Source: Bacteroidota bacterium (lineage in GTDB: Bacteria; Bacteroidota; Bacteroidia; Bacteroidales; B39-G9). Taken from it: a stretch of 64,000 nt of DNA. The stretch lies in the NCBI GenBank assembly GCA_015222055.1, contig JADFUR010000060.1:1-64000 (forward strand). Reading direction: 5' to 3'. Positions 1 to 64,000 of this stretch are shown piece after piece; position 1 is the first letter of the stretch; the number at the start of each line of letters is the position of its first letter. Position numbers and translations under genes: made by a program. The notes under the pieces are model-generated. The model did not search any database. It was not told the DNA's origin and saw nothing but the letters and a program-made list of their open reading frames with translations.

Positions 1-120
1 GAGCAAGGTCTACTACAGCTTTTATATTCGTTGTTGAGCGAAACCAAAGGTAGCGGATTGATTATTATGATGGTGATTTGAGCTAGTATGTAATTTTTTA
101 ACAAGAAAAGTTAAGATATA

Positions 121-178
121 AAAACAGATACTGATTCGCCAGCTGGCGGACAGAATTACCGTGTATATTTTATAATTC
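121..178. repeat. Dispersed repeat A, copy 1 (palindromic core)
   Basis: A core TTCGCCAGCTGGCGGA at 135-150 differs by one base from a perfect 16-bp palindrome. It is flanked by ACAGATACTGA on the left and ACCGTGTATATTTTATAAT on the right. The same module recurs at 2523-2555 (partial) and 4316-4371. It lies only between genes of the accessory patch and could form a stable cruciform or RNA hairpin. Confidence 0.75.
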
Positions 179-180
179 TC

Positions 181-287
181 GCTCGGCATTCTAAGAGAAA
201 ACCAAATAATTTTGTATAAATTTTATTACATTTGATAAATGAAATATCATTGCATGTTATAAGATTTTGTAGTTAAGTTTGTTGGTT
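181..287. repeat. Dispersed repeat B, copy 1 (about 107 bp)
   Basis: This stretch starts GCTCGGCATTCTAA and ends GTTAAGTTTGTTGGTT. It is repeated at 2731-2836 with about five differences, so the copies are roughly 95% alike. It lies 284 bp before the AlbA-type gene, and the other copy lies 130 bp before the rhuM-like gene. It has no open reading frame of note. Confidence 0.85.
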
Positions 288-570
288 AGATTATAGCCCA
301 AGAGAAAGAGCAAGGAATATTGTTTGAGAAAACAAAAAAGAAACGAAAGAAGGAGAAAAAATAATTGTAAATTGTTAATGAAATGAATAACTTATTAGCA
401 TTGGAATGAAAGGAATTCTTATTTGATGATTGCGGTACAATAAGTATTTTTACACTTGTAATGCACTGATAATAAGCGAAAAATTTATTTGATGGCTATT
501 TGACACAACAAGAAATATAAATAAAATAGAACTGAATAAATTATTAAACTCTGAAACAGAAACTGAGATT

Positions 571-2160
571 TTGGAGTTTAAAAAAGCGGAACGCCAGTTT
601 GATAAAGATAAATTGGGCCGTTATTTTTCGGCTTTAAGTAATGAAGCTAATTTGCACGGAAAAGAAGGTGCTTGGCTATTGTTTGGTGTTGCCAATGATA
701 AAACCATTATTAGTACTTCTATTAGTGATAAACAGCTGAATGAGTATAAACGTGAAATATCAAACCATACTTCTCCCACCTTAAACTTTATAAAAGCTGA
801 AAGAATTTCTACTGAAAAAGGAAACGTAATTATGTTGCAAATTCCGGCAGCACCCAAAGGTCAGCCAGTTTCGTGGAAAGGTCATTATTATGGCAGAGAT
901 GGAGAAAGCTTAGGTGCTCTTAATTCTGAGGAATACGATAGAATACGAAATCAGATAATATCAACAGATTGGAGTGCTCAAATTATTAAGGAAGCTTCCA
1001 TTAATGACTTATTTCTTGATGCAATTAGTAAAGCTCGTGAACAATTTACCGAGAAGAATCCAAAGCTCATAGAAAGCATAAATAGTTGGGATGACATTAC
1101 TTTTCTGAATAAAGCCAAAGTTTGTATCAATGGTCAAATAACCAATACAGCAATTTTATTGTTAGGGAATCCCGAATCGGAGCATTATATCAATCCTGCC
1201 GTTTCTAAGATAAGTTGGATTTTAAAAGACCGTGATAATATTGAAAAGGATTATGCTCATTTTACTTGCCCGTTATTATTAGAAGTTGAAGGAGTGTTTG
1301 CTAAAATCAGGAATTTAAAATATCGTTATTTACAAAGTGGCACTCTTTTTCCTGATGAAGTGGACCAATTTGAGCCTTATATTATTAGAGAGGCCATTAA
1401 CAACTGTATCTCGCATCAGGATTATTCACTTGGTGGAAAGATAAATGTGGTAGAGCGAGAAGATGGTATTTTAACCTTTGTAAATTCAGGTAGTTTTATC
1501 CCGGGAAGTGTAGAAAAAGTAATTGAAGCAGATGCCCCTGAAACGGAGTATCGCAATCCTTTTTTGGCCAATGCAATGGTGAACTTAAATATGATTGATA
1601 CTATTGGTAGTGGTATTAGAAAAATGTTTGTCATTCAAAAGAATAAATATTTCCCTTTACCTGAATACGACTTCTCGAATACTAAAGTTCAGGTTCAGAT
1701 TATTGGAAAAGTATTGGATGAGAATTATGCTAAAAAACTGGCTTTAAACTCAGACTTATCTCTGCCGGATATTATTCTTTTAGATAAGGTAGCAAAACAT
1801 AAAAATTTAACTGATTCTGAAATTAAATATTTAAGAAGTAAAAAATTAATTGAAGGTAGAAGACCTAATTTCTATGTGTCATCAACAATTGCAGAAGTAA
1901 CTGGTAAAAAAGCTGTTTATATCAAGCAAAGGGGTTTTAAAGATGACCATTATAAAAAAATGATTTTAGAATTTATTGAAAAATATGGAAAAGCAAGTAA
2001 AAATGATATTGACAACTTATTGCTGGAGATTCTCCCTTCTGTATTGAATGAAAAGAAGAAAGCGAATAAAGTAAGAAATATTATTTATGCCATGTCAAAA
2101 AAGGATATAACTATTATTAACCAAGGAACAAGGAAGAATCCAGAATGGATAAAAGTTTAA
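571..2160 (+). CDS. AlbA_2 (Schlafen-type) domain ATP-binding protein, putative regulator
   Basis: 529 residues from a TTG at 571. Residues ~1-130 look like the AlbA_2 DNA-binding domain (EFKKA at the start, GAWLLFGVAND, then YYGRDGESLGAL). Residues ~265-365 carry the GHKL-type ATPase pattern of HATPase_c_4 proteins (REAINNCISHQDYS, VNSGSF, NPFLANAM, DTIGSGIRKMF). The last ~130 residues are probably winged-helix. Family members are annotated as regulator-like and are common in accessory and defence-linked regions; the target is unknown. The frame stays open and family-like upstream of the TTG (LNKLLNSETETEILEFKKA) as far as the stop at 490, so the real start is probably near 517-532, where only ATA or CTG codons are available. 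It stands alone, with repeat B upstream. Confidence 0.8.
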   Translation: MEFKKAERQFDKDKLGRYFSALSNEANLHGKEGAWLLFGVANDKTIISTSISDKQLNEYKREISNHTSPTLNFIKAERISTEKGNVIMLQIPAAPKGQPVSWKGHYYGRDGESLGALNSEEYDRIRNQIISTDWSAQIIKEASINDLFLDAISKAREQFTEKNPKLIESINSWDDITFLNKAKVCINGQITNTAILLLGNPESEHYINPAVSKISWILKDRDNIEKDYAHFTCPLLLEVEGVFAKIRNLKYRYLQSGTLFPDEVDQFEPYIIREAINNCISHQDYSLGGKINVVEREDGILTFVNSGSFIPGSVEKVIEADAPETEYRNPFLANAMVNLNMIDTIGSGIRKMFVIQKNKYFPLPEYDFSNTKVQVQIIGKVLDENYAKKLALNSDLSLPDIILLDKVAKHKNLTDSEIKYLRSKKLIEGRRPNFYVSSTIAEVTGKKAVYIKQRGFKDDHYKKMILEFIEKYGKASKNDIDNLLLEILPSVLNEKKKANKVRNIIYAMSKKDITIINQGTRKNPEWIKV

Positions 2161-2315
2161 CTAAAAGAGTTTTTTTAGTAATAGAATTAGTAATACAACG
2201 ATTTTTCAAAAACCATACAGGCCACGATTACAGTGGGTTATAATTAATTATTGTTTTACTAAAACGGATAGTTAAAGAATAATTAGATGAATTTTAGACA
2301 TTAAAAAAAAGTAAT

Positions 2316-2440
2316 ATGCCAAATATAGTCAATGTACAATACAAACAAATAGGAAAAAGTAAAAGCACCAATCCATTAATGAATGCGTGAAATGCAGGAA
2401 CGTGTTTTTGAATATAGTGATGCTCAATATTTTTAATCAA
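2316..2440 (+). pseudogene. Remnant of a DEAD/DEAH-box helicase N-terminus, frameshifted
   Basis: ATG at 2316 opens MPNIVNVQYKQIGKSKSTNP and then reaches TGA at 2388. A one-base shift in the preceding few codons continues as MREMQERVFEYSDAQYF, which stops at about 2438. From memory, the joined peptide matches the first ~45 residues of Bacteroidota DEAD/DEAH helicases that continue into a Walker A motif (…NP-x-GMREMQ-x-R…QYLLIKAPP…). Here the homology ends before Walker A and is followed by repeats. I infer a decayed, truncated gene. A chance match is possible because the region is short. Confidence 0.5.
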
Positions 2441-2442
2441 GT

Positions 2443-2500
2443 CTCACGCTCTCCGAAGCCTCTAACTTCGTCATAAAACAACAAGTCCATTTTGTTTATT
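2443..2500. repeat. Dispersed repeat D, copy 1
   Basis: TCTCACGCTCTCCGAAGCCTCTAACTTCG is followed by ATAAAACA…TGTTTAT. It resembles the element after the rhuM-like gene (3988-4066), which has the same CACGCT…GCCTCT…TTC opening followed by a TAAAACA/TGTTTTA hairpin. Confidence 0.5.
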
Positions 2501-2522
2501 AGCAAAGGGCACAGATAGAATA

Positions 2523-2555
2523 AAAACAGATACTAATCCGCCAGCTGGCGAACAG
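2523..2555. repeat. Dispersed repeat A, copy 2 (partial)
   Basis: AACAGATACTAA followed by TCCGCCAGCTGGCGAA (core 2537-2552), one base from the perfect palindrome. The right-hand ACCGTGTATATTTT part of copies 1 and 3 is not present. Confidence 0.7.
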
Positions 2556-2670
2556 TATGACAGATAAATTTCCCCTGCCGTGGAACGGATATGCTAATTA
2601 ATAAAAATTGTTAAAATTTATTTTACAATTAATTGATTCCTCCGTGCAACGGCTAAAAAGTTAGATTTAA

Positions 2671-2716
2671 AAATTTTCCAAATCTTTTAGATTTTGAAAA
2701 TTACATTAGAAAAAAA
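2671..2716. repeat. Repeat C, copy 1 (imperfect hairpin)
   Basis: AATTTTCCAAATC and GATTTTGAAAATT form 13-bp arms with one mismatch around a 5-base loop, followed by a TTAGAAAAAA tail. A second copy lies at 4380-4426. Confidence 0.6.
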
Positions 2717-2730
2717 CACTTATTTTCCAC

Positions 2731-2836
2731 GCTCGGCATTCTAAAAAAAACCAAATAATTTTGTATAAATTTTATTACATTTGATAAATGAAATATAATT
2801 GCATGTTATAAGATTTTGCAGTTAAGTTTGTTGGTT
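2731..2836. repeat. Dispersed repeat B, copy 2 (about 106 bp)
   Basis: Near-identical to 181-287, starting GCTCGGCATTCTAA and ending GTTAAGTTTGTTGGTT. There is one length change in the A-run after CTAA and a few substitutions. Flanking sequence on both sides differs between the copies, so the unit is sharply bounded. It precedes the rhuM-like gene. Confidence 0.85.
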
Positions 2837-2965
2837 CGTATAAAATAAAAAAGTGAATTTACAAAATTCGTTTAGCGGGGCGGCAAAATTTGTGAATGGA
2901 TGCAATATAAATTGTTGGACTTGCTGGAAAGATGAAAATGGAATAAGTTTAAAACAAAAATACAA

Positions 2966-3979
2966 ATGAAAGGGAATAACCAACAAAATATAATTATATA
3001 CAATACCACAGACGGTAAAGCATCAGTAGCATTATATGCTAAAGATGCTAATATCTGGATGAATCAAAATCAGTTGGCAGAACTTTTTGCCACCTCAAAG
3101 CAGAATATTAGTTTACATATAATTAATATACTGAAAGATAATGAATTAAGTGAGGATGCAGTTGTCAAGGATTACTTGACAACTGCATCTGACGGAAAAG
3201 AATATAATGTCACTTTTTATTCTTTGGATATGATTTTGGCAATTGGTTTTAGAGTGCGAAGCAAACGAGGAACACAATTTAGGGTTTGGGCAAATACAAA
3301 CCTTAAAGAGTATATGATTAAGGGATTTGTAATGGACGATGACCGTCTAAAAAATCCCAATGGCAGACCGGATTATTTCGATGAGCTTTTAGAGAGAATA
3401 AGAGATATTCGGGCATCGGAAAAGCGTTTTTATCAGAAAATTAAAGATTTATTAGCATTAAGTAGCGATTACGACCCAAGCGATAAATCAACACAGATGT
3501 TTTTTGCGGAAGTTCAAAATAAATTACATTATGCAGTAACTGGAATGACAGCCGGAGAAATTATTGTTTCACGAGCAAATGCTGATAAATCGAATATGAA
3601 TTTAACATCGTGGAAAGGTTCGATTGTAAGAAAACAAGATGTTTTAATTGCAAAAAAATATTTAAGCGAAGACGAAATAGATACACTAAACAGATTAGTT
3701 ACAATTTTTCTTGAAAGTGCTGAACTTAGAGCAAAAAATCGTATTGATATAACATTAAAATTTTGGAGAGAAAATGTAGATAAAATTTTAGATTTTCACG
3801 ATAAAAAAATATTAACTCACGCAGGCTCAATAAGCAAAGCCGAAATGGAAAATAAAGTAAAAGAAATTTATGCAGATTTTGATAAAAGACGAAAAAAATA
3901 CGAAGCCTTAAAAGCTGATGAAGAAGATATTAAAGAATTAAAACAGATTGAAAATGAAATTAAAAAGTTGAAGAAATAA
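2966..3979 (+). CDS. rhuM: RhuM family (virulence protein RhuM-like) protein
   Basis: 337 residues, about the usual family length. The N-terminal half carries the family pattern: IWMNQNQLAELF (helix-turn-helix-like, ~30-45), FYSLDMILAIGFRVRSKRG (~90-108) and FRVWANTNLKEYMIKGF. A second conserved block, FFAEVQNKLHYAVTG with MTAGEIIVSRA, lies at ~180-205. The last ~60 residues are Lys/Glu-rich and probably coiled-coil. RhuM was named from a Salmonella pathogenicity island; relatives are widespread on islands and plasmids, and their biochemical role is not established. It is a single gene with repeat B upstream and a repeat-derived hairpin downstream. Confidence 0.85.
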   Translation: MKGNNQQNIIIYNTTDGKASVALYAKDANIWMNQNQLAELFATSKQNISLHIINILKDNELSEDAVVKDYLTTASDGKEYNVTFYSLDMILAIGFRVRSKRGTQFRVWANTNLKEYMIKGFVMDDDRLKNPNGRPDYFDELLERIRDIRASEKRFYQKIKDLLALSSDYDPSDKSTQMFFAEVQNKLHYAVTGMTAGEIIVSRANADKSNMNLTSWKGSIVRKQDVLIAKKYLSEDEIDTLNRLVTIFLESAELRAKNRIDITLKFWRENVDKILDFHDKKILTHAGSISKAEMENKVKEIYADFDKRRKKYEALKADEEDIKELKQIENEIKKLKK

Positions 3980-3987
3980 TTAAGAAA

Positions 3988-4066
3988 GCCCCACGCTTGG
4001 CAAAGCCTCTGATTTCATGGTAAAACAGAAATTTTATTTTGTTTTACCACGCTTAGCAAAGTCTCC
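3988..4066. repeat. Dispersed repeat D, copy 2, with hairpin
   Basis: Two copies of CCACGCTT-g/a-GCAAAG-c/t-CTC (about 3990 and 4047) bracket a hairpin GGTAAAACA (4019-4027) / TGTTTTACC (4040-4048). It begins just after the rhuM-like gene and may act as its terminator, although there is no clean T-run. Confidence 0.5.
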
Positions 4067-4095
4067 AAGTTCGCCGAAAATAAAAAAATAAGCAA

Positions 4096-4245
4096 TTATC
4101 TAACGAAGCTTTCGACCTTAAATTCATTTCGTAAATTTTCAGTCTTGATTTTTCCAACTTTCTTATCAAGCAAAAAGTTAATGTAAATGAGATAAAAATG
4201 TGCTTTGTAATTTTTTCTGGAGAAAACCTTCCAGGTTTGGTTAAT
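4096..4245 (-). pseudogene. Possible C-terminal gene fragment
   Basis: The minus strand has an open frame with no start codon of about 48 codons, ending KTENLRNEFKVESFVR and a stop at 4096-4098. Its composition looks like coding sequence (…KNYKAHFYLIYINFLLDKK…). It begins just inside the inverted repeat at 4225-4303. I do not recognise the family. It could be the tail of a lost gene or chance. Confidence 0.2.
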
Positions 4246-4303
4246 TTAAAGTCGTATAAGTTTAAATCATTTGTAATCTGAATTGATTGAAACCTGGAAG
4301 GTT
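4225..4303. repeat. Perfect 14-bp inverted repeat, 51-bp loop
   Basis: AACCTTCCAGGTTT (4225-4238) and AAACCTGGAAGGTT (4290-4303) are exact reverse complements. Each arm is itself a small hairpin (AACCT-TCC-AGGTT). Short AACCT…AGGTT palindromes of this kind are frequent intergenic elements in Bacteroidota (from memory). Confidence 0.7.
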
Positions 4304-4315
4304 AGGGTATTAATT

Positions 4316-4371
4316 AACAGATACTAATCCGCCAGCTGGCGGACAGCATTACCGTGTATATTTTATAATCC
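4316..4371. repeat. Dispersed repeat A, copy 3
   Basis: The core TCCGCCAGCTGGCGGA at 4328-4343 is a perfect 16-bp palindrome. The left flank (AACAGATACTAA) and right flank (ACCGTGTATATTTTATAAT) match copy 1. Confidence 0.75.
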
Positions 4372-4379
4372 CAAAACCA

Positions 4380-4426
4380 AAATTTTCCAAATCCTTAAGA
4401 TTTTGAAAATTATTTTAGAAAAAATA
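4380..4426. repeat. Repeat C, copy 2 (imperfect hairpin)
   Basis: Matches 2671-2716 with a few changes (AATTTTCCAAATC / GATTTTGAAAATT arms). It lies 15 bp beyond the stop of the minus-strand response regulator and could serve as its terminator. Confidence 0.5.
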
Positions 4427-4441
4427 ACGAATTATATCAAT

Positions 4442-5608
4442 TTATTTCCACAAAGGATGTGCAAAATTTTTAACATCGTCATCGGTAATTGAGTTGTCGC
4501 ATAAAATGATGAGGCGTTCAATAACATTGCGAAATTCTCGGATATTACCTGTCCAGTTAATTTTTTTGAGTTCATCAATAGCTTTCTCGGTAATGGTTTT
4601 TTTAGGCATTTTATAGTCGTTGCAAATATTTTGAATAAAATAATCTGCTAATAAAGGAATGTCATCTTTGCGTTCGTTCAGCGAAGGTACTTCAATAAGT
4701 ATAACGCTTAAGCGATGATAAAGGTCTTCTCTAAAGTTGTGTTTTTCAATTTCTTTTTTTAAATCTTTGTTTGTGGCAGCAATTATTCTGACATTAACAT
4801 CTATTTTTTTATCGCCACCCACACGGCAAATTATATTTTCCTGCAAAGCTCTCAAAACTTTCGATTGAGCCGACAAGCTCATATCGCCAATCTCATCAAG
4901 AAAGAGAGTGCCGTTTTCTGCTTGTTCAAATTTTCCTATTCGCTGTTTGTTGGCAGAAGTGAACGCACCTTTCTCATGCCCAAACAACTCACTTTCAATC
5001 AGCTCCGTTGGTATTGCGGCACAGTTAACTTCAACAAACGGCTGGTCTGCTCTGTTGCTTTGTTCGTGAATCCAGTGAGCAACAACTTCTTTACCGCTGC
5101 CATTATCTCCGGTAATCAAGACTTTAGCATCGGTAGGAGCAATTTTGGCAATCATTTGTTTTATCTTCATAATTGAAGGTGCATTGCCAATCATTTCATA
5201 TTTACGATTAATTTCTTGTTTTAGTTTTTTTGTCTCAACAATTAAATTTGATTTGTCGGTAGCGTTACGAACCGTTATCAATAGACGGTTTAGGTCGAGA
5301 GGTTTTTCAATAAAATCGAAAGCCCCTTTTTTTATTGATTCAACAGCTGTTTCGATATTCCCATGTCCTGAAATCATTATTACCGGAATTTCAGGATTTA
5401 TTTTTATTATTTCTTCAAGAACTTCAATGCCGTCAATTTTTGGCATTTTTATATCACAAAGTATAAGATCGAAGTTGTTTTGCATAACCAGATTGATGCC
5501 TTCTTCACCATCGTTAGCCAAAACTGTTTGATGCTTTTCGTATTCAAGAATCTCTTTAAGCGAGCTTCTTATACTTTTTTCATCATCTATTATTAATATT
5601 TTCGACAT
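4442..5608 (-). CDS. Sigma-54-type response regulator (receiver-AAA+), no Fis domain
   Basis: 388 residues. Receiver domain ~1-120 with acidic pocket D9/D10, phospho-acceptor D52 (CDIKMPKIDG), S80 and K102. Sigma-54 interaction AAA+ domain ~135-370 with Walker A GDNGSGKE (167-174), Walker B LFLDEIGD (235-242), arginine-finger region REDLYHRL (293-300) and WTGNIREFRNVIERL (352-366). The loop that contacts sigma-54 reads GAFTSA (214-219), not GAFTGA. The protein stops about 20 residues after the AAA+ C-terminal helices, so the usual C-terminal Fis-type helix-turn-helix is missing. It may bind DNA indirectly or activate from solution. No histidine kinase is adjacent. It lies 108 bp downstream of the ABC exporter genes on the same strand. 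Confidence 0.88.
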   Translation of the reverse strand: MSKILIIDDEKSIRSSLKEILEYEKHQTVLANDGEEGINLVMQNNFDLILCDIKMPKIDGIEVLEEIIKINPEIPVIMISGHGNIETAVESIKKGAFDFIEKPLDLNRLLITVRNATDKSNLIVETKKLKQEINRKYEMIGNAPSIMKIKQMIAKIAPTDAKVLITGDNGSGKEVVAHWIHEQSNRADQPFVEVNCAAIPTELIESELFGHEKGAFTSANKQRIGKFEQAENGTLFLDEIGDMSLSAQSKVLRALQENIICRVGGDKKIDVNVRIIAATNKDLKKEIEKHNFREDLYHRLSVILIEVPSLNERKDDIPLLADYFIQNICNDYKMPKKTITEKAIDELKKINWTGNIREFRNVIERLIILCDNSITDDDVKNFAHPLWK

Positions 5609-5658
5609 TATTTTTTATTATTATGATATAGAAATAATTAAGCTAACATTCTCACCAA

Positions 5659-5682
5659 TGGTGCAAGCGTCTCGCTTGTGCC
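5659..5682. repeat. Short intergenic hairpin element
   Basis: GGTGCAAGCGTCTCGCTTGT forms a CAAGCG/CGCTTG stem with a TCT loop, between the ABC permease and the response regulator. It looks like a dispersed REP-type palindrome; only one copy is in the window. Confidence 0.35.
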
Positions 5683-5716
5683 CTCACTTCACAATTTCAA
5701 AAGCTCACGTTCTTCA

Positions 5717-7381
5717 TCAATTTTTATATTTAAGCCATTTCCAAAGTTCTTTGTAAGTGGTTTTTTTGCCATACATCAAAATACCTGTTCTATAAATTTT
5801 TGCAGCAAACCACGTTGCACCTATAAATGTAATAACTAACAATCCCATTGATAAAAATAATTGCCAGTATGGAACACCAAAAGGAATACGAACCATCATA
5901 ACTATAGGTGAAGTAAACGGTATTATTGAGAACCAAAAAGCAATTGAACTGTCAGGTGTTTGAATAGCATTCATCATCACAATTATTGCCAGAATTAAAG
6001 GAATTGTGATTGGCAACATAAATTGTTGAGTATCGGCCTCGCTGTCAACGGCAGAGCCAATTGCAGCAAAGAGAGCTGCATAAAGTAAATATCCGCCTAG
6101 GAAAAAGAAAATGAAGCTTCCCAGTATTACTCCAAAATTAATATTAGTGATTGAACCAAAAATATTTTCAATTTTTGATAAACTAGCTTCAGCGTCAGCA
6201 GAATTTATTGCTTGAATGTTTTGCATTGAGCTTGACGACGATATAAGCTCTGTTTGTGCTTTAATTTGAGATGCATCTTTCCCCGGAAAAAAAGCTGATT
6301 TTACTCCACTTACTATCATTATTGTTAAAACCACCCATAATAAAAATTGGGTTAGTCCAACAAACGCAATGCCGATAATTTTACCCATCATGAGTTGGAA
6401 CGGTTTAACCGAAGATATTATTACTTCAATAATTCTACTTGTTTTTTCTTCAATAACACCACGCATTACCTGAGCACCAAACATAAAAATAAATATGTAA
6501 ATTAAAAATCCGCTTACATATCCAATAATCATTTTAATCTCAGGTCCATTTCCTTTTTCTTCTCCGTCTTCAGTCCATTTAATGCTCTGAACATTAATAT
6601 TTGTCTTAATAGATTTTATAATATTTTCGTCAATACCTTCAGCTCTATATTTTTGTCTTTCTATTTCTTTTTCAATGGAGTTTGATATGTGCGATTTAAT
6701 ACCCAGAGTAATATCTTTTTCTGAATAATATTGAACTTTATTCGATTTTAAAACATTTTCGGGTATCAATAACAAACCAAAATAATTTGATTCTGAAAAA
6801 TTATTTTTTGCTTTGTCGTAGCTTGAATTAATAAATTTGAATTTTAAATAATCGCTATTAGGCAATTTGTTTTTTAGATGTAATGTCTGAGCAATAATTA
6901 AATTAACAGTAACTTTTTGATGTTGAAAAGTTGTGTCGATTCGATATGCTGTTTTTTTATTTTTAATAATTCTATTTATCGATATTTTTGTGCTGTCGAG
7001 CAGATTTTTAATTTTTGTTTTATCAATAATACTATCATTATCGAAAACATAATTAATTGAATTTTTCGAATTATCAATAATGGAGTTAACAACATTTTTT
7101 GTTCCTAATTTTTCATTAGAGATTATTTTGTTTATTGATTTCCGATGTTTTTCAATAACAATATTTACTGCTGTTTTGGTGAATTTTGTTTTGTCAAATA
7201 TTTGAGAATTATCAATTACAGCAATAGTTTTTTCCTCGGTGTCTTCTAATTGGGCAATCCATGCTGGTAGTATCATTAAAGCCGCAAATAATACTGGCCC
7301 AAGAATTGTCATTATAATAAAAGTTTTCTTTTTAACGCGGTATAAATATTCTCTTTTTATTATCAGAATAATTTTATTCAT
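5717..7381 (-). CDS. ABC-2 type transporter permease (NatB-like)
   Basis: 554 residues. One N-terminal membrane segment (~20-42) after a basic start (IIKREYLYRVKKKT), then a large, probably extracytoplasmic domain of ~230 residues, then about five membrane segments from ~280 to the end. The ABC-2 signature MRGVIEEKTSRIIEVIISS follows the second segment. This layout is that of NatB/YhaP-type exporters. It is encoded 55 bp downstream of its ATPase and presumably forms a dimer with it in the inner membrane. The substrate cannot be told; NatAB of Bacillus exports sodium, and many Bacteroidota relatives are uncharacterised. Confidence 0.88.
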   Translation of the reverse strand: MNKIILIIKREYLYRVKKKTFIIMTILGPVLFAALMILPAWIAQLEDTEEKTIAVIDNSQIFDKTKFTKTAVNIVIEKHRKSINKIISNEKLGTKNVVNSIIDNSKNSINYVFDNDSIIDKTKIKNLLDSTKISINRIIKNKKTAYRIDTTFQHQKVTVNLIIAQTLHLKNKLPNSDYLKFKFINSSYDKAKNNFSESNYFGLLLIPENVLKSNKVQYYSEKDITLGIKSHISNSIEKEIERQKYRAEGIDENIIKSIKTNINVQSIKWTEDGEEKGNGPEIKMIIGYVSGFLIYIFIFMFGAQVMRGVIEEKTSRIIEVIISSVKPFQLMMGKIIGIAFVGLTQFLLWVVLTIMIVSGVKSAFFPGKDASQIKAQTELISSSSSMQNIQAINSADAEASLSKIENIFGSITNINFGVILGSFIFFFLGGYLLYAALFAAIGSAVDSEADTQQFMLPITIPLILAIIVMMNAIQTPDSSIAFWFSIIPFTSPIVMMVRIPFGVPYWQLFLSMGLLVITFIGATWFAAKIYRTGILMYGKKTTYKELWKWLKYKN

Positions 7382-7436
7382 CTGTTTATATTTTTGTATT
7401 TATTTAATAGTATGCGAAATTATCAAATCTAAATTG

Positions 7437-8366
7437 TTATTTTTCCCCTTCAACAACTTTAATAAAAATGTCATTCATGCTAGGTATTAGTTCATTAAAT
7501 GATTTTATCTGAACCGTTGGCAATACCATTGATAATAAATCGTTTGGCGTTGAGCCATTATTAAGTTTAACACGAACTATGTGTTCATCATTACTAACCT
7601 TTTTATTAATGTCAGTTTCTATAATTTCAAAATCATTGCTGATATTTGTCTTAAAATTTTCAATGCTTCCATTGAATGAAATCTCAAAAGTGTTTGATTT
7701 ATATTGTTGTCGGATATCGTCAATCTGACCGTCGAGAATTTTTTTCGAATTATTAATTAAAGCAATATGGTCGCAAAGTTCTTCAACTGATCCCATGTTA
7801 TGAGTCGAGAATATTACTGTAGAACCATTTTTTTTCAGTTCTAATATTTCATTTTTAATTATGTTTGTGTTAATAGGGTCGAAACCGCTAAAAGGCTCAT
7901 CAAAAATTAGCAATTTAGGTTCGTGTAGGATGGTTACAATAAATTGAATTTTTTGTTGCATACCTTTCGATAATTCTTCAACTTTTTTGTCCCACCAAGC
8001 TTGTATTTCAAATTTTTCGAACCAATACTTTAGTTTCTTCAAGGCATCTTTTTTTGAGAGACCTTTAAGTTGAGCCAGATATAGAGCTTGTTCGCCAACT
8101 TTCATTTTTTTATATAGCCCGCGTTCTTCGGGAAGGTAACCAATATGGCAAATATCAGATGCTTTTAGCTTATTATTAAATAAAAATAACTTACCACTGT
8201 CTGGTGCTGTTATTTGATTAATAATTCTAATGAAGGTGGTTTTACCGGCACCATTAGGGCCTAATAATCCAAAAATACTTCCTTCATTTATTGAAATGCT
8301 TACATCATCTAAAGCTAAATGATTAGCATATTTTTTTACTATATTTTCAGAACGAAAAATTTCCAT
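7437..8366 (-). CDS. ABC transporter ATP-binding protein (NatA-like)
   Basis: 309 residues. Walker A GPNGAGKTT (36-44), signature LSKGMQQ (132-138), Walker B LLIFDEPFSG (152-161) and H-loop FSTHN (His189) are all intact. The ~85-residue C-terminal extension fits the DUF4162 domain found on NatA-type ATPases. First gene of the pair with the permease at 5717-7381. ATP hydrolysis would drive export of an unknown substrate. Confidence 0.92.
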   Translation of the reverse strand: MEIFRSENIVKKYANHLALDDVSISINEGSIFGLLGPNGAGKTTFIRIINQITAPDSGKLFLFNNKLKASDICHIGYLPEERGLYKKMKVGEQALYLAQLKGLSKKDALKKLKYWFEKFEIQAWWDKKVEELSKGMQQKIQFIVTILHEPKLLIFDEPFSGFDPINTNIIKNEILELKKNGSTVIFSTHNMGSVEELCDHIALINNSKKILDGQIDDIRQQYKSNTFEISFNGSIENFKTNISNDFEIIETDINKKVSNDEHIVRVKLNNGSTPNDLLSMVLPTVQIKSFNELIPSMNDIFIKVVEGEK

Positions 8367-8391
8367 TAATTTTTATTTTGTAAGTTTATAT

Positions 8392-8424
8392 GAAAAAAAA
8401 ATCTTACTAAAGTAAGATTTTTCA
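8392..8424 (-). terminator. Intrinsic terminator after dnaJ
   Basis: AAAAATCTTACT (8397-8408) and AGTAAGATTTTT (8411-8422) form perfect 12-bp arms with a 2-base loop. On the minus strand the hairpin is followed by a T-run. It starts 8 bp past the dnaJ stop. Confidence 0.85.
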
Positions 8425-8429
8425 AAAGT

Positions 8430-9584
8430 TTATCCAAAATAATCTTTCATTTTTTCAAATACTGTTCTGTCGCTTTTTGATGGGTTAGGAACAAAATTTG
8501 GAGAAGATTCGAGTTTCTCAAGCATCTTTTTTTCTTCTTTAGAAAGATCTTTAGGAACCCAAACATTAACGTTAACTAAAATATCGCCTTTACCATATCC
8601 GTTTACTTCAGGAATACCTTTGCCTTTAAGTCGAAGAATTTTACCTGCTTGAATACCGGCATTAATTTTAATTTTAACTTTACCGCCAATTGTTGGTATT
8701 TCAACTGTGGTGCCTATAGCAGCCTGAGGAAAGCTTAAAAATAAATTATATAATAAATCATTACCGTCTCTAACTAATTCAGGATGTTTTTCTTCAATAA
8801 TTACAACTATTAAATCGCCGTTAACACCACCTCTACGTGCAGCATTTCCTCTTCCGCTAACCGATAATTGCATACCTTCAGCTACTCCGGCAGGAATATT
8901 TATTGAGATTACTTCATCGTCTTTTACAATACCTTCTCCACTACATTTTGGACATTTATTGGTAATAATTTTACCTTCTCCTCCACAAGTAGGACAAGTA
9001 GAAGATGTTTGCATTTGACCTAAAAAGGTGTTGGCAATACGAGTAACCTGACCTGATCCACGACATGTGCTACAAGTTGAGAATGATGAACCTTTTGCAG
9101 CACCTGTTCCACTACAATCAGTACATTTTACATATTTCTTGACTTTTATCTTTTTTTCAACACCGTTAGCAATTTCTTCTAAATTAAGTTTAACTTTTAC
9201 TCTTAAGTTAGAACCTCGGTTAACTCTTCGTGAAGATCTTCCTCCACCTCCAAATCCACCACCAAAGTTGCCAAATCCCCCAAAACCACCAAAAATATCG
9301 CCAAAATGGGAAAAAATGTCATCCATACTCATACCACCGCCACTATATCCGTTTGCACCGCCGAGACCTGCATGACCATATTGATCATATCTTCTTTTTT
9401 TATCGTCGTTGCTTAGTATTTGGTAAGCTTCAGCAGCTTCTTTGAAATTTTCTTCAGCTTCGTTATCTCCTGGATTTTTATCTGGGTGATATTTTATTGC
9501 TTTTTGTCTATATGCTTTTTTAATTTCTGCTTGCGATGAATCTTTTGACACCCCCAACACTTCGTAATAATCTCTTTTTGCCAT
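8430..9584 (-). CDS. dnaJ: Chaperone protein DnaJ
   Basis: 384 residues, normal length. J-domain 1-70 with the HPD motif (33-35) that stimulates DnaK; Gly/Phe-rich linker ~75-125; four zinc-binding repeats [24 protein letters not shown] and CPKCSGEG (~153-220); then the C-terminal substrate-binding domains. Co-chaperone of the DnaK system in the cytoplasm. grpE lies 135 bp upstream on the same strand; dnaK is not in the window. Confidence 0.98.
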
Positions 9585-9719
9585 TTTTTTATTATTAAGT
9601 CACTAATATCATATTTAAACGAATTAGTAATTTCTGTTCTATAATTCAAAACCATGAAATGGTCACTAATTTGCAAAATTAAGAAAAAATTACAAATTAT
9701 TCATCCGTTAATAGAATGA

Positions 9720-10316
9720 TTATTCGCCAATAACAACTTTTGGGAAACGAATAATTTTGTCGTTTAAGTAATATCCTTTATTAATAACATCAACAACTTT
9801 ACCTTTTAATTTTTTTTCGGGTGCAGGTATTTTTGTTACGGCTTCGTGAAGGTCCGTGTCAAAATCTTTATTTATGGCATCAATTTCTTTTACTCCGCAA
9901 GATTTTAGATAATCAACAAGCTTATTATAGATAATATTTACTCCTTCTTTTACTGCTGCTACATCTTCTGAATTTTCCATTGAACCAAGAGCTCTTTCAA
10001 AATCGTCAACTACTGGCAATATATTTATTATTATATCTTCTCCTGCAGATTTAATAATATCAATTCTTTCTTTTAAAGTTCTTTTTCTGTAGTTGTCGAA
10101 TTCAGCTGCAAGACGAATATATTTGTCATTGGCAATTTCATATTTTTCTAATAGTTCTTGCTTTTCGTCTTTTTTTACAACTTTTATTTTTGGCTCTTTT
10201 TTAACAGATTTTTTTTTGGTGGTTTTTTTTGAATCTGTGTCAGGTGATTTTGTACTTGTCTTTTTTGCAGTCGCCTTTGTTTCCGGTTCTTGCTTAGTTG
10301 TCTCTTTTTTTGCCAT
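9720..10316 (-). CDS. grpE: Nucleotide exchange factor GrpE
   Basis: 198 residues. The first ~55 are Lys/Thr-rich and probably disordered; then a long coiled-coil (from ~57, with AAEFDNYRKRTLKER) and the beta-wing domain (VDDFERALG, GVKEIDAINKDFDTDLHEAV, KGYYLNDKIIRFPKVVIGE). Promotes ADP release from DnaK. Placed upstream of dnaJ, probably as one stress-related unit. Confidence 0.97.
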   Translation of the reverse strand: MAKKETTKQEPETKATAKKTSTKSPDTDSKKTTKKKSVKKEPKIKVVKKDEKQELLEKYEIANDKYIRLAAEFDNYRKRTLKERIDIIKSAGEDIIINILPVVDDFERALGSMENSEDVAAVKEGVNIIYNKLVDYLKSCGVKEIDAINKDFDTDLHEAVTKIPAPEKKLKGKVVDVINKGYYLNDKIIRFPKVVIGE

Positions 10317-10411
10317 TTTATTTATTAATAAATTATTTTTTTCTTATTGAATATGCAATTAGAAATTACACACTCTTTCATTTCAAATTGTTTGCCAATA
10401 TATATTTTCAC

Positions 10412-10454
10412 GACAAATTGACATTTTTTTTTGTTCTTTTGATAAAATGACAAA
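10412..10454 (-). promoter_or_regulatory. Candidate regulatory repeats upstream of grpE
   Basis: Read on the minus strand, two related 12-base words lie upstream of grpE: TGTCAATTTGTC (10412-10423) and TGTCATTTTATC (about 10441-10452). No CIRCE element is present. A role in stress control is only inferred from the position. Confidence 0.22.
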
Positions 10455-10481
10455 AGGCAGAAAAAAATCCTGCCTTTTTTG
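10452..10481 (-). terminator. Intrinsic terminator after the TlpA-like gene
   Basis: AAAAGGCAG (10452-10460) and CTGCCTTTT (about 10470-10478) form 9-bp arms around a short A-rich loop, 26 bp beyond the thioredoxin-like stop and before grpE. It reads in either direction; the flanking T-run is short on the minus strand. Confidence 0.7.
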
Positions 10482-10506
10482 GTTAATAAATAGTTGTTCG
10501 TAAAGC

Positions 10507-11073
10507 TTAGTTTTTCACTAAGTAATTTAAAACCTCATGAAGTCGTTGACCTCTAAGATTTTTGGCAATAATTATTCCGTCTCCATTAATTAAAAAATTA
10601 GAAGGGATAGATCTTATGCCATAAATTTGTCCGGGTTTTGAATGCCATCCTCCTAAATCACTAACATGGTTTTTCCAAAACAGATTATCTGTTTTTATAG
10701 CATTAGTCCATGCAGACTTGTTTTTATCTAAAGATACACTGTAAACAGTAAACCCTTTACCCTGTTTAAAATTTTTATCTTGAAATTTAAGATAGGCATT
10801 AACAACATTAGGATTTTCCGTACGACAAGGTCTGCACCACGAAGCCCAAAAATCAATAAGTACTAATTGTCCTTTTAAGGACGATAAAGCAATTATTTTT
10901 CCATCGGGGGATTGAAATTTTAATTCAGGAGCTTTATTTCCAACATTAAGACCCACAATAGGTTTTTGTTTGTTATTTTCTACGGAATTTTTAGTAAAAT
11001 TTTTTGCATTAATAATACTAAAAGCACTTATAACAAGGGAAATAGTTATTAAATATATTTTAATTTTATTCAT
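10507..11073 (-). CDS. TlpA-like thioredoxin-fold protein, exported
   Basis: 188 residues. N-terminal hydrophobic segment (IYLITISLVISAFSII, ~5-20), so probably a signal peptide or membrane anchor. The thioredoxin/TlpA-ResA domain (~45-188) has the redox motif WASWCRPC with Cys80 and Cys83, then YSVSLDKNKSAW and the cis-proline region GIRSIPSNFLING. Expected periplasmic thiol-disulfide reductase, for example in cytochrome or envelope protein maturation. Substrate unknown. Single gene with its own terminator. Confidence 0.9.
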   Translation of the reverse strand: MNKIKIYLITISLVISAFSIINAKNFTKNSVENNKQKPIVGLNVGNKAPELKFQSPDGKIIALSSLKGQLVLIDFWASWCRPCRTENPNVVNAYLKFQDKNFKQGKGFTVYSVSLDKNKSAWTNAIKTDNLFWKNHVSDLGGWHSKPGQIYGIRSIPSNFLINGDGIIIAKNLRGQRLHEVLNYLVKN

Positions 11074-11175
11074 AGTTATACTTTTACATATTTATATACA
11101 AATAAATGTATTTTGTGTCTAAAATGCAAGTTTATAATAAAATAATTCAAAAATTTTAAATTGTTGAAACAAATT

Positions 11176-12486
11176 TTAATCTTCAATTCGTTCAATTTTG
11201 GCACCAATATTTCTTAATCGTTCATCAATAAATTGATAACCACGATCAATTTGTTCAATATTGTAAATTGTGCTAACTCCTTTAGCTGACATTGCTGCTA
11301 TTAGAAGAGCAACACCTGCTCTAATATCTGGAGAAACTAAAGTTGCCCCTTTTAAATAGTGTTGTTTGTTTAAACCGATAACAGTTGCTCTATGCGGGTC
11401 GCATAATATAATTTGTGCACCCATATCAATAAGTTTATCAACAAAGAAAAGGCGACTTTCAAACATTTTTTGATGAATTAAAACACTGCCTTTTGCCTGA
11501 GTAGCAACTACAAGAAGCACACTCAAAAGGTCGGGAGTTAATCCTGGCCAAGGAGCGTCGTCAATTGTCATTATTGAACCGTCAATAAATGTTTCAATTT
11601 CATAATTATCTTGAGAAGGGATAAAAATATCATCGTTAATTTTTTCAAATTTTATTCCAAGACGTTTAAAAGCTTGTGGAATTATTCCGAGGTTTTCGTA
11701 TGATACATTTTTAATAGTAATTTCAGAAGAGGTCATTGCAGCTAATCCAATGAAGCTACCAATTTCAATCATATCAGGCAAAACGGAATGTTCGCATCCT
11801 GTAAGATTCTCAACGCCCTCAATAGTTAATAGGTTCGACGAGATGCCTGAAATTTTAGCACCCATTTTGTTAAGCATTTTACACAGTTGCTGTACATATG
11901 GTTCGCAAGCAGCGTTATATATTTGAGTTGTTCCTTTTGCCAGAACAGCAGCCATAATAATATTTGCAGTTCCTGTAACAGATGCTTCTTCAAGTAACAT
12001 AAAGGTTCCTCGGAGATTGTCTGCTTTTATTTTATAAAATTTATTATTTGGGTCGTATTCAAATTTAGCTCCAAGCTTTTGAAAACCCAAAAAGTGAGTG
12101 TCTAATCGGCGTCTGCCAATTTTATCGCCTCCCGGTTTTGGAATATAGGCTTTTCCAAAACGTGATATTAATGGACCTACAGTCATTACAGAACCTCGCA
12201 GGGATGAACTTTTTTTTACATATTCGTCTGAATGTAGATAGTTGAGATTAATATTTTTGGCTTGAAAAACATAATCTGTGTTGTTTAATTTAGAAACTGA
12301 TACACCTAATCCAATCAATAATTCAATTAATCTATTTACATCTCTAATATCAGGAATGTTTTTTATTGTAATTTTTTCAGGAGTTAATAATGTAGCACAA
12401 ATAATTTGAAGGGCTTCATTTTTAGCTCCTTGGGGAGTTATCTCCCCTTTTAATTTATGACCGCCTTCAACTCGAAAAATACTCAT
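11176..12486 (-). CDS. murA: UDP-N-acetylglucosamine 1-carboxyvinyltransferase
   Basis: 436 residues, full length. Catalyses the first committed step of peptidoglycan synthesis, adding enolpyruvate from PEP to UDP-GlcNAc. Family blocks: QGAKNEALQIICA, SSLRGSVMTVGPLISRFG, the active-site loop PKPGGDKIGRRRLDTH, TNIIMAAVLAKG and SPDIRAGVALLIAAM. The loop residue that is Cys115 in E. coli MurA is Asp here (Asp121). This natural variant is known in other bacteria and makes MurA insensitive to fosfomycin. A terminator separates it from the DUF4290 gene upstream. Confidence 0.97.
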   Translation of the reverse strand: MSIFRVEGGHKLKGEITPQGAKNEALQIICATLLTPEKITIKNIPDIRDVNRLIELLIGLGVSVSKLNNTDYVFQAKNINLNYLHSDEYVKKSSSLRGSVMTVGPLISRFGKAYIPKPGGDKIGRRRLDTHFLGFQKLGAKFEYDPNNKFYKIKADNLRGTFMLLEEASVTGTANIIMAAVLAKGTTQIYNAACEPYVQQLCKMLNKMGAKISGISSNLLTIEGVENLTGCEHSVLPDMIEIGSFIGLAAMTSSEITIKNVSYENLGIIPQAFKRLGIKFEKINDDIFIPSQDNYEIETFIDGSIMTIDDAPWPGLTPDLLSVLLVVATQAKGSVLIHQKMFESRLFFVDKLIDMGAQIILCDPHRATVIGLNKQHYLKGATLVSPDIRAGVALLIAAMSAKGVSTIYNIEQIDRGYQFIDERLRNIGAKIERIED

Positions 12487-12689
12487 TTGTATATCTTTAT
12501 ATTAAATTATAAAAGTATGAATATACGGAAAAATATATATAAACAAATCTAAAAGTATAATTTTTTATACCGTTTTTATTAACTTAATAATATTGTGGTT
12601 TTTTATTTTTGGTGAGTCGTGCTTGATTATATTAAGCAAAAAAAATGTTGTTTTTTATAATAGTTTGTGGGCTTATCAAAAATAAAAAA

Positions 12690-12738
12690 TAAAAATTGGA
12701 AATTTGATATTCATACGAATTTTTAATTTCCAATTTTA
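12690..12738 (-). terminator. Hairpin terminator after the DUF4290 gene
   Basis: AAAATTGGAAATT (12692-12704) and AATTTCCAATTTT (12725-12737) are exact 13-bp arms with a 20-base loop. On the minus strand they are followed by TTTATTTTTTATTTTT. It lies 27 bp past the DUF4290 stop. Confidence 0.7.
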
Positions 12739-12764
12739 ATGTTTCAAAATTTATATATTTTGAT

Positions 12765-13352
12765 TTATTTTTTTGGGTTTCTTTTTATTCTTCTTGTTTT
12801 AGCCGACAATTCTCTTGTAGAAGTGAGATGTAAAGTTTTGTCGATATTGAGTTTCCCGTTTGATAATTTTTCTAAATCAATCAAAATTGTTTCGTCAGTA
12901 ACAGCATCTCTATTCCATTTTAAATAAAGATATTTCATGTGATTTGCGATTGTTAAAATTAGATTGTTTTTTTTTGTCTCGTCTTCTGTTTCAATCGCAT
13001 GTTGGATAAAAAGAGTAACATTTCTCCCATAATGCTTAAATCTTATGTTATTTGTTTTGTATGGGATTTTGTTGGGTTTTGTATTAAAATTCTCTTTTTC
13101 AGGCATTGGGAAAGGAGATTCAAAATCTAATTTAAAATCAGACATTATCGCAAGATGATCCCATAGTTTGTGTTTAAAGTCAGGTATATCACGAAGGTGT
13201 GTTTTTTTATTTCCTAATATGGTTATTATTGCGTTTGCAATTTTGGTTCTTTCAATTTTATCTTCAATGGTTAAAGCATATTCAACCATTTTTTGTATGT
13301 TTCTGCCATATTCAGGTAATATAAGCTTGGAACGTGTTGTGTTGTAATCCAT
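12765..13352 (-). CDS. DUF4290 domain protein
   Basis: 195 residues. The N-terminus MDYNTTRSKLILPEYGRNIQ and the helical pattern that follows (MVEYALTIEDKIERTKIA, LWDHLAIMSDF) match DUF4290, a Bacteroidota family commonly found next to murA. No catalytic motif or membrane segment is visible; the C-terminus is basic. Function unknown. The conserved location between murF-alr and murA suggests a cell-wall or division-related role, which is inference. Confidence 0.8.
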   Translation of the reverse strand: MDYNTTRSKLILPEYGRNIQKMVEYALTIEDKIERTKIANAIITILGNKKTHLRDIPDFKHKLWDHLAIMSDFKLDFESPFPMPEKENFNTKPNKIPYKTNNIRFKHYGRNVTLFIQHAIETEDETKKNNLILTIANHMKYLYLKWNRDAVTDETILIDLEKLSNGKLNIDKTLHLTSTRELSAKTRRIKRNPKK

Positions 13353-13426
13353 ATTGTTTTTATATAAAAATTTTTACAAAAGTAGTCTTTTTAGTTTACT
13401 ATGCAATAGAGAATTTATTATTCATA

Positions 13427-15889
13427 TTATTCGTGAAAATAAATGCGTTTTACTCTGTTTGAAATGCCTGTAAGTATTTCGTAAGGTATTGTTTTTAATT
13501 GTTTAGCCAATTCGGTTATTGGATAATCCTTGCCAAAAAAGATTACGTCATCACCTTCTTTGGCATTAATATCAGTAATATCAATCATGGAAATATCCAT
13601 ACAAATGTTTCCAATTATTGGGGCAAATTGATTATTAACTAAAACTTTACCAACTCCGTTACTTAGTTGTCTTCTCAGTCCATCGGCGTAGCCAATTGGA
13701 ACTGTTGCAATTTTCGAATCTTTTTTTAATATTCCTTTTCTTCCATATCCAACGCTGTCGTTTTTTTTTACATTTCTGATTTGTGCAATTTTGCTTTTTA
13801 AGGTGCTCACATTTAAAAGTTTACTCTCATTTGAAGGGCTTATTCCATATAATCCTATCCCAAGTCGCACCATCTCGTATTGGTTTTCAGGAAAACGTTC
13901 AATGCCCGATGAGTTTAGAATATGACGAAGAATAGGGTAGTCGAAATTACTCATAATTTCAGAAGTCATTAATTCAAAAGCAGTAAATTGTGTTTGTGTA
14001 AATTCATCATGAATTTTTTCGTCACTAGCTGCCAGATGAGAAAATATTGATTTTATTTTTAAGTCTTTGTGTTTTTTTAATTCATAAATCAATTTATCTA
14101 TATCTTTTTTTTCGAAACCAGAACGATGCATACCAGTGTCCAGTTTTATATGAATAGGGTATGTCTTTTTGTTATTGTTAATAAGAGCGTCATGAAAAGC
14201 CTGTAAGGTTCTAAAATTGTATATTTCGGGTTCGAGATTATGTTCAATCATTAAGTTGAAACTATGAATTTCGGGTGTCATAATAACTATTGGCAAAGAA
14301 ATTTGATTTTTTCTAAGTTGGATACCTTCGTCAGTATATGCAGCAGCCAAATAATCAATGTTTTGATATTGTAGAAGATTTGCAATTTCATAAGTGCCGC
14401 TTCCATATGAAAAGGCTTTTACCATTGCCATTATTTTTGTTTTGGGTCTCAATTTTGACCTAAAAAAAGTTAAATTTTTTTCAATGGCATTGAGGTTTAT
14501 TTCTAAGACTGTGCGATGTACTTTTTTTTCTAGTATAGTGGAGATTTTTTCAAATTGAAATTTTCTTGAGCCTTTTAGTAATATGTTTGAGTTAACAAAT
14601 GAATTTTTTGAGCAATTTAATAAAAAATCATCGGTTGAATGAAAAAAATGTTTTTTTATATTAAAGAAGTTTGAATTACGAGAGATTGTTTTTCCTATTC
14701 CAATTATTTCGTCAATATTTTTTTTACTAACAAGTTCTGCAACTTTTTTATATAATTCTTTTTCATCAAAACTGCTCTGTAATATATCTGACAAAATTAG
14801 AACATTTTTATTGTTTTGTTTTTGGTGAGTTAAAAAATCTAGAGCTATTGTTAATGATTGAATGTCGGAGTTATAACTGTCGTTTATAATACTGCAATGG
14901 TTTATTCCTTGTTTAAGCTCTAATCGCATTGCAACAGTTGATAAATCGAGCATTTTATCGGCAATGTTTTTATTGTCGAAGTCTAAAAAGAACATTAATA
15001 ACCAAACATGAATGGCATTTTCAATTGATGCATCATCAATAAAAGGAATTTCAATGCTATAATTTTTGTTTTTGTATTTAGCTGATATTAATGAGTGATT
15101 ATTTTTTTTATTGATATTAGTTATTTGTAAATCAGCATTTTGTTTAGTTGACCAAGTTATTATTTGCTTGTTTGAAAAATGAGTGTTCGAGTTAAATTGT
15201 TCATCAATAAGTTTATAGTCTTTTCTGTAAATTATTGTATTAGAATTATAAAATAATTTTATTTTTTCTTTTATTTTTTGATTTAAATCGATAAAATTTT
15301 CTTGATGAGCATCACCAATATTTGTAAAAATACCTATAGTTGGATTTATTATTGGTTGAATTTTTTCCATTTCTTGTGGTTTGGAAATTCCTGCTTCAAA
15401 AATTCCAAAATCGCATGATTTGTCTAATAATAAGACAGATAAAGGTACACCAACTTGTGAGTTATAACTTTTAGGACTGCGAATAACTTTTTTATCCTTA
15501 TCTAGGGCTTGAAACAACCATTCTTTTATTATGGTTTTTCCGTTGCTTCCTGTAATTCCAACAACTGGAATATTAAATTGATTTCTATGAAACTCGGCTA
15601 ATTTTTGTAAGGCTGTTAATGTATTATTAACAAGAATAAAATTTGCATTTATATATTTTTTGTAATTTTTAGGAAGTTTGCTTACTACAAAGTTAAGCAC
15701 ATCGTTTTTATACAAGTCGGCAATAAAATTATGACCATTATTGTTCTCACCAACAATTGCAAAGAATATTGAATCTGGTGCAGATATTATATTTCTGCTA
15801 TCAATTAACAAATATTTAATTAGTTTGTTTTCACCAAAGAGTTGCCCCTTTATAATATTTGATATGTTTTTTGTAAAATAATTTAACAT
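13427..15889 (-). CDS. murF-alr: Bifunctional MurF ligase / alanine racemase
   Basis: 820 residues. Residues ~1-445 are a Mur ligase with P-loop GITGSNGKT (111-119): UDP-MurNAc-tripeptide:D-Ala-D-Ala ligase. Residues ~455-820 are a PLP-dependent alanine racemase, with the PLP lysine in MVKAFSYGSG, the family pattern HIKLDTGMHRSGF, and the catalytic Tyr region in SVGYGRKG. The fusion, typical of Bacteroidota, couples D-alanine supply to its use in cytoplasmic peptidoglycan precursor synthesis. The MurF half is shorter than stand-alone enzymes. It lies 74 bp upstream of the DUF4290 gene. Confidence 0.95.
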   Translation of the reverse strand: MLNYFTKNISNIIKGQLFGENKLIKYLLIDSRNIISAPDSIFFAIVGENNNGHNFIADLYKNDVLNFVVSKLPKNYKKYINANFILVNNTLTALQKLAEFHRNQFNIPVVGITGSNGKTIIKEWLFQALDKDKKVIRSPKSYNSQVGVPLSVLLLDKSCDFGIFEAGISKPQEMEKIQPIINPTIGIFTNIGDAHQENFIDLNQKIKEKIKLFYNSNTIIYRKDYKLIDEQFNSNTHFSNKQIITWSTKQNADLQITNINKKNNHSLISAKYKNKNYSIEIPFIDDASIENAIHVWLLMFFLDFDNKNIADKMLDLSTVAMRLELKQGINHCSIINDSYNSDIQSLTIALDFLTHQKQNNKNVLILSDILQSSFDEKELYKKVAELVSKKNIDEIIGIGKTISRNSNFFNIKKHFFHSTDDFLLNCSKNSFVNSNILLKGSRKFQFEKISTILEKKVHRTVLEINLNAIEKNLTFFRSKLRPKTKIMAMVKAFSYGSGTYEIANLLQYQNIDYLAAAYTDEGIQLRKNQISLPIVIMTPEIHSFNLMIEHNLEPEIYNFRTLQAFHDALINNNKKTYPIHIKLDTGMHRSGFEKKDIDKLIYELKKHKDLKIKSIFSHLAASDEKIHDEFTQTQFTAFELMTSEIMSNFDYPILRHILNSSGIERFPENQYEMVRLGIGLYGISPSNESKLLNVSTLKSKIAQIRNVKKNDSVGYGRKGILKKDSKIATVPIGYADGLRRQLSNGVGKVLVNNQFAPIIGNICMDISMIDITDINAKEGDDVIFFGKDYPITELAKQLKTIPYEILTGISNRVKRIYFHE

Positions 15890-15963
15890 TTTTTTTATTG
15901 AGTATGTTTGTTAAATTGCCTATAATTATTTTTTATAAGTTTTATTAAAACGATAATTAGTAA

Positions 15964-17454
15964 TTAAAATTTTACTCCTAGAAAAGATATGTCATCGGTT
16001 TGTTCATTATCGCCTTTCCATTTTTCAATAGTATCGTCAAGAGCAATTTTTTGTTCTTTCATAGATTTTTCATTTATATCAACAAGTAATTTTTGGAGAG
16101 TTTTTCTTTTAAATCTATTTTCATTTGTATTGTCGAATTGATCTGCATATCCGTCTGTAAAAATATAACAAATATCACCCTCTTGCAGTTCAATTTCTTG
16201 ATTTGTAAAAGAAGAAAGTCCATCTCTGGGTATTCCAATTTGCATTTTGTCACCTTTATATATTAAAAGATCGTTATTTCTAACTAAATATAAAGGATTA
16301 TTAGCACCTGCAAATTGTAAATTTTTTGTTTTATTGTTGACAATACATAATGACAAGTCCATTCCATCTCGAGTGTTGAGTGAGTCACTGTATTTGTATA
16401 GTAAATCAATAATATCTTGGCGAAGGTGATTTAGTATTTCATTTGCATTAAGATTGTAATTTTCTGTTATTTCATTTAAAATTGTTATGCCAAGAATGCT
16501 CATAAATGCTCCAGGAACACCATGACCGGTACAGTCAGCAATAACAATTATTGTTTTATTGTTTTTCTCTTTAACCCAAAAAAAATCGCCACTTACAATA
16601 TCCTTTGGTTTGTATAATATAAAGTAATTGCTTAAAATATTATCAATATAATTTTGTGATGGTAGTAGAGCTGATTGTATTCGTAGTGCGTAATTCACGC
16701 TGTCTGTAAAATCTTTATTTTTTTGTTCAATAACGTTTGTTTTTTTTTCTAATTGGATATTCTTATTTTCAATAAGGTCTCTTTGAGTGAGTATTTCTTC
16801 TTTTTGTTGTTGCAACTTAGAGTTAAAAAGTTTTATTGTTTCAACAGCATTACGTAAGCGAAGATTAGATTTTGTAAGGTTGTAATTATTATTATTAGAG
16901 CTATTAATTAATGTAATTCGTGAAACAACAACCAAAAACATAATAATATCAATTGTTATCACAATACTCATAAAAAAAGTAAAATTTATTATTGGTTCTT
17001 TTAGCAGATAGAAAATGAATAAAATTCCTGATAAAGATAAAACAATGTAAGAAATTAGTGATTTTACATCTTTAAATAAAATAATAATGCAAGGTATAAT
17101 GGCTAAAGCTCCAATTGAATATCCAAGCGACATCTTATTCATATACATCAAGTATTCATAATGAAAAGTGATAATATATGATAATATATAAACCAATATT
17201 AACATGTTGTTTTTAACTCGTTTAAAATAAAAGGTAAGTAAATAGGTTAAAAATATTAAAAAACATATTGTAATCCTTTGCCAAATAGGATCATAAGAAT
17301 TAGGTTCGATTTTTTTTAAAATAAAAGGAAAAATCATATATGCAATACCTGAAAGAATAAATAGAATTCTATAAGAAAGAATATTGTTAATTATATTTTT
17401 TAAGTTAGCATACTTGATTTTATGGGATTTCATTTTTGGGTAATTGTTAATCAA
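15964..17454 (-). CDS. Membrane-anchored SpoIIE-type PP2C phosphatase
   Basis: 496 residues. About six membrane segments (~25-185), then a coiled-coil linker (~195-255: QQQKEEILTQRDLIENKN), then a SpoIIE/RsbU-type Ser/Thr phosphatase domain (~270-496). Metal-binding and catalytic motifs are intact: KPKDIVSGDFFWV, IADCTGHGVPGAFMSILG, TRDGMDLSLCIV, FTDGYADQFD. It probably dephosphorylates an anti-sigma-factor antagonist or similar target in response to a membrane signal. Its closest relative in the window is the gene immediately upstream (17526-20075), which shares the linker and phosphatase domains; a local duplication is likely. Confidence 0.88.
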   Translation of the reverse strand: MINNYPKMKSHKIKYANLKNIINNILSYRILFILSGIAYMIFPFILKKIEPNSYDPIWQRITICFLIFLTYLLTFYFKRVKNNMLILVYILSYIITFHYEYLMYMNKMSLGYSIGALAIIPCIIILFKDVKSLISYIVLSLSGILFIFYLLKEPIINFTFFMSIVITIDIIMFLVVVSRITLINSSNNNNYNLTKSNLRLRNAVETIKLFNSKLQQQKEEILTQRDLIENKNIQLEKKTNVIEQKNKDFTDSVNYALRIQSALLPSQNYIDNILSNYFILYKPKDIVSGDFFWVKEKNNKTIIVIADCTGHGVPGAFMSILGITILNEITENYNLNANEILNHLRQDIIDLLYKYSDSLNTRDGMDLSLCIVNNKTKNLQFAGANNPLYLVRNNDLLIYKGDKMQIGIPRDGLSSFTNQEIELQEGDICYIFTDGYADQFDNTNENRFKRKTLQKLLVDINEKSMKEQKIALDDTIEKWKGDNEQTDDISFLGVKF

Positions 17455-17525
17455 TAATACTCAAAGTTAATAAAATTTTGTTAAAGTTATAAAAGATGAG
17501 CTATTAGTTATGAAAAATATTGTTT

Positions 17526-20075
17526 CTAAATTTTTACTCCAAAAACAAGAATATCATCAATTTGTTCAACATCACCACGCCATTTCTCAATAATATTATC
17601 TAATACATTTTTTTGTTGGCTCATTGGTATTTCATTAATACGAATAAGTAGTTCTTGAAATCGCTTTGTTTTGAATTTTTCTTTATTGTTTTTATCAAAT
17701 TGATCAATATAACCATCAGAGAAAATATAAATAGAATCTTCTTTTTTTAAATTTATTTCGTGTTTTGTGAAAGGTTTTTCTTTTTTATGCGACAATCCAA
17801 TTGGCATCTTGTCAGCTTTATATTGACAAAGTTTTTTATTTCTGATTAAATATAAAGGGTTGTAAGCACCAGAAAATTGGAGGGTTTGCTTTTCTGTGTC
17901 AATAATGTAAAGAGCAATATCCATCCCGTCACGGGTTTCGTGATTTTCGTCAGTTTGGTGTAATGTCTTTTTTAGGTCATGGCTTAAGATGTTAAGGATT
18001 TCATTTGCTTCAATTTCAGTGTTAAGATGATTTATTTCATTTAGGAACGTTGTGCCAAGAATACTCATAAAAGCTCCGGGAACACCATGTCCGGTACAGT
18101 CTGCAGCCGCAACAATTATTTTCTGATTATGTTGTCGAACCCAGTAAAAATCACCACTTACAATATCTTTTGGTTTAAATAAAACAAAATAATCATTTAA
18201 AATATTATTAAGATAGTGCTCTGGTGGCAAAAGTGCATTTTGTATTTTTTGAGCATAGTTTATACTGTCGGTAATATTTTTATTTTTATGTTTAATTATA
18301 TTAAAAGCATTCTCTAAGTTTTTATTTTTATCTTCAATTAGATCTCGTTGCGAGAGAATTTCTTCTTTTTGTTGATTAAGTTCTTCATTTTTATATAAAA
18401 TTTTATTTTTTTGCTCAGTTAATAATTTGTTAGAGCGTTTTTTTATAAGAAATCGATTGTAAGTTAAAAATGCAAAAAGTAGAATAATTATTGATCCCAG
18501 AATAAGCCCGTTTTTTATATATTTTTGTTTTTTTATTTCGACTTCCTTTAATGCTTTATCTTTTGAAAGCAACTCAATTTCTGTTTGTTTTTCATGGGTT
18601 TCATATTTCGTTTGTATTTCTGCAAGCTGTTTGTTTGATGCTTCATTGTATATTGAATCGTGGATGGAAAGGAATTTTTCATGATAATACAATGCTTTCT
18701 CATATCTTTTTTGCTCTTTATTTAATTGATGTAATAAAGAATAGCTCGATTCAATATATTTTTTTGAATTTATTGATTGGGATATTTCTAATGTTCTATG
18801 CAAATATATTTCTGCCTTTTCGTAATTTTTTTCAGAGAGCTCAATTTCGCCAAGTTTTAACAAAATATATGAAATTCCTTCTTTATCTTTTAATGTTTTA
18901 TATATTGCAAGGCTTTTGTTATAGTATTTTAATGCTGTATTGTTATCGTTAAGAGAGAAAGCTAATTCCCCAAGATTTCCAAGAGCCATAACCTGCTTTC
19001 TTAAATTTCCTGATTCTAGATAAATATCATAAGCTTTTCTAAAATATTCTTTTGTTTTATCGAAATTCTCTTGATAATAATAAAGAATAGCAAAGTTGTT
19101 ATATATTAGTGCCATCCCTTTTAAATCATTTAGATTTTTTTTTATTTCTAAAGATTTATTATAAAACTCAGCAGCTTTTTTGTAATTCCTTGTACGGTAG
19201 TGTATTAGTCCAACATTTAAATATGCTTTTCCAAGTTGCACACTATTAGATAATTTTTTTGAAATTTTTAGAGAATTCATAAAATACTTCATAGCCTTGC
19301 CATAATCGCTCATTTTTTCGTACACTGTACCAATATTGTTAGATAAAAGAGCTTCATTTAAAACCATATTATTCTCATGATAAATATTTATAGCTAGCGT
19401 GTAATTTTTAATTGCCTTTTTATAATCAACCATTACTACATTATAATAATTACCTGAAATAAGATAATATTCCGCCCTGAATTTTTTATTTTTTATTTTA
19501 CTTGTTATAGAATCAAGTTTTAATATATATGTTTTAGATTTTATAATATCCTGATCTTGATAGATTTGATAGAGCTTAATATAGGATTTTATTTTTAAGG
19601 AGTCTGTTTTACAAATATCAAGAGTTTTGTTGTAGCTTTCAATAGCTTTTTTATATTTCTTAAAGCTTAAATAAGTATCCCCAATTTCATTATATATTAC
19701 AGAAATTTGTGATTGGTTGTCATGTTTTTTTGCAATTGCTAGTGCTTTTTGAAATTGTTTAATTGTTGATTCTAATTTACCTTCAGATTTGAAAGTTGCT
19801 CCTAGGTTACGAAAAGCCTTTATTTCGTTTTCTTTATTGTTGAATTTTTGTGAATTCTTTAAAGCCTGATGGGCATAAAAAAAACTTTTTTTGAAAGAAT
19901 TGTTTCTGTAATTCCTTGATAATTGAATAAATATGTCAAATTGTTTTTCTTCTTTAATATTATATAAACTTTTTTTTAAACTGTCAATTTTTGAAATATC
20001 TGCATATATTAAAGTGTTATTTATAATAATAAAAAATAGGATTAGTATAGTTCTAAGGGGCTTTTTTATTTTCAT
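17526..20075 (-). CDS. TPR sensor protein with SpoIIE-type phosphatase domain
   Basis: 849 residues. Signal peptide (~1-25); about ten tetratricopeptide repeats (~40-480, e.g. YNEIGDTYLSFKKYKKAIES, LNVGLIHYRTRNYKKAAEFY); one membrane segment (~522-542, GLILGSIIILLFAFLTY); coiled-coil (~550-615); SpoIIE/PP2C domain (~625-849; KPKDIVSGDFYWV, AADCTGHGVPGAFMSILG, FSDGYIDQFD). The TPRs would lie in the periplasm and the phosphatase in the cytoplasm, the layout of a transmembrane sensor common in Bacteroidota. It lies 54 bp downstream of tdk, 71 bp upstream of its paralogue. Confidence 0.9.
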   Translation of the reverse strand: MKIKKPLRTILILFFIIINNTLIYADISKIDSLKKSLYNIKEEKQFDIFIQLSRNYRNNSFKKSFFYAHQALKNSQKFNNKENEIKAFRNLGATFKSEGKLESTIKQFQKALAIAKKHDNQSQISVIYNEIGDTYLSFKKYKKAIESYNKTLDICKTDSLKIKSYIKLYQIYQDQDIIKSKTYILKLDSITSKIKNKKFRAEYYLISGNYYNVVMVDYKKAIKNYTLAINIYHENNMVLNEALLSNNIGTVYEKMSDYGKAMKYFMNSLKISKKLSNSVQLGKAYLNVGLIHYRTRNYKKAAEFYNKSLEIKKNLNDLKGMALIYNNFAILYYYQENFDKTKEYFRKAYDIYLESGNLRKQVMALGNLGELAFSLNDNNTALKYYNKSLAIYKTLKDKEGISYILLKLGEIELSEKNYEKAEIYLHRTLEISQSINSKKYIESSYSLLHQLNKEQKRYEKALYYHEKFLSIHDSIYNEASNKQLAEIQTKYETHEKQTEIELLSKDKALKEVEIKKQKYIKNGLILGSIIILLFAFLTYNRFLIKKRSNKLLTEQKNKILYKNEELNQQKEEILSQRDLIEDKNKNLENAFNIIKHKNKNITDSINYAQKIQNALLPPEHYLNNILNDYFVLFKPKDIVSGDFYWVRQHNQKIIVAAADCTGHGVPGAFMSILGTTFLNEINHLNTEIEANEILNILSHDLKKTLHQTDENHETRDGMDIALYIIDTEKQTLQFSGAYNPLYLIRNKKLCQYKADKMPIGLSHKKEKPFTKHEINLKKEDSIYIFSDGYIDQFDKNNKEKFKTKRFQELLIRINEIPMSQQKNVLDNIIEKWRGDVEQIDDILVFGVKI

Positions 20076-20129
20076 TTTATTTGGATTCGTTAAACATATT
20101 ATCTCTAAATGATACTTGCCGAAAAATTA

Positions 20130-20729
20130 TTAATCGTCTTTTTTTGAATTTTGTTCTTTTATGGCGTTGTTATAACAGTTGCGGCAGAGAGGCTCATATT
20201 CATTTTTTTCGCCTAATAAAACCAATTTATCGGTATTAGATAAGCGATGAGAAAAATGTGCCAAATTACCACATCTCATACAAATAGCATGTACTTTTGT
20301 AACATACTCGGCGGTTGCCATAAGAGCGGGAATAGGACCAAAAGGATTGCCCTGAAAGTCCATATCTAAACCGGCAACAATAACTCTTACACCACTGTCT
20401 GCAAGTTTTTTGCACACTTCTATCAAGCCCATATCAAAAAATTGAGCTTCATCAATTCCTACTACATCAATATCATTAACTAAAAGTAGGATATTCATTG
20501 GGCTTGAAACAGGAGTTGATCGTATTGCATTTGAATCATGAGAAACAACTTCGTCATCTGAATAACGAGTATCAATTTTTGGTTTAAAGATTTCTACTTT
20601 TTGTTTAGATATTTTCGACCTTTTTAATCTGCGAATAAGTTCTTCGGTTTTGCCCGAAAACATTGAACCTGCTACTACCTCAATCCATCCTTTTCGCTGT
20701 GTGTTATTTATGGAGTTTTCAAGAAACAT
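20130..20729 (-). CDS. tdk: Thymidine kinase
   Basis: 199 residues, type II family. P-loop GSMFSGKT (21-28), DEAQFF (~112-117), lasso and zinc region with CMRC and CRNC cysteine pairs (~150-185). Phosphorylates thymidine to dTMP in the pyrimidine salvage pathway. First gene before the phosphatases on the minus strand; divergent from the gene at 20794 with only 64 bp between. Confidence 0.96.
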
Positions 20730-20793
20730 TTTATTATTTGTATTTATATAATTAGTTTTACAGAAAAAACAAAATCATTTATCCTTAAATTAT

Positions 20794-21603
20794 ATGGACA
20801 ATAAAGATGCAATAAAAAATATCAATAAAGATATTAAAGAAATTGAAATTATTGTTAAAAGTGTTGATAATAATTCAGAAATTCATCAAATAGATATTGA
20901 TATTATTTTATCAAAAATACGAAATTTATACGATAAGGTTTTAATGTTTAACAATATTAAAAAAGTAGTTCAAAAAAATTTATCAATTAACGATAGGGCT
21001 GAAGAACAGCAAATTATAATTAAATCGAAAACCGAAGCCCAAGAAAAAATAAAGATTGAGAAGAGTATAGAAGAGAAAGAACAAGAGGAAATAAAAAAAA
21101 TTATTGTTAAGAGAACAAAAGAAATAACCGATGATAATATGGAAGATATTACTCTTCAACCGCATAAAATAAATAGAGCTATTTTAGAAAAAACAGATAT
21201 AAAAAGCGAAGAAATAAAAGTCGATAACCTTACTGAAAGAGAAGTAATATCTGAAAATAATGAAGCACAAGTAAATAACATTATTGCAGATAGCTTTACA
21301 ATTAGTCAAAAATCAATTAATGAAAAGATTGCAGAAAAGAATAAAACAAAAGATTTGGCAACAAAGTTAAAAGACAAACCTGTTTCTGACATTAATAAAA
21401 TTGTTAGCTTAAACGAAAAAATTCAATTTATTCAAATACTTTTTAATGGAAACAGTCAGTTATATAAAAAAACAATAGATGCAGTTAATGCTTTTGGTAA
21501 TATTGAGAAGGTGATTGAATTTTTTAATCAAAATTTTAATTGGGATAAAAAAAATAAACATTATATTTCCTTTTTAGAATTAATAAACCGAAGATTTTTA
21601 TAA
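20794..21603 (+). CDS. Conserved hypothetical protein, disordered middle
   Basis: 269 residues. N-terminal ~60 residues are helical (IDIILSKIRNLYDKVLMFNN). Residues ~65-205 are very Lys/Glu/Ile-rich and probably disordered or coiled. The last ~65 form a compact domain (VSLNEKIQFIQILFNGNSQL, ending NHYISFLELINRRF-like). That C-terminal pattern recurs in Bacteroidota hypothetical proteins (from memory). No signal peptide and no catalytic motif. It lies 22 bp before rsmI, so probably co-transcribed. Function unknown. Confidence 0.65.
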   Translation: MDNKDAIKNINKDIKEIEIIVKSVDNNSEIHQIDIDIILSKIRNLYDKVLMFNNIKKVVQKNLSINDRAEEQQIIIKSKTEAQEKIKIEKSIEEKEQEEIKKIIVKRTKEITDDNMEDITLQPHKINRAILEKTDIKSEEIKVDNLTEREVISENNEAQVNNIIADSFTISQKSINEKIAEKNKTKDLATKLKDKPVSDINKIVSLNEKIQFIQILFNGNSQLYKKTIDAVNAFGNIEKVIEFFNQNFNWDKKNKHYISFLELINRRFL

Positions 21604-21625
21604 TTTTTTACACTATATACATAAT

Positions 21626-22315
21626 ATGAATAAATTATATGTTGTCCCAACACCAATAGGGAATTTTGGAGATATTACAATAAGAGCAATTGAAGTACTA
21701 AAACAAGTCGATATAATATTGGCTGAAGACACAAGGACAACAAGCGTTTTGTTAAAACATTTTAATATTGAAAATAAACTGGTTTCACACCATAAGTTTA
21801 ACGAACACAAAACCGCCCAAAATATTGTAGAGAAGATACAAGCAGGAATAACTTATGCATTAGTTTCAGATGCTGGGACTCCTGCAATATCCGACCCCGG
21901 ATTTTTACTTGTTAGGACTTGTGTTGAAAATAATATAGATATAGAATGTCTGCCTGGAGCTACTGCTTTTGTTCCCGCACTTGTTAATTCAGGATTACCA
22001 AACGACCGATTTTGTTTTGAAGGATTCTTGCCACAAAAAAAAGGACGTCAAAAGCGATTAAAACAATTAACCGATGAAACTCGGACAATGATTTTTTATG
22101 AATCTCCATTTCGTTTAATAAAAACACTAACTCAATTTTCTGAATTTTTTGGATGCGATCGACGAGTTTCTGTTTCAAGAGAAATAAGTAAAATATATGA
22201 AGAAAGTGTTCGAGGAACAATAACAGAAGTAGTGGCCTATTTTAGCGAAAAAAAAGTTAAAGGTGAAATTGTTATTGTTGTTAAAGGTGCCGATGAAAAA
22301 AACAAAAAGAGTTGA
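21626..22315 (+). CDS. rsmI: 16S rRNA (cytidine1402-2'-O)-methyltransferase
   Basis: 229 residues. Tetrapyrrole-methylase-fold enzyme: N-terminal VPTPIGNFGDITIRA, AEDTRTT, then LVSDAGTPAISDPGF and PGATAFVPALVNSGLPNDRF. Uses S-adenosylmethionine to methylate the ribose of C1402 in the ribosomal P site. Slightly shorter than proteobacterial RsmI, as usual where the C-terminal domain is absent. Ends just before a strong bidirectional terminator. Confidence 0.95.
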   Translation: MNKLYVVPTPIGNFGDITIRAIEVLKQVDIILAEDTRTTSVLLKHFNIENKLVSHHKFNEHKTAQNIVEKIQAGITYALVSDAGTPAISDPGFLLVRTCVENNIDIECLPGATAFVPALVNSGLPNDRFCFEGFLPQKKGRQKRLKQLTDETRTMIFYESPFRLIKTLTQFSEFFGCDRRVSVSREISKIYEESVRGTITEVVAYFSEKKVKGEIVIVVKGADEKNKKS

Positions 22316-22332
22316 ATTTATTTTTAAAGATG

Positions 22333-22370
22333 AAAAAAAGCCTCAAAGTTTTATTTTGAGGCTTTTTTTT
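22333..22370. terminator. Bidirectional intrinsic terminator
   Basis: AAAAAAAGCCTCAAA and TTTGAGGCTTTTTTT arms around a short T-rich loop, with A/T runs on both sides, between convergent rsmI and the EF-G paralogue. Confidence 0.9.
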
Positions 22371-22447
22371 AAATTAAAATTATAAGTTGTTGTTAGTAAA
22401 GCATTGTCTAGTTCAAATTAAATAACTTTACAAATTTTCAACTATTA

Positions 22448-24604
22448 TTATTTTTCTTCTTGTTCTGCTTCGTATGTAGCAAGAAGTTTTGTTTGAATAT
22501 CACCAGGAACGGCAGCATAATCACTAAATTTCATTGAATACATAGCTTTTCCTGAAGTAATAGAACTTAAGACCGTTGAATATTTATTCATTTCAACAAG
22601 AGGTACTTTTGCATTAATTTTTTCATATCCACTCTCACTGCTCATGCCTTCAATAATTGATCTTCTTCCTTGTAAGTCACTCATTACATCACCCATATAA
22701 TCACTAGGAACTAAAATTTCAACAGAATAGATAGGTTCAAGAATTTTAGGACCGGCATTTTTGAAAGCTGTACGGAATGCTTGCATTCCTGCTATCTTAA
22801 ATGAAATTTCGTTAGAATCTACAGGGTGCATTTTACCATCATAAATCATAACTCTAATATCTCTTGCATAAGATCCAGTTAAAGGGCCTTCTTCCATTTT
22901 TTCCATAATTCCTTTAAGAATTGCAGGTAAAAAACGAGCATCAATTGAACCTCCAACAATACAATTATAAAATACTAACTTACCTCCCCAAGGTAATTCC
23001 TGAACATCTTTTCCTCTTACACTTATCTTTTGTTCCTTTTCACCAAATTTGAAGAATGTAGGATCATCCATATCTTCTTTATAAGGTTCAATAATTAGAT
23101 GAACCTCACCAAATTGACCAGATCCACCAGATTGTTTTTTATGTCTATAGTCAGCGTGTGCAACTTTAGTTATTGTTTCGCGATAAGGAATTTTTGGGTT
23201 TTTGTATTCCGTATCAATTTTATAGATGTTATCAAGCTGCCATTTTAAAGTGTTCAGGTGAAATTCACCTTGACCCGATAAAATTATTTGCTTTAATTCT
23301 TTCGAATATTCAATAAGAATGGTTGGGTCAATAGCATGAATACGACTAAGAGCTTCTCCTAATTTTTCATCATCAGCTTCATCTGAGGCTTTTATTGCTG
23401 TTCTATATTTTGGTTCTGGAAATTTAATTGGAGGAAGAACCCAACTTGTGTTTTTAGAATTTAATGTGTCGTTAGTTTTTGTATCTTTTAGTTTTACTGT
23501 TGCTCCAATATCTCCAGCTACTAATTTATTTACTTTTTCTCTGTTTTTTCCTGCAACAGCATATAATTGAGTTAATCTTTCTTTCGAATTTTTTGTCTGG
23601 TTAATTAAATCCATACCTTCTTCAACAACACCTGACAACACTTTAAAATATAGAACCTCTCCTAAATGTTGTTCAACAGATGTTTTGAAAATAAAGATTG
23701 ATGTTGATCCATTTGGATCACATTTAATCTCTTCATCATTGGTTGATTTCAGAGCAGGCATATCTGATACAAAAGGAGACACGTTAAGAATAAATTCCAT
23801 TAATCGTCTTACACCCATATCTTTTTTTGCTGAGATACAGAAAACTGGAAATAATTCTCTCTTAGTTATTCCGATTCTAATTCCTTCTCTCATTTGATCT
23901 TCATTTAATGAACCTTCTTCAAAAAATAGCTCCATTAATTTTTCATCATTCTCAGCTGCAGCCTCAACTAAAGTGTTGTGCAGTTCTCCTGCTTTATCTA
24001 TTTGGTCTGCAGGAATATCTACTATTTCTGGTTTGCCTCCATCAGCTCCCCATTTATACATCTTCATTTTTAATACATCAACCACTGCATTAAATTCTAA
24101 ACCAACATTAACAGGATATTGTACTATTACAATTTTATTACCAAAATGTTGTTTTGTTTCTTCAATTGTTTTGTCAAAATTTGCCTTTTCATGGTCTAAT
24201 TGATTAACAGCAAAAATTAACGGAGTGTTAAATTTTTTTGCATGCCTCCCAATTATTTCTGTTCCAACTTCTACACCTTGTTGTGCATTTAAAAGCATTA
24301 ATCCTGTATCAGCAATAGAAATTGTCGATATAACACCGCCAATAAAATCATCCAATCCAGGGGTGTCAATAAAATTAATTTTTTTATCTTGCCATTCAGT
24401 ATAAAGAACAGTTGAAAATATTGAACGTCCTTGTTCTTGCTCAATTTCATTATAATCAGACACAGTATTTTTACTATCAATATCCCCGCGTCTGCTAATT
24501 ACTCCTCCTTCAAATAACATACACTCTGCAAGTGTAGTTTTACCAGAGCCTGCATTACCTATTAATGCAATATTTTTTAATTCATTTGGTTGGTAAATTT
24601 TCAT
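22448..24604 (-). CDS. EF-G paralogue (EF-G2 type), catalytic His replaced
   Basis: 718 residues with all EF-G domains. G1 GNAGSGKTT (16-24) is intact, but G3 reads DTPGLDDF (80-87): the His that activates water in EF-G (His87 in the fusA product of this window) is Leu84. The switch I word RGITIT is here GRSIFS, and G4 is NQLD (134-137) instead of NKxD. Domain IV and V blocks (GSIDARFLPAILKG, PSDYMGDVMSDLQGRRS) are present. In Bacteroides thetaiotaomicron a paralogue called EF-G2 supports translocation without GTP hydrolysis and matters in starvation; these changes fit that type. Transcribed divergently from the rpsL operon. Confidence 0.9.
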   Translation of the reverse strand: MKIYQPNELKNIALIGNAGSGKTTLAECMLFEGGVISRRGDIDSKNTVSDYNEIEQEQGRSIFSTVLYTEWQDKKINFIDTPGLDDFIGGVISTISIADTGLMLLNAQQGVEVGTEIIGRHAKKFNTPLIFAVNQLDHEKANFDKTIEETKQHFGNKIVIVQYPVNVGLEFNAVVDVLKMKMYKWGADGGKPEIVDIPADQIDKAGELHNTLVEAAAENDEKLMELFFEEGSLNEDQMREGIRIGITKRELFPVFCISAKKDMGVRRLMEFILNVSPFVSDMPALKSTNDEEIKCDPNGSTSIFIFKTSVEQHLGEVLYFKVLSGVVEEGMDLINQTKNSKERLTQLYAVAGKNREKVNKLVAGDIGATVKLKDTKTNDTLNSKNTSWVLPPIKFPEPKYRTAIKASDEADDEKLGEALSRIHAIDPTILIEYSKELKQIILSGQGEFHLNTLKWQLDNIYKIDTEYKNPKIPYRETITKVAHADYRHKKQSGGSGQFGEVHLIIEPYKEDMDDPTFFKFGEKEQKISVRGKDVQELPWGGKLVFYNCIVGGSIDARFLPAILKGIMEKMEEGPLTGSYARDIRVMIYDGKMHPVDSNEISFKIAGMQAFRTAFKNAGPKILEPIYSVEILVPSDYMGDVMSDLQGRRSIIEGMSSESGYEKINAKVPLVEMNKYSTVLSSITSGKAMYSMKFSDYAAVPGDIQTKLLATYEAEQEEK

Positions 24605-25037
24605 TTTTTTTATTTATTAAAAGTTGATATCTATATTATTTATAAATATATGTAAATGGACTTCAAAATTAATAATAATTTATAAACTAACAAGAAATGA
24701 TAAAAAATAGAATATATATATAAAAAAAAAAATCATAAAGCTGTTATATATAGTTGAATAAGAAATAATTAATAATAAAAATACTTTTTTTTTAAAAAAA
24801 ATATTTGAGTCCTAATTTATATGTTAAATAAAATATTATTTTTGCATCGGTTTAATTAAAAGATTTTTTTGTCTTTTTATTAGATTTAAATATACAAAAT
24901 TGCAATTTTTAATCAATCCTTATATTTGAATGTATTAAGATTCAGTAAATTATAAAAAAAAGTAAAATTATTATTGTTTTAAATAAAAATATTTTACCTT
25001 TGCAAACCAATTTGTTAAAAAAAATAATTAATTTTTT
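24605..25037. other. Divergent control region of EF-G2 and the rpsL operon
   Basis: 433 bp, extremely AT-rich, no reading frame. It holds the rpsL promoter at 24974-25002. A second TATTTTTG word at 24837-24844 points the same way but has no well-spaced TTG before it. The EF-G2 promoter must lie here on the minus strand; I could not place it. Confidence 0.5.
24974..25002 (+). promoter_or_regulatory. Promoter of the rpsL superoperon (Bacteroidota type)
   Basis: TTG (24974-24976), an 18-bp spacer, then TACCTTTG (24995-25002), matching the Bacteroidota -33/-7 pattern TTG…TAnnTTTG. It ends 35 bp before the rpsL start. Confidence 0.75.
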
Positions 25038-25415
25038 ATGCCAACAATACAGCAATTAGTAAGAAAAGGGAGGGTGAGAGTTGAAAAACAAAGTAAGGCT
25101 CCTGCATTAGATGCTTGTCCACAAAGAAGAGGCGTTTGTGTACGTGTTTACACTACCACTCCAAAAAAACCTAATTCAGCTATGAGAAAAGTAGCAAGAG
25201 TAAGGTTGACTAATGGAAAAGAAGTGAATTCATATATACCAGGTGAAGGTCACAATCTACAAGAACACTCTATAGTATTAATTAGAGGTGGTAGAGTAAA
25301 AGATTTACCAGGTGTAAGATATCACATTATAAGAGGTGCTTTAGATACTTCAGGTGTTGAAGGACGTACTCAGAGACGTTCTAAATATGGAACCAAAAAA
25401 CCTAAGAAAAAATAG
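25038..25415 (+). CDS. rpsL: 30S ribosomal protein uS12
   Basis: 125 residues. Decoding-site protein of the small subunit. Blocks [20 protein letters not shown] and [18 protein letters not shown] are universal. The Lys in TTPKKPNS and the Lys in GRVKDLPG, where streptomycin-resistance changes usually occur, are wild type. First gene of the superoperon; no Shine-Dalgarno upstream of the ATG. Confidence 0.99.
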
Positions 25416-25424
25416 TAATTAAAA

Positions 25425-25901
25425 ATGAGAAAGTCTAAACCAAAAATAAGAGTTTTATTACCCGATCCAAAATTTAGAGATACATTAGTAACTCGTTTTA
25501 TTAATGATTTAATGATGCAAGGTAAAAAGAATTTAGCTTATGACATCTTTTATGAAGCTCTTGATATTGTAGGAAAACGTACGGAAAAGGTTGAAAAAAC
25601 TCCTTTAGAAATTTGGAAGCAAGCTTTGCAAAATATAACACCTGCTGTTGAAGTAAGAAGTCGACGTGTAGGTGGTGCAACTTTTCAAATTCCACAACAA
25701 ATAAGAGATAGTAGAAAATTATCATTAAGCATAAAAGCAATGATAAGTTATGCACGAAAAAGAAGTGGAAAATCAATGAGTGATAAGTTAGCTGCAGAAA
25801 TAGTAGCTGCTTACAATGAAGAAGGTGGTGCTTTTAAAAAGAAAGAAGATATACACCGTATGGCAGAAGCTAATAAAGCGTTCTCTCATTTTAGATTTTA
25901 A
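25425..25901 (+). CDS. rpsG: 30S ribosomal protein uS7
   Basis: 158 residues. 16S rRNA 3'-domain primary binder and head organiser. Recognised by [35 protein letters not shown], the [20 protein letters not shown] block and the C-terminal [15 protein letters not shown]. Follows rpsL after 9 bp in the classic str order. Confidence 0.99.
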
Positions 25902-25933
25902 TACATACATACATAGAGAGAGTCGATAGAATA

Positions 25934-28042
25934 ATGGCAAAAGATTTAAACAATACCAGAAATATTGGAATCATGGCACACATTGATGCCGGAAAAACCA
26001 CTGCTACAGAACGAATACTGTATTATACTGGTATTACACATAAGATTGGAGAAACACACGATGGTGCTGCTACTATGGACTGGATGGTTCAAGAGCAAGA
26101 AAGAGGTATTACAATTACTTCTGCGGCTACTACCACATTTTGGAAACAAAACGATCAAGATTTTAAGATAAATATTATTGATACTCCGGGGCATGTTGAT
26201 TTCACTGTTGAAGTTGAACGTTCATTAAGAGTATTAGATGGTGCTGTTGCTGTTTTTTGTGCTGTTGGTGGTGTTGAACCACAATCAGAAACAGTATGGA
26301 GACAAGCAGAAAAATATGGCGTACCTAAAATTGCGTTCGTAAATAAAATGGATCGTGTCGGTGCTGATTTCTTTAGTGTTGTTGATCAACTTAAAGATAA
26401 ATTAGGTGCTAATGCTGTTCCTATTCAAATCCCGATTGGAGTAGAAGACTCTTTTGAAGGAGTTGTTGATTTAATCGAAAACAAAGCAATTGTTTGGATT
26501 GATGATAAAGAGATGGGAACGCATTATAAATATATTGACATTCCTGATGATTTACGTGATGATGTTGATGAGTGGAGAGCAAAATTAGTAGAAGCTGCTG
26601 CAGAATCAAATGATGAATTGTTAGAAAGATTTTTTGATAATCCAGATTCTATTACAGAAAAAGAATTGACCGAGACTATTAGGAAAGCTACAATTAATCG
26701 TACTATTGTTCCAGTAATGTGTGGCTCTGCTTTTAAAAATAAAGGAATTCAAAGACTTATAGACGCAATTTGTTCTTATTTGCCTAGTCCAATTGATGTT
26801 GGTGCTGTTACAGGTATAGATCCTGATACAGAAAAAGAAATTCAAAGAAAACCTGACGAGAAAGATTATTTCTCTTCTCTTGCTTTTAAAATTGCTACCG
26901 ACCCATTTGTTGGAAGATTAGCTTTTTTAAGAATTTATTCAGGAGTTCTTCCTGCTGGTTCTTCAGTCCTTAATGTAAGAACAGGAAAAAGAGAGAGAAT
27001 TTCACGTCTATACCAAATGCACGCAAATAAGCAAAACCCAATAGAAGAAATTTCTGCAGGTGATATTTGTGCTGCTGTTGGTTTTAAAAATATTAGAACG
27101 GGCGATACATTATGTGATATTAAACATCCCATTTTGCTTGAAACCATGACATTTCCAGACCCTGTTATTGGAGTCGCAATAGAACCCAAAACTGTAGCTG
27201 ATCTTGATAAGCTTGATATTGCTTTAGCAAAATTAGCCGAAGAAGATCCTACTTTTACTGTTAAAACTGATGATGCTTCAGGACAAACAATAATTAGTGG
27301 TATGGGTGAATTACATCTTGAAATTTTAGTTGACCGTTTAAGACGAGAATTTAAAGTTGAGTGTAATCAAGGAGCTCCTCAGGTGGCATATAAAGAAGCG
27401 ATAACTTCAACTGTTAAACACAGAGAAACATTCAAGAAACAAAGTGGAGGTAGAGGAAAATTTGCTGATATTATTGTTGAAATATCTCCTGTGGATGAAG
27501 GTGAAAAAGGATTACAATTTATTAATAGTGTTAAGGGTGGAAATGTTCCTAAAGAATATATTCCTTCTGTAGAAAAAGGTTTCCGTCAAGCAATGACCAA
27601 TGGAGCTCTTGCCGGATATCCTGTTGACAGTATTAAAGTTAAATTAATTGATGGTTCATATCATAGTGTCGATTCTGATCAGCTTTCTTTCGAGATAGTT
27701 GCAAAACTTGCATTTAAACATGCATGTATTAAAGCTAAACCAGTATTATTAGAACCAATTATGAATGCTGAAGTAATCACTCCTGAAGAATATATGGGTG
27801 ATGTGATTGGTGATTTTAATAAACGAAGAGGACAAATAACAGCTATGGAATCAAAAGCTGGTGTTCGTGTTATTAAAGCAAAAGTTCCTCTTTCAGAAAA
27901 ATTTGGATATGTTACAGTTTTAAGAACATTAACATCTGGTCGAGCAACATCATCTATGCAATTTTCGCATTATGATGTAGTTCCATCAAAACTTGCGACC
28001 GAAGTTGTAGATATCGCAAAAGGTAAAACAAAATTAGTATAA
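25934..28042 (+). CDS. fusA: Elongation factor G (canonical)
   Basis: 702 residues. GTPase driving tRNA-mRNA translocation. G1 AHIDAGKTT (15-23), switch I RGITIT (57-62), G3 DTPGHVDF with catalytic His87, G4 NKMD; domain III-V blocks [33 protein letters not shown]. All key residues are normal, in contrast to the paralogue at 22448-24604. In the str cluster without tuf, as usual in Bacteroidota. The leader has a short ATAC-repeat (about 25902-25915). Confidence 0.99.
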
Positions 28043-28057
28043 ATATCTTTTAATAAA

Positions 28058-28363
28058 ATGAGTCAAAAGATTAGAATAAAATTAAAATCTTACGATCATA
28101 ATTTAGTAGACAAGTCTGCTGAAAAGATTGTTAAAACAGTAAAGAGTACAGGTGCAGTTATTAGTGGACCTATTCCATTACCAACTCACAAAAGAATATT
28201 TACTGTATTAAAGTCACCATTTGTTAATAAAAAAGCAAGAGAACAATTCGAACTATCTTCATATAAAAGATTAGTAGATATATATAGTTCTAATGCAAAA
28301 ACAATTGATGCTTTAATGAAATTAGAACTTCCAAGTGGTGTTGAAGTTGAAATTAAAGTTTGA
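28058..28363 (+). CDS. rpsJ: 30S ribosomal protein uS10
   Basis: 101 residues. Binds the 30S head and, with NusB, takes part in antitermination. Blocks [38 protein letters not shown] and [12 protein letters not shown] are diagnostic. First gene of the S10 block, 15 bp after fusA, so the str and S10 operons are fused here without a visible terminator. Confidence 0.99.
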
Positions 28364-28385
28364 TAACCAAAAATAAGCTTTTATA

Positions 28386-29003
28386 ATGGCTGGATTAATA
28401 GGAAAAAAAATCGGAATGACTTCCGTTTTTAGTGCCGAGGGAAAAAATGTTCCATGCACTGTAATTGAAACTGGACCTTGTGTTGTTACACAAGTGAAGA
28501 CCGTAGAACATGACGGTTATGATGCTATCCAATTGGGTTTTGAAGAAAAAAAAGAAAAAAATTCTAACAAACCTTTGATTGGACATTTTAAGAAAGCTAA
28601 TACTACACCCAAAAAGAAATTAGCTGAATTTTCAGGATACAAAATAGATTTAAAAATGGGTGATGTTCTAACTGTTGATTTTTTTAATGACGATACTTGG
28701 TTAGATGTAACTGGTATTTCAAAAGGAAAAGGTTTTCAGGGAGTTGTAAAACGTTACAATTTTAAAGGTGTTAATGATGCAACTCACGGACAACATAATA
28801 GACTACGTGCTCCTGGTTCAATTGGTGCGTCTTCATACCCTTCAAGAGTTTTTAAAGGTATGAGAATGGCTGGTAGAATGGGTGGAGATAAAGTTAAACA
28901 ACTTAGTCTTCGTGTTATTAAAATTATGCCTGAAAGTAATTTATTGTTGGTAAAAGGTTCTGTACCTGGTGCAAATGGTTCATATTTAATTATCGAAAAA
29001 TAA
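28386..29003 (+). CDS. rplC: 50S ribosomal protein uL3
   Basis: 205 residues. Early-assembly 23S rRNA binder near the peptidyl transferase centre. [15 protein letters not shown] start, [36 protein letters not shown] with the Gln/Arg-rich loop. Its TAA overlaps the next ATG (TAATGG), giving coupled translation with rplD. Confidence 0.99.
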
Positions 29004-29632
29004 TGGAAGTAGCAGTATATAACATAAAAGGAGAAGATACAGGTAAGAAAATTGAGCTCAAAGATTCTATTTTTGCAGTTGAACCTAATGATCACTCTAT
29101 TTATTTAGACGTGAAACAATTCTTGGCTAATAGGCGTCAAGGTACTCATAAGACTAAAGAAGTATCAGACTTAACGAGAAGCACAAAGAAAATAAAACGT
29201 CAAAAAGGAACTGGAACAGCACGTGCAGGTAGTGCAAAATCTCCTGTTATGATAGGCGGTGCTAGAGCTTTTGGACCTCAACCAAGAGATTATTCTTTTA
29301 AATTAAATAAAAAACTTAAAAAATTAGCAAGAAAGTCTGCACTTTCTTATAAAGCTAAAGATAATAAGATTTTTGTTGTTGAAGATTTTAATTTTGAGGC
29401 TCCTAAAACTAAAGATTTAATATCAGTAACAACTAATTTGAAAATTATTGATAAAAAAATTCTTTTTGTTTTATCAGAAGCAAATAAAAATATATATTTG
29501 TCTTCTCGAAATTTAAAAAACATAAATGTCGTTTTAGCTTCTGATTTGGCAACTTATCAAATTATGAACTCATCAGTTTTATTATTTGTAGAAGGTTCCG
29601 TAAGTGTTATTGAAAAAATATTAGAAAATTAA
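29003..29632 (+). CDS. rplD: 50S ribosomal protein uL4
   Basis: 209 residues. Lines the exit tunnel with an extended loop ([19 protein letters not shown]). In many bacteria it also represses the S10 operon; whether that holds here is not visible. The last ~60 residues match the family's C-terminal helices only loosely. Starts within the rplC stop. Confidence 0.98.
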
Positions 29633-29646
29633 ATAATTCTTGAGAA

Positions 29647-29937
29647 ATGAATATACTTTTGAAGCCAATTATAAGTGAAAAAATGACATCAGAATCAGAA
29701 AAGTATAACAGATACGGATTCGTTGTTAGAAAATTGACAAATAAAATACAAATAAAAAGAGCAATCGAACAAATGTATAATGTTCATGTTTCTTCTATCA
29801 ACACCATGATTTATGGTGGTAAAGCTAAATCGAGATTTACAAAGGCTGGATCCATTACAGGAAAAACCAGTTCTTATAAAAAAGCGATAGTTACACTCAT
29901 TGAAGGAGATAAGATTGATTTTTATAGCAATATTTAA
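29647..29937 (+). CDS. rplW: 50S ribosomal protein uL23
   Basis: 96 residues. Exit-site protein that contacts trigger factor and [43 protein letters not shown] and the basic [13 protein letters not shown] loop. Normal Bacteroidota length. Confidence 0.98.
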
Positions 29938-29942
29938 TTAAG

Positions 29943-30767
29943 ATGGCTGTACGCAAATTAAAACCGGTAACCCCCGGACAAAGACATAAAGTAGCAAGTA
30001 ACTTTGAATATGTTACTAAAACTACCCCTGAGAAATCTTTATTAGCACCAATCAAGAGAAGTGGTGGAAGAAACCAACAGGGTAAAATGACTATGAGATA
30101 TTTAGGTGGTGGTCATAAAAAAAGATACAGAATAATCGATTTTTATAGAAATAAAGATGGAATTTCTGCCACAGTAAAATCTATAGAATATGATCCTAAC
30201 AGGACTGCAAGAATTGCATTAGTTGTATATGCTGATGGTGAAAAAAATTATATTGTAGCTCCAAATGGATTAGAAGTTGGACAAAAAATTATTTCAGGAA
30301 AAGATGCTACTCCTGAAATAGGTAATACTTTGTTCTTATCAGATATTCCCTTAGGTACAATTGTTCATAACATCGAATTAAGACCTGATGGAGGAGCCGT
30401 TATGGCAAGAAGTGCAGGAGCATATGCTCAATTAACTTCTCGTGATGGTAAATATGCAATCTTAAGATTACCCTCTGGAGAAATTCGTATGATTTTGATT
30501 ACTTGTCGAGCTACAATAGGTACGGTTTCTAATTCAGACCATCAATTAGAGAAATCAGGTAAAGCTGGTCGATCAAGATGGTTAGGAAGAAGACCTAGAG
30601 TTAGAGGTGTTGTTATGAATCCTGTTGATCACCCAATGGGTGGTGGAGAAGGTAGAGCTTCTGGTGGTCATCCACGATCAAGAAACGGAATACCTGCTAA
30701 AGGATTTAAAACAAGAGATAAGAAGAAAGCTTCTAATAAATATATTGTTGAAAGAAGAAAGAAATAA
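29943..30767 (+). CDS. rplB: 50S ribosomal protein uL2
   Basis: 274 residues, full length. Essential for subunit joining and peptidyl transfer. [34 protein letters not shown] and the C-terminal loop [20 protein letters not shown], which includes the conserved His near the peptidyl transferase centre. Starts 5 bp after rplW. Confidence 0.99.
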
Positions 30768-30784
30768 TTTTAATCTAATTTAAA

Positions 30785-31051
30785 ATGAGTCGATCATTAA
30801 AAAAAGGACCATATATTGATTATAAATTGGAGAAAAAAATTCTTCAAATGAACGAATCTGGCAAAAAAACTGTAGTAAAAACGTGGGCACGTAGTTCAAT
30901 GATATCACCTGATTTTGTAGGTGTTACAATCGCTGTCCATAATGGAAATAGATTTATTCCAGTTTACGTAACAGAAAATATGGTTGGTCATAAATTGGGA
31001 GAGTTTTCTCCTACTCGCACCTTTAGAGGGCATGCTGGAAGAAAAAGATAA
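30785..31051 (+). CDS. rpsS: 30S ribosomal protein uS19
   Basis: 88 residues. Head protein near the A-site finger. [52 protein letters not shown]. Between rplB and rplV as in the standard S10 order. Confidence 0.99.
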
Positions 31052-31075
31052 TATTTACTTTTAGAGTTAAAACAA

Positions 31076-31495
31076 ATGAGTAAAAGAAAAGAAATAACAG
31101 CCCAACAAAAAAAAGAGGAAAGAAAGAATCAATATTTTGCAGTATTAAGAAATTGTCCTACTTCTCCTCGAAAAATGAGATTAGTTATTGATATGATTAG
31201 AGGCGTAGAAGTTAATAAAGCTTTAGATTATTTAAAATATAGTCCGAAAGAAGCTTCTCGCAAAGTTGAAAAACTCCTCTTGTCCGCAATAGCTAACTGG
31301 CAACAAAAAAATGAAGACGCAAGAATTGAAGAAGCTAATTTATATGTAAAAGAAGCTTATGTTGATAGTGCTCGTATATTAAAAAGATTAAGACCTGCAC
31401 CTCAAGGTAGAGCGCATAGAATTAGAAAACGTTCTAATCATGTAACATTATTTTTAGATAGCCGCAGTACTGTTAACGAAACAAAAAAAGAATAA
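31076..31495 (+). CDS. rplV: 50S ribosomal protein uL22
   Basis: 139 residues, longer than E. coli L22 because of a charged N-terminal extension (~20 residues, [16 protein letters not shown]). Core blocks [18 protein letters not shown] and the tunnel-lining loop [20 protein letters not shown] are normal. Sits 4 bp before rpsC. Confidence 0.98.
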
Positions 31496-31499
31496 TTAG

Positions 31500-32195
31500 A
31501 TGGGACAGAAATGTAATCCAATAGGTAATAGATTAGGAATCATAAAAGGATGGGATTCTAATTGGTATGGAGGAAACAACTATGCTGACAAAATAGTTGA
31601 AGACGATAAGATTAGAAATTATCTTAATGTAAGACTTGCAAAAGCTAGTGTTTCAAAGATTATTATTGAACGTACTCTGAAACTAATTACGATTACTGTT
31701 AACACTTCACGACCCGGAATTATTATTGGGAAAGGTGGACAAGAAGTTGACAAATTAAAAGAAGAACTTAAAAAGATAACAAAGAAAGAAGTCCAAATAA
31801 ATATCTTTGAAGTAAAACGACCAGAGTTAGATGCATCTCTAGTCGGGAAAAATATTGCCAGACAAATCGAAGGAAAAATATCATACCGACGAGCTACCAA
31901 AATGGCAATAGCTTCTACTATGAGAATGGGTGCAGAAGGTATCAAAGTTCAAATTTCTGGCAGATTGGGTGGAGCTGAAATGGCAAGATCTGAAATGTAT
32001 AAAGAAGGACGTACACCCTTACATACCTTAAGGGCAGATATTGATTATGCACTTGTTGAAGCAAGTACAAAAGTAGGTAAAGTTGGAGTTAAAGTATGGA
32101 TTTGCCGTGGAGAAGTTTATGGTAAACGAGATTTATCTCCAAATATTGGTCAAAAAAATTCTAGACCAGATTTTAAAAAGAAAAGAAGAAAATAG
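31500..32195 (+). CDS. rpsC: 30S ribosomal protein uS3
   Basis: 231 residues. mRNA-entry helicase site of the 30S subunit. [20 protein letters not shown], the KH-domain GXXG loop in [17 protein letters not shown], and [21 protein letters not shown]-terminus basic (KKKRRK). Confidence 0.99.
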
Positions 32196-32213
32196 CTTTT
32201 AATATTTGCAAAT

Positions 32214-32642
32214 ATGTTACAACCAAAGAAAACAAAATTCAGAAAGCAACAAAAAGGCAGAATGAAGGGTAATGCCCAAAGAGGGAATCAATTAGCTTTC
32301 GGCTCTTTTGGAATTAAGACTTTAGAAGAATGTTGGTTAACTGGTCGCCAAATTGAAGCTGCCAGGGTTGCTGTTACAAGGCGTATGGAAAGACGTGGTC
32401 AAATTTGGATTAGAGTTTTTCCTGATAAACCAATAACAAAGAAACCTGCTGAAGTTAGAATGGGTAAAGGTAAGGGTGCGCCAGAAGCATTCGTTGCACC
32501 AATTACACCCGGCAGAATGATTCTAGAAGCCGAAGGAGTTTCTTATGAAATTGCTAAAGAAGCTTTAAGATTAGCTGCTCAAAAATTACCGGTAAAAACG
32601 AAATTTGTTGTTAGAAGAGATTTTGTTGAAACATCAATTTAA
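32214..32642 (+). CDS. rplP: 50S ribosomal protein uL16
   Basis: 142 residues. Helps place the A-site t[42 protein letters not shown], the [20 protein letters not shown] block and [18 protein letters not shown]. The Arg targeted by 2-oxoglutarate-dependent hydroxylases in some bacteria lies in the [10 protein letters not shown] segment. Confidence 0.99.
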
Positions 32643-32647
32643 TTATA

Positions 32648-32854
32648 ATGAAAACTTCAGAAATTAAACAATTAACAACTTCGGAAATTATTGAAAGAAT
32701 TGATGATGGACAATTAATGTTAGTTCGTCAGAGATTAAATCATGCGATTTCGCCATTAGATAATCCACATCAGATTGTACAATCTCGTAGAGATTTAGCT
32801 AGATTAAAAACTGAGTTGAGATTTAGAAAAATAAATGTGAATAAAGACAAATAA
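32648..32854 (+). CDS. rpmC: 50S ribosomal protein uL29
   Basis: 68 residues. Small two-helix protein near the exit tunnel. [20 protein letters not shown] start and [21 protein letters not shown]-terminal helix. Slightly longer than E. coli L29. Confidence 0.97.
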
Positions 32855-32862
32855 TTTTGGCA

Positions 32863-33120
32863 ATGGAAAAACGTAATCTGAGAAAAGAACGAACAGGAGT
32901 TGTTGTCAGTAATAAAATGGAAAAATCCATAGTTGTTGCTGTAAAAAGAAGAGAAAGACACCCAATATACGGTAAATTCATTAATAAAACTACAAAGTTA
33001 GTTGCTCACGATGAAAAAGACACATGTAATATTGGAGATACTGTTAAAATAATGGAAACACGTCCATTAAGTAAATCTAAGAATTGGAGATTAGTAGAAA
33101 TTATTGAAAGAGTTAAATAA
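32863..33120 (+). CDS. rpsQ: 30S ribosomal protein uS17
   Basis: 85 residues from the ATG at 32863. A TTG two codons earlier is also in frame, but [17 protein letters not shown] is the usual start. OB-fold rRNA binder; blocks [20 protein letters not shown] and THKL-like [19 protein letters not shown]. Follows rpmC by 8 bp. Confidence 0.97.
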
Positions 33121-33122
33121 TC

Positions 33123-33488
33123 ATGATACAAACAGAAAGCAGGTTATTAGTTGCAGATAACAGTGGAGCAAAAGAAGTCCTTTGTATTAATGTTCTTGGA
33201 GGCAGTGGTAGACGTTACGCAAGTGTAGGTGATAATATAGTTGTAACTATAAAAAGTGCTGTTCCTTCAAGTGAAGTTAAAAAAGGTACTGTTTCTAAAG
33301 CAGTTGTAGTTCGCACAAGAAAAGAATATAGAAGAGCAGATGGTTCTTATATTAGATTCGATGATAATGCTGTTGTCTTATTAAATGCAACAGGCGAATT
33401 AAGAGGTACACGTATTTTTGGACCTGTAGGGAGAGAATTGCGCGAAAACTATATGAAAATTATATCATTAGCACCCGAAGTGTTATAA
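33123..33488 (+). CDS. rplN: 50S ribosomal protein uL14
   Basis: 121 residues. Intersubunit bridge protein and docking site of Rsf[59 protein letters not shown]. Starts 2 bp after the rpsQ stop. Confidence 0.99.
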
Positions 33489-33506
33489 ATTTGTAAATTG
33501 TTAATT

Positions 33507-33830
33507 ATGCAAAAGAAATTACACATAAGAAAAGGAGATACGGTTATTGTTATAGCTGGTGAGTATAAAGGACAAAAAGGCAAAGTTCTTCAAGTTTTTA
33601 TAGATAAGCATCGTGCTATAGTAGAGGGTGTTAATATGGTATCAAAACATACTAAACCAAATGCTACAAGTCCTGAAGGTGGTATTATTAAAAAAGAAGC
33701 TGCAATTCATGTTTCTAATTTATTAAATATTGATGCTTCAACAGGAAAACAAACACGTATTGGAAGAAAATTAAATAGTAAAAATAAATTAGTACGTTAT
33801 TCAAAAAAATCAGGGGAGGAGATTAAATAA
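33507..33830 (+). CDS. rplX: 50S ribosomal protein uL24
   Basis: 107 residues from ATG 33507 (a TTG at 33498 is in frame but adds MLI, unlike the family). Assembly initiator; KOW motif [20 protein letters not shown] near the start and [20 protein letters not shown]. Its last codons contain GGGGAGGAG (33813-33821), a strong Shine-Dalgarno match for rplE, and its stop overlaps the rplE ATG. Confidence 0.97.
33813..33821 (+). promoter_or_regulatory. Shine-Dalgarno-like site for rplE
   Basis: GGGGAGGAG ends 8 bases before the rplE ATG, an ideal spacing. Nearly every other gene of the superoperon lacks such a site, as expected in Bacteroidota. It also encodes Gly-Glu-Glu of uL24, so coincidence is possible. 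Confidence 0.4.
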
Positions 33831-34378
33831 TGAAGTATACTCCAGAACTACGCACAAAATATTCAGCGGAGATAGTTCCTGCATTAATGAAAGAATTTGC
33901 ATATAAAAATGTGATGCAAGTTCCTAAATTAGAAAAAATAGTTATTAACCAAGGTGTAGGAAAAGCTATTGCAGATAAAAAACTTATGGATGTTGCAAGT
34001 ACAGAAATGACAACTATTACAGGTCAAAAGGCTGTACAGACTTTATCAAAAAAGGATATTTCTAACTTCAAACTTAGAAAAAAGATGCCTATTGGTGTAA
34101 TGGTTACATTGCGACGTGATAGAATGTATGAATTCTTAGAAAAACTTATTAGAGTTGCTTTACCTAGGATTAGAGATTTTCATGGTATTAACTCAAAGTT
34201 AGATGGAAGAGGAAATTATACTTTTGGCATAACTGAACAAATTATTTTTCCAGAAATTGAAGTTGATAAAATTAGTTCAATTTTAGGAATGAATATTACT
34301 TTTGTTACTTCGGCTAACACAGATGAAGAAGGTTATGCTTTATTAAGAGAATTTGGAATACCTTTTAAAAAGAATTAA
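33830..34378 (+). CDS. rplE: 50S ribosomal protein uL5
   Basis: 182 residues. Binds 5S rRNA and contacts the P-site t[63 protein letters not shown]. The start ATG overlaps the rplX TAA (TAATG), and a purine-rich site precedes it. Confidence 0.99.
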
Positions 34379-34381
34379 GAT

Positions 34382-34651
34382 ATGGCTAAAGAATCAATGA
34401 AAGCTCGCGAAGTAAAGCGTCAGAAATTAGTAAATAAATATGCTGAAAAAAGAGCTAAATTAAAAGCAGAAGGTGATTATGTTGGGTTGAGTAAATTACC
34501 CAAAAATGCATCTCCTGTCCGCCTTCATAATAGATGTAAATTAACAGGTAGACCAAAAGGTTATTTAAGACAATTTGGAATTAGTCGAATTACTTTTAGA
34601 GAAATGGCTCTTAAAGGACTAATCCCGGGAGTTAAAAAAGCTAGTTGGTAA
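34382..34651 (+). CDS. rpsN: 30S ribosomal protein uS14 (zinc-less type)
   Basis: 89 residues. [20 protein letters not shown] and [20 protein letters not shown] are diagnostic. Only one Cys is present, so the CxxC zinc site of the C+ form is absent; this is the longer C- paralogue and needs no zinc. Confidence 0.98.
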
Positions 34652-34669
34652 TTTAAATAAAAAAGAAAA

Positions 34670-35065
34670 ATGACTGATCCGATAGCAGATTTGCTAACAA
34701 GAGTTAGAAATGCACAACTTGCAAGACACAAAGTGGTAGAAATACCAGCTTCAAATATTAAAAAAGGGATAACTAAGATTCTTCATGATAAAGGATATAT
34801 CCTAAATTATAAATTTGAAGAAAATGATGTCCAAGGAACAATTAAAATTGCTCTAAAATATAATCCTGACACTAAACAACCGGTGATAAAAAAATTACAG
34901 AGAATTAGTAGACCGGGTTTGAGAAAGTATGTTGGCTTTAACGATTTACCAAGAGTTTTAAATGGCTTAGGTATCGCAGTAATATCAACTTCTAAAGGAG
35001 TTATTTCTGATAAAGAAGCTAGAGCTCAGCATATTGGAGGAGAAGTTTTATGTTTCGTATACTAA
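34670..35065 (+). CDS. rpsH: 30S ribosomal protein uS8
   Basis: 131 residues. Binds 16S helix 21 and is a known spc-operon regulator in E. coli. DPIADLLTRVRNAQLARHKV, RPGLRKYVGFNDLPRVLNGL, GIAVISTSKGVISDKEAR, HIGGEVLCFVY end. Confidence 0.99.
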   Translation: MTDPIADLLTRVRNAQLARHKVVEIPASNIKKGITKILHDKGYILNYKFEENDVQGTIKIALKYNPDTKQPVIKKLQRISRPGLRKYVGFNDLPRVLNGLGIAVISTSKGVISDKEARAQHIGGEVLCFVY

Positions 35066-35080
35066 AAGAAAGTTTATAGA

Positions 35081-35635
35081 ATGTCACGAATTGGAAAGTT
35101 GCCCATAGTTATTCCCGAAGGAGTTACTGTAACAATTAAAGATAATTTAGTTGTTGTAAAAGGACCTTTAGGTGAATTAGAACAAAAGGTAGATAATGAT
35201 ATTAATGTCAGTGTAAAAGATAATAATGTCGTACTTACAAGACCATCAGACCAGAAAAGACATAGAGCTTTACATGGTTTATATAGATCTTTAATTAACA
35301 ACATGGTTTATGGTGTGTCAAAAGGATATAAGATTGAACAAGAACTTGTAGGAGTTGGTTATAAAGCAGAATGTAGAGGCCAAATATTAGAGTTAAATTT
35401 AGGATATTCTCATAATATTTTATTTGAGTTACCTCCTGAAGTTAAAGTTCAAGTTCGAGCAGAACGTAGAAGTAATACTGTTATTCAATTAGAAAGTGTT
35501 GATAAACAGTTGATTGGACATGTCGCTGCTAAAATTAGATCATTTAGAAAACCAGAACCTTATAAAGGCAAAGGTATTAAATTTGTAGGTGAACAATTAC
35601 GCAGAAAAGCAGGGAAAGCTGCAGCTAGTGTATAA
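35081..35635 (+). CDS. rplF: 50S ribosomal protein uL6
   Basis: 184 residues. Two-domain protein by the factor-binding site. MSRIGKLPIVIPEGVTVTI, HRALHGLYRSLINNMVYGVS, and the C-terminal KPEPYKGKGIKFVGEQLRRK. Confidence 0.99.
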   Translation: MSRIGKLPIVIPEGVTVTIKDNLVVVKGPLGELEQKVDNDINVSVKDNNVVLTRPSDQKRHRALHGLYRSLINNMVYGVSKGYKIEQELVGVGYKAECRGQILELNLGYSHNILFELPPEVKVQVRAERRSNTVIQLESVDKQLIGHVAAKIRSFRKPEPYKGKGIKFVGEQLRRKAGKAAASV

Positions 35636-35651
35636 TTAAAATTATATTATT

Positions 35652-36011
35652 ATGTCTTTATCTAAACAACAGAGAAGAATAAGAATTAAATATCGTGTCC
35701 GTAAACATGTTAGCGGTTCTACTGAAGAACCAAGATTGACTGTTTTCAGAAGTAATAAAGGTATTTATGCTCAATTAATTGATGATATTTCTGAAACTAC
35801 TTTAGTTTCAGCTTCATCTCTTAATAAAGAAATTGCAGAAAAGAAAAATATTACCAAGATAGAACAAGCTAGTTTAGTAGGTAAATTAGTTGCTGAAAAA
35901 GCTTTAGAAAAAGGTATTACGAAAGTAGTATTCGATAGAAATGGATATTTATATCATGGTAGAATTAAAGCTTTAGCTGAAGAAGCAAGAAAAGCTGGAC
36001 TTAAAATTTAA
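35652..36011 (+). CDS. rplR: 50S ribosomal protein uL18
   Basis: 119 residues. 5S rRNA binder with basic N-terminus ([20 protein letters not shown]) and the core [18 protein letters not shown] and [20 protein letters not shown]. Confidence 0.99.
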
Positions 36012-36017
36012 ATTATT

Positions 36018-36530
36018 ATGTCAAGTATTAGAAATATAAAAACTACAGATTTAGATTTAAAAGATAGATTAGTTGGAATAAACCGAGTAACTAAGGTTAC
36101 AAAAGGTGGACGAACTTTTAGTTTTTCAGCTATTGTTGTAGTAGGTAATGAAAATGGTGTAGTAGGTTATGGCTTAGGTAAAGCAGGTGAAGTAACAACT
36201 GCGATTTCTAAAGGTGTTGAAGAAGCTAAGAAAAATTTAGTTAAAATACCTATTCATAAAGGAACAATACCTCATGAACAAACTGCTAGATTTGGTGGAG
36301 CTCAAGTTCTTTTAAAACCAGCTTCTGCTGGAACAGGAGTTAAAGCAGGTGGTGCTATGAGAGCAGTACTTGAAAGCGTTGGTGTAACAGATGTCCTTGC
36401 AAAATCAAAGGGATCTTCTAATAATCACAATGTTGTGAAAGCTACAATTGCAGCTTTGTTACAATTAAGAGATGCTAATGCTATTGCTTTCGAAAGAGGC
36501 ATTGATCTCAATAAAGTTTTTAATGGTTAG
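36018..36530 (+). CDS. rpsE: 30S ribosomal protein uS5
   Basis: 170 residues. Accuracy protein at the mRNA entry. [20 protein letters not shown] (spectinomycin loop), [39 protein letters not shown]. Starts 6 bp after rplR. Confidence 0.99.
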
Positions 36531-36545
36531 AAAAATATCAGAGAA

Positions 36546-36725
36546 ATGACTAAATTGAAAATTATACAAACTAAAAGCAAAATTGGTAGTACTGAAAGAC
36601 AAAAAAGGACTTTAAGAGCTCTTGGATTTAGAAAATTAAATTCACCTGTTGAAATTGAAGCTACTCCACAAGTTTTAGGAATGATTAATAAAGTTAAACA
36701 TTTAATTTCTGTTGTAGAAATTTAA
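36546..36725 (+). CDS. rpmD: 50S ribosomal protein uL30
   Basis: 59 residues, ATG at 36546, TAA at 36723-36725. The product MTKLKIIQTKSKIGSTERQK continues with RTLRALGFRKLN and ends KHLISVVEI. This is the complete uL30 fold, in its usual slot between rpsE and rplO. Confidence 0.96.
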   Translation: MTKLKIIQTKSKIGSTERQKRTLRALGFRKLNSPVEIEATPQVLGMINKVKHLISVVEI

Positions 36726-36745
36726 ATATAAAATTATTTTTAATT

Positions 36746-37192
36746 ATGGATTTAAGTAATTTAAAACCGGCAAAAGGATCAATAAAAAAAGGAAAACGAT
36801 TAGGTCGAGGTCAAGGTTCTACTAATGGAGGTACAGCTGCAAGAGGTATGAACGGTGCAAAGTCGAGATCTGGTTATTCTAAGAAGATTGGTTTTGAAGG
36901 TGGTCAAATGCCTTTACAAAGAACAGTGCCTAAATTTGGTTTTAAAAATATTAATAGAAAAGAATTTAAAGCTGTTAATATTGAGAAATTACAAATAATA
37001 GCTGAAAAATATCAACTAACAAATATTGACAAAGAAGTATTACATAAATATGGTTTAGCTTCAAGAAATGATTTAGTAAAGATATTAGGGAATGGTACTT
37101 TAACTGCAAAATTAGAAGTAAAAGCAAATGCTTTTTCTAAAACAGCTAAAGAGGCTATTGAAGTTGTAGGTGGAAAAACTGAAGTTATTTAA
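36746..37192 (+). CDS. rplO: 50S ribosomal protein uL15
   Basis: 148 residues. Late-assembly protein with a long Gly/Arg-rich N-terminal extension: MDLSNLKPAKGSIKKGKRLG, RGQGSTNGGTAARGMNGAKS, FEGGQMPLQRTVPKFGFKN. Confidence 0.99.
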   Translation: MDLSNLKPAKGSIKKGKRLGRGQGSTNGGTAARGMNGAKSRSGYSKKIGFEGGQMPLQRTVPKFGFKNINRKEFKAVNIEKLQIIAEKYQLTNIDKEVLHKYGLASRNDLVKILGNGTLTAKLEVKANAFSKTAKEAIEVVGGKTEVI

Positions 37193-37277
37193 GAAGTTTT
37201 TGTTTCTTTGCATTAAAAGTAAATAGTTTCTAATTTTTTTGATTAGAAATATAAAATAGATTAAAAATATTATACCC

Positions 37278-38618
37278 GTGAAAAAATTTATTGAAACAAT
37301 CCAAAATATATGGAAGATTGAAGATTTAAGAAAAAGAATCTTAACAACACTTGTCTTACTATTAGTATATAGACTTGGTACTCGAGTTGTTTTGCCTGGT
37401 ATAGATCCATCACAACTTGATGCTTTACGTCAACAAACTTCTGGTGGCGTTATGGGTTTGTTAGATATGTTTTCGGGTGGAGCTTTTTCTAATGCTTCAA
37501 TATTTGCATTAGGTATTATGCCTTATATTTCAGCATCTATCGTTATACAATTACTTGGTATGGCTATTCCTTACTTTCAAAGACTTCAACGTGAAGGCGA
37601 AAGTGGTAGAAGAAAAATTAATCAAATTACTCGTTATCTAACGCTAATAATATTAATTTTTCAAGCTCCAAGTTATTTAGCAAATTTACATAATCAATTG
37701 CCTGCATCAGCTTTTATTACTAACGGAACTTTCTTTACAATTTCGTCAGTAATTATTTTAGCAACAGGAACAATGTTTGTTATGTGGTTAGGTGAAAGAA
37801 TAACTGATAAAGGAGTAGGTAATGGAATATCAATAATTATTATGATTGGTATTATTGCAAGATTACCCTTTGCATTTGTTGCGGAATTTTTCTCAAGAGT
37901 TGAAGAAGCAGGAGGTGGATTAGTAATCTTTTTAGTTGAAATAATTTTCCTTGCGATTGTTGTTTTAATAACAATACTTTTGGTACAAGGAACAAGAAAA
38001 ATTCCTGTTCAATATGCAAAACGTATTGTTGGTAATAAACAATATGGTGGTGTACGTCAATACATACCACTTAAAGTTAATGCAGCTGGTGTTATGCCAA
38101 TAATTTTTGCTCAAGCTATTATGTTTGTGCCTGTAGTTGTAGTTGGGTTTGCCGATTCTGAATCCCTAAGCGGGTTCGCAGCAGCCTTTTCTGATTACAC
38201 AGGATTTTGGTATAATTTTACATTTGCTGTGTTAGTAATCTTATTTACATATTTCTATACTGCAATAACGATTAATCCAACACAAATGGCAGAGGATATG
38301 AAAAAGAATGGTGGTTTTATTCCAGGGGTTAAACCGGGAAGAAAAACAATTGATTTTTTAGATGACATTATGTCTAAAATAACTTTACCAGGATCCTTTT
38401 TCTTAGCTTTGATAGCAATTTTACCTGCATTTGCAATGATATTCGGTGTAAATAATCAGTTTGCACATTTTTATGGAGGAACATCTTTACTTATTCTAGT
38501 AGGAGTTGTACTTGATACTTTACAGCAAATTGAAAGTCATTTATTAATGCGTCATTATGATGGATTAATGAAATCAGGAAGAATATCAGGAAAAAGCAAG
38601 TCTGTTTCTGGTATGTAA
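37278..38618 (+). CDS. secY: Protein translocase subunit SecY
   Basis: 446 residues with a GTG start (37278); no ATG fits the family N-terminus (KKFIETIQNIWKIEDLRKRI). Ten membrane segments. Plug and pore blocks: GGVMGLLDMFSGGAFSNASI, GIMPYISASIVIQLLGM, the QREGESGRRKINQITRYLT loop and the RIVGNKQYGG-Q-x-x-x-PLKVNAAGVMP block. Central channel of the Sec pathway in the inner membrane. Neither adk nor map follows. Confidence 0.98.
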   Translation: MKKFIETIQNIWKIEDLRKRILTTLVLLLVYRLGTRVVLPGIDPSQLDALRQQTSGGVMGLLDMFSGGAFSNASIFALGIMPYISASIVIQLLGMAIPYFQRLQREGESGRRKINQITRYLTLIILIFQAPSYLANLHNQLPASAFITNGTFFTISSVIILATGTMFVMWLGERITDKGVGNGISIIIMIGIIARLPFAFVAEFFSRVEEAGGGLVIFLVEIIFLAIVVLITILLVQGTRKIPVQYAKRIVGNKQYGGVRQYIPLKVNAAGVMPIIFAQAIMFVPVVVVGFADSESLSGFAAAFSDYTGFWYNFTFAVLVILFTYFYTAITINPTQMAEDMKKNGGFIPGVKPGRKTIDFLDDIMSKITLPGSFFLALIAILPAFAMIFGVNNQFAHFYGGTSLLILVGVVLDTLQQIESHLLMRHYDGLMKSGRISGKSKSVSGM

Positions 38619-38649
38619 AAAATAAATTGTAATTAAATTATAAAACAAT

Positions 38650-38871
38650 ATGGCGAAACAGCCCTCAATTGAACAAGACGGTACTATAGTTGAAGCATTG
38701 TCTAATGCAATGTTTAGAGTAGAATTAGAAAATGGTCATGTTATTATTGCTCATATTTCCGGAAAGATGAGAATGCATTACATTAAAATTTTACCTGGAG
38801 ATAAAGTGAAAGTTGAGATGTCTCCATATGATTTAACAAAAGGACGTATCACATTTAGATATAAAAAATAA
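38650..38871 (+). CDS. infA: Translation initiation factor IF-1
   Basis: 73 residues. OB-fold factor binding the 30S A site: [58 protein letters not shown]. Directly after secY; the methionine aminopeptidase gene often found between them in Bacteroidota is absent. Confidence 0.98.
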
Positions 38872-38887
38872 ATAAAATTATAGAAAA

Positions 38888-39004
38888 ATGAAAGTAAGAG
38901 CTTCTGTAAAAAAACGTTCAGCAGATTGTAAATTAGTACGAAGGAATGGGCGTTTATATGTTATTAATAAAAAAAATCCTAAATTTAAACAAAGACAAGG
39001 ATAA
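38888..39004 (+). CDS. rpmJ: 50S ribosomal protein bL36 (zinc-less type)
   Basis: 38 residues: [20 protein letters not shown] then [18 protein letters not shown]. Only one Cys remains and the CxxC…CxxxxH zinc ligands are gone, as in the C- form. 16 bp after infA. Confidence 0.96.
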
Positions 39005-39010
39005 TTTTTA

Positions 39011-39018
39011 TAACTTTG
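39011..39018 (+). promoter_or_regulatory. Possible internal promoter before rpsM
   Basis: TAACTTTG matches the TAnnTTTG -7 pattern, 23 bp before the rpsM ATG. No clear TTG lies at the right distance upstream, so this is weak. Confidence 0.3.
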
Positions 39019-39041
39019 CAAACTTTAAATTTTACTAGTTT

Positions 39042-39419
39042 ATGGCAAGAATAGTTGGTGTTGATTTACCACAAAATAAAAGAGGAGAAATAGGGTTAAC
39101 CTATATATACGGTATCGGTCGTAGTAGAGCTATTAAAGTACTCGAAAAAGCAGGTGTTGATAAAAATATTAAAGTTAAGGACTGGTCTGATGATCAAATA
39201 GCGAAGATCAGGGAATTCCTTAATGAAGAATATAAACTCGAAGGAGAGTTACGGTCTGAAACTCAATTAAACATAAAACGTTTAATGGATATAGGTTGTT
39301 ATAGAGGTATTAGACATCGTATAGGTTTACCTGTACGTGGACAACATACTCGAAATAATGCTAGAACAAGAAAAGGTAAGAAAAAAACAATAGCAAATAG
39401 AAAGAAAGCTACTAAATAA
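39042..39419 (+). CDS. rpsM: 30S ribosomal protein uS13
   Basis: 125 residues. Head protein bridging to the large subunit. [38 protein letters not shown], and the basic tail [20 protein letters not shown]. Confidence 0.99.
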
Positions 39420-39431
39420 TAATTTACAATT

Positions 39432-39821
39432 ATGGCACAGAAGTCGAGAACAGTAAAGAAAAGAAAAGTAAAAGTAGAAGCTGTTGGTCAAGCCCATATT
39501 CATGCTTCTTTTAATAATATTATAATTTCTCTTACTAATAGTGATGGACAAGTTATTTCTGCATCATCATCTGGAAAGATGGGATTTAGGGGATCTAAAA
39601 AGAACACTCCTTATGCAGCACAAATAGCCGCAACTGACTGTTCTAAAGTTGCTTATGATTTAGGATTGAGAAAAGTAAAAGTTTATGTTAAAGGGCCTGG
39701 AACAGGTAGAGAATCTGCAATTAGAACAATTAATAATGCAGGAATTACAGTAACAGAAATTATTGATGTTACCCCTTTACCACATAACGGTTGCAGACCT
39801 CCTAAAAGAAGAAGAGTTTAA
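39432..39821 (+). CDS. rpsK: 30S ribosomal protein uS11
   Basis: 129 residues. Platform protein near the Shine-Dalgarno helix. [39 protein letters not shown], and the C-terminal [18 protein letters not shown]. Starts 12 bp after rpsM. Confidence 0.99.
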
Positions 39822-39856
39822 ATTAAAATTAATGTAATTAAATTTTATTATAGAAG

Positions 39857-40465
39857 ATGGCAAGGTATAGAGGACCAAAAACAAAAATTTCCAGAAAGTT
39901 AGGAGAGCCCATTTTTGGACATGATAAAGCTTTTGAAAAGAAAAATTATCCACCAGGACAACATGGAAATAACAAGCGCAGAAGAAAAATATCTGAATAC
40001 GGTTTACAACTACTTGAAAAACAAAAAGCAAAATACACTTATGGTGTGTTAGAAAAACAATTTTCTAATTTGTTTAAAAAAGCAACTAGAAGTAAAGGTG
40101 TAACTGGGGAAGTACTGTTGCAATATTTAGAAATGCGTTTAGATAATCTTGTATTTCGTATTGGTATAGCACCTACAAGAAGTGGTGCACGTCAATTTGT
40201 ATCTCATAAGCATATAACAGTAAATGGCGATGTTGTAAACATTCCTTCTTACCGAGTAAAAGTTGGAGATGTAATTGGTGTACGTGAAAAATCAAAATCA
40301 TTAGAAGTTGTTACTACTTCATTAGCTTCTGCTAGATACAATAAATATCCTTGGTTAGAATGGGATGGAAATGTATTATCAGCGAAAGTTATTAATGTAC
40401 CTGAAAGATCAGAAATACCAGAAAATATAAAAGAACAATTAATTGTTGAATTGTATTCTAAATAG
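39857..40465 (+). CDS. rpsD: 30S ribosomal protein uS4
   Basis: 202 residues. 16S rRNA assembly initiator and, in E. coli, alpha-operon repressor. [39 protein letters not shown]4 domain [20 protein letters not shown]. No N-terminal zinc cysteines. Confidence 0.99.
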
Positions 40466-40486
40466 AATGCTAAATTAAATAATCTT

Positions 40487-41479
40487 ATGGCTATATTAGC
40501 TTTTCAAAAACCTGAAAAAGTAATAATGATCGAATCTGACGAATTTGTAGGCAGATTTGAGTTTCGACCATTAGAACCCGGTTATGGTATAACAATTGGT
40601 AATGCTTTAAGAAGAATTTTGCTTTCTTCTTTAGAAGGATATGCAATTTCATCTATTAAGGTAGATGGTGTAGACCATGAATTTTCTACGGTTCAGGGGG
40701 TATTAGAAGATACTACTGAAATAATCCTTAATTTGAAACAAATTCGTTTAAAAAAGCAAATAGAAGATTGTGAAAGTGAAAAGGTATCTATTACCATTAC
40801 CGATCAGGATACTTTTAAAGCTGGCGACATCAATAAATTTTTAAACGGTTTTGAAGTTATTAACAAAGATTTGGTTATTTGTAAAATGCAACCAGATGTT
40901 AAACTTCAAGTAGATTTTACAATCAATAAAGGTAGAGGGTATGTACCTGCTGATGAAAATAAACAATTAGATGCAGAAATAGGTGTTGTTGCAATTGATT
41001 CAATATATACCCCTATTATAAATGTGAAATTTTCAGTAGAGAATTATCGTGTTGAGCAAAAGACTGATTATGAGAAATTAATTTTTGAAATTCAAACAGA
41101 TGGTTCGATTTTGCCGAAAGATGCTTTAAAAGAAGCTGCTAAAATATTAATTTATCACTTTATGCTATTCTCTGATGAAAAAATTACATTAGATTCTGAA
41201 GAAAAATTAGCTAACGAAGAGTTTGATGAAGAAGTGCTTCATATGAGGCAGTTATTAAAAACAAAATTAGTAGATTTAGATTTATCAGTTAGAGCTTTGA
41301 ATTGTTTAAAAGCAGCTGATATTGATACTCTTGGTGAACTTTGCACTTTTAATAAATCTGATTTATTGAAATTTAGAAATTTCGGTAAAAAATCATTAAC
41401 AGAGTTAGAAAATCTTTTAGAGTCATTAAATTTAAGTTTTGGAATGAATATCTCTAAATATAAATTAGATAAGGAATAA
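40487..41479 (+). CDS. rpoA: RNA polymerase alpha subunit
   Basis: 330 residues. N-terminal assembly domain ~1-230 ([56 protein letters not shown]) and C-terminal DNA-binding domain ~250-320 ([40 protein letters not shown]). Standard position between rpsD and rplQ. Confidence 0.99.
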
Positions 41480-41484
41480 AAGAG

Positions 41485-42096
41485 ATGAGACACAGAAAGA
41501 ATTTTAATCATTTAGGAAGAAAAACAGCACATAGAAGTGCTATGTTAGCGAATATGGCTTCTTCTTTAATTTTAAATAAAAGTATTACTACAACAATTGC
41601 TAAAGCTAAAGCTTTAAAAATGTATGTTGAACCATTAATAACTAAATCGAAAAATGACACAACTCATTCTCGAAGAATAGTTTTTAGTTATTTACAAGAC
41701 AAACAAACTGTTTCTGAATTGTTTAGAGATATAGCAGTAAAAGTTAGTGACAGACCAGGTGGTTATACTAGAATATTAAAATTAGGGAGACGTCTTGGAG
41801 ATAATGCCGATATGTGTATTATTGAATTGGTTGATTATAATGAAAATATGTTAGAATCATCTAAAGTAAAAGCTAAAACAACGAGACGACGTAGAACTAA
41901 AAAATCTACTACGGAAGTTGCAGCTGTTGATGCTAATATTGAAACAGCAGAAACTTCTAAACCAGAAGCAACAGTTGAAGAACCAAAAGTTGATCAAGCT
42001 AAAGCAGAAAAGAGTAAGATTGCAAAAGAATCGAAACCCAAAGCCTCTGTTAAAAAAGAAGTTAAAGTTTCAAAAGAAGATAAAAAAGCTGAATAG
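41485..42096 (+). CDS. rplQ: 50S ribosomal protein bL17 with long charged tail
   Basis: 203 residues. Core ~1-125: [60 protein letters not shown]. The ~75-residue C-terminal tail is rich in Lys, Glu, Ala and Thr and probably disordered; Bacteroidota bL17 often carries such tails. Last gene of the superoperon, just before a strong terminator. Confidence 0.98.
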
Positions 42097-42118
42097 CAAA
42101 GAACTTTTATATAATTTA

Positions 42119-42152
42119 AAAAAGGGAATAATTAATTTATTCCCTTTTTTTA
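42119..42152 (+). terminator. Terminator of the ribosomal superoperon
   Basis: AAAGGGAATAA and TTATTCCCTTT form an 11-bp stem with a 5-base loop, followed by a T-run (CCCTTTTTTTATA), 22 bp past the rplQ stop. It also lies beyond the stop of the convergent gene at 42217. Confidence 0.92.
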
Positions 42153-42216
42153 TATAATAAATTATTTGCTAAATACTATAAATTCGTAAAAGAGATGTAT
42201 TCGTTAATTTTGTTGA

Positions 42217-42960
42217 TTATGCATTTTTTTTATTATTTAAATAATTTTCAACTTCATCTTTATTCATAACTTTAGTGTTTGTTATAAGAAAGTCATCATT
42301 AATAAAATTACCTAACTCATTGCAATTTCTGATTACATCTTTAAATATAATTTCAATAGGTTCTTGAATAGGAATTAAAGAAAGAATTGTTGAGAAATTT
42401 TTATCGAATTTTATTTTTTCGATCTCTGCATTATTATGTTTTAAAGTAAATTTGAGTTCTTTAGTTATAATTTTTTTTTGAATATCGGAGAAATCTGCTT
42501 TGTTTTTTGCAAAAAAAACAACAAAATATCTAAGTTTTGAATCTTTTCCTCCTAAACCCGTAGAGATAAATATTTGATTTTCCTCCAAAATAGATCCTTC
42601 AATCAACATACGGGATTCTTGTAAAGCAAGTAATGACCAATTTTTTAATTCTTTATCGGGGCTTTTTGAATATTTTTCTAATGTTCTATATGATTTTACA
42701 TTATCTTGGGAAGCTAAAGAAGCAATTAATTGTTTCTTTTCTTCTATAGAAGTTTCTTTCTCGAAAAGATTCTTTATGTCAATAATAATATTTATACTAT
42801 TATTCTTTTCTTTAATTTTTTTAGAATATTCAAAATATTCAATTTGAACATTAATATCTATCGGTTCATTTAAAATATTTAACTTGCCCGGAATGTTTTT
42901 TGTTATTTCATTAAGCTTGTCAAGCAAATTGTTGTCATTAATATTATCGTCCAAATTCAT
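42217..42960 (-). CDS. Conserved hypothetical protein, HEAT-like segment
   Basis: 247 residues, no signal peptide or membrane segment. Acidic N-terminus (MNLDDNINDNNLLDKLNEI). Residues ~70-125 look like a short helical repeat pair (KKQLIASLASQDNVKSYRTL, ELKNWSLLALQESRMLIEGS), followed by an alpha/beta part with FISTGLGGKDSKLRYFVVFF (~130-150). I do not recognise a named family; I recall similar Bacteroidota proteins with a GLGGK…LRYF segment, unnamed. Single gene, convergent with rplQ and divergent from feoAB. Confidence 0.6.
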   Translation of the reverse strand: MNLDDNINDNNLLDKLNEITKNIPGKLNILNEPIDINVQIEYFEYSKKIKEKNNSINIIIDIKNLFEKETSIEEKKQLIASLASQDNVKSYRTLEKYSKSPDKELKNWSLLALQESRMLIEGSILEENQIFISTGLGGKDSKLRYFVVFFAKNKADFSDIQKKIITKELKFTLKHNNAEIEKIKFDKNFSTILSLIPIQEPIEIIFKDVIRNCNELGNFINDDFLITNTKVMNKDEVENYLNNKKNA

Positions 42961-43029
42961 AATATTATATTTAAATAGTTTTGATTTTCGAAATTCTCAA
43001 ATGAAATTTAAAAAATTTAATTACTTGTA

Positions 43030-43037
43030 CAAATATA
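43030..43037 (-). promoter_or_regulatory. Candidate -7 element for the gene at 42217-42960
   Basis: On the minus strand this reads TATATTTG, matching TAnnTTTG, 70 bp before the start codon. The nearest TTG (43054-43056) gives a spacer of only 16 bp, so the call is weak. Confidence 0.3.
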
Positions 43038-43196
43038 CTTACAAATAATTTGTCAATAAACTTCTAGTTGGATAAATAGAGAATTTTTTTTAGTTAATGT
43101 TATTATTTTTTATGAAAAAAATAACTTAATCACGGTATTGTATGGTAATAAACAAACAACTATTTTTATCCATTCTAATTAAATATGAAATTATAG

Positions 43197-45698
43197 ATGA
43201 GACTTTCGGAATTAAAAACCGGTGATGAAGGAGTAATAGTAAAAGTAAGGGGATATGGAGCTTTTAGAAAACGCATAATAGAGATGGGTTTTATAAGAGG
43301 ACAGAAGGTGCAGGTAATCAAAAATGCTCCATTAAAAGATCCTGTAGAGTATAGTGTTATGGGATATAATATTTCTTTAAGAAGAAGTGAAGCAAGAAAT
43401 GTTGAAGTAATAACAAAAGAAGAAGCAAGGGGGCTTAAGCTAAATAATTATGAAGGCGTTATAGATGAGGAAAAGTTAAAGACATCAGCAAAAGAAAAAA
43501 GAAAAAATATTCATATTGCTTTAGTTGGTAATCCAAATTCAGGTAAAACAACACTTTTTAATTTCGCCTCTGGAGCTAAAGAACACGTTGGAAATTATAG
43601 TGGAGTTACCGTTGAGGCAAAAAATGCAAAATTTAAACAGAATGGCTATAATTTCGATATTGCAGATTTGCCAGGAACTTATTCATTAACAGCATATTCT
43701 CCCGAAGAACTTTATGTCCGGAAATATATTTTTTCAGAGAAACCAGATATAATAGTAAATATTGTGGATGCTTCAAATCTAGAGCGCAATCTTTATTTAA
43801 CAACTCAACTTATTGATATGGACATTAAAGTTGTGATAGCTTTAAATATGTATGATGAATTGAAAGATAAAGGTGCTCAGTTTAATTATAAAGCTTTAGG
43901 TGAGATGATTGGCGTTCCTATTATTCCAACCGTTAGCTCAAAAGGTAAGGGTGTTAAAGAATTGTTTAATGAGTTAATTGAAGTTTATGAAGATAGAGAG
44001 CCTATAGTAAGACATATTCATATTAATTATGGTAAAGAAGTTGAAAAATCAATAAGAATTATTAGAGAAAAAATTGGAGAAGTTAAGCAGATAAGAGATA
44101 AAGCTTCAACCCGTTTTTTGGCTATCAAATTATTAGAGAAAGACAGAAGTACAAATTTTATTTTTTCGAAGTTTGATATTTATAATGAAATAAAAGAAGT
44201 TAGCGAAAATGAGATTAAACGTCTTGAAAATAGTTTGCTTGTTGATTGCGAGACAATTATCACGGATGCAAAATATGGTTTTATTTCAGGTGCTTTAAAA
44301 GAAACTTATGTTGAAGGTGTAAGAAAACGCAGAAAGAAAACTGAGATTATTGACACAATTGTACTTCATAAGGTGTTTGGATTTCCTATATTTTTATTAT
44401 TTATGGGGCTTATGTTTTATGCAACATTTGGCTTAGGTAAGTACCCAATGGAATGGATGGGATATGTTGTTGATATAATAAGTAATGGTTTAACTACAAT
44501 ATTACCAAATGGAATATTTAAAGACCTCTTGGTAGATGGTGTGATTGCAGGAGTAGGAGGTGTTATAATATTTTTACCAAATATTTTAATTCTGTTTTTG
44601 TTTATTTCTTTTATGGAAGATACAGGATATATGGCTCGTGCAGCATTTATTATGGATAAATTAATGCATAAAATTGGCTTACATGGTAAGTCGTTTATTC
44701 CTTTAGTTATGGGATTTGGCTGTAATGTTCCGGCAGTGATGGCTACCAGAACAATTGAAAACAGAAACGATCGATTACTTACTATGCTTATTAATCCTCT
44801 TATGTCATGCAGTGCTCGTTTACCTGTTTATATATTAATTATTGGAGCATTTTTCCCCAAATATCCAGGTTTAATGCTTTTGGGGATTTATTTTTTCGGT
44901 ATTTTTTTAGCGATTATAGTTGCTAAAATTTTCAAAAAATATCTTTTTAAATCCCAAAAAGCTCCATTTGTAATGGAATTACCACCTTATCGTATGCCAA
45001 CAGGAAGAACAATTTTGTTGCATATGTGGAATAAAGGAGCACAATATCTTAAAAAAATGGGAAATGTTATACTTTTTGCCTCAATAATAATCTGGGCATT
45101 AGGTTATTTCCCGAGAAATGTTGATTATAAGAAAGATTATGCATCATTAATTTTTCAAAAAGAAAGTTTGCAAAAAACAAGAGAAAATTTTGATTTAGGA
45201 AGTAGTAAATTACAAGCTGAAGATTATTCTAGTAATAAAGAAATTGAAAAATTAAAAGCAGAGAGAAAAACGGAACATCAAGAGAATTCTTATCTTGGCA
45301 AGTTGGGACTTTTTGTTGAGCCTGTTATTAAGCCATTAGGATTTGACTGGAGAATGGGAGTGAGTTTAATTGCCGGAGTTGCTGCCAAAGAAATTGTTGT
45401 TAGTACAATGGGTGTGGTTTATCAAGCGAATACAGATGCAGGTGAAACTTTACAAGAAAAAATAAAACAACAGGTTTATAATAAAGGTAGTAAAAAAGGA
45501 CAAAAAATCTTTACACCATTGACGGCATTAAGTTTTATGTTTTTTATCTTAATTTATTTTCCATGTGTGGCAACAATTGCAGCAATAAAAAAGGAATCTG
45601 GCAGTTGGAAATGGGCGATTTTCACGGTCTTATATACAACTAGTTTGGCTTGGATAGTTTCATTTATAGTTTATCAAATAGGTGGTTTTTTCATTTAA
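43197..45698 (+). CDS. feoAB: Ferrous iron transporter, FeoA-FeoB fusion
   Basis: 833 residues. Residues 1-75 are a FeoA (SH3-like) domain (RLSELKTGDEGVIVKVRG, RIIEMGFIRGQKVQVIKNAP). After a linker comes the FeoB G-domain (G1 GNPNSGKTTLFN ~107-118, G3 DLPGTYSL, G4 NMYD), then the membrane core with two Gate motifs (GFGCNVPAVMATRTIENRND; GVAAKEIVVSTMGV). A charged, probably cytoplasmic insertion (~655-700, FQKESLQKTRENFD) separates the last helices. Imports Fe2+ across the inner membrane. This fused form is typical of Bacteroidota. Followed 13 bp later by its small Cys-rich partner. Confidence 0.97.
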   Translation: MRLSELKTGDEGVIVKVRGYGAFRKRIIEMGFIRGQKVQVIKNAPLKDPVEYSVMGYNISLRRSEARNVEVITKEEARGLKLNNYEGVIDEEKLKTSAKEKRKNIHIALVGNPNSGKTTLFNFASGAKEHVGNYSGVTVEAKNAKFKQNGYNFDIADLPGTYSLTAYSPEELYVRKYIFSEKPDIIVNIVDASNLERNLYLTTQLIDMDIKVVIALNMYDELKDKGAQFNYKALGEMIGVPIIPTVSSKGKGVKELFNELIEVYEDREPIVRHIHINYGKEVEKSIRIIREKIGEVKQIRDKASTRFLAIKLLEKDRSTNFIFSKFDIYNEIKEVSENEIKRLENSLLVDCETIITDAKYGFISGALKETYVEGVRKRRKKTEIIDTIVLHKVFGFPIFLLFMGLMFYATFGLGKYPMEWMGYVVDIISNGLTTILPNGIFKDLLVDGVIAGVGGVIIFLPNILILFLFISFMEDTGYMARAAFIMDKLMHKIGLHGKSFIPLVMGFGCNVPAVMATRTIENRNDRLLTMLINPLMSCSARLPVYILIIGAFFPKYPGLMLLGIYFFGIFLAIIVAKIFKKYLFKSQKAPFVMELPPYRMPTGRTILLHMWNKGAQYLKKMGNVILFASIIIWALGYFPRNVDYKKDYASLIFQKESLQKTRENFDLGSSKLQAEDYSSNKEIEKLKAERKTEHQENSYLGKLGLFVEPVIKPLGFDWRMGVSLIAGVAAKEIVVSTMGVVYQANTDAGETLQEKIKQQVYNKGSKKGQKIFTPLTALSFMFFILIYFPCVATIAAIKKESGSWKWAIFTVLYTTSLAWIVSFIVYQIGGFFI

Positions 45699-45711
45699 AT
45701 TCTTTATAAAG

Positions 45712-45897
45712 ATGGTTTTAAATATTTTAGCATACATAATTATTTTTATAGCTTTTGCTTTCCCTGTTTATAATATTTATAAGATATTATTTTTAAAAAA
45801 ACCATTAGGATGTGCCAGCTGTAATAGTAATTGTGAACTTAGAAATATTTATAAATTAAAAAACAACACTACTCTTAATACTAAAAAATTTAATTAG
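45712..45897 (+). CDS. FeoB-associated Cys-rich membrane protein
   Basis: 61 residues from ATG 45712; the longer frame from 45682 would overlap feoAB and lacks family support. One N-terminal membrane helix (MVLNILAYIIIFIAFAFPVY), then GCASCNSNCELR with three cysteines and a Lys/Asn tail. Matches the small protein encoded after feoB in many bacteria; thought to assist Fe2+ uptake, mechanism unclear. Confidence 0.85.
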   Translation: MVLNILAYIIIFIAFAFPVYNIYKILFLKKPLGCASCNSNCELRNIYKLKNNTTLNTKKFN

Positions 45898-46222
45898 CTA
45901 TTTTTTAGTTTATTATTATTATTATGTATTGTTTATAAGAAAATAAATTTTGCGATTTTTTATTTAGCTCAATATTTAAAAACATCATTTTTTTTATATA
46001 ATAATTAAAATTATTGAATGGTTTTAATTGCTAAGCTCCTAACAACTAGTTTTGTTGGGGGTTTGAAAAAAAATAAAGACTTTGAATTGAAAAGGTTTTG
46101 TTTTTGATGTTCTATGAAAATGGAATTGATGTATATATCTGAATTGAAAAAAATTGATTTTAGTGGGCTAATCATAAATATAAATTTATTATATTTACGA
46201 GGATTTAGAAATTAAATAAACT
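45898..46222. other. Intergenic region after feo, with one hairpin
   Basis: 325 bp, AT-rich, no gene. CTCCTAACAA (46036-46045) and TTGTTGGGGG (46052-46061) form a 10-bp stem with two G-T pairs and a 6-base loop; without a T-run it is a weak terminator candidate. TATATTTA before the next gene is close to, but not, a -7 element. Confidence 0.4.
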
Positions 46223-47473
46223 ATGAAATTATATTCTGTAAGAAAAGAGAAATATTTAGCAATTATTGCATTATTTGTATTTATAAACATTAGTCAATCT
46301 GCAAAATCACAAACCAGTGTATTTTATTATGACAATTTAAATAAATCGTATCCCAATAATCAAATAGTAAAGTTGTTAGAATCTCCTAATAAGGATTTAT
46401 ACTTATTAGGCAAGACAAGTGATAGTAAATACCAGATTAATAAACCAATATTGATGAGGGTTGATAAAAAAGGTCATTTTTTATCAAGAAAAATATTAGC
46501 ATCTAAATATTTAAATAAGTTGAACGGAATGGTTTTGTTACCCTCTCAGGATATTAAAATATTTGGTTCTTGTAAAAGTAATGAAAAATATTATCCTTAC
46601 GAAAGTATTGTTACTCCTGATGGAAGAGTGAAAACTAAAGAAGCAGGTTTTTCAGTTTTTTCAACTTGGTTAAATGATGTTAAAACTATTGACGAAGAAC
46701 ATGTTATAGTTGTTGAAACCAAGAAAGTAAAGACTGGGAAATTTAATATTTCAGTTTATAAAGTTAACACAAAGAGCAAAGAACAAGAATGGTTTAAAAA
46801 AATTTCATCTGAAGATAATGAAGAAGCCAATGAAATATTAGTTATGAGAGATAATAAGATAATTATTCTCGGGAAAAAGTATACTGATGATTTATCTTCT
46901 TATGTTCCAATAATCTATAAGCTTACACCAGATGGTAGACAAATATGGAAAAAAGGAATTGATGTTCCTAGAAATTTTTATAACCAGAGTATTTGTGTAA
47001 ACAAGAAAGGAGTTCTATATTACATTTGCGGTTATACAAAAGAGACGACAGGTTTATGCGAGACCCGATTAATTACATTGTCTTCAGAAAATAAAGAGTT
47101 GAACCACAAAACTTTTCAAAATATTAGTGCAAATGGGATTTTGAGTTTTAATAAAAACACCTTTATGATTTATGGTTCAAATGTGTTAGTGAAGAATTCA
47201 CACGTTGTAACTAAAGCAAAATATATTATTTTTGATGACGATTTTAATGTTGTTTCACAAAAGCAACTTGGGAAGAATGATGTTCCAGATTCGGAATTTT
47301 CTAAGAAAAAGTTTTATATTTCTCCTACAAATTCAGACCTCTTAACTGCTATGAAATTATCTGATGGAAGAATAGCATGTGCAGGTAAAATTTTTATGCC
47401 AAACATGAAAAATATTAAGAATGCACCCAGACGAAATAATGCTTTATTATTATTAATTGATAAAGATTGGTAA
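46223..47473 (+). CDS. Secreted protein, probable beta-propeller
   Basis: 416 residues. Signal peptide ~1-30 ending AKSQ. The rest is beta-rich with repeated strand patterns of the form D/NKIIILGKK…IIYKLTPDGRQIWKKG and KDLYLLGKTSD…ILMRVDKKGHFL, typical of seven-bladed propellers in Bacteroidota secreted proteins. No C-terminal sorting domain is seen. No family name can be given. Single gene between feoAB and mtnA. Confidence 0.6.
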   Translation: MKLYSVRKEKYLAIIALFVFINISQSAKSQTSVFYYDNLNKSYPNNQIVKLLESPNKDLYLLGKTSDSKYQINKPILMRVDKKGHFLSRKILASKYLNKLNGMVLLPSQDIKIFGSCKSNEKYYPYESIVTPDGRVKTKEAGFSVFSTWLNDVKTIDEEHVIVVETKKVKTGKFNISVYKVNTKSKEQEWFKKISSEDNEEANEILVMRDNKIIILGKKYTDDLSSYVPIIYKLTPDGRQIWKKGIDVPRNFYNQSICVNKKGVLYYICGYTKETTGLCETRLITLSSENKELNHKTFQNISANGILSFNKNTFMIYGSNVLVKNSHVVTKAKYIIFDDDFNVVSQKQLGKNDVPDSEFSKKKFYISPTNSDLLTAMKLSDGRIACAGKIFMPNMKNIKNAPRRNNALLLLIDKDW

Positions 47474-47634
47474 GCGAAAAATTATTTAATATTCTTTAAT
47501 TCATTAATTATTATATTTCATAGATACGCATAATATTTGTGTCCCCTATTTATTCGATAATAGAATAATAGGAGACATTAATTTTTATTGCTACAAAGTA
47601 TTTTTTGTATTGTAGTTTTTTTTAAAATTTAATT

Positions 47635-48678
47635 ATGAAAGTAAACAATAAACACTATCTAACTGTTTGGATGGAAGGTTCGACAGTTTATCTTATTGAG
47701 CAAAATTTATTGCCTTTTAAGTTTCAAATTCACAAATCAGAGAGCTATAAAGAAAGCTGTATTGCTATAAAAACGATGATTGTAAGAGGTGCTGGTGCAA
47801 TAGGAGCAACGGCAGGTTTTGCGATGGCACAGGCTTCTAATGAAGCACCTGAAAATGATTATATTAAATTTTTGGAGAAAGCAAAGAAAGAAATTGAAGC
47901 AACAAGACCAACTGCCAGAAATTTATTTTATGCAACAAACAGGGTTTTTAATGCCGCCAAAATTTCAAAACAAGAAGCATATAAAGCTGCTCAAGATATT
48001 GCAGCGGAAAATGTTCAAGATGCCAAAAAAATTGGAGAGTTTGGAAATGAGTTAATTAAAGATGGATATAATATTGAAACTCATTGCAATGCAGGATGGC
48101 TTGGTTTTGTCGATTATGGAAGTGCTTTGTCTCCAATTTATGCAGCTAATAATGAGGGCAAGAAAATTTTTGTTTATGTTGATGAAACACGACCACGAAG
48201 TCAAGGAGCAAGATTAACAGCATGGGAACTGAAAAATGAAAATATACCTCATGCAATTTTGCCAGATAATGCAGGTGCTTATATAATGTCGAGAGGTAAG
48301 GTTGATATGATGATTGTTGGTGCCGACAGAATTGCAGCAAACGGTGATGTAGCTAATAAGATTGGAACTTTTGAAAAAGCAATAGTAGCACGAGAGTTTA
48401 ATGTACCTTTTTATGTTGCAGCACCTTGTTCAACTTTCGATTTGGATTGCCATACAGGGAACAATATTATTATTGAACAAAGAGATGAAGATGAGGTTTT
48501 ATACCAAACAGGATTGTTAAATAACGGCGAGATTGAAAAAGTACTTGTTTGTTCGCCAGGCTCAAATGCTATAAATCCTGCTTTTGACGTTACTCCAGCT
48601 GATTATATTACAGGAATAATTACTGAAAAAGGAATTATTAAACCAAGTGTTGAAGAAATAAAAAAATTATTTAAATAA
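47635..48678 (+). CDS. mtnA: S-methyl-5-thioribose-1-phosphate isomerase
   Basis: 347 residues. Converts 5-methylthioribose-1-phosphate (or 5-deoxyribose-1-phosphate) to the ribulose form. Family motifs: IKTMIVRGAGAIGATAGFAM, ATRPTARNLFYATNR, THCNAGWLGF with the catalytic Cys, VYVDETRPRSQGARLTAWEL and GADRIAANGDVANKIGTF with the catalytic Asp. An eIF2B-type fold; the sequence is closer to MtnA than to eIF2B. Followed 8 bp later by a class II aldolase gene, so the two are probably one operon for salvage of SAM-derived by-products. Confidence 0.93.
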   Translation: MKVNNKHYLTVWMEGSTVYLIEQNLLPFKFQIHKSESYKESCIAIKTMIVRGAGAIGATAGFAMAQASNEAPENDYIKFLEKAKKEIEATRPTARNLFYATNRVFNAAKISKQEAYKAAQDIAAENVQDAKKIGEFGNELIKDGYNIETHCNAGWLGFVDYGSALSPIYAANNEGKKIFVYVDETRPRSQGARLTAWELKNENIPHAILPDNAGAYIMSRGKVDMMIVGADRIAANGDVANKIGTFEKAIVAREFNVPFYVAAPCSTFDLDCHTGNNIIIEQRDEDEVLYQTGLLNNGEIEKVLVCSPGSNAINPAFDVTPADYITGIITEKGIIKPSVEEIKKLFK

Positions 48679-48686
48679 ATAAAAAA

Positions 48687-49316
48687 ATGTCATATAAGAA
48701 TAAGAAAAAGGAAGTCGCATATTTTATTAGGCGTCTTTATGCTCAAAAATTAACAACTTGTCTTGGAGGAAATATTAGCTTTAAAGCTGATGATAATAAT
48801 GTTTTAATTACACCGTCACAATTAGATAAAGCTATACTGAAATCTAATCAAATAGGAGTTGTAACTATTGAAGGAGAAAATTTAACTCCAAAATATAAAT
48901 TGAGTATGGAAACAGGAATGCATCTGTCAATTTATAAAAAACGTAAGGATGTGAAGGCAATTATTCACGCACATTCAACTTTTGCAACAAGTTTTGCAGC
49001 GATGCAAAAAGACATTAACAACAACCTTACAGGTGAAACAAGAGCAATAATAGGCAATATAGTTGCTGCACCATATGCTTTAATGGGAAGTGAAGAGTTA
49101 GCGAAAATTGTTTCTGATAAGAGTGTTGATGCTAATGTAATATTAATGGAAAATCACGGAATTATTGCATTTGGAAATACACTTTTAGAAGCTTTTAACA
49201 GAATTGAAGTTTTAGAATCTGCTGCAAAAATGACAATTGTAACAGAATTAATGAAAAGTAAAAAAGAATTATCGGATAAAGATTTAAATGTGTTGGATCA
49301 TTTTCTTGATGATTGA
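48687..49316 (+). CDS. Class II aldolase family protein
   Basis: 209 residues. Zinc-dependent class II aldolase/adducin fold: GGNISFKADDNNVLITPSQL, catalytic Glu region METGMHLSIYKKR, zinc histidines in IIHAHSTFATSFAA and ILMENHGIIAFG. By context (8 bp after mtnA) it could be the 5-methylthioribulose/5-deoxyribulose-1-phosphate aldolase of the DHAP shunt, releasing DHAP and (methylthio)acetaldehyde, or MtnB dehydratase of the same fold. The pattern favours an aldolase, but this is not certain from sequence alone. Confidence 0.85.
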   Translation: MSYKNKKKEVAYFIRRLYAQKLTTCLGGNISFKADDNNVLITPSQLDKAILKSNQIGVVTIEGENLTPKYKLSMETGMHLSIYKKRKDVKAIIHAHSTFATSFAAMQKDINNNLTGETRAIIGNIVAAPYALMGSEELAKIVSDKSVDANVILMENHGIIAFGNTLLEAFNRIEVLESAAKMTIVTELMKSKKELSDKDLNVLDHFLDD

Positions 49317-49334
49317 TGATTATTATATAAAATA

Positions 49335-49471
49335 TGAATCCGCTTCGAAAAGCAGCTAAGTGGTTAACTTTTTAAAAAAATTGCAAGCTGTAAATATGTA
49401 CATCAGCTTGTTATAAATCCGCTAAGCGACTATAAATTAACAACTTTTGTTTTCGGAGTAGTCTCAAATAT
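49335..49471. repeat. Degenerate repeat E, copy 1, upstream of the C-S lyase gene
   Basis: Starts TGAATCCGCTTCGAAAAGC, has TAAGTGGTTAA, GCAAGCTGTAAAT, and ends TTTTCGGAGTAGTCTC. The same words in the same order occur at 50714-50810, after the C-S lyase gene. Copy 1 has ~40 extra bases. Confidence 0.6.
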
Positions 49472-49493
49472 TGAAAGTTAAAAAATTTAGACT

Positions 49494-50672
49494 ATGAAAT
49501 TTAATTTTGATAAGATTGTTAACCGAGAAGGTACAAATACAGTAAAATATGATTTAAGAAGATTGTTTTTTGGCACAAATGATGTAATACCAATGTGGGT
49601 AGCAGATATGGAATTTGAAGCACCTCCTTGCGTTACAGAGGCTTTAATAAAAAGAGCTCAACATAAAATTTATGGTTACACACTAAAACCCGAATCTTAT
49701 TTCCAATCAATAATTAATTGGCTACAAAAAAGACATGATTGGGATATTAAAAAAGAATGGATATCGTCAAGTCCGGGAGTTGTATCTGCAGTAACAATGT
49801 CGGTTATGGCTTACACTAATCCTGGTGATAAAATTATTGTTCAAACACCCGTTTATTTCCCTTTTTTTTCGAGTATTACTAATTCCGGTAGAGTGCTCGT
49901 AAACAATCAACTTCAGTTATTAAACGGTAAGTATGAAATTGATTTTGATGATTTAGAAAAGAAAATAAATAATGATGCAAAAATGCTTGTTCTTTGCAGT
50001 CCTCACAATCCGGGAGGAAGAGTATGGACTAAACAAGAGTTGCAAAGGATAGGGGAGTTGTGTGTTAAAAATAATGTAGTTATAGTTTCTGACGAGATAC
50101 ATTCTGATTTAATATTAAGAGATTATAAGCATATACCAATTGCATCAATATCTAAGCAAATTTCAGATATTACAATTACTTTAATTGCACCCAGCAAAAC
50201 ATTTAATGTTGCGGGTTTGTCAACCTCAGTTGCAATATGTTCGAGTAAAGAATTGATGAAAAAGTATAATGATATTTTAGATACAAATCACATAGGATTT
50301 GGAAATATTTTTGGACTCGAGGCATTAGAAGCTGCCTATACTTATGGTGAAGAGTGGCTTGAGCAGTTAATTGATTATGTTCAAGACAATATAAATTTTG
50401 CATATAATTTTGTTGCTAAAAATATGCCTAAAATAAAGGTGGTTAAACCAGAGGCAACTTTTTTAATTTGGTTTGATTGCAGAAATTTAAATTTAAACGA
50501 CGAAGAGCTAACTAAATTCTTTGTTAATGAAGCAAAAGTAGGCTTAAATGTTGGAAACACTTTTGGTAAAGGGGGGGAAGGGTTTATGCGGATGAATGTA
50601 GCTTGCCCACAATCGCTTTTATTACAAGGTTTAGAACGTATTAAAGTAGCTTATGATTCTAGGTTCGAGTAA
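49494..50672 (+). CDS. patB: PatB/MalY-type cystathionine beta-lyase (PLP)
   Basis: 392 residues. Fold-type I aminotransferase-like enzyme. PMWVADMEFEAPPCV start motif, YGYTLKPESYFQSIINWLQK, CSPHNPGGRVW, SDEIHSDLIL, PLP lysine in APSKTFNVAGLSTS, and the C-terminal carboxylate-binding Arg region FMRMNVACPQ. Likely cleaves C-S bonds (cystathionine, cysteine conjugates). Upstream mtnA/aldolase genes also concern sulfur compounds, but the 177-bp gap with a repeat argues for a separate transcript. It ends before a good terminator. Confidence 0.9.
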   Translation: MKFNFDKIVNREGTNTVKYDLRRLFFGTNDVIPMWVADMEFEAPPCVTEALIKRAQHKIYGYTLKPESYFQSIINWLQKRHDWDIKKEWISSSPGVVSAVTMSVMAYTNPGDKIIVQTPVYFPFFSSITNSGRVLVNNQLQLLNGKYEIDFDDLEKKINNDAKMLVLCSPHNPGGRVWTKQELQRIGELCVKNNVVIVSDEIHSDLILRDYKHIPIASISKQISDITITLIAPSKTFNVAGLSTSVAICSSKELMKKYNDILDTNHIGFGNIFGLEALEAAYTYGEEWLEQLIDYVQDNINFAYNFVAKNMPKIKVVKPEATFLIWFDCRNLNLNDEELTKFFVNEAKVGLNVGNTFGKGGEGFMRMNVACPQSLLLQGLERIKVAYDSRFE

Positions 50673-50713
50673 ATCGCCTCAATTTTTTATATTATTCTAA
50701 ATGATTTAACCAA

Positions 50714-50810
50714 TGAATCCACTCTGAAAAGCCGGTAAGCGGTTAATTTTACCAAAAGACAGAAAGCTATAAATGGATATCTTTAGTTTTTGGATTAGTC
50801 TCTCCAATAA
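50714..50810. repeat. Degenerate repeat E, copy 2, downstream of the C-S lyase gene
   Basis: TGAATCCACTCTGAAAAGCC, TAAGCGGTTAA, AAAGCTATAAATGGATATC and TTTTTGGATTAGTCTC line up with copy 1 at 49335-49471, in the same orientation. Confidence 0.6.
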
Positions 50811-50837
50811 AATTATTTATGATTAAAATATTGTTGA

Positions 50838-50871
50838 TTAGCTGTTTAAACTTAAACAGCTAATTTTTTTT
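50838..50871 (+). terminator. Intrinsic terminator
   Basis: TTAGCTGTTTAA (50838-50849) and TTAAACAGCTAA (50852-50863) are exact 12-bp arms with a 2-base loop, followed by eight T. It sits between the C-S lyase gene and the membrane protein gene at 50945. Confidence 0.88.
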
Positions 50872-50904
50872 ATAAAATTGTTAGGTTTATAATATAAACT
50901 ACTT

Positions 50905-50912
50905 TATATTTG
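50905..50912 (+). promoter_or_regulatory. Candidate -7 element for the gene at 50945
   Basis: TATATTTG matches TAnnTTTG, 32 bp before the ATG. The nearest upstream TTG (50878-50880) gives a spacer of 24 bp, slightly long. Confidence 0.5.
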
Positions 50913-50944
50913 TGACATGTTCATAAATTAAAAATTTTAAAAAA

Positions 50945-51529
50945 ATGGAAAATAACGAAAAAAAATTTAATCCAGAAGAAAGCCTCAAGTTAATTGATGA
51001 CATGATTACCACTGCTAAAGGTAATATTAAAGATGGAAGTTTTTATTTTTTACTTTGGGCATGGATTGTAATTGCTGGTAGTTTAGGGCATTATATTTTA
51101 CTTAAATTCACAACTTTCGAACATCCTTATATTGCGTGGTCGGTTATTTTTGTAGGAATTATTTTATCGATGGTACATGGGTTTATGCAAAGTAAAAGAG
51201 ACAAAGTTACTTCACATATTGAGAAAGTATATGTCTTTATATGGTTTGCTTTTTTAATTAGTTATTTTATTATTGGTTTTTTCTCGAGTAAAATTAATTA
51301 TCAAATCACACCTATTGTATTTATTCTGAGTGCTAATGCTACATTTTTATCTGGGATTATTATCAAATTTAAACCCCTTATTTTTGGTGGAATTTTTATG
51401 TGGGTAGCTGCAATTATTACATTTTTTTTAAGTCCTGAAAACCAATTGTTATCAATTCCTATAATTGTTACTTTTGGATATTTAATTCCCGGTTATATTC
51501 TAAGATGTAAAGAAAAAAAAGATGTATAA
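50945..51529 (+). CDS. Six-helix integral membrane protein, unknown
   Basis: 194 residues. A ~30-residue cytoplasmic-looking start (NPEESLKLIDDMITTAKGNI) followed by about six membrane segments (YFLLWAWIVIAGSLGHYIL, SVIFVGIILSMVHGFM, VFIWFAFLISYFIIGFF and three more) and a basic end (RCKEKKDV). I do not recognise a named family. It overlaps the next gene, a winged-helix regulator, by 8 bp. That pairing is one I have seen in Bacteroidota and suggests the regulator controls or senses through it. Confidence 0.7.
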   Translation: MENNEKKFNPEESLKLIDDMITTAKGNIKDGSFYFLLWAWIVIAGSLGHYILLKFTTFEHPYIAWSVIFVGIILSMVHGFMQSKRDKVTSHIEKVYVFIWFAFLISYFIIGFFSSKINYQITPIVFILSANATFLSGIIIKFKPLIFGGIFMWVAAIITFFLSPENQLLSIPIIVTFGYLIPGYILRCKEKKDV

Positions 51530-51812
51530 AAAGTTAAATCCAATATTACACTCCCAATTGCGATTAGCTGTTATTTCTTTGCTTATGAATGTAAAAGATG
51601 CTGATTTTACATATATAAAGGAAAAGACAGGAGCTACTTCAGGAAATTTAAGTGTACAAATTGAGAAACTTTCTGAAGCCAATTATATTTCAGTAAATAA
51701 ATTTTTTAAAGGGAAAAAACCAAAAACTGTATGTAAGATTACAAAAAATGGCATTGCTGCTTTTGAAGAATATGTAAATAATCTGAAAAATTATTTGGGG
51801 ATAAGTGAGTAA
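51522..51812 (+). CDS. Winged-helix transcriptional regulator (MarR/ArsR-like)
   Basis: 96 residues. A single winged-helix domain: LNPILHSQLRLAVISLLMNV, DFTYIKEKTGATSGNLSVQI (recognition helix region), then the wing KFFKGKKPKTVCKITKNGIA. The pattern fits the HTH_34 family. Start overlaps the end of the membrane protein gene, so the two are translationally coupled. Target unknown; self-regulation of this operon is likely but not shown. Confidence 0.82.
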   Translation: MYKKLNPILHSQLRLAVISLLMNVKDADFTYIKEKTGATSGNLSVQIEKLSEANYISVNKFFKGKKPKTVCKITKNGIAAFEEYVNNLKNYLGISE

Positions 51813-51845
51813 GCGAAGTTAAACTGTTTATAATAATTAAATAAT

Positions 51846-52454
51846 ATGAAAAAAATAATTATTTTTTTTGGAGTAATATTAGCATTAGGGGCAAAAGCCC
51901 AAGACAATGGTTACAAAAGTTTGTTTGGAAATAATTTTAACGTTAGTGGATTTGGCGGACCAAGCATGATGCTCACTAACGTTAGTGGAGAATTTGCATA
52001 CATGATGGGAGGTGGAGGAGCAGTGTTGTTGAATAAAACGTTTTTCATTGGTGGTTATGGATATCGGTTGATAAATAGGATTGAACCAAATTTGAATGAT
52101 GTTGTTTTTCCACAACAAATTGGAGGACAATATTTACAAGAAAATAGTATTGATTTTGATTTTGGTGGTATATGGACTGGTATTATTATTAAAGGAAATA
52201 AAGCTATTCATCCTATTGTGAGTTGTCAGTTTGGTTGGGGAAATTTGTCTTTAAATAATGATTATGCAAATATTGATGACCCTGTGTTTGTGATAAATCC
52301 AATAATTGAGATTGAAGCTAATATTACTCGATTTTTTAGAATGTCGATTGGTGGTAATTACAGGATTGTTCAGGATGTTAATTTTGGGGAATACAAAAAC
52401 AGCGATTTTTCCGGAGCAGGATTGTTTTTTGGATTTAAATTCGGATGGTTTTAA
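51846..52454 (+). CDS. Secreted, probable outer-membrane beta-barrel protein
   Basis: 202 residues. Signal peptide ~1-18 ending GAKAQ. Alternating beta-strand patterns rich in Gly and aromatics, ending FKFGWF with the terminal Phe typical of outer-membrane barrels. Predicted small barrel of about eight to ten strands. A repeated NVSG word occurs near residues 32 and 45. 33 bp after the winged-helix gene, so probably the third gene of that operon. No family name recognised. Confidence 0.65.
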   Translation: MKKIIIFFGVILALGAKAQDNGYKSLFGNNFNVSGFGGPSMMLTNVSGEFAYMMGGGGAVLLNKTFFIGGYGYRLINRIEPNLNDVVFPQQIGGQYLQENSIDFDFGGIWTGIIIKGNKAIHPIVSCQFGWGNLSLNNDYANIDDPVFVINPIIEIEANITRFFRMSIGGNYRIVQDVNFGEYKNSDFSGAGLFFGFKFGWF

Positions 52455-52643
52455 ACTCTTTTGTTCGTTTATTTATACTAAAAATCATTGCTCCAAAAAA
52501 TTCACATTTACAGTTTTTAATACGATTGTTATGCACAATTTTATGAGAATTATTTCAATTTAACATGATAAAAATTTATACTAATCAGCAACTGGTAAGT
52601 AATAATAAATTTTAACATTAATCAGAATTTAAAAATTTTAACA

Positions 52644-53417
52644 ATGGAAGAACAAGCAAATAAATTAGAAAGAGTAACAAGAAAATGGTGGTTCTTTGCA
52701 ATTCTAATAGTTGCACAGTTTATGGTTATGCCTTTTTCAAGCCGAAATTTTGACTTTACTAAAATTGGAAGCATCATCAGTACTACGCTTAGCAATTCGT
52801 TTGTGGTAGAAATGCATGACTATTATCTTTGTTTTCAGCTTTTTGCAATCATTACATTGGTGCTACTATTCGTATTGAAAAATAAATTTTCTAAGTTATT
52901 TAATATCTATGTTTTTTTAAGTTATATAGCTTTTGCCATATTACAAAATGTTGCGGTGACAGAAAATTATGGACTTAGCGTCGTTACAATTAATATCTTG
53001 ATGTTTTTATTTGTTGCATACGCTTGGCTGAAAGAAGTGTTAAAACCTGAAAACGATTATACTTTTAGCAACTTAAATTGGAAAGAAAGTTGGTTGATAC
53101 CTTTAGCATTTATAGCATTTTGGGCACCATTGAGCTATGGTGTATTTGATTTTAAACCAATGCATTTATTATATAGTGGATCAAGTTTAGCATTTTGTTT
53201 AATGACCCCTGTGTTTTTGACCATAATGACATTCAATATACCGAAAATCAACATAATAACATATAGGATTACAGCAATAATTGGAGTAATTATTGGTTTT
53301 TACAATATGATGAATTTTCAAAATCCTAAAATGATAAATGTAGCAATTCTTCACTTTCCATTACTTTTTATTTCAATTTATGCTTTGATAAAAAGCTATA
53401 AAATAAAGAATAAATAA
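52644..53417 (+). CDS. Eight-helix integral membrane protein, unknown
   Basis: 257 residues. About eight membrane segments spread evenly, beginning WWFFAILIVAQFMVMPF and ending VAILHFPLLFISIYALI. Short basic ends. No conserved polar motif that would suggest a transporter or enzyme. Not recognised. 189 bp after the barrel protein gene, so co-transcription is uncertain. Ends before a strong hairpin. Confidence 0.6.
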   Translation: MEEQANKLERVTRKWWFFAILIVAQFMVMPFSSRNFDFTKIGSIISTTLSNSFVVEMHDYYLCFQLFAIITLVLLFVLKNKFSKLFNIYVFLSYIAFAILQNVAVTENYGLSVVTINILMFLFVAYAWLKEVLKPENDYTFSNLNWKESWLIPLAFIAFWAPLSYGVFDFKPMHLLYSGSSLAFCLMTPVFLTIMTFNIPKINIITYRITAIIGVIIGFYNMMNFQNPKMINVAILHFPLLFISIYALIKSYKIKNK

Positions 53418-53437
53418 AATTAGTAAAAAATAACGGA

Positions 53438-53492
53438 GCAAACGCAAAATTCATTAATTTGATTTATTCAAATTATTGGATTTTGCGTTTGC
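53438..53492. terminator. Long hairpin between convergent genes
   Basis: GCAAACGCAAAAT (53438-53450) and ATTTTGCGTTTGC (53480-53492) are exact 13-bp arms. The 29-base loop itself folds (AATTTGA / TCAAATT). It separates the membrane protein gene (plus) from the AMMECR1 gene (minus) and can serve both. Confidence 0.75.
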
Positions 53493-53536
53493 TTCTCTTT
53501 TCACTTTCAACTTATCCTCACAACTTCACATCATTT

Positions 53537-54097
53537 TCACTCATGAAAAACAATTGCTTCATAAATATAAATATCAGCATCTTTCCATCCGTCCCAACCA
53601 ATACCGGCTTTGTCACGAGCACAATGTCCTAAAAATTCTTTTTTAGTCCAGTTAGTTTCGTTAGCTACTTGAGGCAAAAAAGTGCCTGAAGAGTTTTCTT
53701 TTTTGATATAAATTCCATCTCTACCTAAATTAATTTCGTCAATGGAATTAATTTTTTTCATAGGACTTAAAACGGAAATTTCAATTCTTAAATTATCAAT
53801 TTCGTTTGGGCTGATTTTGTTAAAACGATAGTCTTGTGTAGATGAAGCAATAGTCATTTGTTGCACAATTTTGTGTAGAGGACTACTAGGATTAAACCGC
53901 CCTATACACCCTCTTAAAACTCCTCTTTGGGTTAGCGTAACGAAAGCTCCGCAGTTGCTCAATAGTATTTCTGAAAAATTTGAAATGTCAATATCAGGAA
54001 TATTGTTTTCATTTATATATTGTTCAATAGTTATTCGAGCAATATGCAACAAGTCTTTTTTATCTTTTTCGCTAAGTTTGAATTTATTATTTTCCAT
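53537..54097 (-). CDS. AMMECR1 domain protein (AmmeMemoRadiSam system A-like)
   Basis: 186 residues from ATG at 54095-54097; the longer frame to 54157 runs into a palindromic repeat and is unlikely to be coding. AMMECR1 hallmarks: CGAFVTLTQRGVLRGCIGRF (~50-70), SSTQDYRFNKIS, LRIEISVLSPM, FLPQVANETNWTKKEFLGH. Function unknown; often encoded with Memo-like and radical-SAM genes, which are absent here. Confidence 0.88.
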   Translation of the reverse strand: MENNKFKLSEKDKKDLLHIARITIEQYINENNIPDIDISNFSEILLSNCGAFVTLTQRGVLRGCIGRFNPSSPLHKIVQQMTIASSTQDYRFNKISPNEIDNLRIEISVLSPMKKINSIDEINLGRDGIYIKKENSSGTFLPQVANETNWTKKEFLGHCARDKAGIGWDGWKDADIYIYEAIVFHE

Positions 54098-54140
54098 TTT
54101 TTTTGGTCTTGTGAGCCAATTATTATTGGAACAACCCCTG

Positions 54141-54214
54141 CTCTTTCGGATTTGCAATCCGAAAGCTTATAAACCCAATCAACACAGAATTTTCAGATTG
54201 CAAATTCGAAAGAG
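54141..54214. repeat. Palindromic repeat pair upstream of the AMMECR1 gene
   Basis: CTTTCGGATT (54143-54152) and AATCCGAAAG (54156-54165) form a perfect 10-bp stem. A near inverse copy, GATTGCAAATTCGAAAGAG (54196-54214), pairs with 54141-54159 (18 of 19). This gives alternative nested hairpins between the AMMECR1 gene and the TPR operon end. Confidence 0.65.
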
Positions 54215-54242
54215 CGAATCCCTATAAAAAAATTGATATTTT

Positions 54243-54866
54243 TTATTTTATAAGAGACAATCCTTCAAGAGCTGATTTATCATCTTGTGAGATTAGCAAC
54301 ACTTTATTAAATAAAATTTTTGCTTCTCTCATTTTACCTGTTTGAAAATTTGCCCAGGCATACATAAGTAAACCATCGTAGTTGAATGGATATAGATTTA
54401 CAACTTTTTTAAAATATTTTAGAGATTTTGCATAATCTTTTCTGCCATAATAAATAAGTCCTAATCTGTAATTAGCTGTTGTGTTATTTGGAGAATTAGT
54501 TATTATTTGCTCATATAAATTTTTTACTTCATCCCATTTTCCCAATGCTGCTTTTGGTAATACTAATCCAAATTTTGCTTCTTCAGAGTATGGCATTAGT
54601 TTAATTGCACGGTTGTAGTAAACAGAAGATTCTGCAAAATTTCCTGTTTGATAGTTTAACCATCCTAAACGCAGGTTAATTTCATAAGAGTTTTCATCGT
54701 AAATATTTTTTATGGTTTTTATAGAATTAGTGTAATCGCCTTTTTTTTCCATGTTAAGGCTCTTGTTAAAATTTGTTTTAAGCAAGTCGAAATTTTGAGC
54801 AAAAAGACCTAAGCTCATAAGACAAAAAACAAATGTAATTGCTAAAGATTTTTTTAAAAGTACCAT
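54243..54866 (-). CDS. Secreted TPR protein, last gene of the PqqD/ATP-grasp operon
   Basis: 207 residues. Signal peptide ~1-24 (LAITFVFCLMSLGLFAQ). About five tetratricopeptide repeats (LRLGWLNYQTGNFAESSVYY, YRLGLIYYGRKDYAKSLKYF, LMYAWANFQTGKMREAKILF). Probably periplasmic scaffold or partner of the outer-membrane protein whose gene it overlaps by 13 bp. No enzyme motif. Confidence 0.85.
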   Translation of the reverse strand: MVLLKKSLAITFVFCLMSLGLFAQNFDLLKTNFNKSLNMEKKGDYTNSIKTIKNIYDENSYEINLRLGWLNYQTGNFAESSVYYNRAIKLMPYSEEAKFGLVLPKAALGKWDEVKNLYEQIITNSPNNTTANYRLGLIYYGRKDYAKSLKYFKKVVNLYPFNYDGLLMYAWANFQTGKMREAKILFNKVLLISQDDKSALEGLSLIK

Positions 54867-56164
54867 TTTATTCCTCCTGTTATTGAATTATTAATATATT
54901 TAATATCATTGTATTCTCCATTAATTGAATACGTATTTGTGTAAGATGATTGTTGAAAAATTGCGAATATTTGCATCTTACCTTTATTTAAAGAAAGATA
55001 GAAAGTTGATCCAAAAATGTTGTTCAATTTGTCAATAGAATTATTAATTACAAGAGCATCATTGTAAATGAAATTATATATTCCATTTCCCACAAAAATA
55101 AAAGGTTCTATTGTTAATGATTTAAAAGGGACAAATCCCAAGTTCCCTTTTATTATATATTTGGAGGTGTTAACATTATCTTTTGTTGCATATTGATAAA
55201 ACCCTTGAGTACCAAAGTAAAATTTTGTATTGGCAAAAGGATAGTAATATAATGATAATGAAGGTTGAATTTGAGTGCCTGAATTTAGGTTTGACAAAGA
55301 TGCGGACAGTTTTATATCAAAAAGGGAAATGTTTTTTGAAAAAGCTCCAAAGAAAACCAGATTGTTTGTTTTTAAGTTATATAGCAAATTAACATTTTTT
55401 CCGCCATGGTTTGATGAAATTATGTCTTCAGCCTTAATATTTGTATTAACAGAATGCAACCCCAGGCTTAAGTTACTACCTTTTGCTACATGCCAATTAC
55501 AATTAATATAGTATTGAAACATATTAACATTTTCAGTAAATTCATCTACGCTGTAGTTTTGTGAGTAAATATCATTAGTGGCATTTATGTAACTAAAAGC
55601 GTGAAAAACTTTGAGTTTGTTTTTAGACAAATGAGTTAGATTAACACTAAAATAGTTAAACGAGTTTGATACTGTCTGTTCAAGATTATCTATAATTTTT
55701 AAATCTGCCTTATAATTCTCATAAAGATTTGTTTTATATTCTGTTCCAATTCCATTGACAAATGAATTTTCGTTATAAAATTTTAATTTTTGTTTAAGAT
55801 TAGGTGTAAAACTATGAGAAAGAATTCGAGCATCTTCTGTTCTTCCGGAAAACACATATGCATAATATAAATATTCTAATGCAATATTATCGTTCGGCGT
55901 TTCACTCACAACTTTTTCGAAGAAAGGTATTGACTTGCGATAATTTTTTAACTCATAATAAGCAATACCCATACGATATTGTAGATAATAGAAATCGACA
56001 TTGCTTTTTAATGAATTATTGCCATATTTTATAAGTTCTTTCCAATTATTTTGTTGATATAAGAGAAAAGATTTATTGTTGACACTAGTATAATTATATA
56101 TTTCCTGTGATTTCACAGTGCTAATAAATGTTACTAATAAAAGAGAAAAAATTAATTTATACAT
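54854..56164 (-). CDS. TPR plus outer-membrane beta-barrel protein
   Basis: 436 residues. Signal peptide ~1-19. Residues ~35-130 carry TPR-like helices (YYLQYRMGIAYYELKNYRKS, LEYLYYAYVFSGRTEDAR). From ~150 to the end the sequence alternates in strands and ends GGIKWYF with a terminal Phe, as in outer-membrane barrels (about a dozen strands). It resembles the TPR-YaiO-like arrangement of Bacteroidota, but I cannot confirm the family. Overlaps both neighbouring genes by 13 bp, so it is expressed with the M23 fusion upstream and TPR gene downstream. Confidence 0.7.
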   Translation of the reverse strand: MYKLIFSLLLVTFISTVKSQEIYNYTSVNNKSFLLYQQNNWKELIKYGNNSLKSNVDFYYLQYRMGIAYYELKNYRKSIPFFEKVVSETPNDNIALEYLYYAYVFSGRTEDARILSHSFTPNLKQKLKFYNENSFVNGIGTEYKTNLYENYKADLKIIDNLEQTVSNSFNYFSVNLTHLSKNKLKVFHAFSYINATNDIYSQNYSVDEFTENVNMFQYYINCNWHVAKGSNLSLGLHSVNTNIKAEDIISSNHGGKNVNLLYNLKTNNLVFFGAFSKNISLFDIKLSASLSNLNSGTQIQPSLSLYYYPFANTKFYFGTQGFYQYATKDNVNTSKYIIKGNLGFVPFKSLTIEPFIFVGNGIYNFIYNDALVINNSIDKLNNIFGSTFYLSLNKGKMQIFAIFQQSSYTNTYSINGEYNDIKYINNSITGGIKWYF

Positions 56165-58362
56165 GTTGCTTTTATTTGAGTTTTATCAAACGAAATATTT
56201 AATTCATTTACCCCTTTGTCGTTTATGCAAATATCAGATGAAAATGTTTTTTTTGTTTTATTAAATATTTTAAGTTCGGTTTTGGCTACTAATTTTATTT
56301 TTGAAGGTGAAAAATCATCATCAATAGAAATGTAATTCATTGAAAAATGAGCATTGAGAAATATTTTAAATGGTGCAATAAAATCTTGTAAAAACATATT
56401 CTTCTTATTGAAAATTATATTTGGAGGAATACGGTCGTTTACAGAAAGTCCTTCGTAAAAGCCAAGTTCTACCTTATAAAGCGATAAGAAAAAATAATAT
56501 AAAAATGATTTTTTATCACCCTCAAAATAAGTGAAATAATGCAATAGTCCATCATTTTTTAAATAAGCAAATGAACCAGATTTTTTGCAATTTATGTAAG
56601 TATTGTTGTAGATGTCGGTTTCCACATCCCAAGATATAGTTTCTTTTTTTGTTTTTCCATCTTTAGTTATCGAAACAACATTAAATTTTATAGTTTGTCC
56701 GGGTATAAAATGCAAGGCGTTTTTTAACAGACTATTTGTTTGAATATTACTAATAGTCTGATTTTTTTCGGGTTTGCTAAAAGATTTCAGTTTGTAACCG
56801 GAATTGTTTTTTTGCATATAATGTGCAATTGAATAATCAATTGTTTGTGATCCAATAAAAGGTGTTGCCTGAAGTTGAAAATGTAGGTGTGGATAAGGCG
56901 ACCTGCCTGAATTGCCACACAAAGCCAATGTTTGTCCTTTTTTCACAAGTTCGCCTTTTTTTACTTTAAATGTTTCAGGTTTAATATGGCTTAACTGAGA
57001 ATACAGATATTCAGTGTGTTTAATCGTAAGGCTATTCCCCCAGTTATTAAGAGTATTTATGTCTCCTATTAAATTATCGTCAATGCCATCAATAATTTCA
57101 ACAATTATGCCATCTGCAGGTGAAATAACCGGTTTTTCATAGCAATAGTAATCTTTGCAATAATCGCCTTTAGATTGATATTGATTGCCATTATCATCGT
57201 TAATAGTTAAGTCCCAAGCATGTTGCCATTCGTTTTTATGAGTATATTCTCCTTTGTGCCCTTGAGAAATTGTCCAATCGCCTAATACGGGTAAATAAAC
57301 AGGATAATAAAAAATATCAGAAAATCTAAATAAATTATTTTTGTATGAGTAAAGATTTTTTTCAGGAGAATTGAATTGGATTAATGGTTCAACCAGTTCT
57401 TTACCTTTTTGCATCCTTAATTTTAGAGTATATAAAAATATAAGTGAAATTACATTAAAAGGTAAAGAGTAAATAGGTAATTGATAATTAATAAATATTT
57501 TATTAAACCCAAAAGTTATAAGTACTGTTACAGGAAGTAGCAAAACAACCCAAAAATAAGTTGACTTTGATGGAATAAGGAAAAATCCTCCAATAGCAAT
57601 TGCTGTTAAAATGTAGTTAAAGCCTATAAATGTATAGCTTAATTCATTAAAATCAACACCTATGAAATTATAAAACAAGTATGCTGTATAGAATCCCAAA
57701 AAAGATAATGTAAATGCTATTCTTGAACTTAGGAGCAAGCCTATTGATATTAAAATTCCTGCAAGAACATTAAATTGGAAAATTATTGCAGCTAATGACA
57801 AAAAATATATTTTTAAAGATTGAAAAATTGGAATTGCCTCAATAAAATTATAAATATCTACAAGGTTTTGTCCGCCAAGCGAAAATAAGTCATTAAAGAG
57901 GTAAATTCCACGTTGACTTAAGCCCAATAATTCTAATTGACCAGCCGAGAGATTTATCATCCATGCTACTAATAAAAACGGAATACTTAAAAATGGCAAC
58001 GAATATTTATATAAGAATCCTTCAAAAGCAATAGTGATAAATAATGTTAAAATTGACAAGAAAAAAATAATTATCAAAACGTGCAGACCGGGTTCAAATG
58101 TTATTCCGGCAGCTAAGCCTACTAATAATGAGTTAAACCCATATAAGCCTGTTTCTATGTTAAATTTACTGAAATTTATAAGGTTGGCTGAAATATTAGT
58201 AATAATAACAGCAACAAGCCCACCAATTCCTGTCCAAAAGTCAAAAAAGCTAACAATCAATAATATAATTCCCAATATTTTATTCTTTGTGAAAAAAATT
58301 TGAGCGTAGCTATTAATTACTGATTTATAATAGTTTTTCAAGTTTGTTGAGGAAATATTCAT
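56152..58362 (-). CDS. Urea-transporter fold fused to M23 peptidase domain
   Basis: 736 residues. Residues ~25-315 are a UT-type channel with its internal repeat: GLYGFNSLLVGLAAG (72-86) and FIGFNYILTAIAIGG (245-259), plus AIIFQFNVLAGILISIGLLL. Residues ~355-520 are an M23-like zinc peptidase domain: HAWDL (His381, Asp384), GNSLTIKH, QLSHI (His459), GELVKKGQTLALCGNSG and PHLHFQLQ (His492, His494). The first motif is HxxD, not the usual HxxxD, so zinc binding may be altered. Residues ~540-736 are beta-rich and unrecognised. The peptidase would face the periplasm. 9 bp after the PLP enzyme gene. Confidence 0.85.
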   Translation of the reverse strand: MNISSTNLKNYYKSVINSYAQIFFTKNKILGIILLIVSFFDFWTGIGGLVAVIITNISANLINFSKFNIETGLYGFNSLLVGLAAGITFEPGLHVLIIIFFLSILTLFITIAFEGFLYKYSLPFLSIPFLLVAWMINLSAGQLELLGLSQRGIYLFNDLFSLGGQNLVDIYNFIEAIPIFQSLKIYFLSLAAIIFQFNVLAGILISIGLLLSSRIAFTLSFLGFYTAYLFYNFIGVDFNELSYTFIGFNYILTAIAIGGFFLIPSKSTYFWVVLLLPVTVLITFGFNKIFINYQLPIYSLPFNVISLIFLYTLKLRMQKGKELVEPLIQFNSPEKNLYSYKNNLFRFSDIFYYPVYLPVLGDWTISQGHKGEYTHKNEWQHAWDLTINDDNGNQYQSKGDYCKDYYCYEKPVISPADGIIVEIIDGIDDNLIGDINTLNNWGNSLTIKHTEYLYSQLSHIKPETFKVKKGELVKKGQTLALCGNSGRSPYPHLHFQLQATPFIGSQTIDYSIAHYMQKNNSGYKLKSFSKPEKNQTISNIQTNSLLKNALHFIPGQTIKFNVVSITKDGKTKKETISWDVETDIYNNTYINCKKSGSFAYLKNDGLLHYFTYFEGDKKSFLYYFFLSLYKVELGFYEGLSVNDRIPPNIIFNKKNMFLQDFIAPFKIFLNAHFSMNYISIDDDFSPSKIKLVAKTELKIFNKTKKTFSSDICINDKGVNELNISFDKTQIKATCIN

Positions 58363-58371
58363 TAAAAAAAA

Positions 58372-59721
58372 TTATTTTTTTAAATATTTAGGCGTAATTT
58401 CAAGGTTTTCAAAAACTGAATTAGTCTCATTTTTTCTAATTATATGAGCTTTGCTTTCAGTATCTATTAATATAATTTTCGGTCGCAAAGTTATAAACTG
58501 CATCCATTGTGTCATATTGTATGCACCAATACGTTTAATAACAACATTGTCGCCTTTTTGCAAAATCGGGAATTGAATGGCTTGTCTAATAACATCAATA
58601 TTCATACATAAAGGACCATAAATGGTAGTGTCTTCAGTTTGGGTTGAGCACTGTTGAGCAGGAAATATTTCATGCTCATACCAAAATGAAGTAAATAACA
58701 TATTAACTCCAATATCAATAATTGTTGCACGACGACCACTTGCAAGCCGTTTGTTTGCCAATACTGTTCCAAGAATATATCCTGCATCATCAATAAGAGC
58801 TCTGCCAGTTTCCAAAATTAAAGTTGGAAGATTTTCGGGAGATATTTGAGAATTTATAATAACATTTGTTATAGCATCTGCATAATCGTCAAAGGTAGGG
58901 CAGGTGTCGGTTCCTGGTAAATAAGCTCCCTTAAGAGTGTTTTTTGAAGCAAAACCACCCCCCAAATCAAGGTATTTTATTTTGTGTTTATATTTATGAT
59001 CAATTTCAAGAGCAAGGTCAATCAGTTTTTTTGTAGCAACTGAATAAGGTGAAGGGCTCATCATATATGTACCTATGTGACAATGAAGACCTACCAAATT
59101 TAATTTTTTGCTAATCATAATGCGATTAATCGCATTCCATGCTTCTCCATTTTCATAGTTAAAACCAAAACGATCCCATTGTGGGAAAATGCCAGTATCC
59201 ATATTTACTCTTATAGCTACTTTAGGTGTTTCGTCAATACTATCGGCTATTTCAATGAGCATATATAATTCATCGAAATGATCAATATGAATTAGTGATC
59301 CATTTTTGGAGGCTTTTATTAAATCCTCTTTGCTTTTATCCGGTCCGTTAAAAATTATGTGTTTTCCTTCTATGCCATTTTTTATAGCTTTTTCGTATTC
59401 AAAACCTGAAACTACTTCTGCCCACGATCCAAGTTGGTGAAATAATGAGCAAACAGCATTAAGATAATTTGTTTTATACGACCAGGCAAATTGAATTTTT
59501 GGATAGCGACTGGTGAAAGCTCTTTTAGAATTGTTATATGTTTCTGTAATAGTTTTTTCAGATAAAACAAATAAAGGTGACCCATAATCTTTTAAAAGGT
59601 CTTTTACAGAAACACCATCAATATAACTTATTGGTTTTGTATTAACATTCATGCCAAATTTATCGGGCATGCCTGCATTAACTTTATTTATGATTGGAGA
59701 TTCGTATCTTAATTTTTCCAT
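58372..59721 (-). CDS. Diaminopimelate-decarboxylase-fold PLP enzyme, altered motifs
   Basis: 449 residues, slightly longer than LysA. Alanine-racemase-type barrel plus beta domain. PLP lysine in AWSYKTNY (Lys83), GLHCHIGTYM (211-220), DLGGGF (252-257), Arg of ETGRAL (304-309; EPGR in LysA), GPLCMNID (369-376; GPxCESxD in LysA) and GAYNMTQWM (399-407). The Cys and Asp of the second monomer's site remain, but the Glu-Ser that read the substrate's far end are Met-Asn. I infer decarboxylation (or racemisation) of a substrate other than meso-diaminopimelate. It lies 13 bp after the ATP-grasp gene. Confidence 0.85.
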   Translation of the reverse strand: MEKLRYESPIINKVNAGMPDKFGMNVNTKPISYIDGVSVKDLLKDYGSPLFVLSEKTITETYNNSKRAFTSRYPKIQFAWSYKTNYLNAVCSLFHQLGSWAEVVSGFEYEKAIKNGIEGKHIIFNGPDKSKEDLIKASKNGSLIHIDHFDELYMLIEIADSIDETPKVAIRVNMDTGIFPQWDRFGFNYENGEAWNAINRIMISKKLNLVGLHCHIGTYMMSPSPYSVATKKLIDLALEIDHKYKHKIKYLDLGGGFASKNTLKGAYLPGTDTCPTFDDYADAITNVIINSQISPENLPTLILETGRALIDDAGYILGTVLANKRLASGRRATIIDIGVNMLFTSFWYEHEIFPAQQCSTQTEDTTIYGPLCMNIDVIRQAIQFPILQKGDNVVIKRIGAYNMTQWMQFITLRPKIILIDTESKAHIIRKNETNSVFENLEITPKYLKK

Positions 59722-59734
59722 AATTATTAGTTAA

Positions 59735-60781
59735 TTATAATTCACCGTTAATATTTAATTTTTCAAATTGAGAAATATTACCAATTAAATCATAGGAATA
59801 ACGTATAAACATAATTCCTGTTTTATATGTTTTGTATGGCTCAACATTAATGCCCATTGCTAAATTAACCAATGCTTCGGGTAAATTCTGACCGGCACCA
59901 TTAGCCAAATATACCCAAGCGGGAATTCTGGGATTAATCTCAATCATAAAATATTTATTATCTTCAGTTTTAATCATTTCAAGCTCCATGCCACCTCGCC
60001 AGCGTGTTTTTTTGATTAAATTTCGAGTTATTTCAAGCATCTTTTCATCGTCCAAAGTAATGCCGCCCCATGCTTTTCCTTTGTCTGTTATATATTGTTT
60101 CCGCATTGGAACAGCACCAATTGTATTTCCTTTGCCATCTCCCAAAGCAACCACATTAACTTCTGTTCCTTGTATATATTCTTGAATAATGACAGGAACT
60201 CCCCATTTAGAAGCAATTTTATTAAAATTGTATTGTAATTGCTCTAAGTTATAAACAATATATGCATCGTAGAATTTCCCTTTTACTAAAACAGGAAAAT
60301 CAAATTTATCGTTTATGTTCGAAAGATCTGATATGTTTGTGACAGCAATACTTTTAGGTACATTAATATTATATTTTTTGCCAAAAGAAGGTAGATTCGC
60401 TTTATGTCTCTCTTCAAATTGCTTAATACTTGGCAAAAAAGTTTTAATACCCATTTGTGCAAGTTTTTTTTCATTTTTCATGAATGTATAGAGCTCTGCA
60501 TCAAAATTTGGTATTATACAATCTAATTTTTCACAACTATGAATGTACTCTATTTTTTTTATAAAAGCCTCTCCACCTGCTGATGGATAAGGTATTTGAT
60601 ATATTTTATCGGCAGTATTGGGCATGTATATTCCTGGCTCTAAATTTTCATATGCTAAGCCAATAATTCTAACATCAAAAGTGTCAGATTCTCGCAATCC
60701 TCTTATCACAGGAACACCCGGACCAGGGTTATCAGTGTTATTTAAGCCTGTTACTGCAATAGTATATTTTGGTTTTACCAT
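59735..60781 (-). CDS. ATP-grasp ligase (carbamoyl-phosphate-synthase-like)
   Basis: 348 residues. N-terminal Rossmann-like domain (~1-115, GLNNTDNPGPGVPVIRGLRE). ATP-grasp core: lysine in FPVLVKGKFYDAY (~165), VIIQEYIQGTEVNVVALGDG, and the metal-binding pair in GGMELEMIKTEDNKYFMIEI followed by NPRIPAW. Enzymes of this type activate a carboxylate as an acyl phosphate and join it to an amine. Substrate unknown. Between the PqqD-like gene (18 bp) and the PLP enzyme gene (13 bp). Confidence 0.87.
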   Translation of the reverse strand: MVKPKYTIAVTGLNNTDNPGPGVPVIRGLRESDTFDVRIIGLAYENLEPGIYMPNTADKIYQIPYPSAGGEAFIKKIEYIHSCEKLDCIIPNFDAELYTFMKNEKKLAQMGIKTFLPSIKQFEERHKANLPSFGKKYNINVPKSIAVTNISDLSNINDKFDFPVLVKGKFYDAYIVYNLEQLQYNFNKIASKWGVPVIIQEYIQGTEVNVVALGDGKGNTIGAVPMRKQYITDKGKAWGGITLDDEKMLEITRNLIKKTRWRGGMELEMIKTEDNKYFMIEINPRIPAWVYLANGAGQNLPEALVNLAMGINVEPYKTYKTGIMFIRYSYDLIGNISQFEKLNINGEL

Positions 60782-60799
60782 TATTATAATTGTTTAATC

Positions 60800-61045
60800 T
60801 TATTCATTTTCAAGAAGATGATTGTTTTTTAACATTTGAATAAAATCGTAGTAATTTTTTTCAAATGTAATTGTATCCACATCATACTTTTCAAGGATGG
60901 CATCTGATATTTCCTCATATTTTTTTTCATTTTCGATAAATGATAAAATTTCAATGCCAATTGGATTTAAGGTAAAAGAATCTCCTGTTGATGGATTAAA
61001 AATAAACCCCGTTTCGCTTATTGCAATATTTTTTTTGAGTCTCAT
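60800..61045 (-). CDS. PqqD-like small protein (RRE fold)
   Basis: 81 residues, first gene of the six-gene operon. Pattern of the PqqD family: IAISETGFIFNPSTGDSFTL, NPIGIEILSFIENEKKYEEI, DVDTITFEKNYYDFIQML. PqqD proteins bind a leader peptide and hand it to a modifying enzyme (RiPP recognition element). No PqqA/C/E homologues or radical SAM gene is next to it, so it is not part of PQQ synthesis. A precursor peptide gene was not found in the flanks. Confidence 0.8.
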   Translation of the reverse strand: MRLKKNIAISETGFIFNPSTGDSFTLNPIGIEILSFIENEKKYEEISDAILEKYDVDTITFEKNYYDFIQMLKNNHLLENE

Positions 61046-61260
61046 TCTTTTGTTTATTAGTAAAAAGGTTTAATTAATATCATTTTAAGAAAGGTTGCTT
61101 TTTTTACGAATTTTATCATGATAACCGGTGTAAGGTAAAAAAAAAACAAATAGGAACAAAAAATATAAATATTGATTAACAGTGTTTTAATTATTAAATA
61201 TCTTGTACTAATGAGATTTTTCGACGGGTATGAACAATTCAATAAATATATGATTTTTTT

Positions 61261-61289
61261 TTGCTCAGTAAAAAAAATGTTTACATTTG
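61261..61289 (+). promoter_or_regulatory. Promoter of the cobalamin-riboswitch transcript
   Basis: TTG (61261-61263), 18-bp A-rich spacer, TACATTTG (61282-61289): a full match to the Bacteroidota promoter pattern, ending just before the riboswitch. Confidence 0.8.
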
Positions 61290-61291
61290 CC

Positions 61292-61520
61292 CTTTAATTG
61301 GTTTCATTAGAATTAAAAAGGAATATCGTTAGAATCGATAACAGTTCCCGCTGCTGTGATGGCTATTAAATGTTTTAACAGAATGTCACTCTTCATAATG
61401 AAGGGGAAGGCGTTAAAACAGGCCTAAGTCAGAAAACTTGCCAAATATATTGATTTTGTAGCCTGCGGAGAACGGGTAGCTAATCAGTTCGATATTTCCT
61501 TGGTTTTCCATTGTTATCGT
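61292..61520 (+). promoter_or_regulatory. Cobalamin (B12) riboswitch
   Basis: Conserved core in order: GATAACAGTTCCCGCTGCTG (about 61338-61357), GTCACT, GGGAAGGC (about 61405), and the closing CCTAAGTCAGAAAACTTGCC (about 61423-61442), which matches the family's GCCAGGAGACCTGCC-type end. Downstream, GTAGCCTGCGGAG…GGGTAGCTAATCAG (about 61459-61490) can fold as an expression platform. Adenosylcobalamin binding is expected to shut off the downstream genes. The exact ends are estimated. Confidence 0.9.
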
Positions 61521-61563
61521 ATGCTGCAAAATCAGTTTTATAAACATTTAAATTGCAGTAACA

Positions 61564-62142
61564 ATGAAAAAATCAAAAAATCATTTACGATTTGGAATCC
61601 TTTCTCTATTAGTTTTACTGGTTGCTTTAAGCCGATTAATACCACATCCTCCTAACTTTGCTCCTATTGGAGCTATGGCATTATTTGGTGCAACTTATTT
61701 AAAGCAGAAGCATTTTGTTTTAATTATTCCTATAGCTTCCATGTGGCTTAGCGATTTAGCTCTTAATAATATTGTTTATGCCCAGTATTTCGATCACTTT
61801 GTTTGGTTTTACCCCGGATGTTATTGGACTTATGGAGCCTTTATCGTAATAGGATTTATTGGATTTGGATTACTCAAAAAAATCAAAATTCAAAATATTT
61901 TATTAGCCTCATGTTTGGCATCAATTAGCTTTTTTATTTTATCAAATTTTGGCGTTTGGTTATCAGGAATAATGTATCCAAAAACATTTACTGGTCTGAT
62001 GATGAGTTATACAGCAGGATTGCCATTTCTGAAAAATACATTTATGGGCGATTTGGTTTATTCCGGATTATTATTTGGAGTATTTGAATTAGCAAAGTAT
62101 CGTTTCCCAATATTACAATTTCAAACTAATCAATATAAATAA
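61564..62142 (+). CDS. DUF6580 family putative transport protein
   Basis: 192 residues. About six membrane segments (LLVLLVALSRLIPHPPNFAP, FVLIIPIASMWLSDLALNN, WTYGAFIVIGFIGFGL and three more). RLIPHPPNFAPIGAMALFGA matches DUF6580, a family related to the S components of ECF-type vitamin transporters and often placed under B12 riboswitches. Probable role in cobalamin or precursor uptake across the inner membrane. First gene after the riboswitch. Confidence 0.85.
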   Translation: MKKSKNHLRFGILSLLVLLVALSRLIPHPPNFAPIGAMALFGATYLKQKHFVLIIPIASMWLSDLALNNIVYAQYFDHFVWFYPGCYWTYGAFIVIGFIGFGLLKKIKIQNILLASCLASISFFILSNFGVWLSGIMYPKTFTGLMMSYTAGLPFLKNTFMGDLVYSGLLFGVFELAKYRFPILQFQTNQYK

Positions 62143-62146
62143 AAAA

Positions 62147-62183
62147 AGAACGACAGGCTTCTGCAAAAAAAACTGCCGTTCTT
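62147..62183 (+). terminator. Hairpin between the DUF6580 and surface-protein genes
   Basis: AAGAACGACAG and CTGCCGTTCTT pair with one mismatch around a 15-base loop. There is no T-run after it on the plus strand, so it may be an attenuator or RNA-stability element instead of a full terminator. Confidence 0.45.
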
Positions 62184-62220
62184 AAGCTAAAAACAATTAA
62201 TTATAATTAAAAATTGCCTT

Positions 62221-64000
62221 ATGAAACAAAACTACAAATTTTCTATAATTTTTATAGGATTATTTTTATGTTTAAATTTTTCTTTTGGACAGGGATTTTC
62301 TCATAAAAGTAACAAATTCATTAATCAAATGCGAAACTCAAGTGATTATCGACGCAATATAAAATTTGCCGATATGTTTGAATTTCCTGCTGATATTGAC
62401 ATTAAAAGCGAAATTTCCATTAATCCGGAAATAACCATCAGCTACCGTTCTAGTGATATTACAAAAATAAATAATGATGGTTATTATTTCTCCACTTGGG
62501 GTGGACAGTATTTTTACTACAATATACCTAATGAAGCCTATGGGCAAGATACCCTTTATATTACAATAACATACATGGAAGTAAGTGCAGAATCCATGGT
62601 CATAACTGATATTAATGATATTGAATGTGTTGACGAAGCATACGATCTTAATATTGGAGATGCTTTAGAAGTTGATGTCCTTAGAAATGACAAACCTTCA
62701 TCTTTTTTAGATAAAAATACTTTTGCTATAATAAACAATGTAAGCTATGGAACTATATCAATAGTTGAAGCCGGTGTGCTTAAGTATATTAATAATGAAA
62801 CAACTCCAAATTATACCAGCGATTATCTTACTTATAAAATTGCTGATGATGATGGTAATTATGATACAGCAAGGGTAGAGTTTAACATTCATAAAAATTC
62901 TTATGTGTCAGAAGTTTTTGATTTTCTTCCTGCACCGGGACAGTTTACAAATACCGGATGGGCTGATACAGCAGCAGCTAAACAATTAATTGGAACAGCA
63001 AACGGAGGAGTTTCGCTTGGTGGGTTTGGTGGCTATGTTGTTGTTGGTTTCGATCAGCCAATTGTTGATCGCGATCAGAATCCTTATGGTGTAGATTTTA
63101 CAGTAAATGGGAATGCCTTTGGAGCCTGGGGTGGCGGAAGCTGGTGCGAACCGGGAGCTGTTCAAGTTTCGTATGATGAAAACCATAATGGTAAACCTGA
63201 TGATGAATGGTATGAATTAGCAGGTGCAAACTACTATCTTGATGGCACTATCAAGAATCTTACCATGACATATTACAATCCTAAATACAATACCCGAAAA
63301 ACTATACCATATAGCACAGATAAAGGATTTAATGGTGCGATGAGAACAAATGGTTTTCATGCACAATCATACTACCCAGATCCTTATAGTTTTGGAATCA
63401 ATCCTGATGCTATTTCCTATACAGGAAATATGATTAATTTTCAATTAGACAAAAGTAATCCAGGATATGTAAGGGCAATGCGTTGGCCTGCTTTTGGATA
63501 TTGCGACAATCATTCGAACAACAGGTTTCCTACAAAACCAACAAATCCATACTTTAATGATGAAAACGGAAATGCATCAGATGGTTTTGATTTAAAATGG
63601 GCAGTAGATATGAACGGAAATAGTGTATCTCTGGATACAGTTCATTTTGTAAAAATATATAACCCCTCACAAGAAGATGGTGGGTGGTTAGGTGAAGTAT
63701 CTACCGAAGTAATGCAAGTTAGTATTACAACACCTGATCCAAATTATATTCCACAAGATTATGAATTTCATTATATTGGATCATCACAAATACAGGTGCT
63801 AAAAGGTACAACATTGCAATATAACGGAATTTTATTTAAAAATGGAATTCCTCAAGCAGGAACTGCTACATGGATATCTGACAGTACACATGTTGCTAAT
63901 ATAGATAATACCGGATTGTTAACCGCTATTGAAACAGGTCAAACAACCTTACACTTTAATATGAAACCAAGTGTTCCCAGCGACTCTATTAATCTTGAAG
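62221..64000 (+). CDS. Secreted surface protein of B12 locus, truncated by window end
   Basis: At least 593 codons, running off the window. Signal peptide ~1-23 (FSIIFIGLFLCLNFSFGQ). Residues ~140-230 look like a cadherin/Ig-like repeat (DINDIECVDEAYDLNIGDAL, VDVLRNDKPS). A central domain ~240-400 has GGVSLGGFGGYVVVGFDQP, VNGNAFGAWGGGSWCEPGAV and DEWYELAGANYYLDG. This pattern recurs in large Bacteroidota surface proteins encoded near B12-regulated TonB receptors (from memory). Ig-like Big_2 pattern follows (WISDSTHVANIDNTGLLTAI). Likely surface capture of cobalamin or a related role; not proven. Confidence 0.75.
   Translation, partial: MKQNYKFSIIFIGLFLCLNFSFGQGFSHKSNKFINQMRNSSDYRRNIKFADMFEFPADIDIKSEISINPEITISYRSSDITKINNDGYYFSTWGGQYFYYNIPNEAYGQDTLYITITYMEVSAESMVITDINDIECVDEAYDLNIGDALEVDVLRNDKPSSFLDKNTFAIINNVSYGTISIVEAGVLKYINNETTPNYTSDYLTYKIADDDGNYDTARVEFNIHKNSYVSEVFDFLPAPGQFTNTGWADTAAAKQLIGTANGGVSLGGFGGYVVVGFDQPIVDRDQNPYGVDFTVNGNAFGAWGGGSWCEPGAVQVSYDENHNGKPDDEWYELAGANYYLDGTIKNLTMTYYNPKYNTRKTIPYSTDKGFNGAMRTNGFHAQSYYPDPYSFGINPDAISYTGNMINFQLDKSNPGYVRAMRWPAFGYCDNHSNNRFPTKPTNPYFNDENGNASDGFDLKWAVDMNGNSVSLDTVHFVKIYNPSQEDGGWLGEVSTEVMQVSITTPDPNYIPQDYEFHYIGSSQIQVLKGTTLQYNGILFKNGIPQAGTATWISDSTHVANIDNTGLLTAIETGQTTLHFNMKPSVPSDSINLE

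Follow-up and report, generated by a model that had tools for sequence, protein, structure and literature searches.

We consider a run of six genes in the window (by which we mean the whole 64,000-nucleotide stretch of DNA that was analysed) encoding a PqqD-like protein, an ATP-grasp ligase, a PLP decarboxylase, a urea transporter (UT) channel fused to an M23 peptidase, an outer-membrane TPR/barrel protein and an exported TPR protein. This arrangement is conserved far beyond chance: many families, and other classes of the phylum too, have it with the genes running in one direction. The conserved order, the overlaps between genes and the co-occurrence of the families bear out the original prediction that the six genes form one system. 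As to what the system does, we put forward, tentatively and with a probability of roughly 0.4, that it is one envelope-spanning synthesis-and-export machine combining ligation, decarboxylation, release by the M23 domain, passage through the UT channel and transport by the TPR/barrel proteins. Slightly less probable still is a more specific form of this proposal: a previously undescribed machine in which the M23 domain, on the cytoplasmic face of the UT channel, frees the product of the RRE/ATP-grasp/decarboxylase enzymes for delivery to the TPR/barrel proteins, with the secreted compounds being a new class of amides or amines, possibly metal-related, made across Bacteroidota.

In the proposed machine, the ATP-grasp ligase would couple an amino acid to a second moiety in the cytoplasm, forming an amide (or carrier) bond, and the PqqD-like protein would present the substrate. 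The PLP decarboxylase would take off the alpha-carboxylate of the conjugated amino acid and leave an amine, in the manner of FigC/SbnH/BtrK-type enzymes. The M23 domain, sitting on the cytoplasmic face of the channel, would cut an amide bond and free a small product at the mouth of the channel. Through the UT-fold channel this product would enter the periplasm, and the TPR protein together with the TPR/14-strand barrel would carry it across the outer membrane. The proposal builds on computed properties (the gene set, its co-occurrence, the catalytic residues, the pocket type, the predicted topology and the barrel architecture), and from these we infer the order of the reactions, the release of the product by M23, the direction of transport and the presentation of the substrate by the PqqD-like protein.

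If the proposal is true, about 40% of the sampled genomes of the order (61 of 149, counted by the ATP-grasp orthologue), and members of other classes too, possess a secreted small-molecule pathway that is new and whose architecture, in which a channel and a cytoplasmic M23 peptidase form one protein, is unusual. UT channels, M23 enzymes and FigC-type decarboxylases would then have wider roles than those known so far. The cultured hosts, which include Marinifilum, Labilibaculum, Ancylomarina, Algoriphagus and Lutibacter, make the pathway directly testable. In the open literature (subscription papers lie outside that search) we find no account of this gene set, in agreement with the earlier statement that no characterised pathway is known to contain it.

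The conserved gene set

All six open reading frames lie on the reverse strand between 54243 and 61045, with the gene order running from 61045 down to 54243 (Table 1). The genes are spaced, in that order, by gaps of 18, 13 and 9 bp and then by two overlaps of 13 bp; the ORF list confirms the positions and spacing that were first read from the sequence, and Pfam supports each of the named domains apart from the barrel. The B12 locus that was noted as a divergent neighbour is also present, as a cobalamin riboswitch (61282-61459, + strand, 99.4 bits) upstream of a DUF6580 gene (61564-62142) and pointing away from the operon. Directly downstream, on the same strand as the operon, is a gene for an AMMECR1/AmmeMemoRadiSam A protein (53537-54157), which is not a recurrent neighbour among the homologous loci.

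Table 1. The six genes of the operon, in gene order
Product	Position	Strand	Basis
PqqD-family / RRE-like small protein, 81 aa, first gene	60800..61045	-	Pfam PqqD
ATP-grasp ligase, 348 aa, PRK12767/PylC-like group	59735..60781	-	Pfam PF15632, PF02655
Alanine-racemase-fold PLP decarboxylase, 449 aa, FigC-like non-DAPDC pocket	58372..59721	-	PF02784, PF00278
Putative UT channel + M23 zinc metallopeptidase + C-terminal beta domain, 736 aa	56152..58362	-	Pfam, model
Outer-membrane protein, 436 aa: signal peptide, seven TPR helices, 14-strand barrel (predicted)	54854..56164	-	AlphaFold2
Exported TPR protein, 207 aa; start codon 13 bp inside the barrel gene	54243..54866	-	TPR match

Does the same arrangement exist in other genomes? 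Within the order, a UT-M23 protein, almost complete or truncated at the end of a contig, is found in 62 of the 149 genomes, and it occurs together with the ATP-grasp orthologue in 60 (Fisher p 4e-38; the loci span dozens of families, and because the genomes are related, this and the other co-occurrence p-values overstate independence). The TPR orthologue tracks the core genes (58 of 61). Around the ATP-grasp gene, 39 loci give PqqD in all 39 and UT-M23 in 35, and in the remaining four the UT-M23 gene is found on a different contig of the same genome. The core genes are kept even where the operon is split over two contigs, as in genomes G053 and G090. Among the 49 named loci with enough sequence, the decarboxylase is present in 49, PqqD in 48, the UT domain, the M23 domain and the barrel in 46 each, and the TPR gene in 45, with all genes co-directional. 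In 21 of 30 loci the barrel and TPR genes share exactly 13 bp, and in 23 of 39 there is an overlap between the PqqD and ATP-grasp genes. Loci from the other classes of the phylum have genes one to four in the same order, with a TPR gene coming next in nearly all cases, while the barrel is at times shorter or relocated behind the TPR gene.

Some minor variants and candidates were also collected. In seven of the loci L185-L192 a shorter barrel (about 270-310 aa) lies behind the TPR gene, and its profile is only weakly similar to that of the 14-strand barrel (hhalign E 1.6e-5). Genes inserted between the decarboxylase and UT genes of some loci (an acyltransferase-like gene; a histidine kinase with an aminotransferase) are not widely recurrent, and ispG, which is a recurrent downstream gene, was set aside as an ordinary housekeeping gene. 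A plasmid collection considered as a source of related clusters gave remote matches only. Among these, an Antarctobacter cluster taken for an ATP-grasp pair actually holds two decarboxylases and a 76-aa protein of no assigned family. Locus L067 carries a distant ATP-grasp paralogue (32% identity) in a different gene set that includes a TPR-like ORF, possibly a related system.

The ligase, the decarboxylase and their possible product

The first protein matches the Pfam PqqD model at 45.9 bits (cut-off 23.4, E 7e-12), and among solved structures its closest relative is the lasso-peptide RRE protein TbiB1 (E 2e-9). The ligase matches PF15632 at 41.1 bits and PF02655 at 30.1 bits. Catalytic residues are invariant in both enzymes: K167, R227, E268, E281 and N283 of the ligase across 25 homologues that share 54-73% identity with the protein of the window, and K83, H215, R307 and C372 of the decarboxylase, which are the PLP Lys, the His, the Arg and the catalytic Cys of alanine-racemase-fold decarboxylases, in all sequences compared. 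The amide-bond and decarboxylation chemistry that was placed on the cytoplasmic side is supported.

We turn to the specificity of the decarboxylase. Its best NCBIfam match is FslC/FigC at 237 bits (cut-off 500), followed by LysA (TIGR01048) at 222 bits (cut-off 298), and the solved structure nearest to it is that of N-citrylornithine decarboxylase (7kh2). At the specificity positions named for this clade in the FigC paper (PMC7857480), the pocket residues are T344, W347, M373, I375 and Q405. T344 (S in one divergent member) takes the place of the Arg on the specificity helix of DAPDC, and M373 that of the acidic residue beside the catalytic Cys, both as in FigC; three DAPDCs that were compared have R and E at these positions, which in DAPDC bind the distal end of DAP. 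The agreement with FigC rather than DAPDC extends to the most divergent orthologues. Diaminopimelate decarboxylase (LysA) is ruled out by these two residues, such that of the original assignment to a DapDC-fold enzyme the fold stands, with matches to the PLP-enzyme families, and a DapDC-like function does not. With neither an Asp/Glu beside the catalytic Cys nor an Arg on the specificity helix, the protein resembles the alanine-racemase-fold PLP enzymes of the FigC/FslC (rhizoferrin) clade, which includes SbnH, AcsE, MccE and BtrK. It differs from FigC in the residues that hold the citrate carboxylates: H357 and R387 are replaced by I375 and Q405 in all family members tested, and these neutral residues lead us to reject the N-citrylornithine decarboxylase FigC/FslC as well. 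An NIS synthetase and genes for siderophore uptake are absent here, which is another difference from FigC and its clade. W347 and Q405 are kept even in the most divergent orthologues. FigC decarboxylates an acylated amino acid, and the non-DAPDC members of the clade likely serve specialised metabolites (PMC7857480). Judging from a FigC-like pocket that is neutral at the citrate positions, the substrate of the decarboxylase should therefore be an amino-acid conjugate in which the distal part is something other than citrate, and probably other than a carboxylate. The window's genome contains a second decarboxylase of the same fold, 26% identical (G000:C102:70893-71945).

Two known systems can be compared with this set of proteins. 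One is the BtrJ-BtrI-BtrK logic of butirosin, in which BtrJ is the ATP-grasp member. There too an ATP-grasp ligase has as its partners a small protein, the carrier protein BtrI, and BtrK, a decarboxylase that belongs to this clade (BtrI and BtrK: PMC7857480), but the small protein of the present operon is PqqD-like rather than an acyl carrier, aminoglycoside genes are absent, and butirosin has no counterpart of the channel and barrel genes. The other comprises the graspetides and further RRE-dependent RiPPs, which share the ATP-grasp and PqqD/RRE proteins; a paper on graspetide diversity mentions no decarboxylase, urea or M23 partners (PMC8939145).

The last comparison leads to an alternative that we hold to be unlikely, a RiPP-like or carrier-peptide pathway. 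Here the PqqD/RRE protein would bind a leader or scaffold peptide encoded elsewhere, the ATP-grasp ligase would extend or amidate the peptide, the decarboxylase would produce a terminal amine, and the cytoplasmic M23 domain would cut the peptide before the product is exported. Such a pathway is consistent with the PqqD family and its match to TbiB1, with a peptidase predicted to be on the same side as the synthetases, and with MccE and BtrK, which show that the clade can act on peptide-nucleotide or carrier-bound substrates (PMC7857480). The module has, however, no radical SAM enzyme, cyclase or ABC exporter, and a search of the 1.2 kb upstream (133 loci) and the 1 kb downstream (102 loci) of the operon gave no small ORF that is conserved; the recurring small-ORF matches look like frames inside or antisense to ordinary coding genes. 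The conserved short peptide that had been hoped for near the PqqD gene is thus missing from these 133 upstream and 102 downstream regions, and the RiPP reading is left without its defining part, though a precursor may be encoded at a distance. That PqqD has no leader peptide next to it also weighs against the proposed export machine.

Further genes accompany the operon in part of the loci. In 39 of 105 loci the 5 kb upstream of the operon contain a gene for an AraC-type regulator whose start has the conserved motif NMxCxCC, and in 26 of those 39 this gene immediately precedes the operon on the same strand. The high-scoring form of the regulator (213 bits or more, a cut-off set at a gap in the scores after they were seen) occurs in 28 genomes, all 28 with the core genes (p 1.3e-12, with the limit given above). 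In addition, 13 operons have a ferritin-like DUF2202 gene upstream, and about 14 operons of the order have, beside or inside them, a gene for a T9SS-sorted secreted protein (about 265 aa); the family of this protein is present in 17 of the 149 genomes, each of which has the ATP-grasp gene (17 of 17, p 6e-8, same limit). None of the three is beside the window operon. We infer that the CxCC-type AraC regulator and, in some lineages, the T9SS-exported surface protein belong to the system. Secreted proteins near more distant loci are 15-22% identical to the T9SS-sorted protein, and their kinship with it is unsure. The AraC relatives of the window's own genome score at most 201 bits and lie on other contigs, the better one being of the common NMVCNRC type; they were not accepted as the regulator. 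In loci L206, L208 and L214 an unlinked AraC regulator is preceded by a Spy/CpxP-like exported protein.

The regulator and the ferritin-like gene bear on a somewhat more doubtful alternative, in which the operon serves as a metallophore or metal-stress system: the FigC-like enzyme would make a secreted chelator under the control of the CxCC-type AraC regulator, sometimes together with DUF2202. Restriction of the NMxCxCC subtype to genomes with the core genes (28 of 28) and the DUF2202 genes beside 13 operons are in line with this role, and FigC, SbnH and AcsE are siderophore decarboxylases (PMC7857480). Against it stand the neutral residues in place of the basic citrate-binding residues of FigC and the flanks, which hold no recurring receptor or NIS synthetase.

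The channel, the peptidase and the outer-membrane proteins

The fourth gene encodes, in one ORF, a UT domain (PF03253, 202.5 bits; residues 1-330), a Peptidase_M23 domain (47.0 bits; about 350-515) and, at the C-terminus, a beta domain that belongs to no assigned family (about 515-736). Residues 3-345 of the model superpose on human UT-B (VIA Z 36.1, 311 residues), and the full fold of the urea transporters is present when both dvUT and UT-B are considered (VIA Z 35-36 over about 310 residues); the difference from these proteins is the fusion to the M23 and beta domains. The urea transporter model TIGR03441 gives 138 bits against a cut-off of 275. In the pore, the residue aligned with Glu187 of dvUT (second repeat) is Ala in 91 of 106 homologues, and the motif Thr is mostly Ser. 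By its fold the UT domain is a putative channel, which may or may not conduct urea. The UT channels whose function is established are not known to pass anything but very small neutral solutes, and therefore the product would have to be tiny or the pore altered, which counts against the proposed machine.

On which side of the inner membrane is the peptidase? Both ends of UT-B are cytoplasmic. In the present family the predicted inner loops carry 10.2 K+R on average versus 2.6 for the outer loops, with the inner count exceeding the outer in 106 of 106 homologues. Because of the UT-B-like fold and this positive-inside bias, the M23 domain is most likely cytoplasmic according to the predicted topology, and its earlier placement in the periplasm is not supported. 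For a family defined by the motifs H(x)nD and HxH (PMC9662197), the zinc and catalytic residues H375, D384, H459, H492 and H494 are invariant in all 106 homologues, and in alignments with M23 enzymes of solved structure H459 falls on the active-site His; from these conserved residues the domain is judged to be catalytically complete. M23 enzymes are described in a review as peptidoglycan hydrolases (PMC9662197), and a cytoplasmic M23 domain would be unusual, another point against the proposed machine.

TPR matches are found in both the fifth and the sixth proteins, and the fifth has no Pfam barrel match. Its AlphaFold2 model (pLDDT 91.5) contains seven TPR helices and 14 strands, that is, a predicted periplasmic TPR domain and an outer-membrane barrel in one chain. 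Together with the signal peptides predicted in the barrel and TPR proteins, this model upholds the outer-membrane TPR/barrel pair of the original prediction. A barrel combined with TPR units is typically found in exporters such as BcsC/PgaA. Periplasmic TPR domains with an outer-membrane barrel are shared with BcsC, PgaA, AlgK/AlgE and Slam, and BcsC is among the structure matches of the barrel protein, but the barrel here is a 14-strand one, closest in fold to FadL, CymA and OmpG (VIA Z 18-21), and there is no polysaccharide synthase. The Slam TPR model gives 21 bits, below its cut-off of 35. Since 14-strand barrels of the FadL/CymA/OmpG kind include uptake channels, the direction of transport could, by analogy, be inward.

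Such a direction would be expected if the operon serves uptake and conversion, with the barrel and TPR proteins importing a small amide, the UT channel passing it to the cytoplasm, M23 hydrolysing it and the ligase and decarboxylase re-using the fragments. The nearest folds of the barrel agree with this, and UT channels are bidirectional, but the ATP-consuming ligase and the decarboxylase point to synthesis, the TPR-barrel combination points to exporters, and the neighbouring genes include no recurring catabolic enzymes or TonB/SusCD genes. We regard uptake as quite unlikely.

Cell-wall remodelling, in which a periplasmic M23 domain would act on peptidoglycan and the other proteins would make a wall modification, is improbable: the M23 fold does match the wall hydrolases DipM, Csd and ShyA, but a peptidoglycan hydrolase requires a periplasmic or secreted location whereas this domain is predicted to be cytoplasmic, and close M23 relatives, one of them itself a membrane protein, are found in haloarchaea, which have no murein, so that topology and relatives both argue against a wall hydrolase. 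In locus L199, the UT and M23 domains appear as two genes, a split that we judge to be a frameshift instead; the UT-M23 gene (9793-12047) is broken at an A6 run, by damage or sequencing error, in a genome that is otherwise near-complete.
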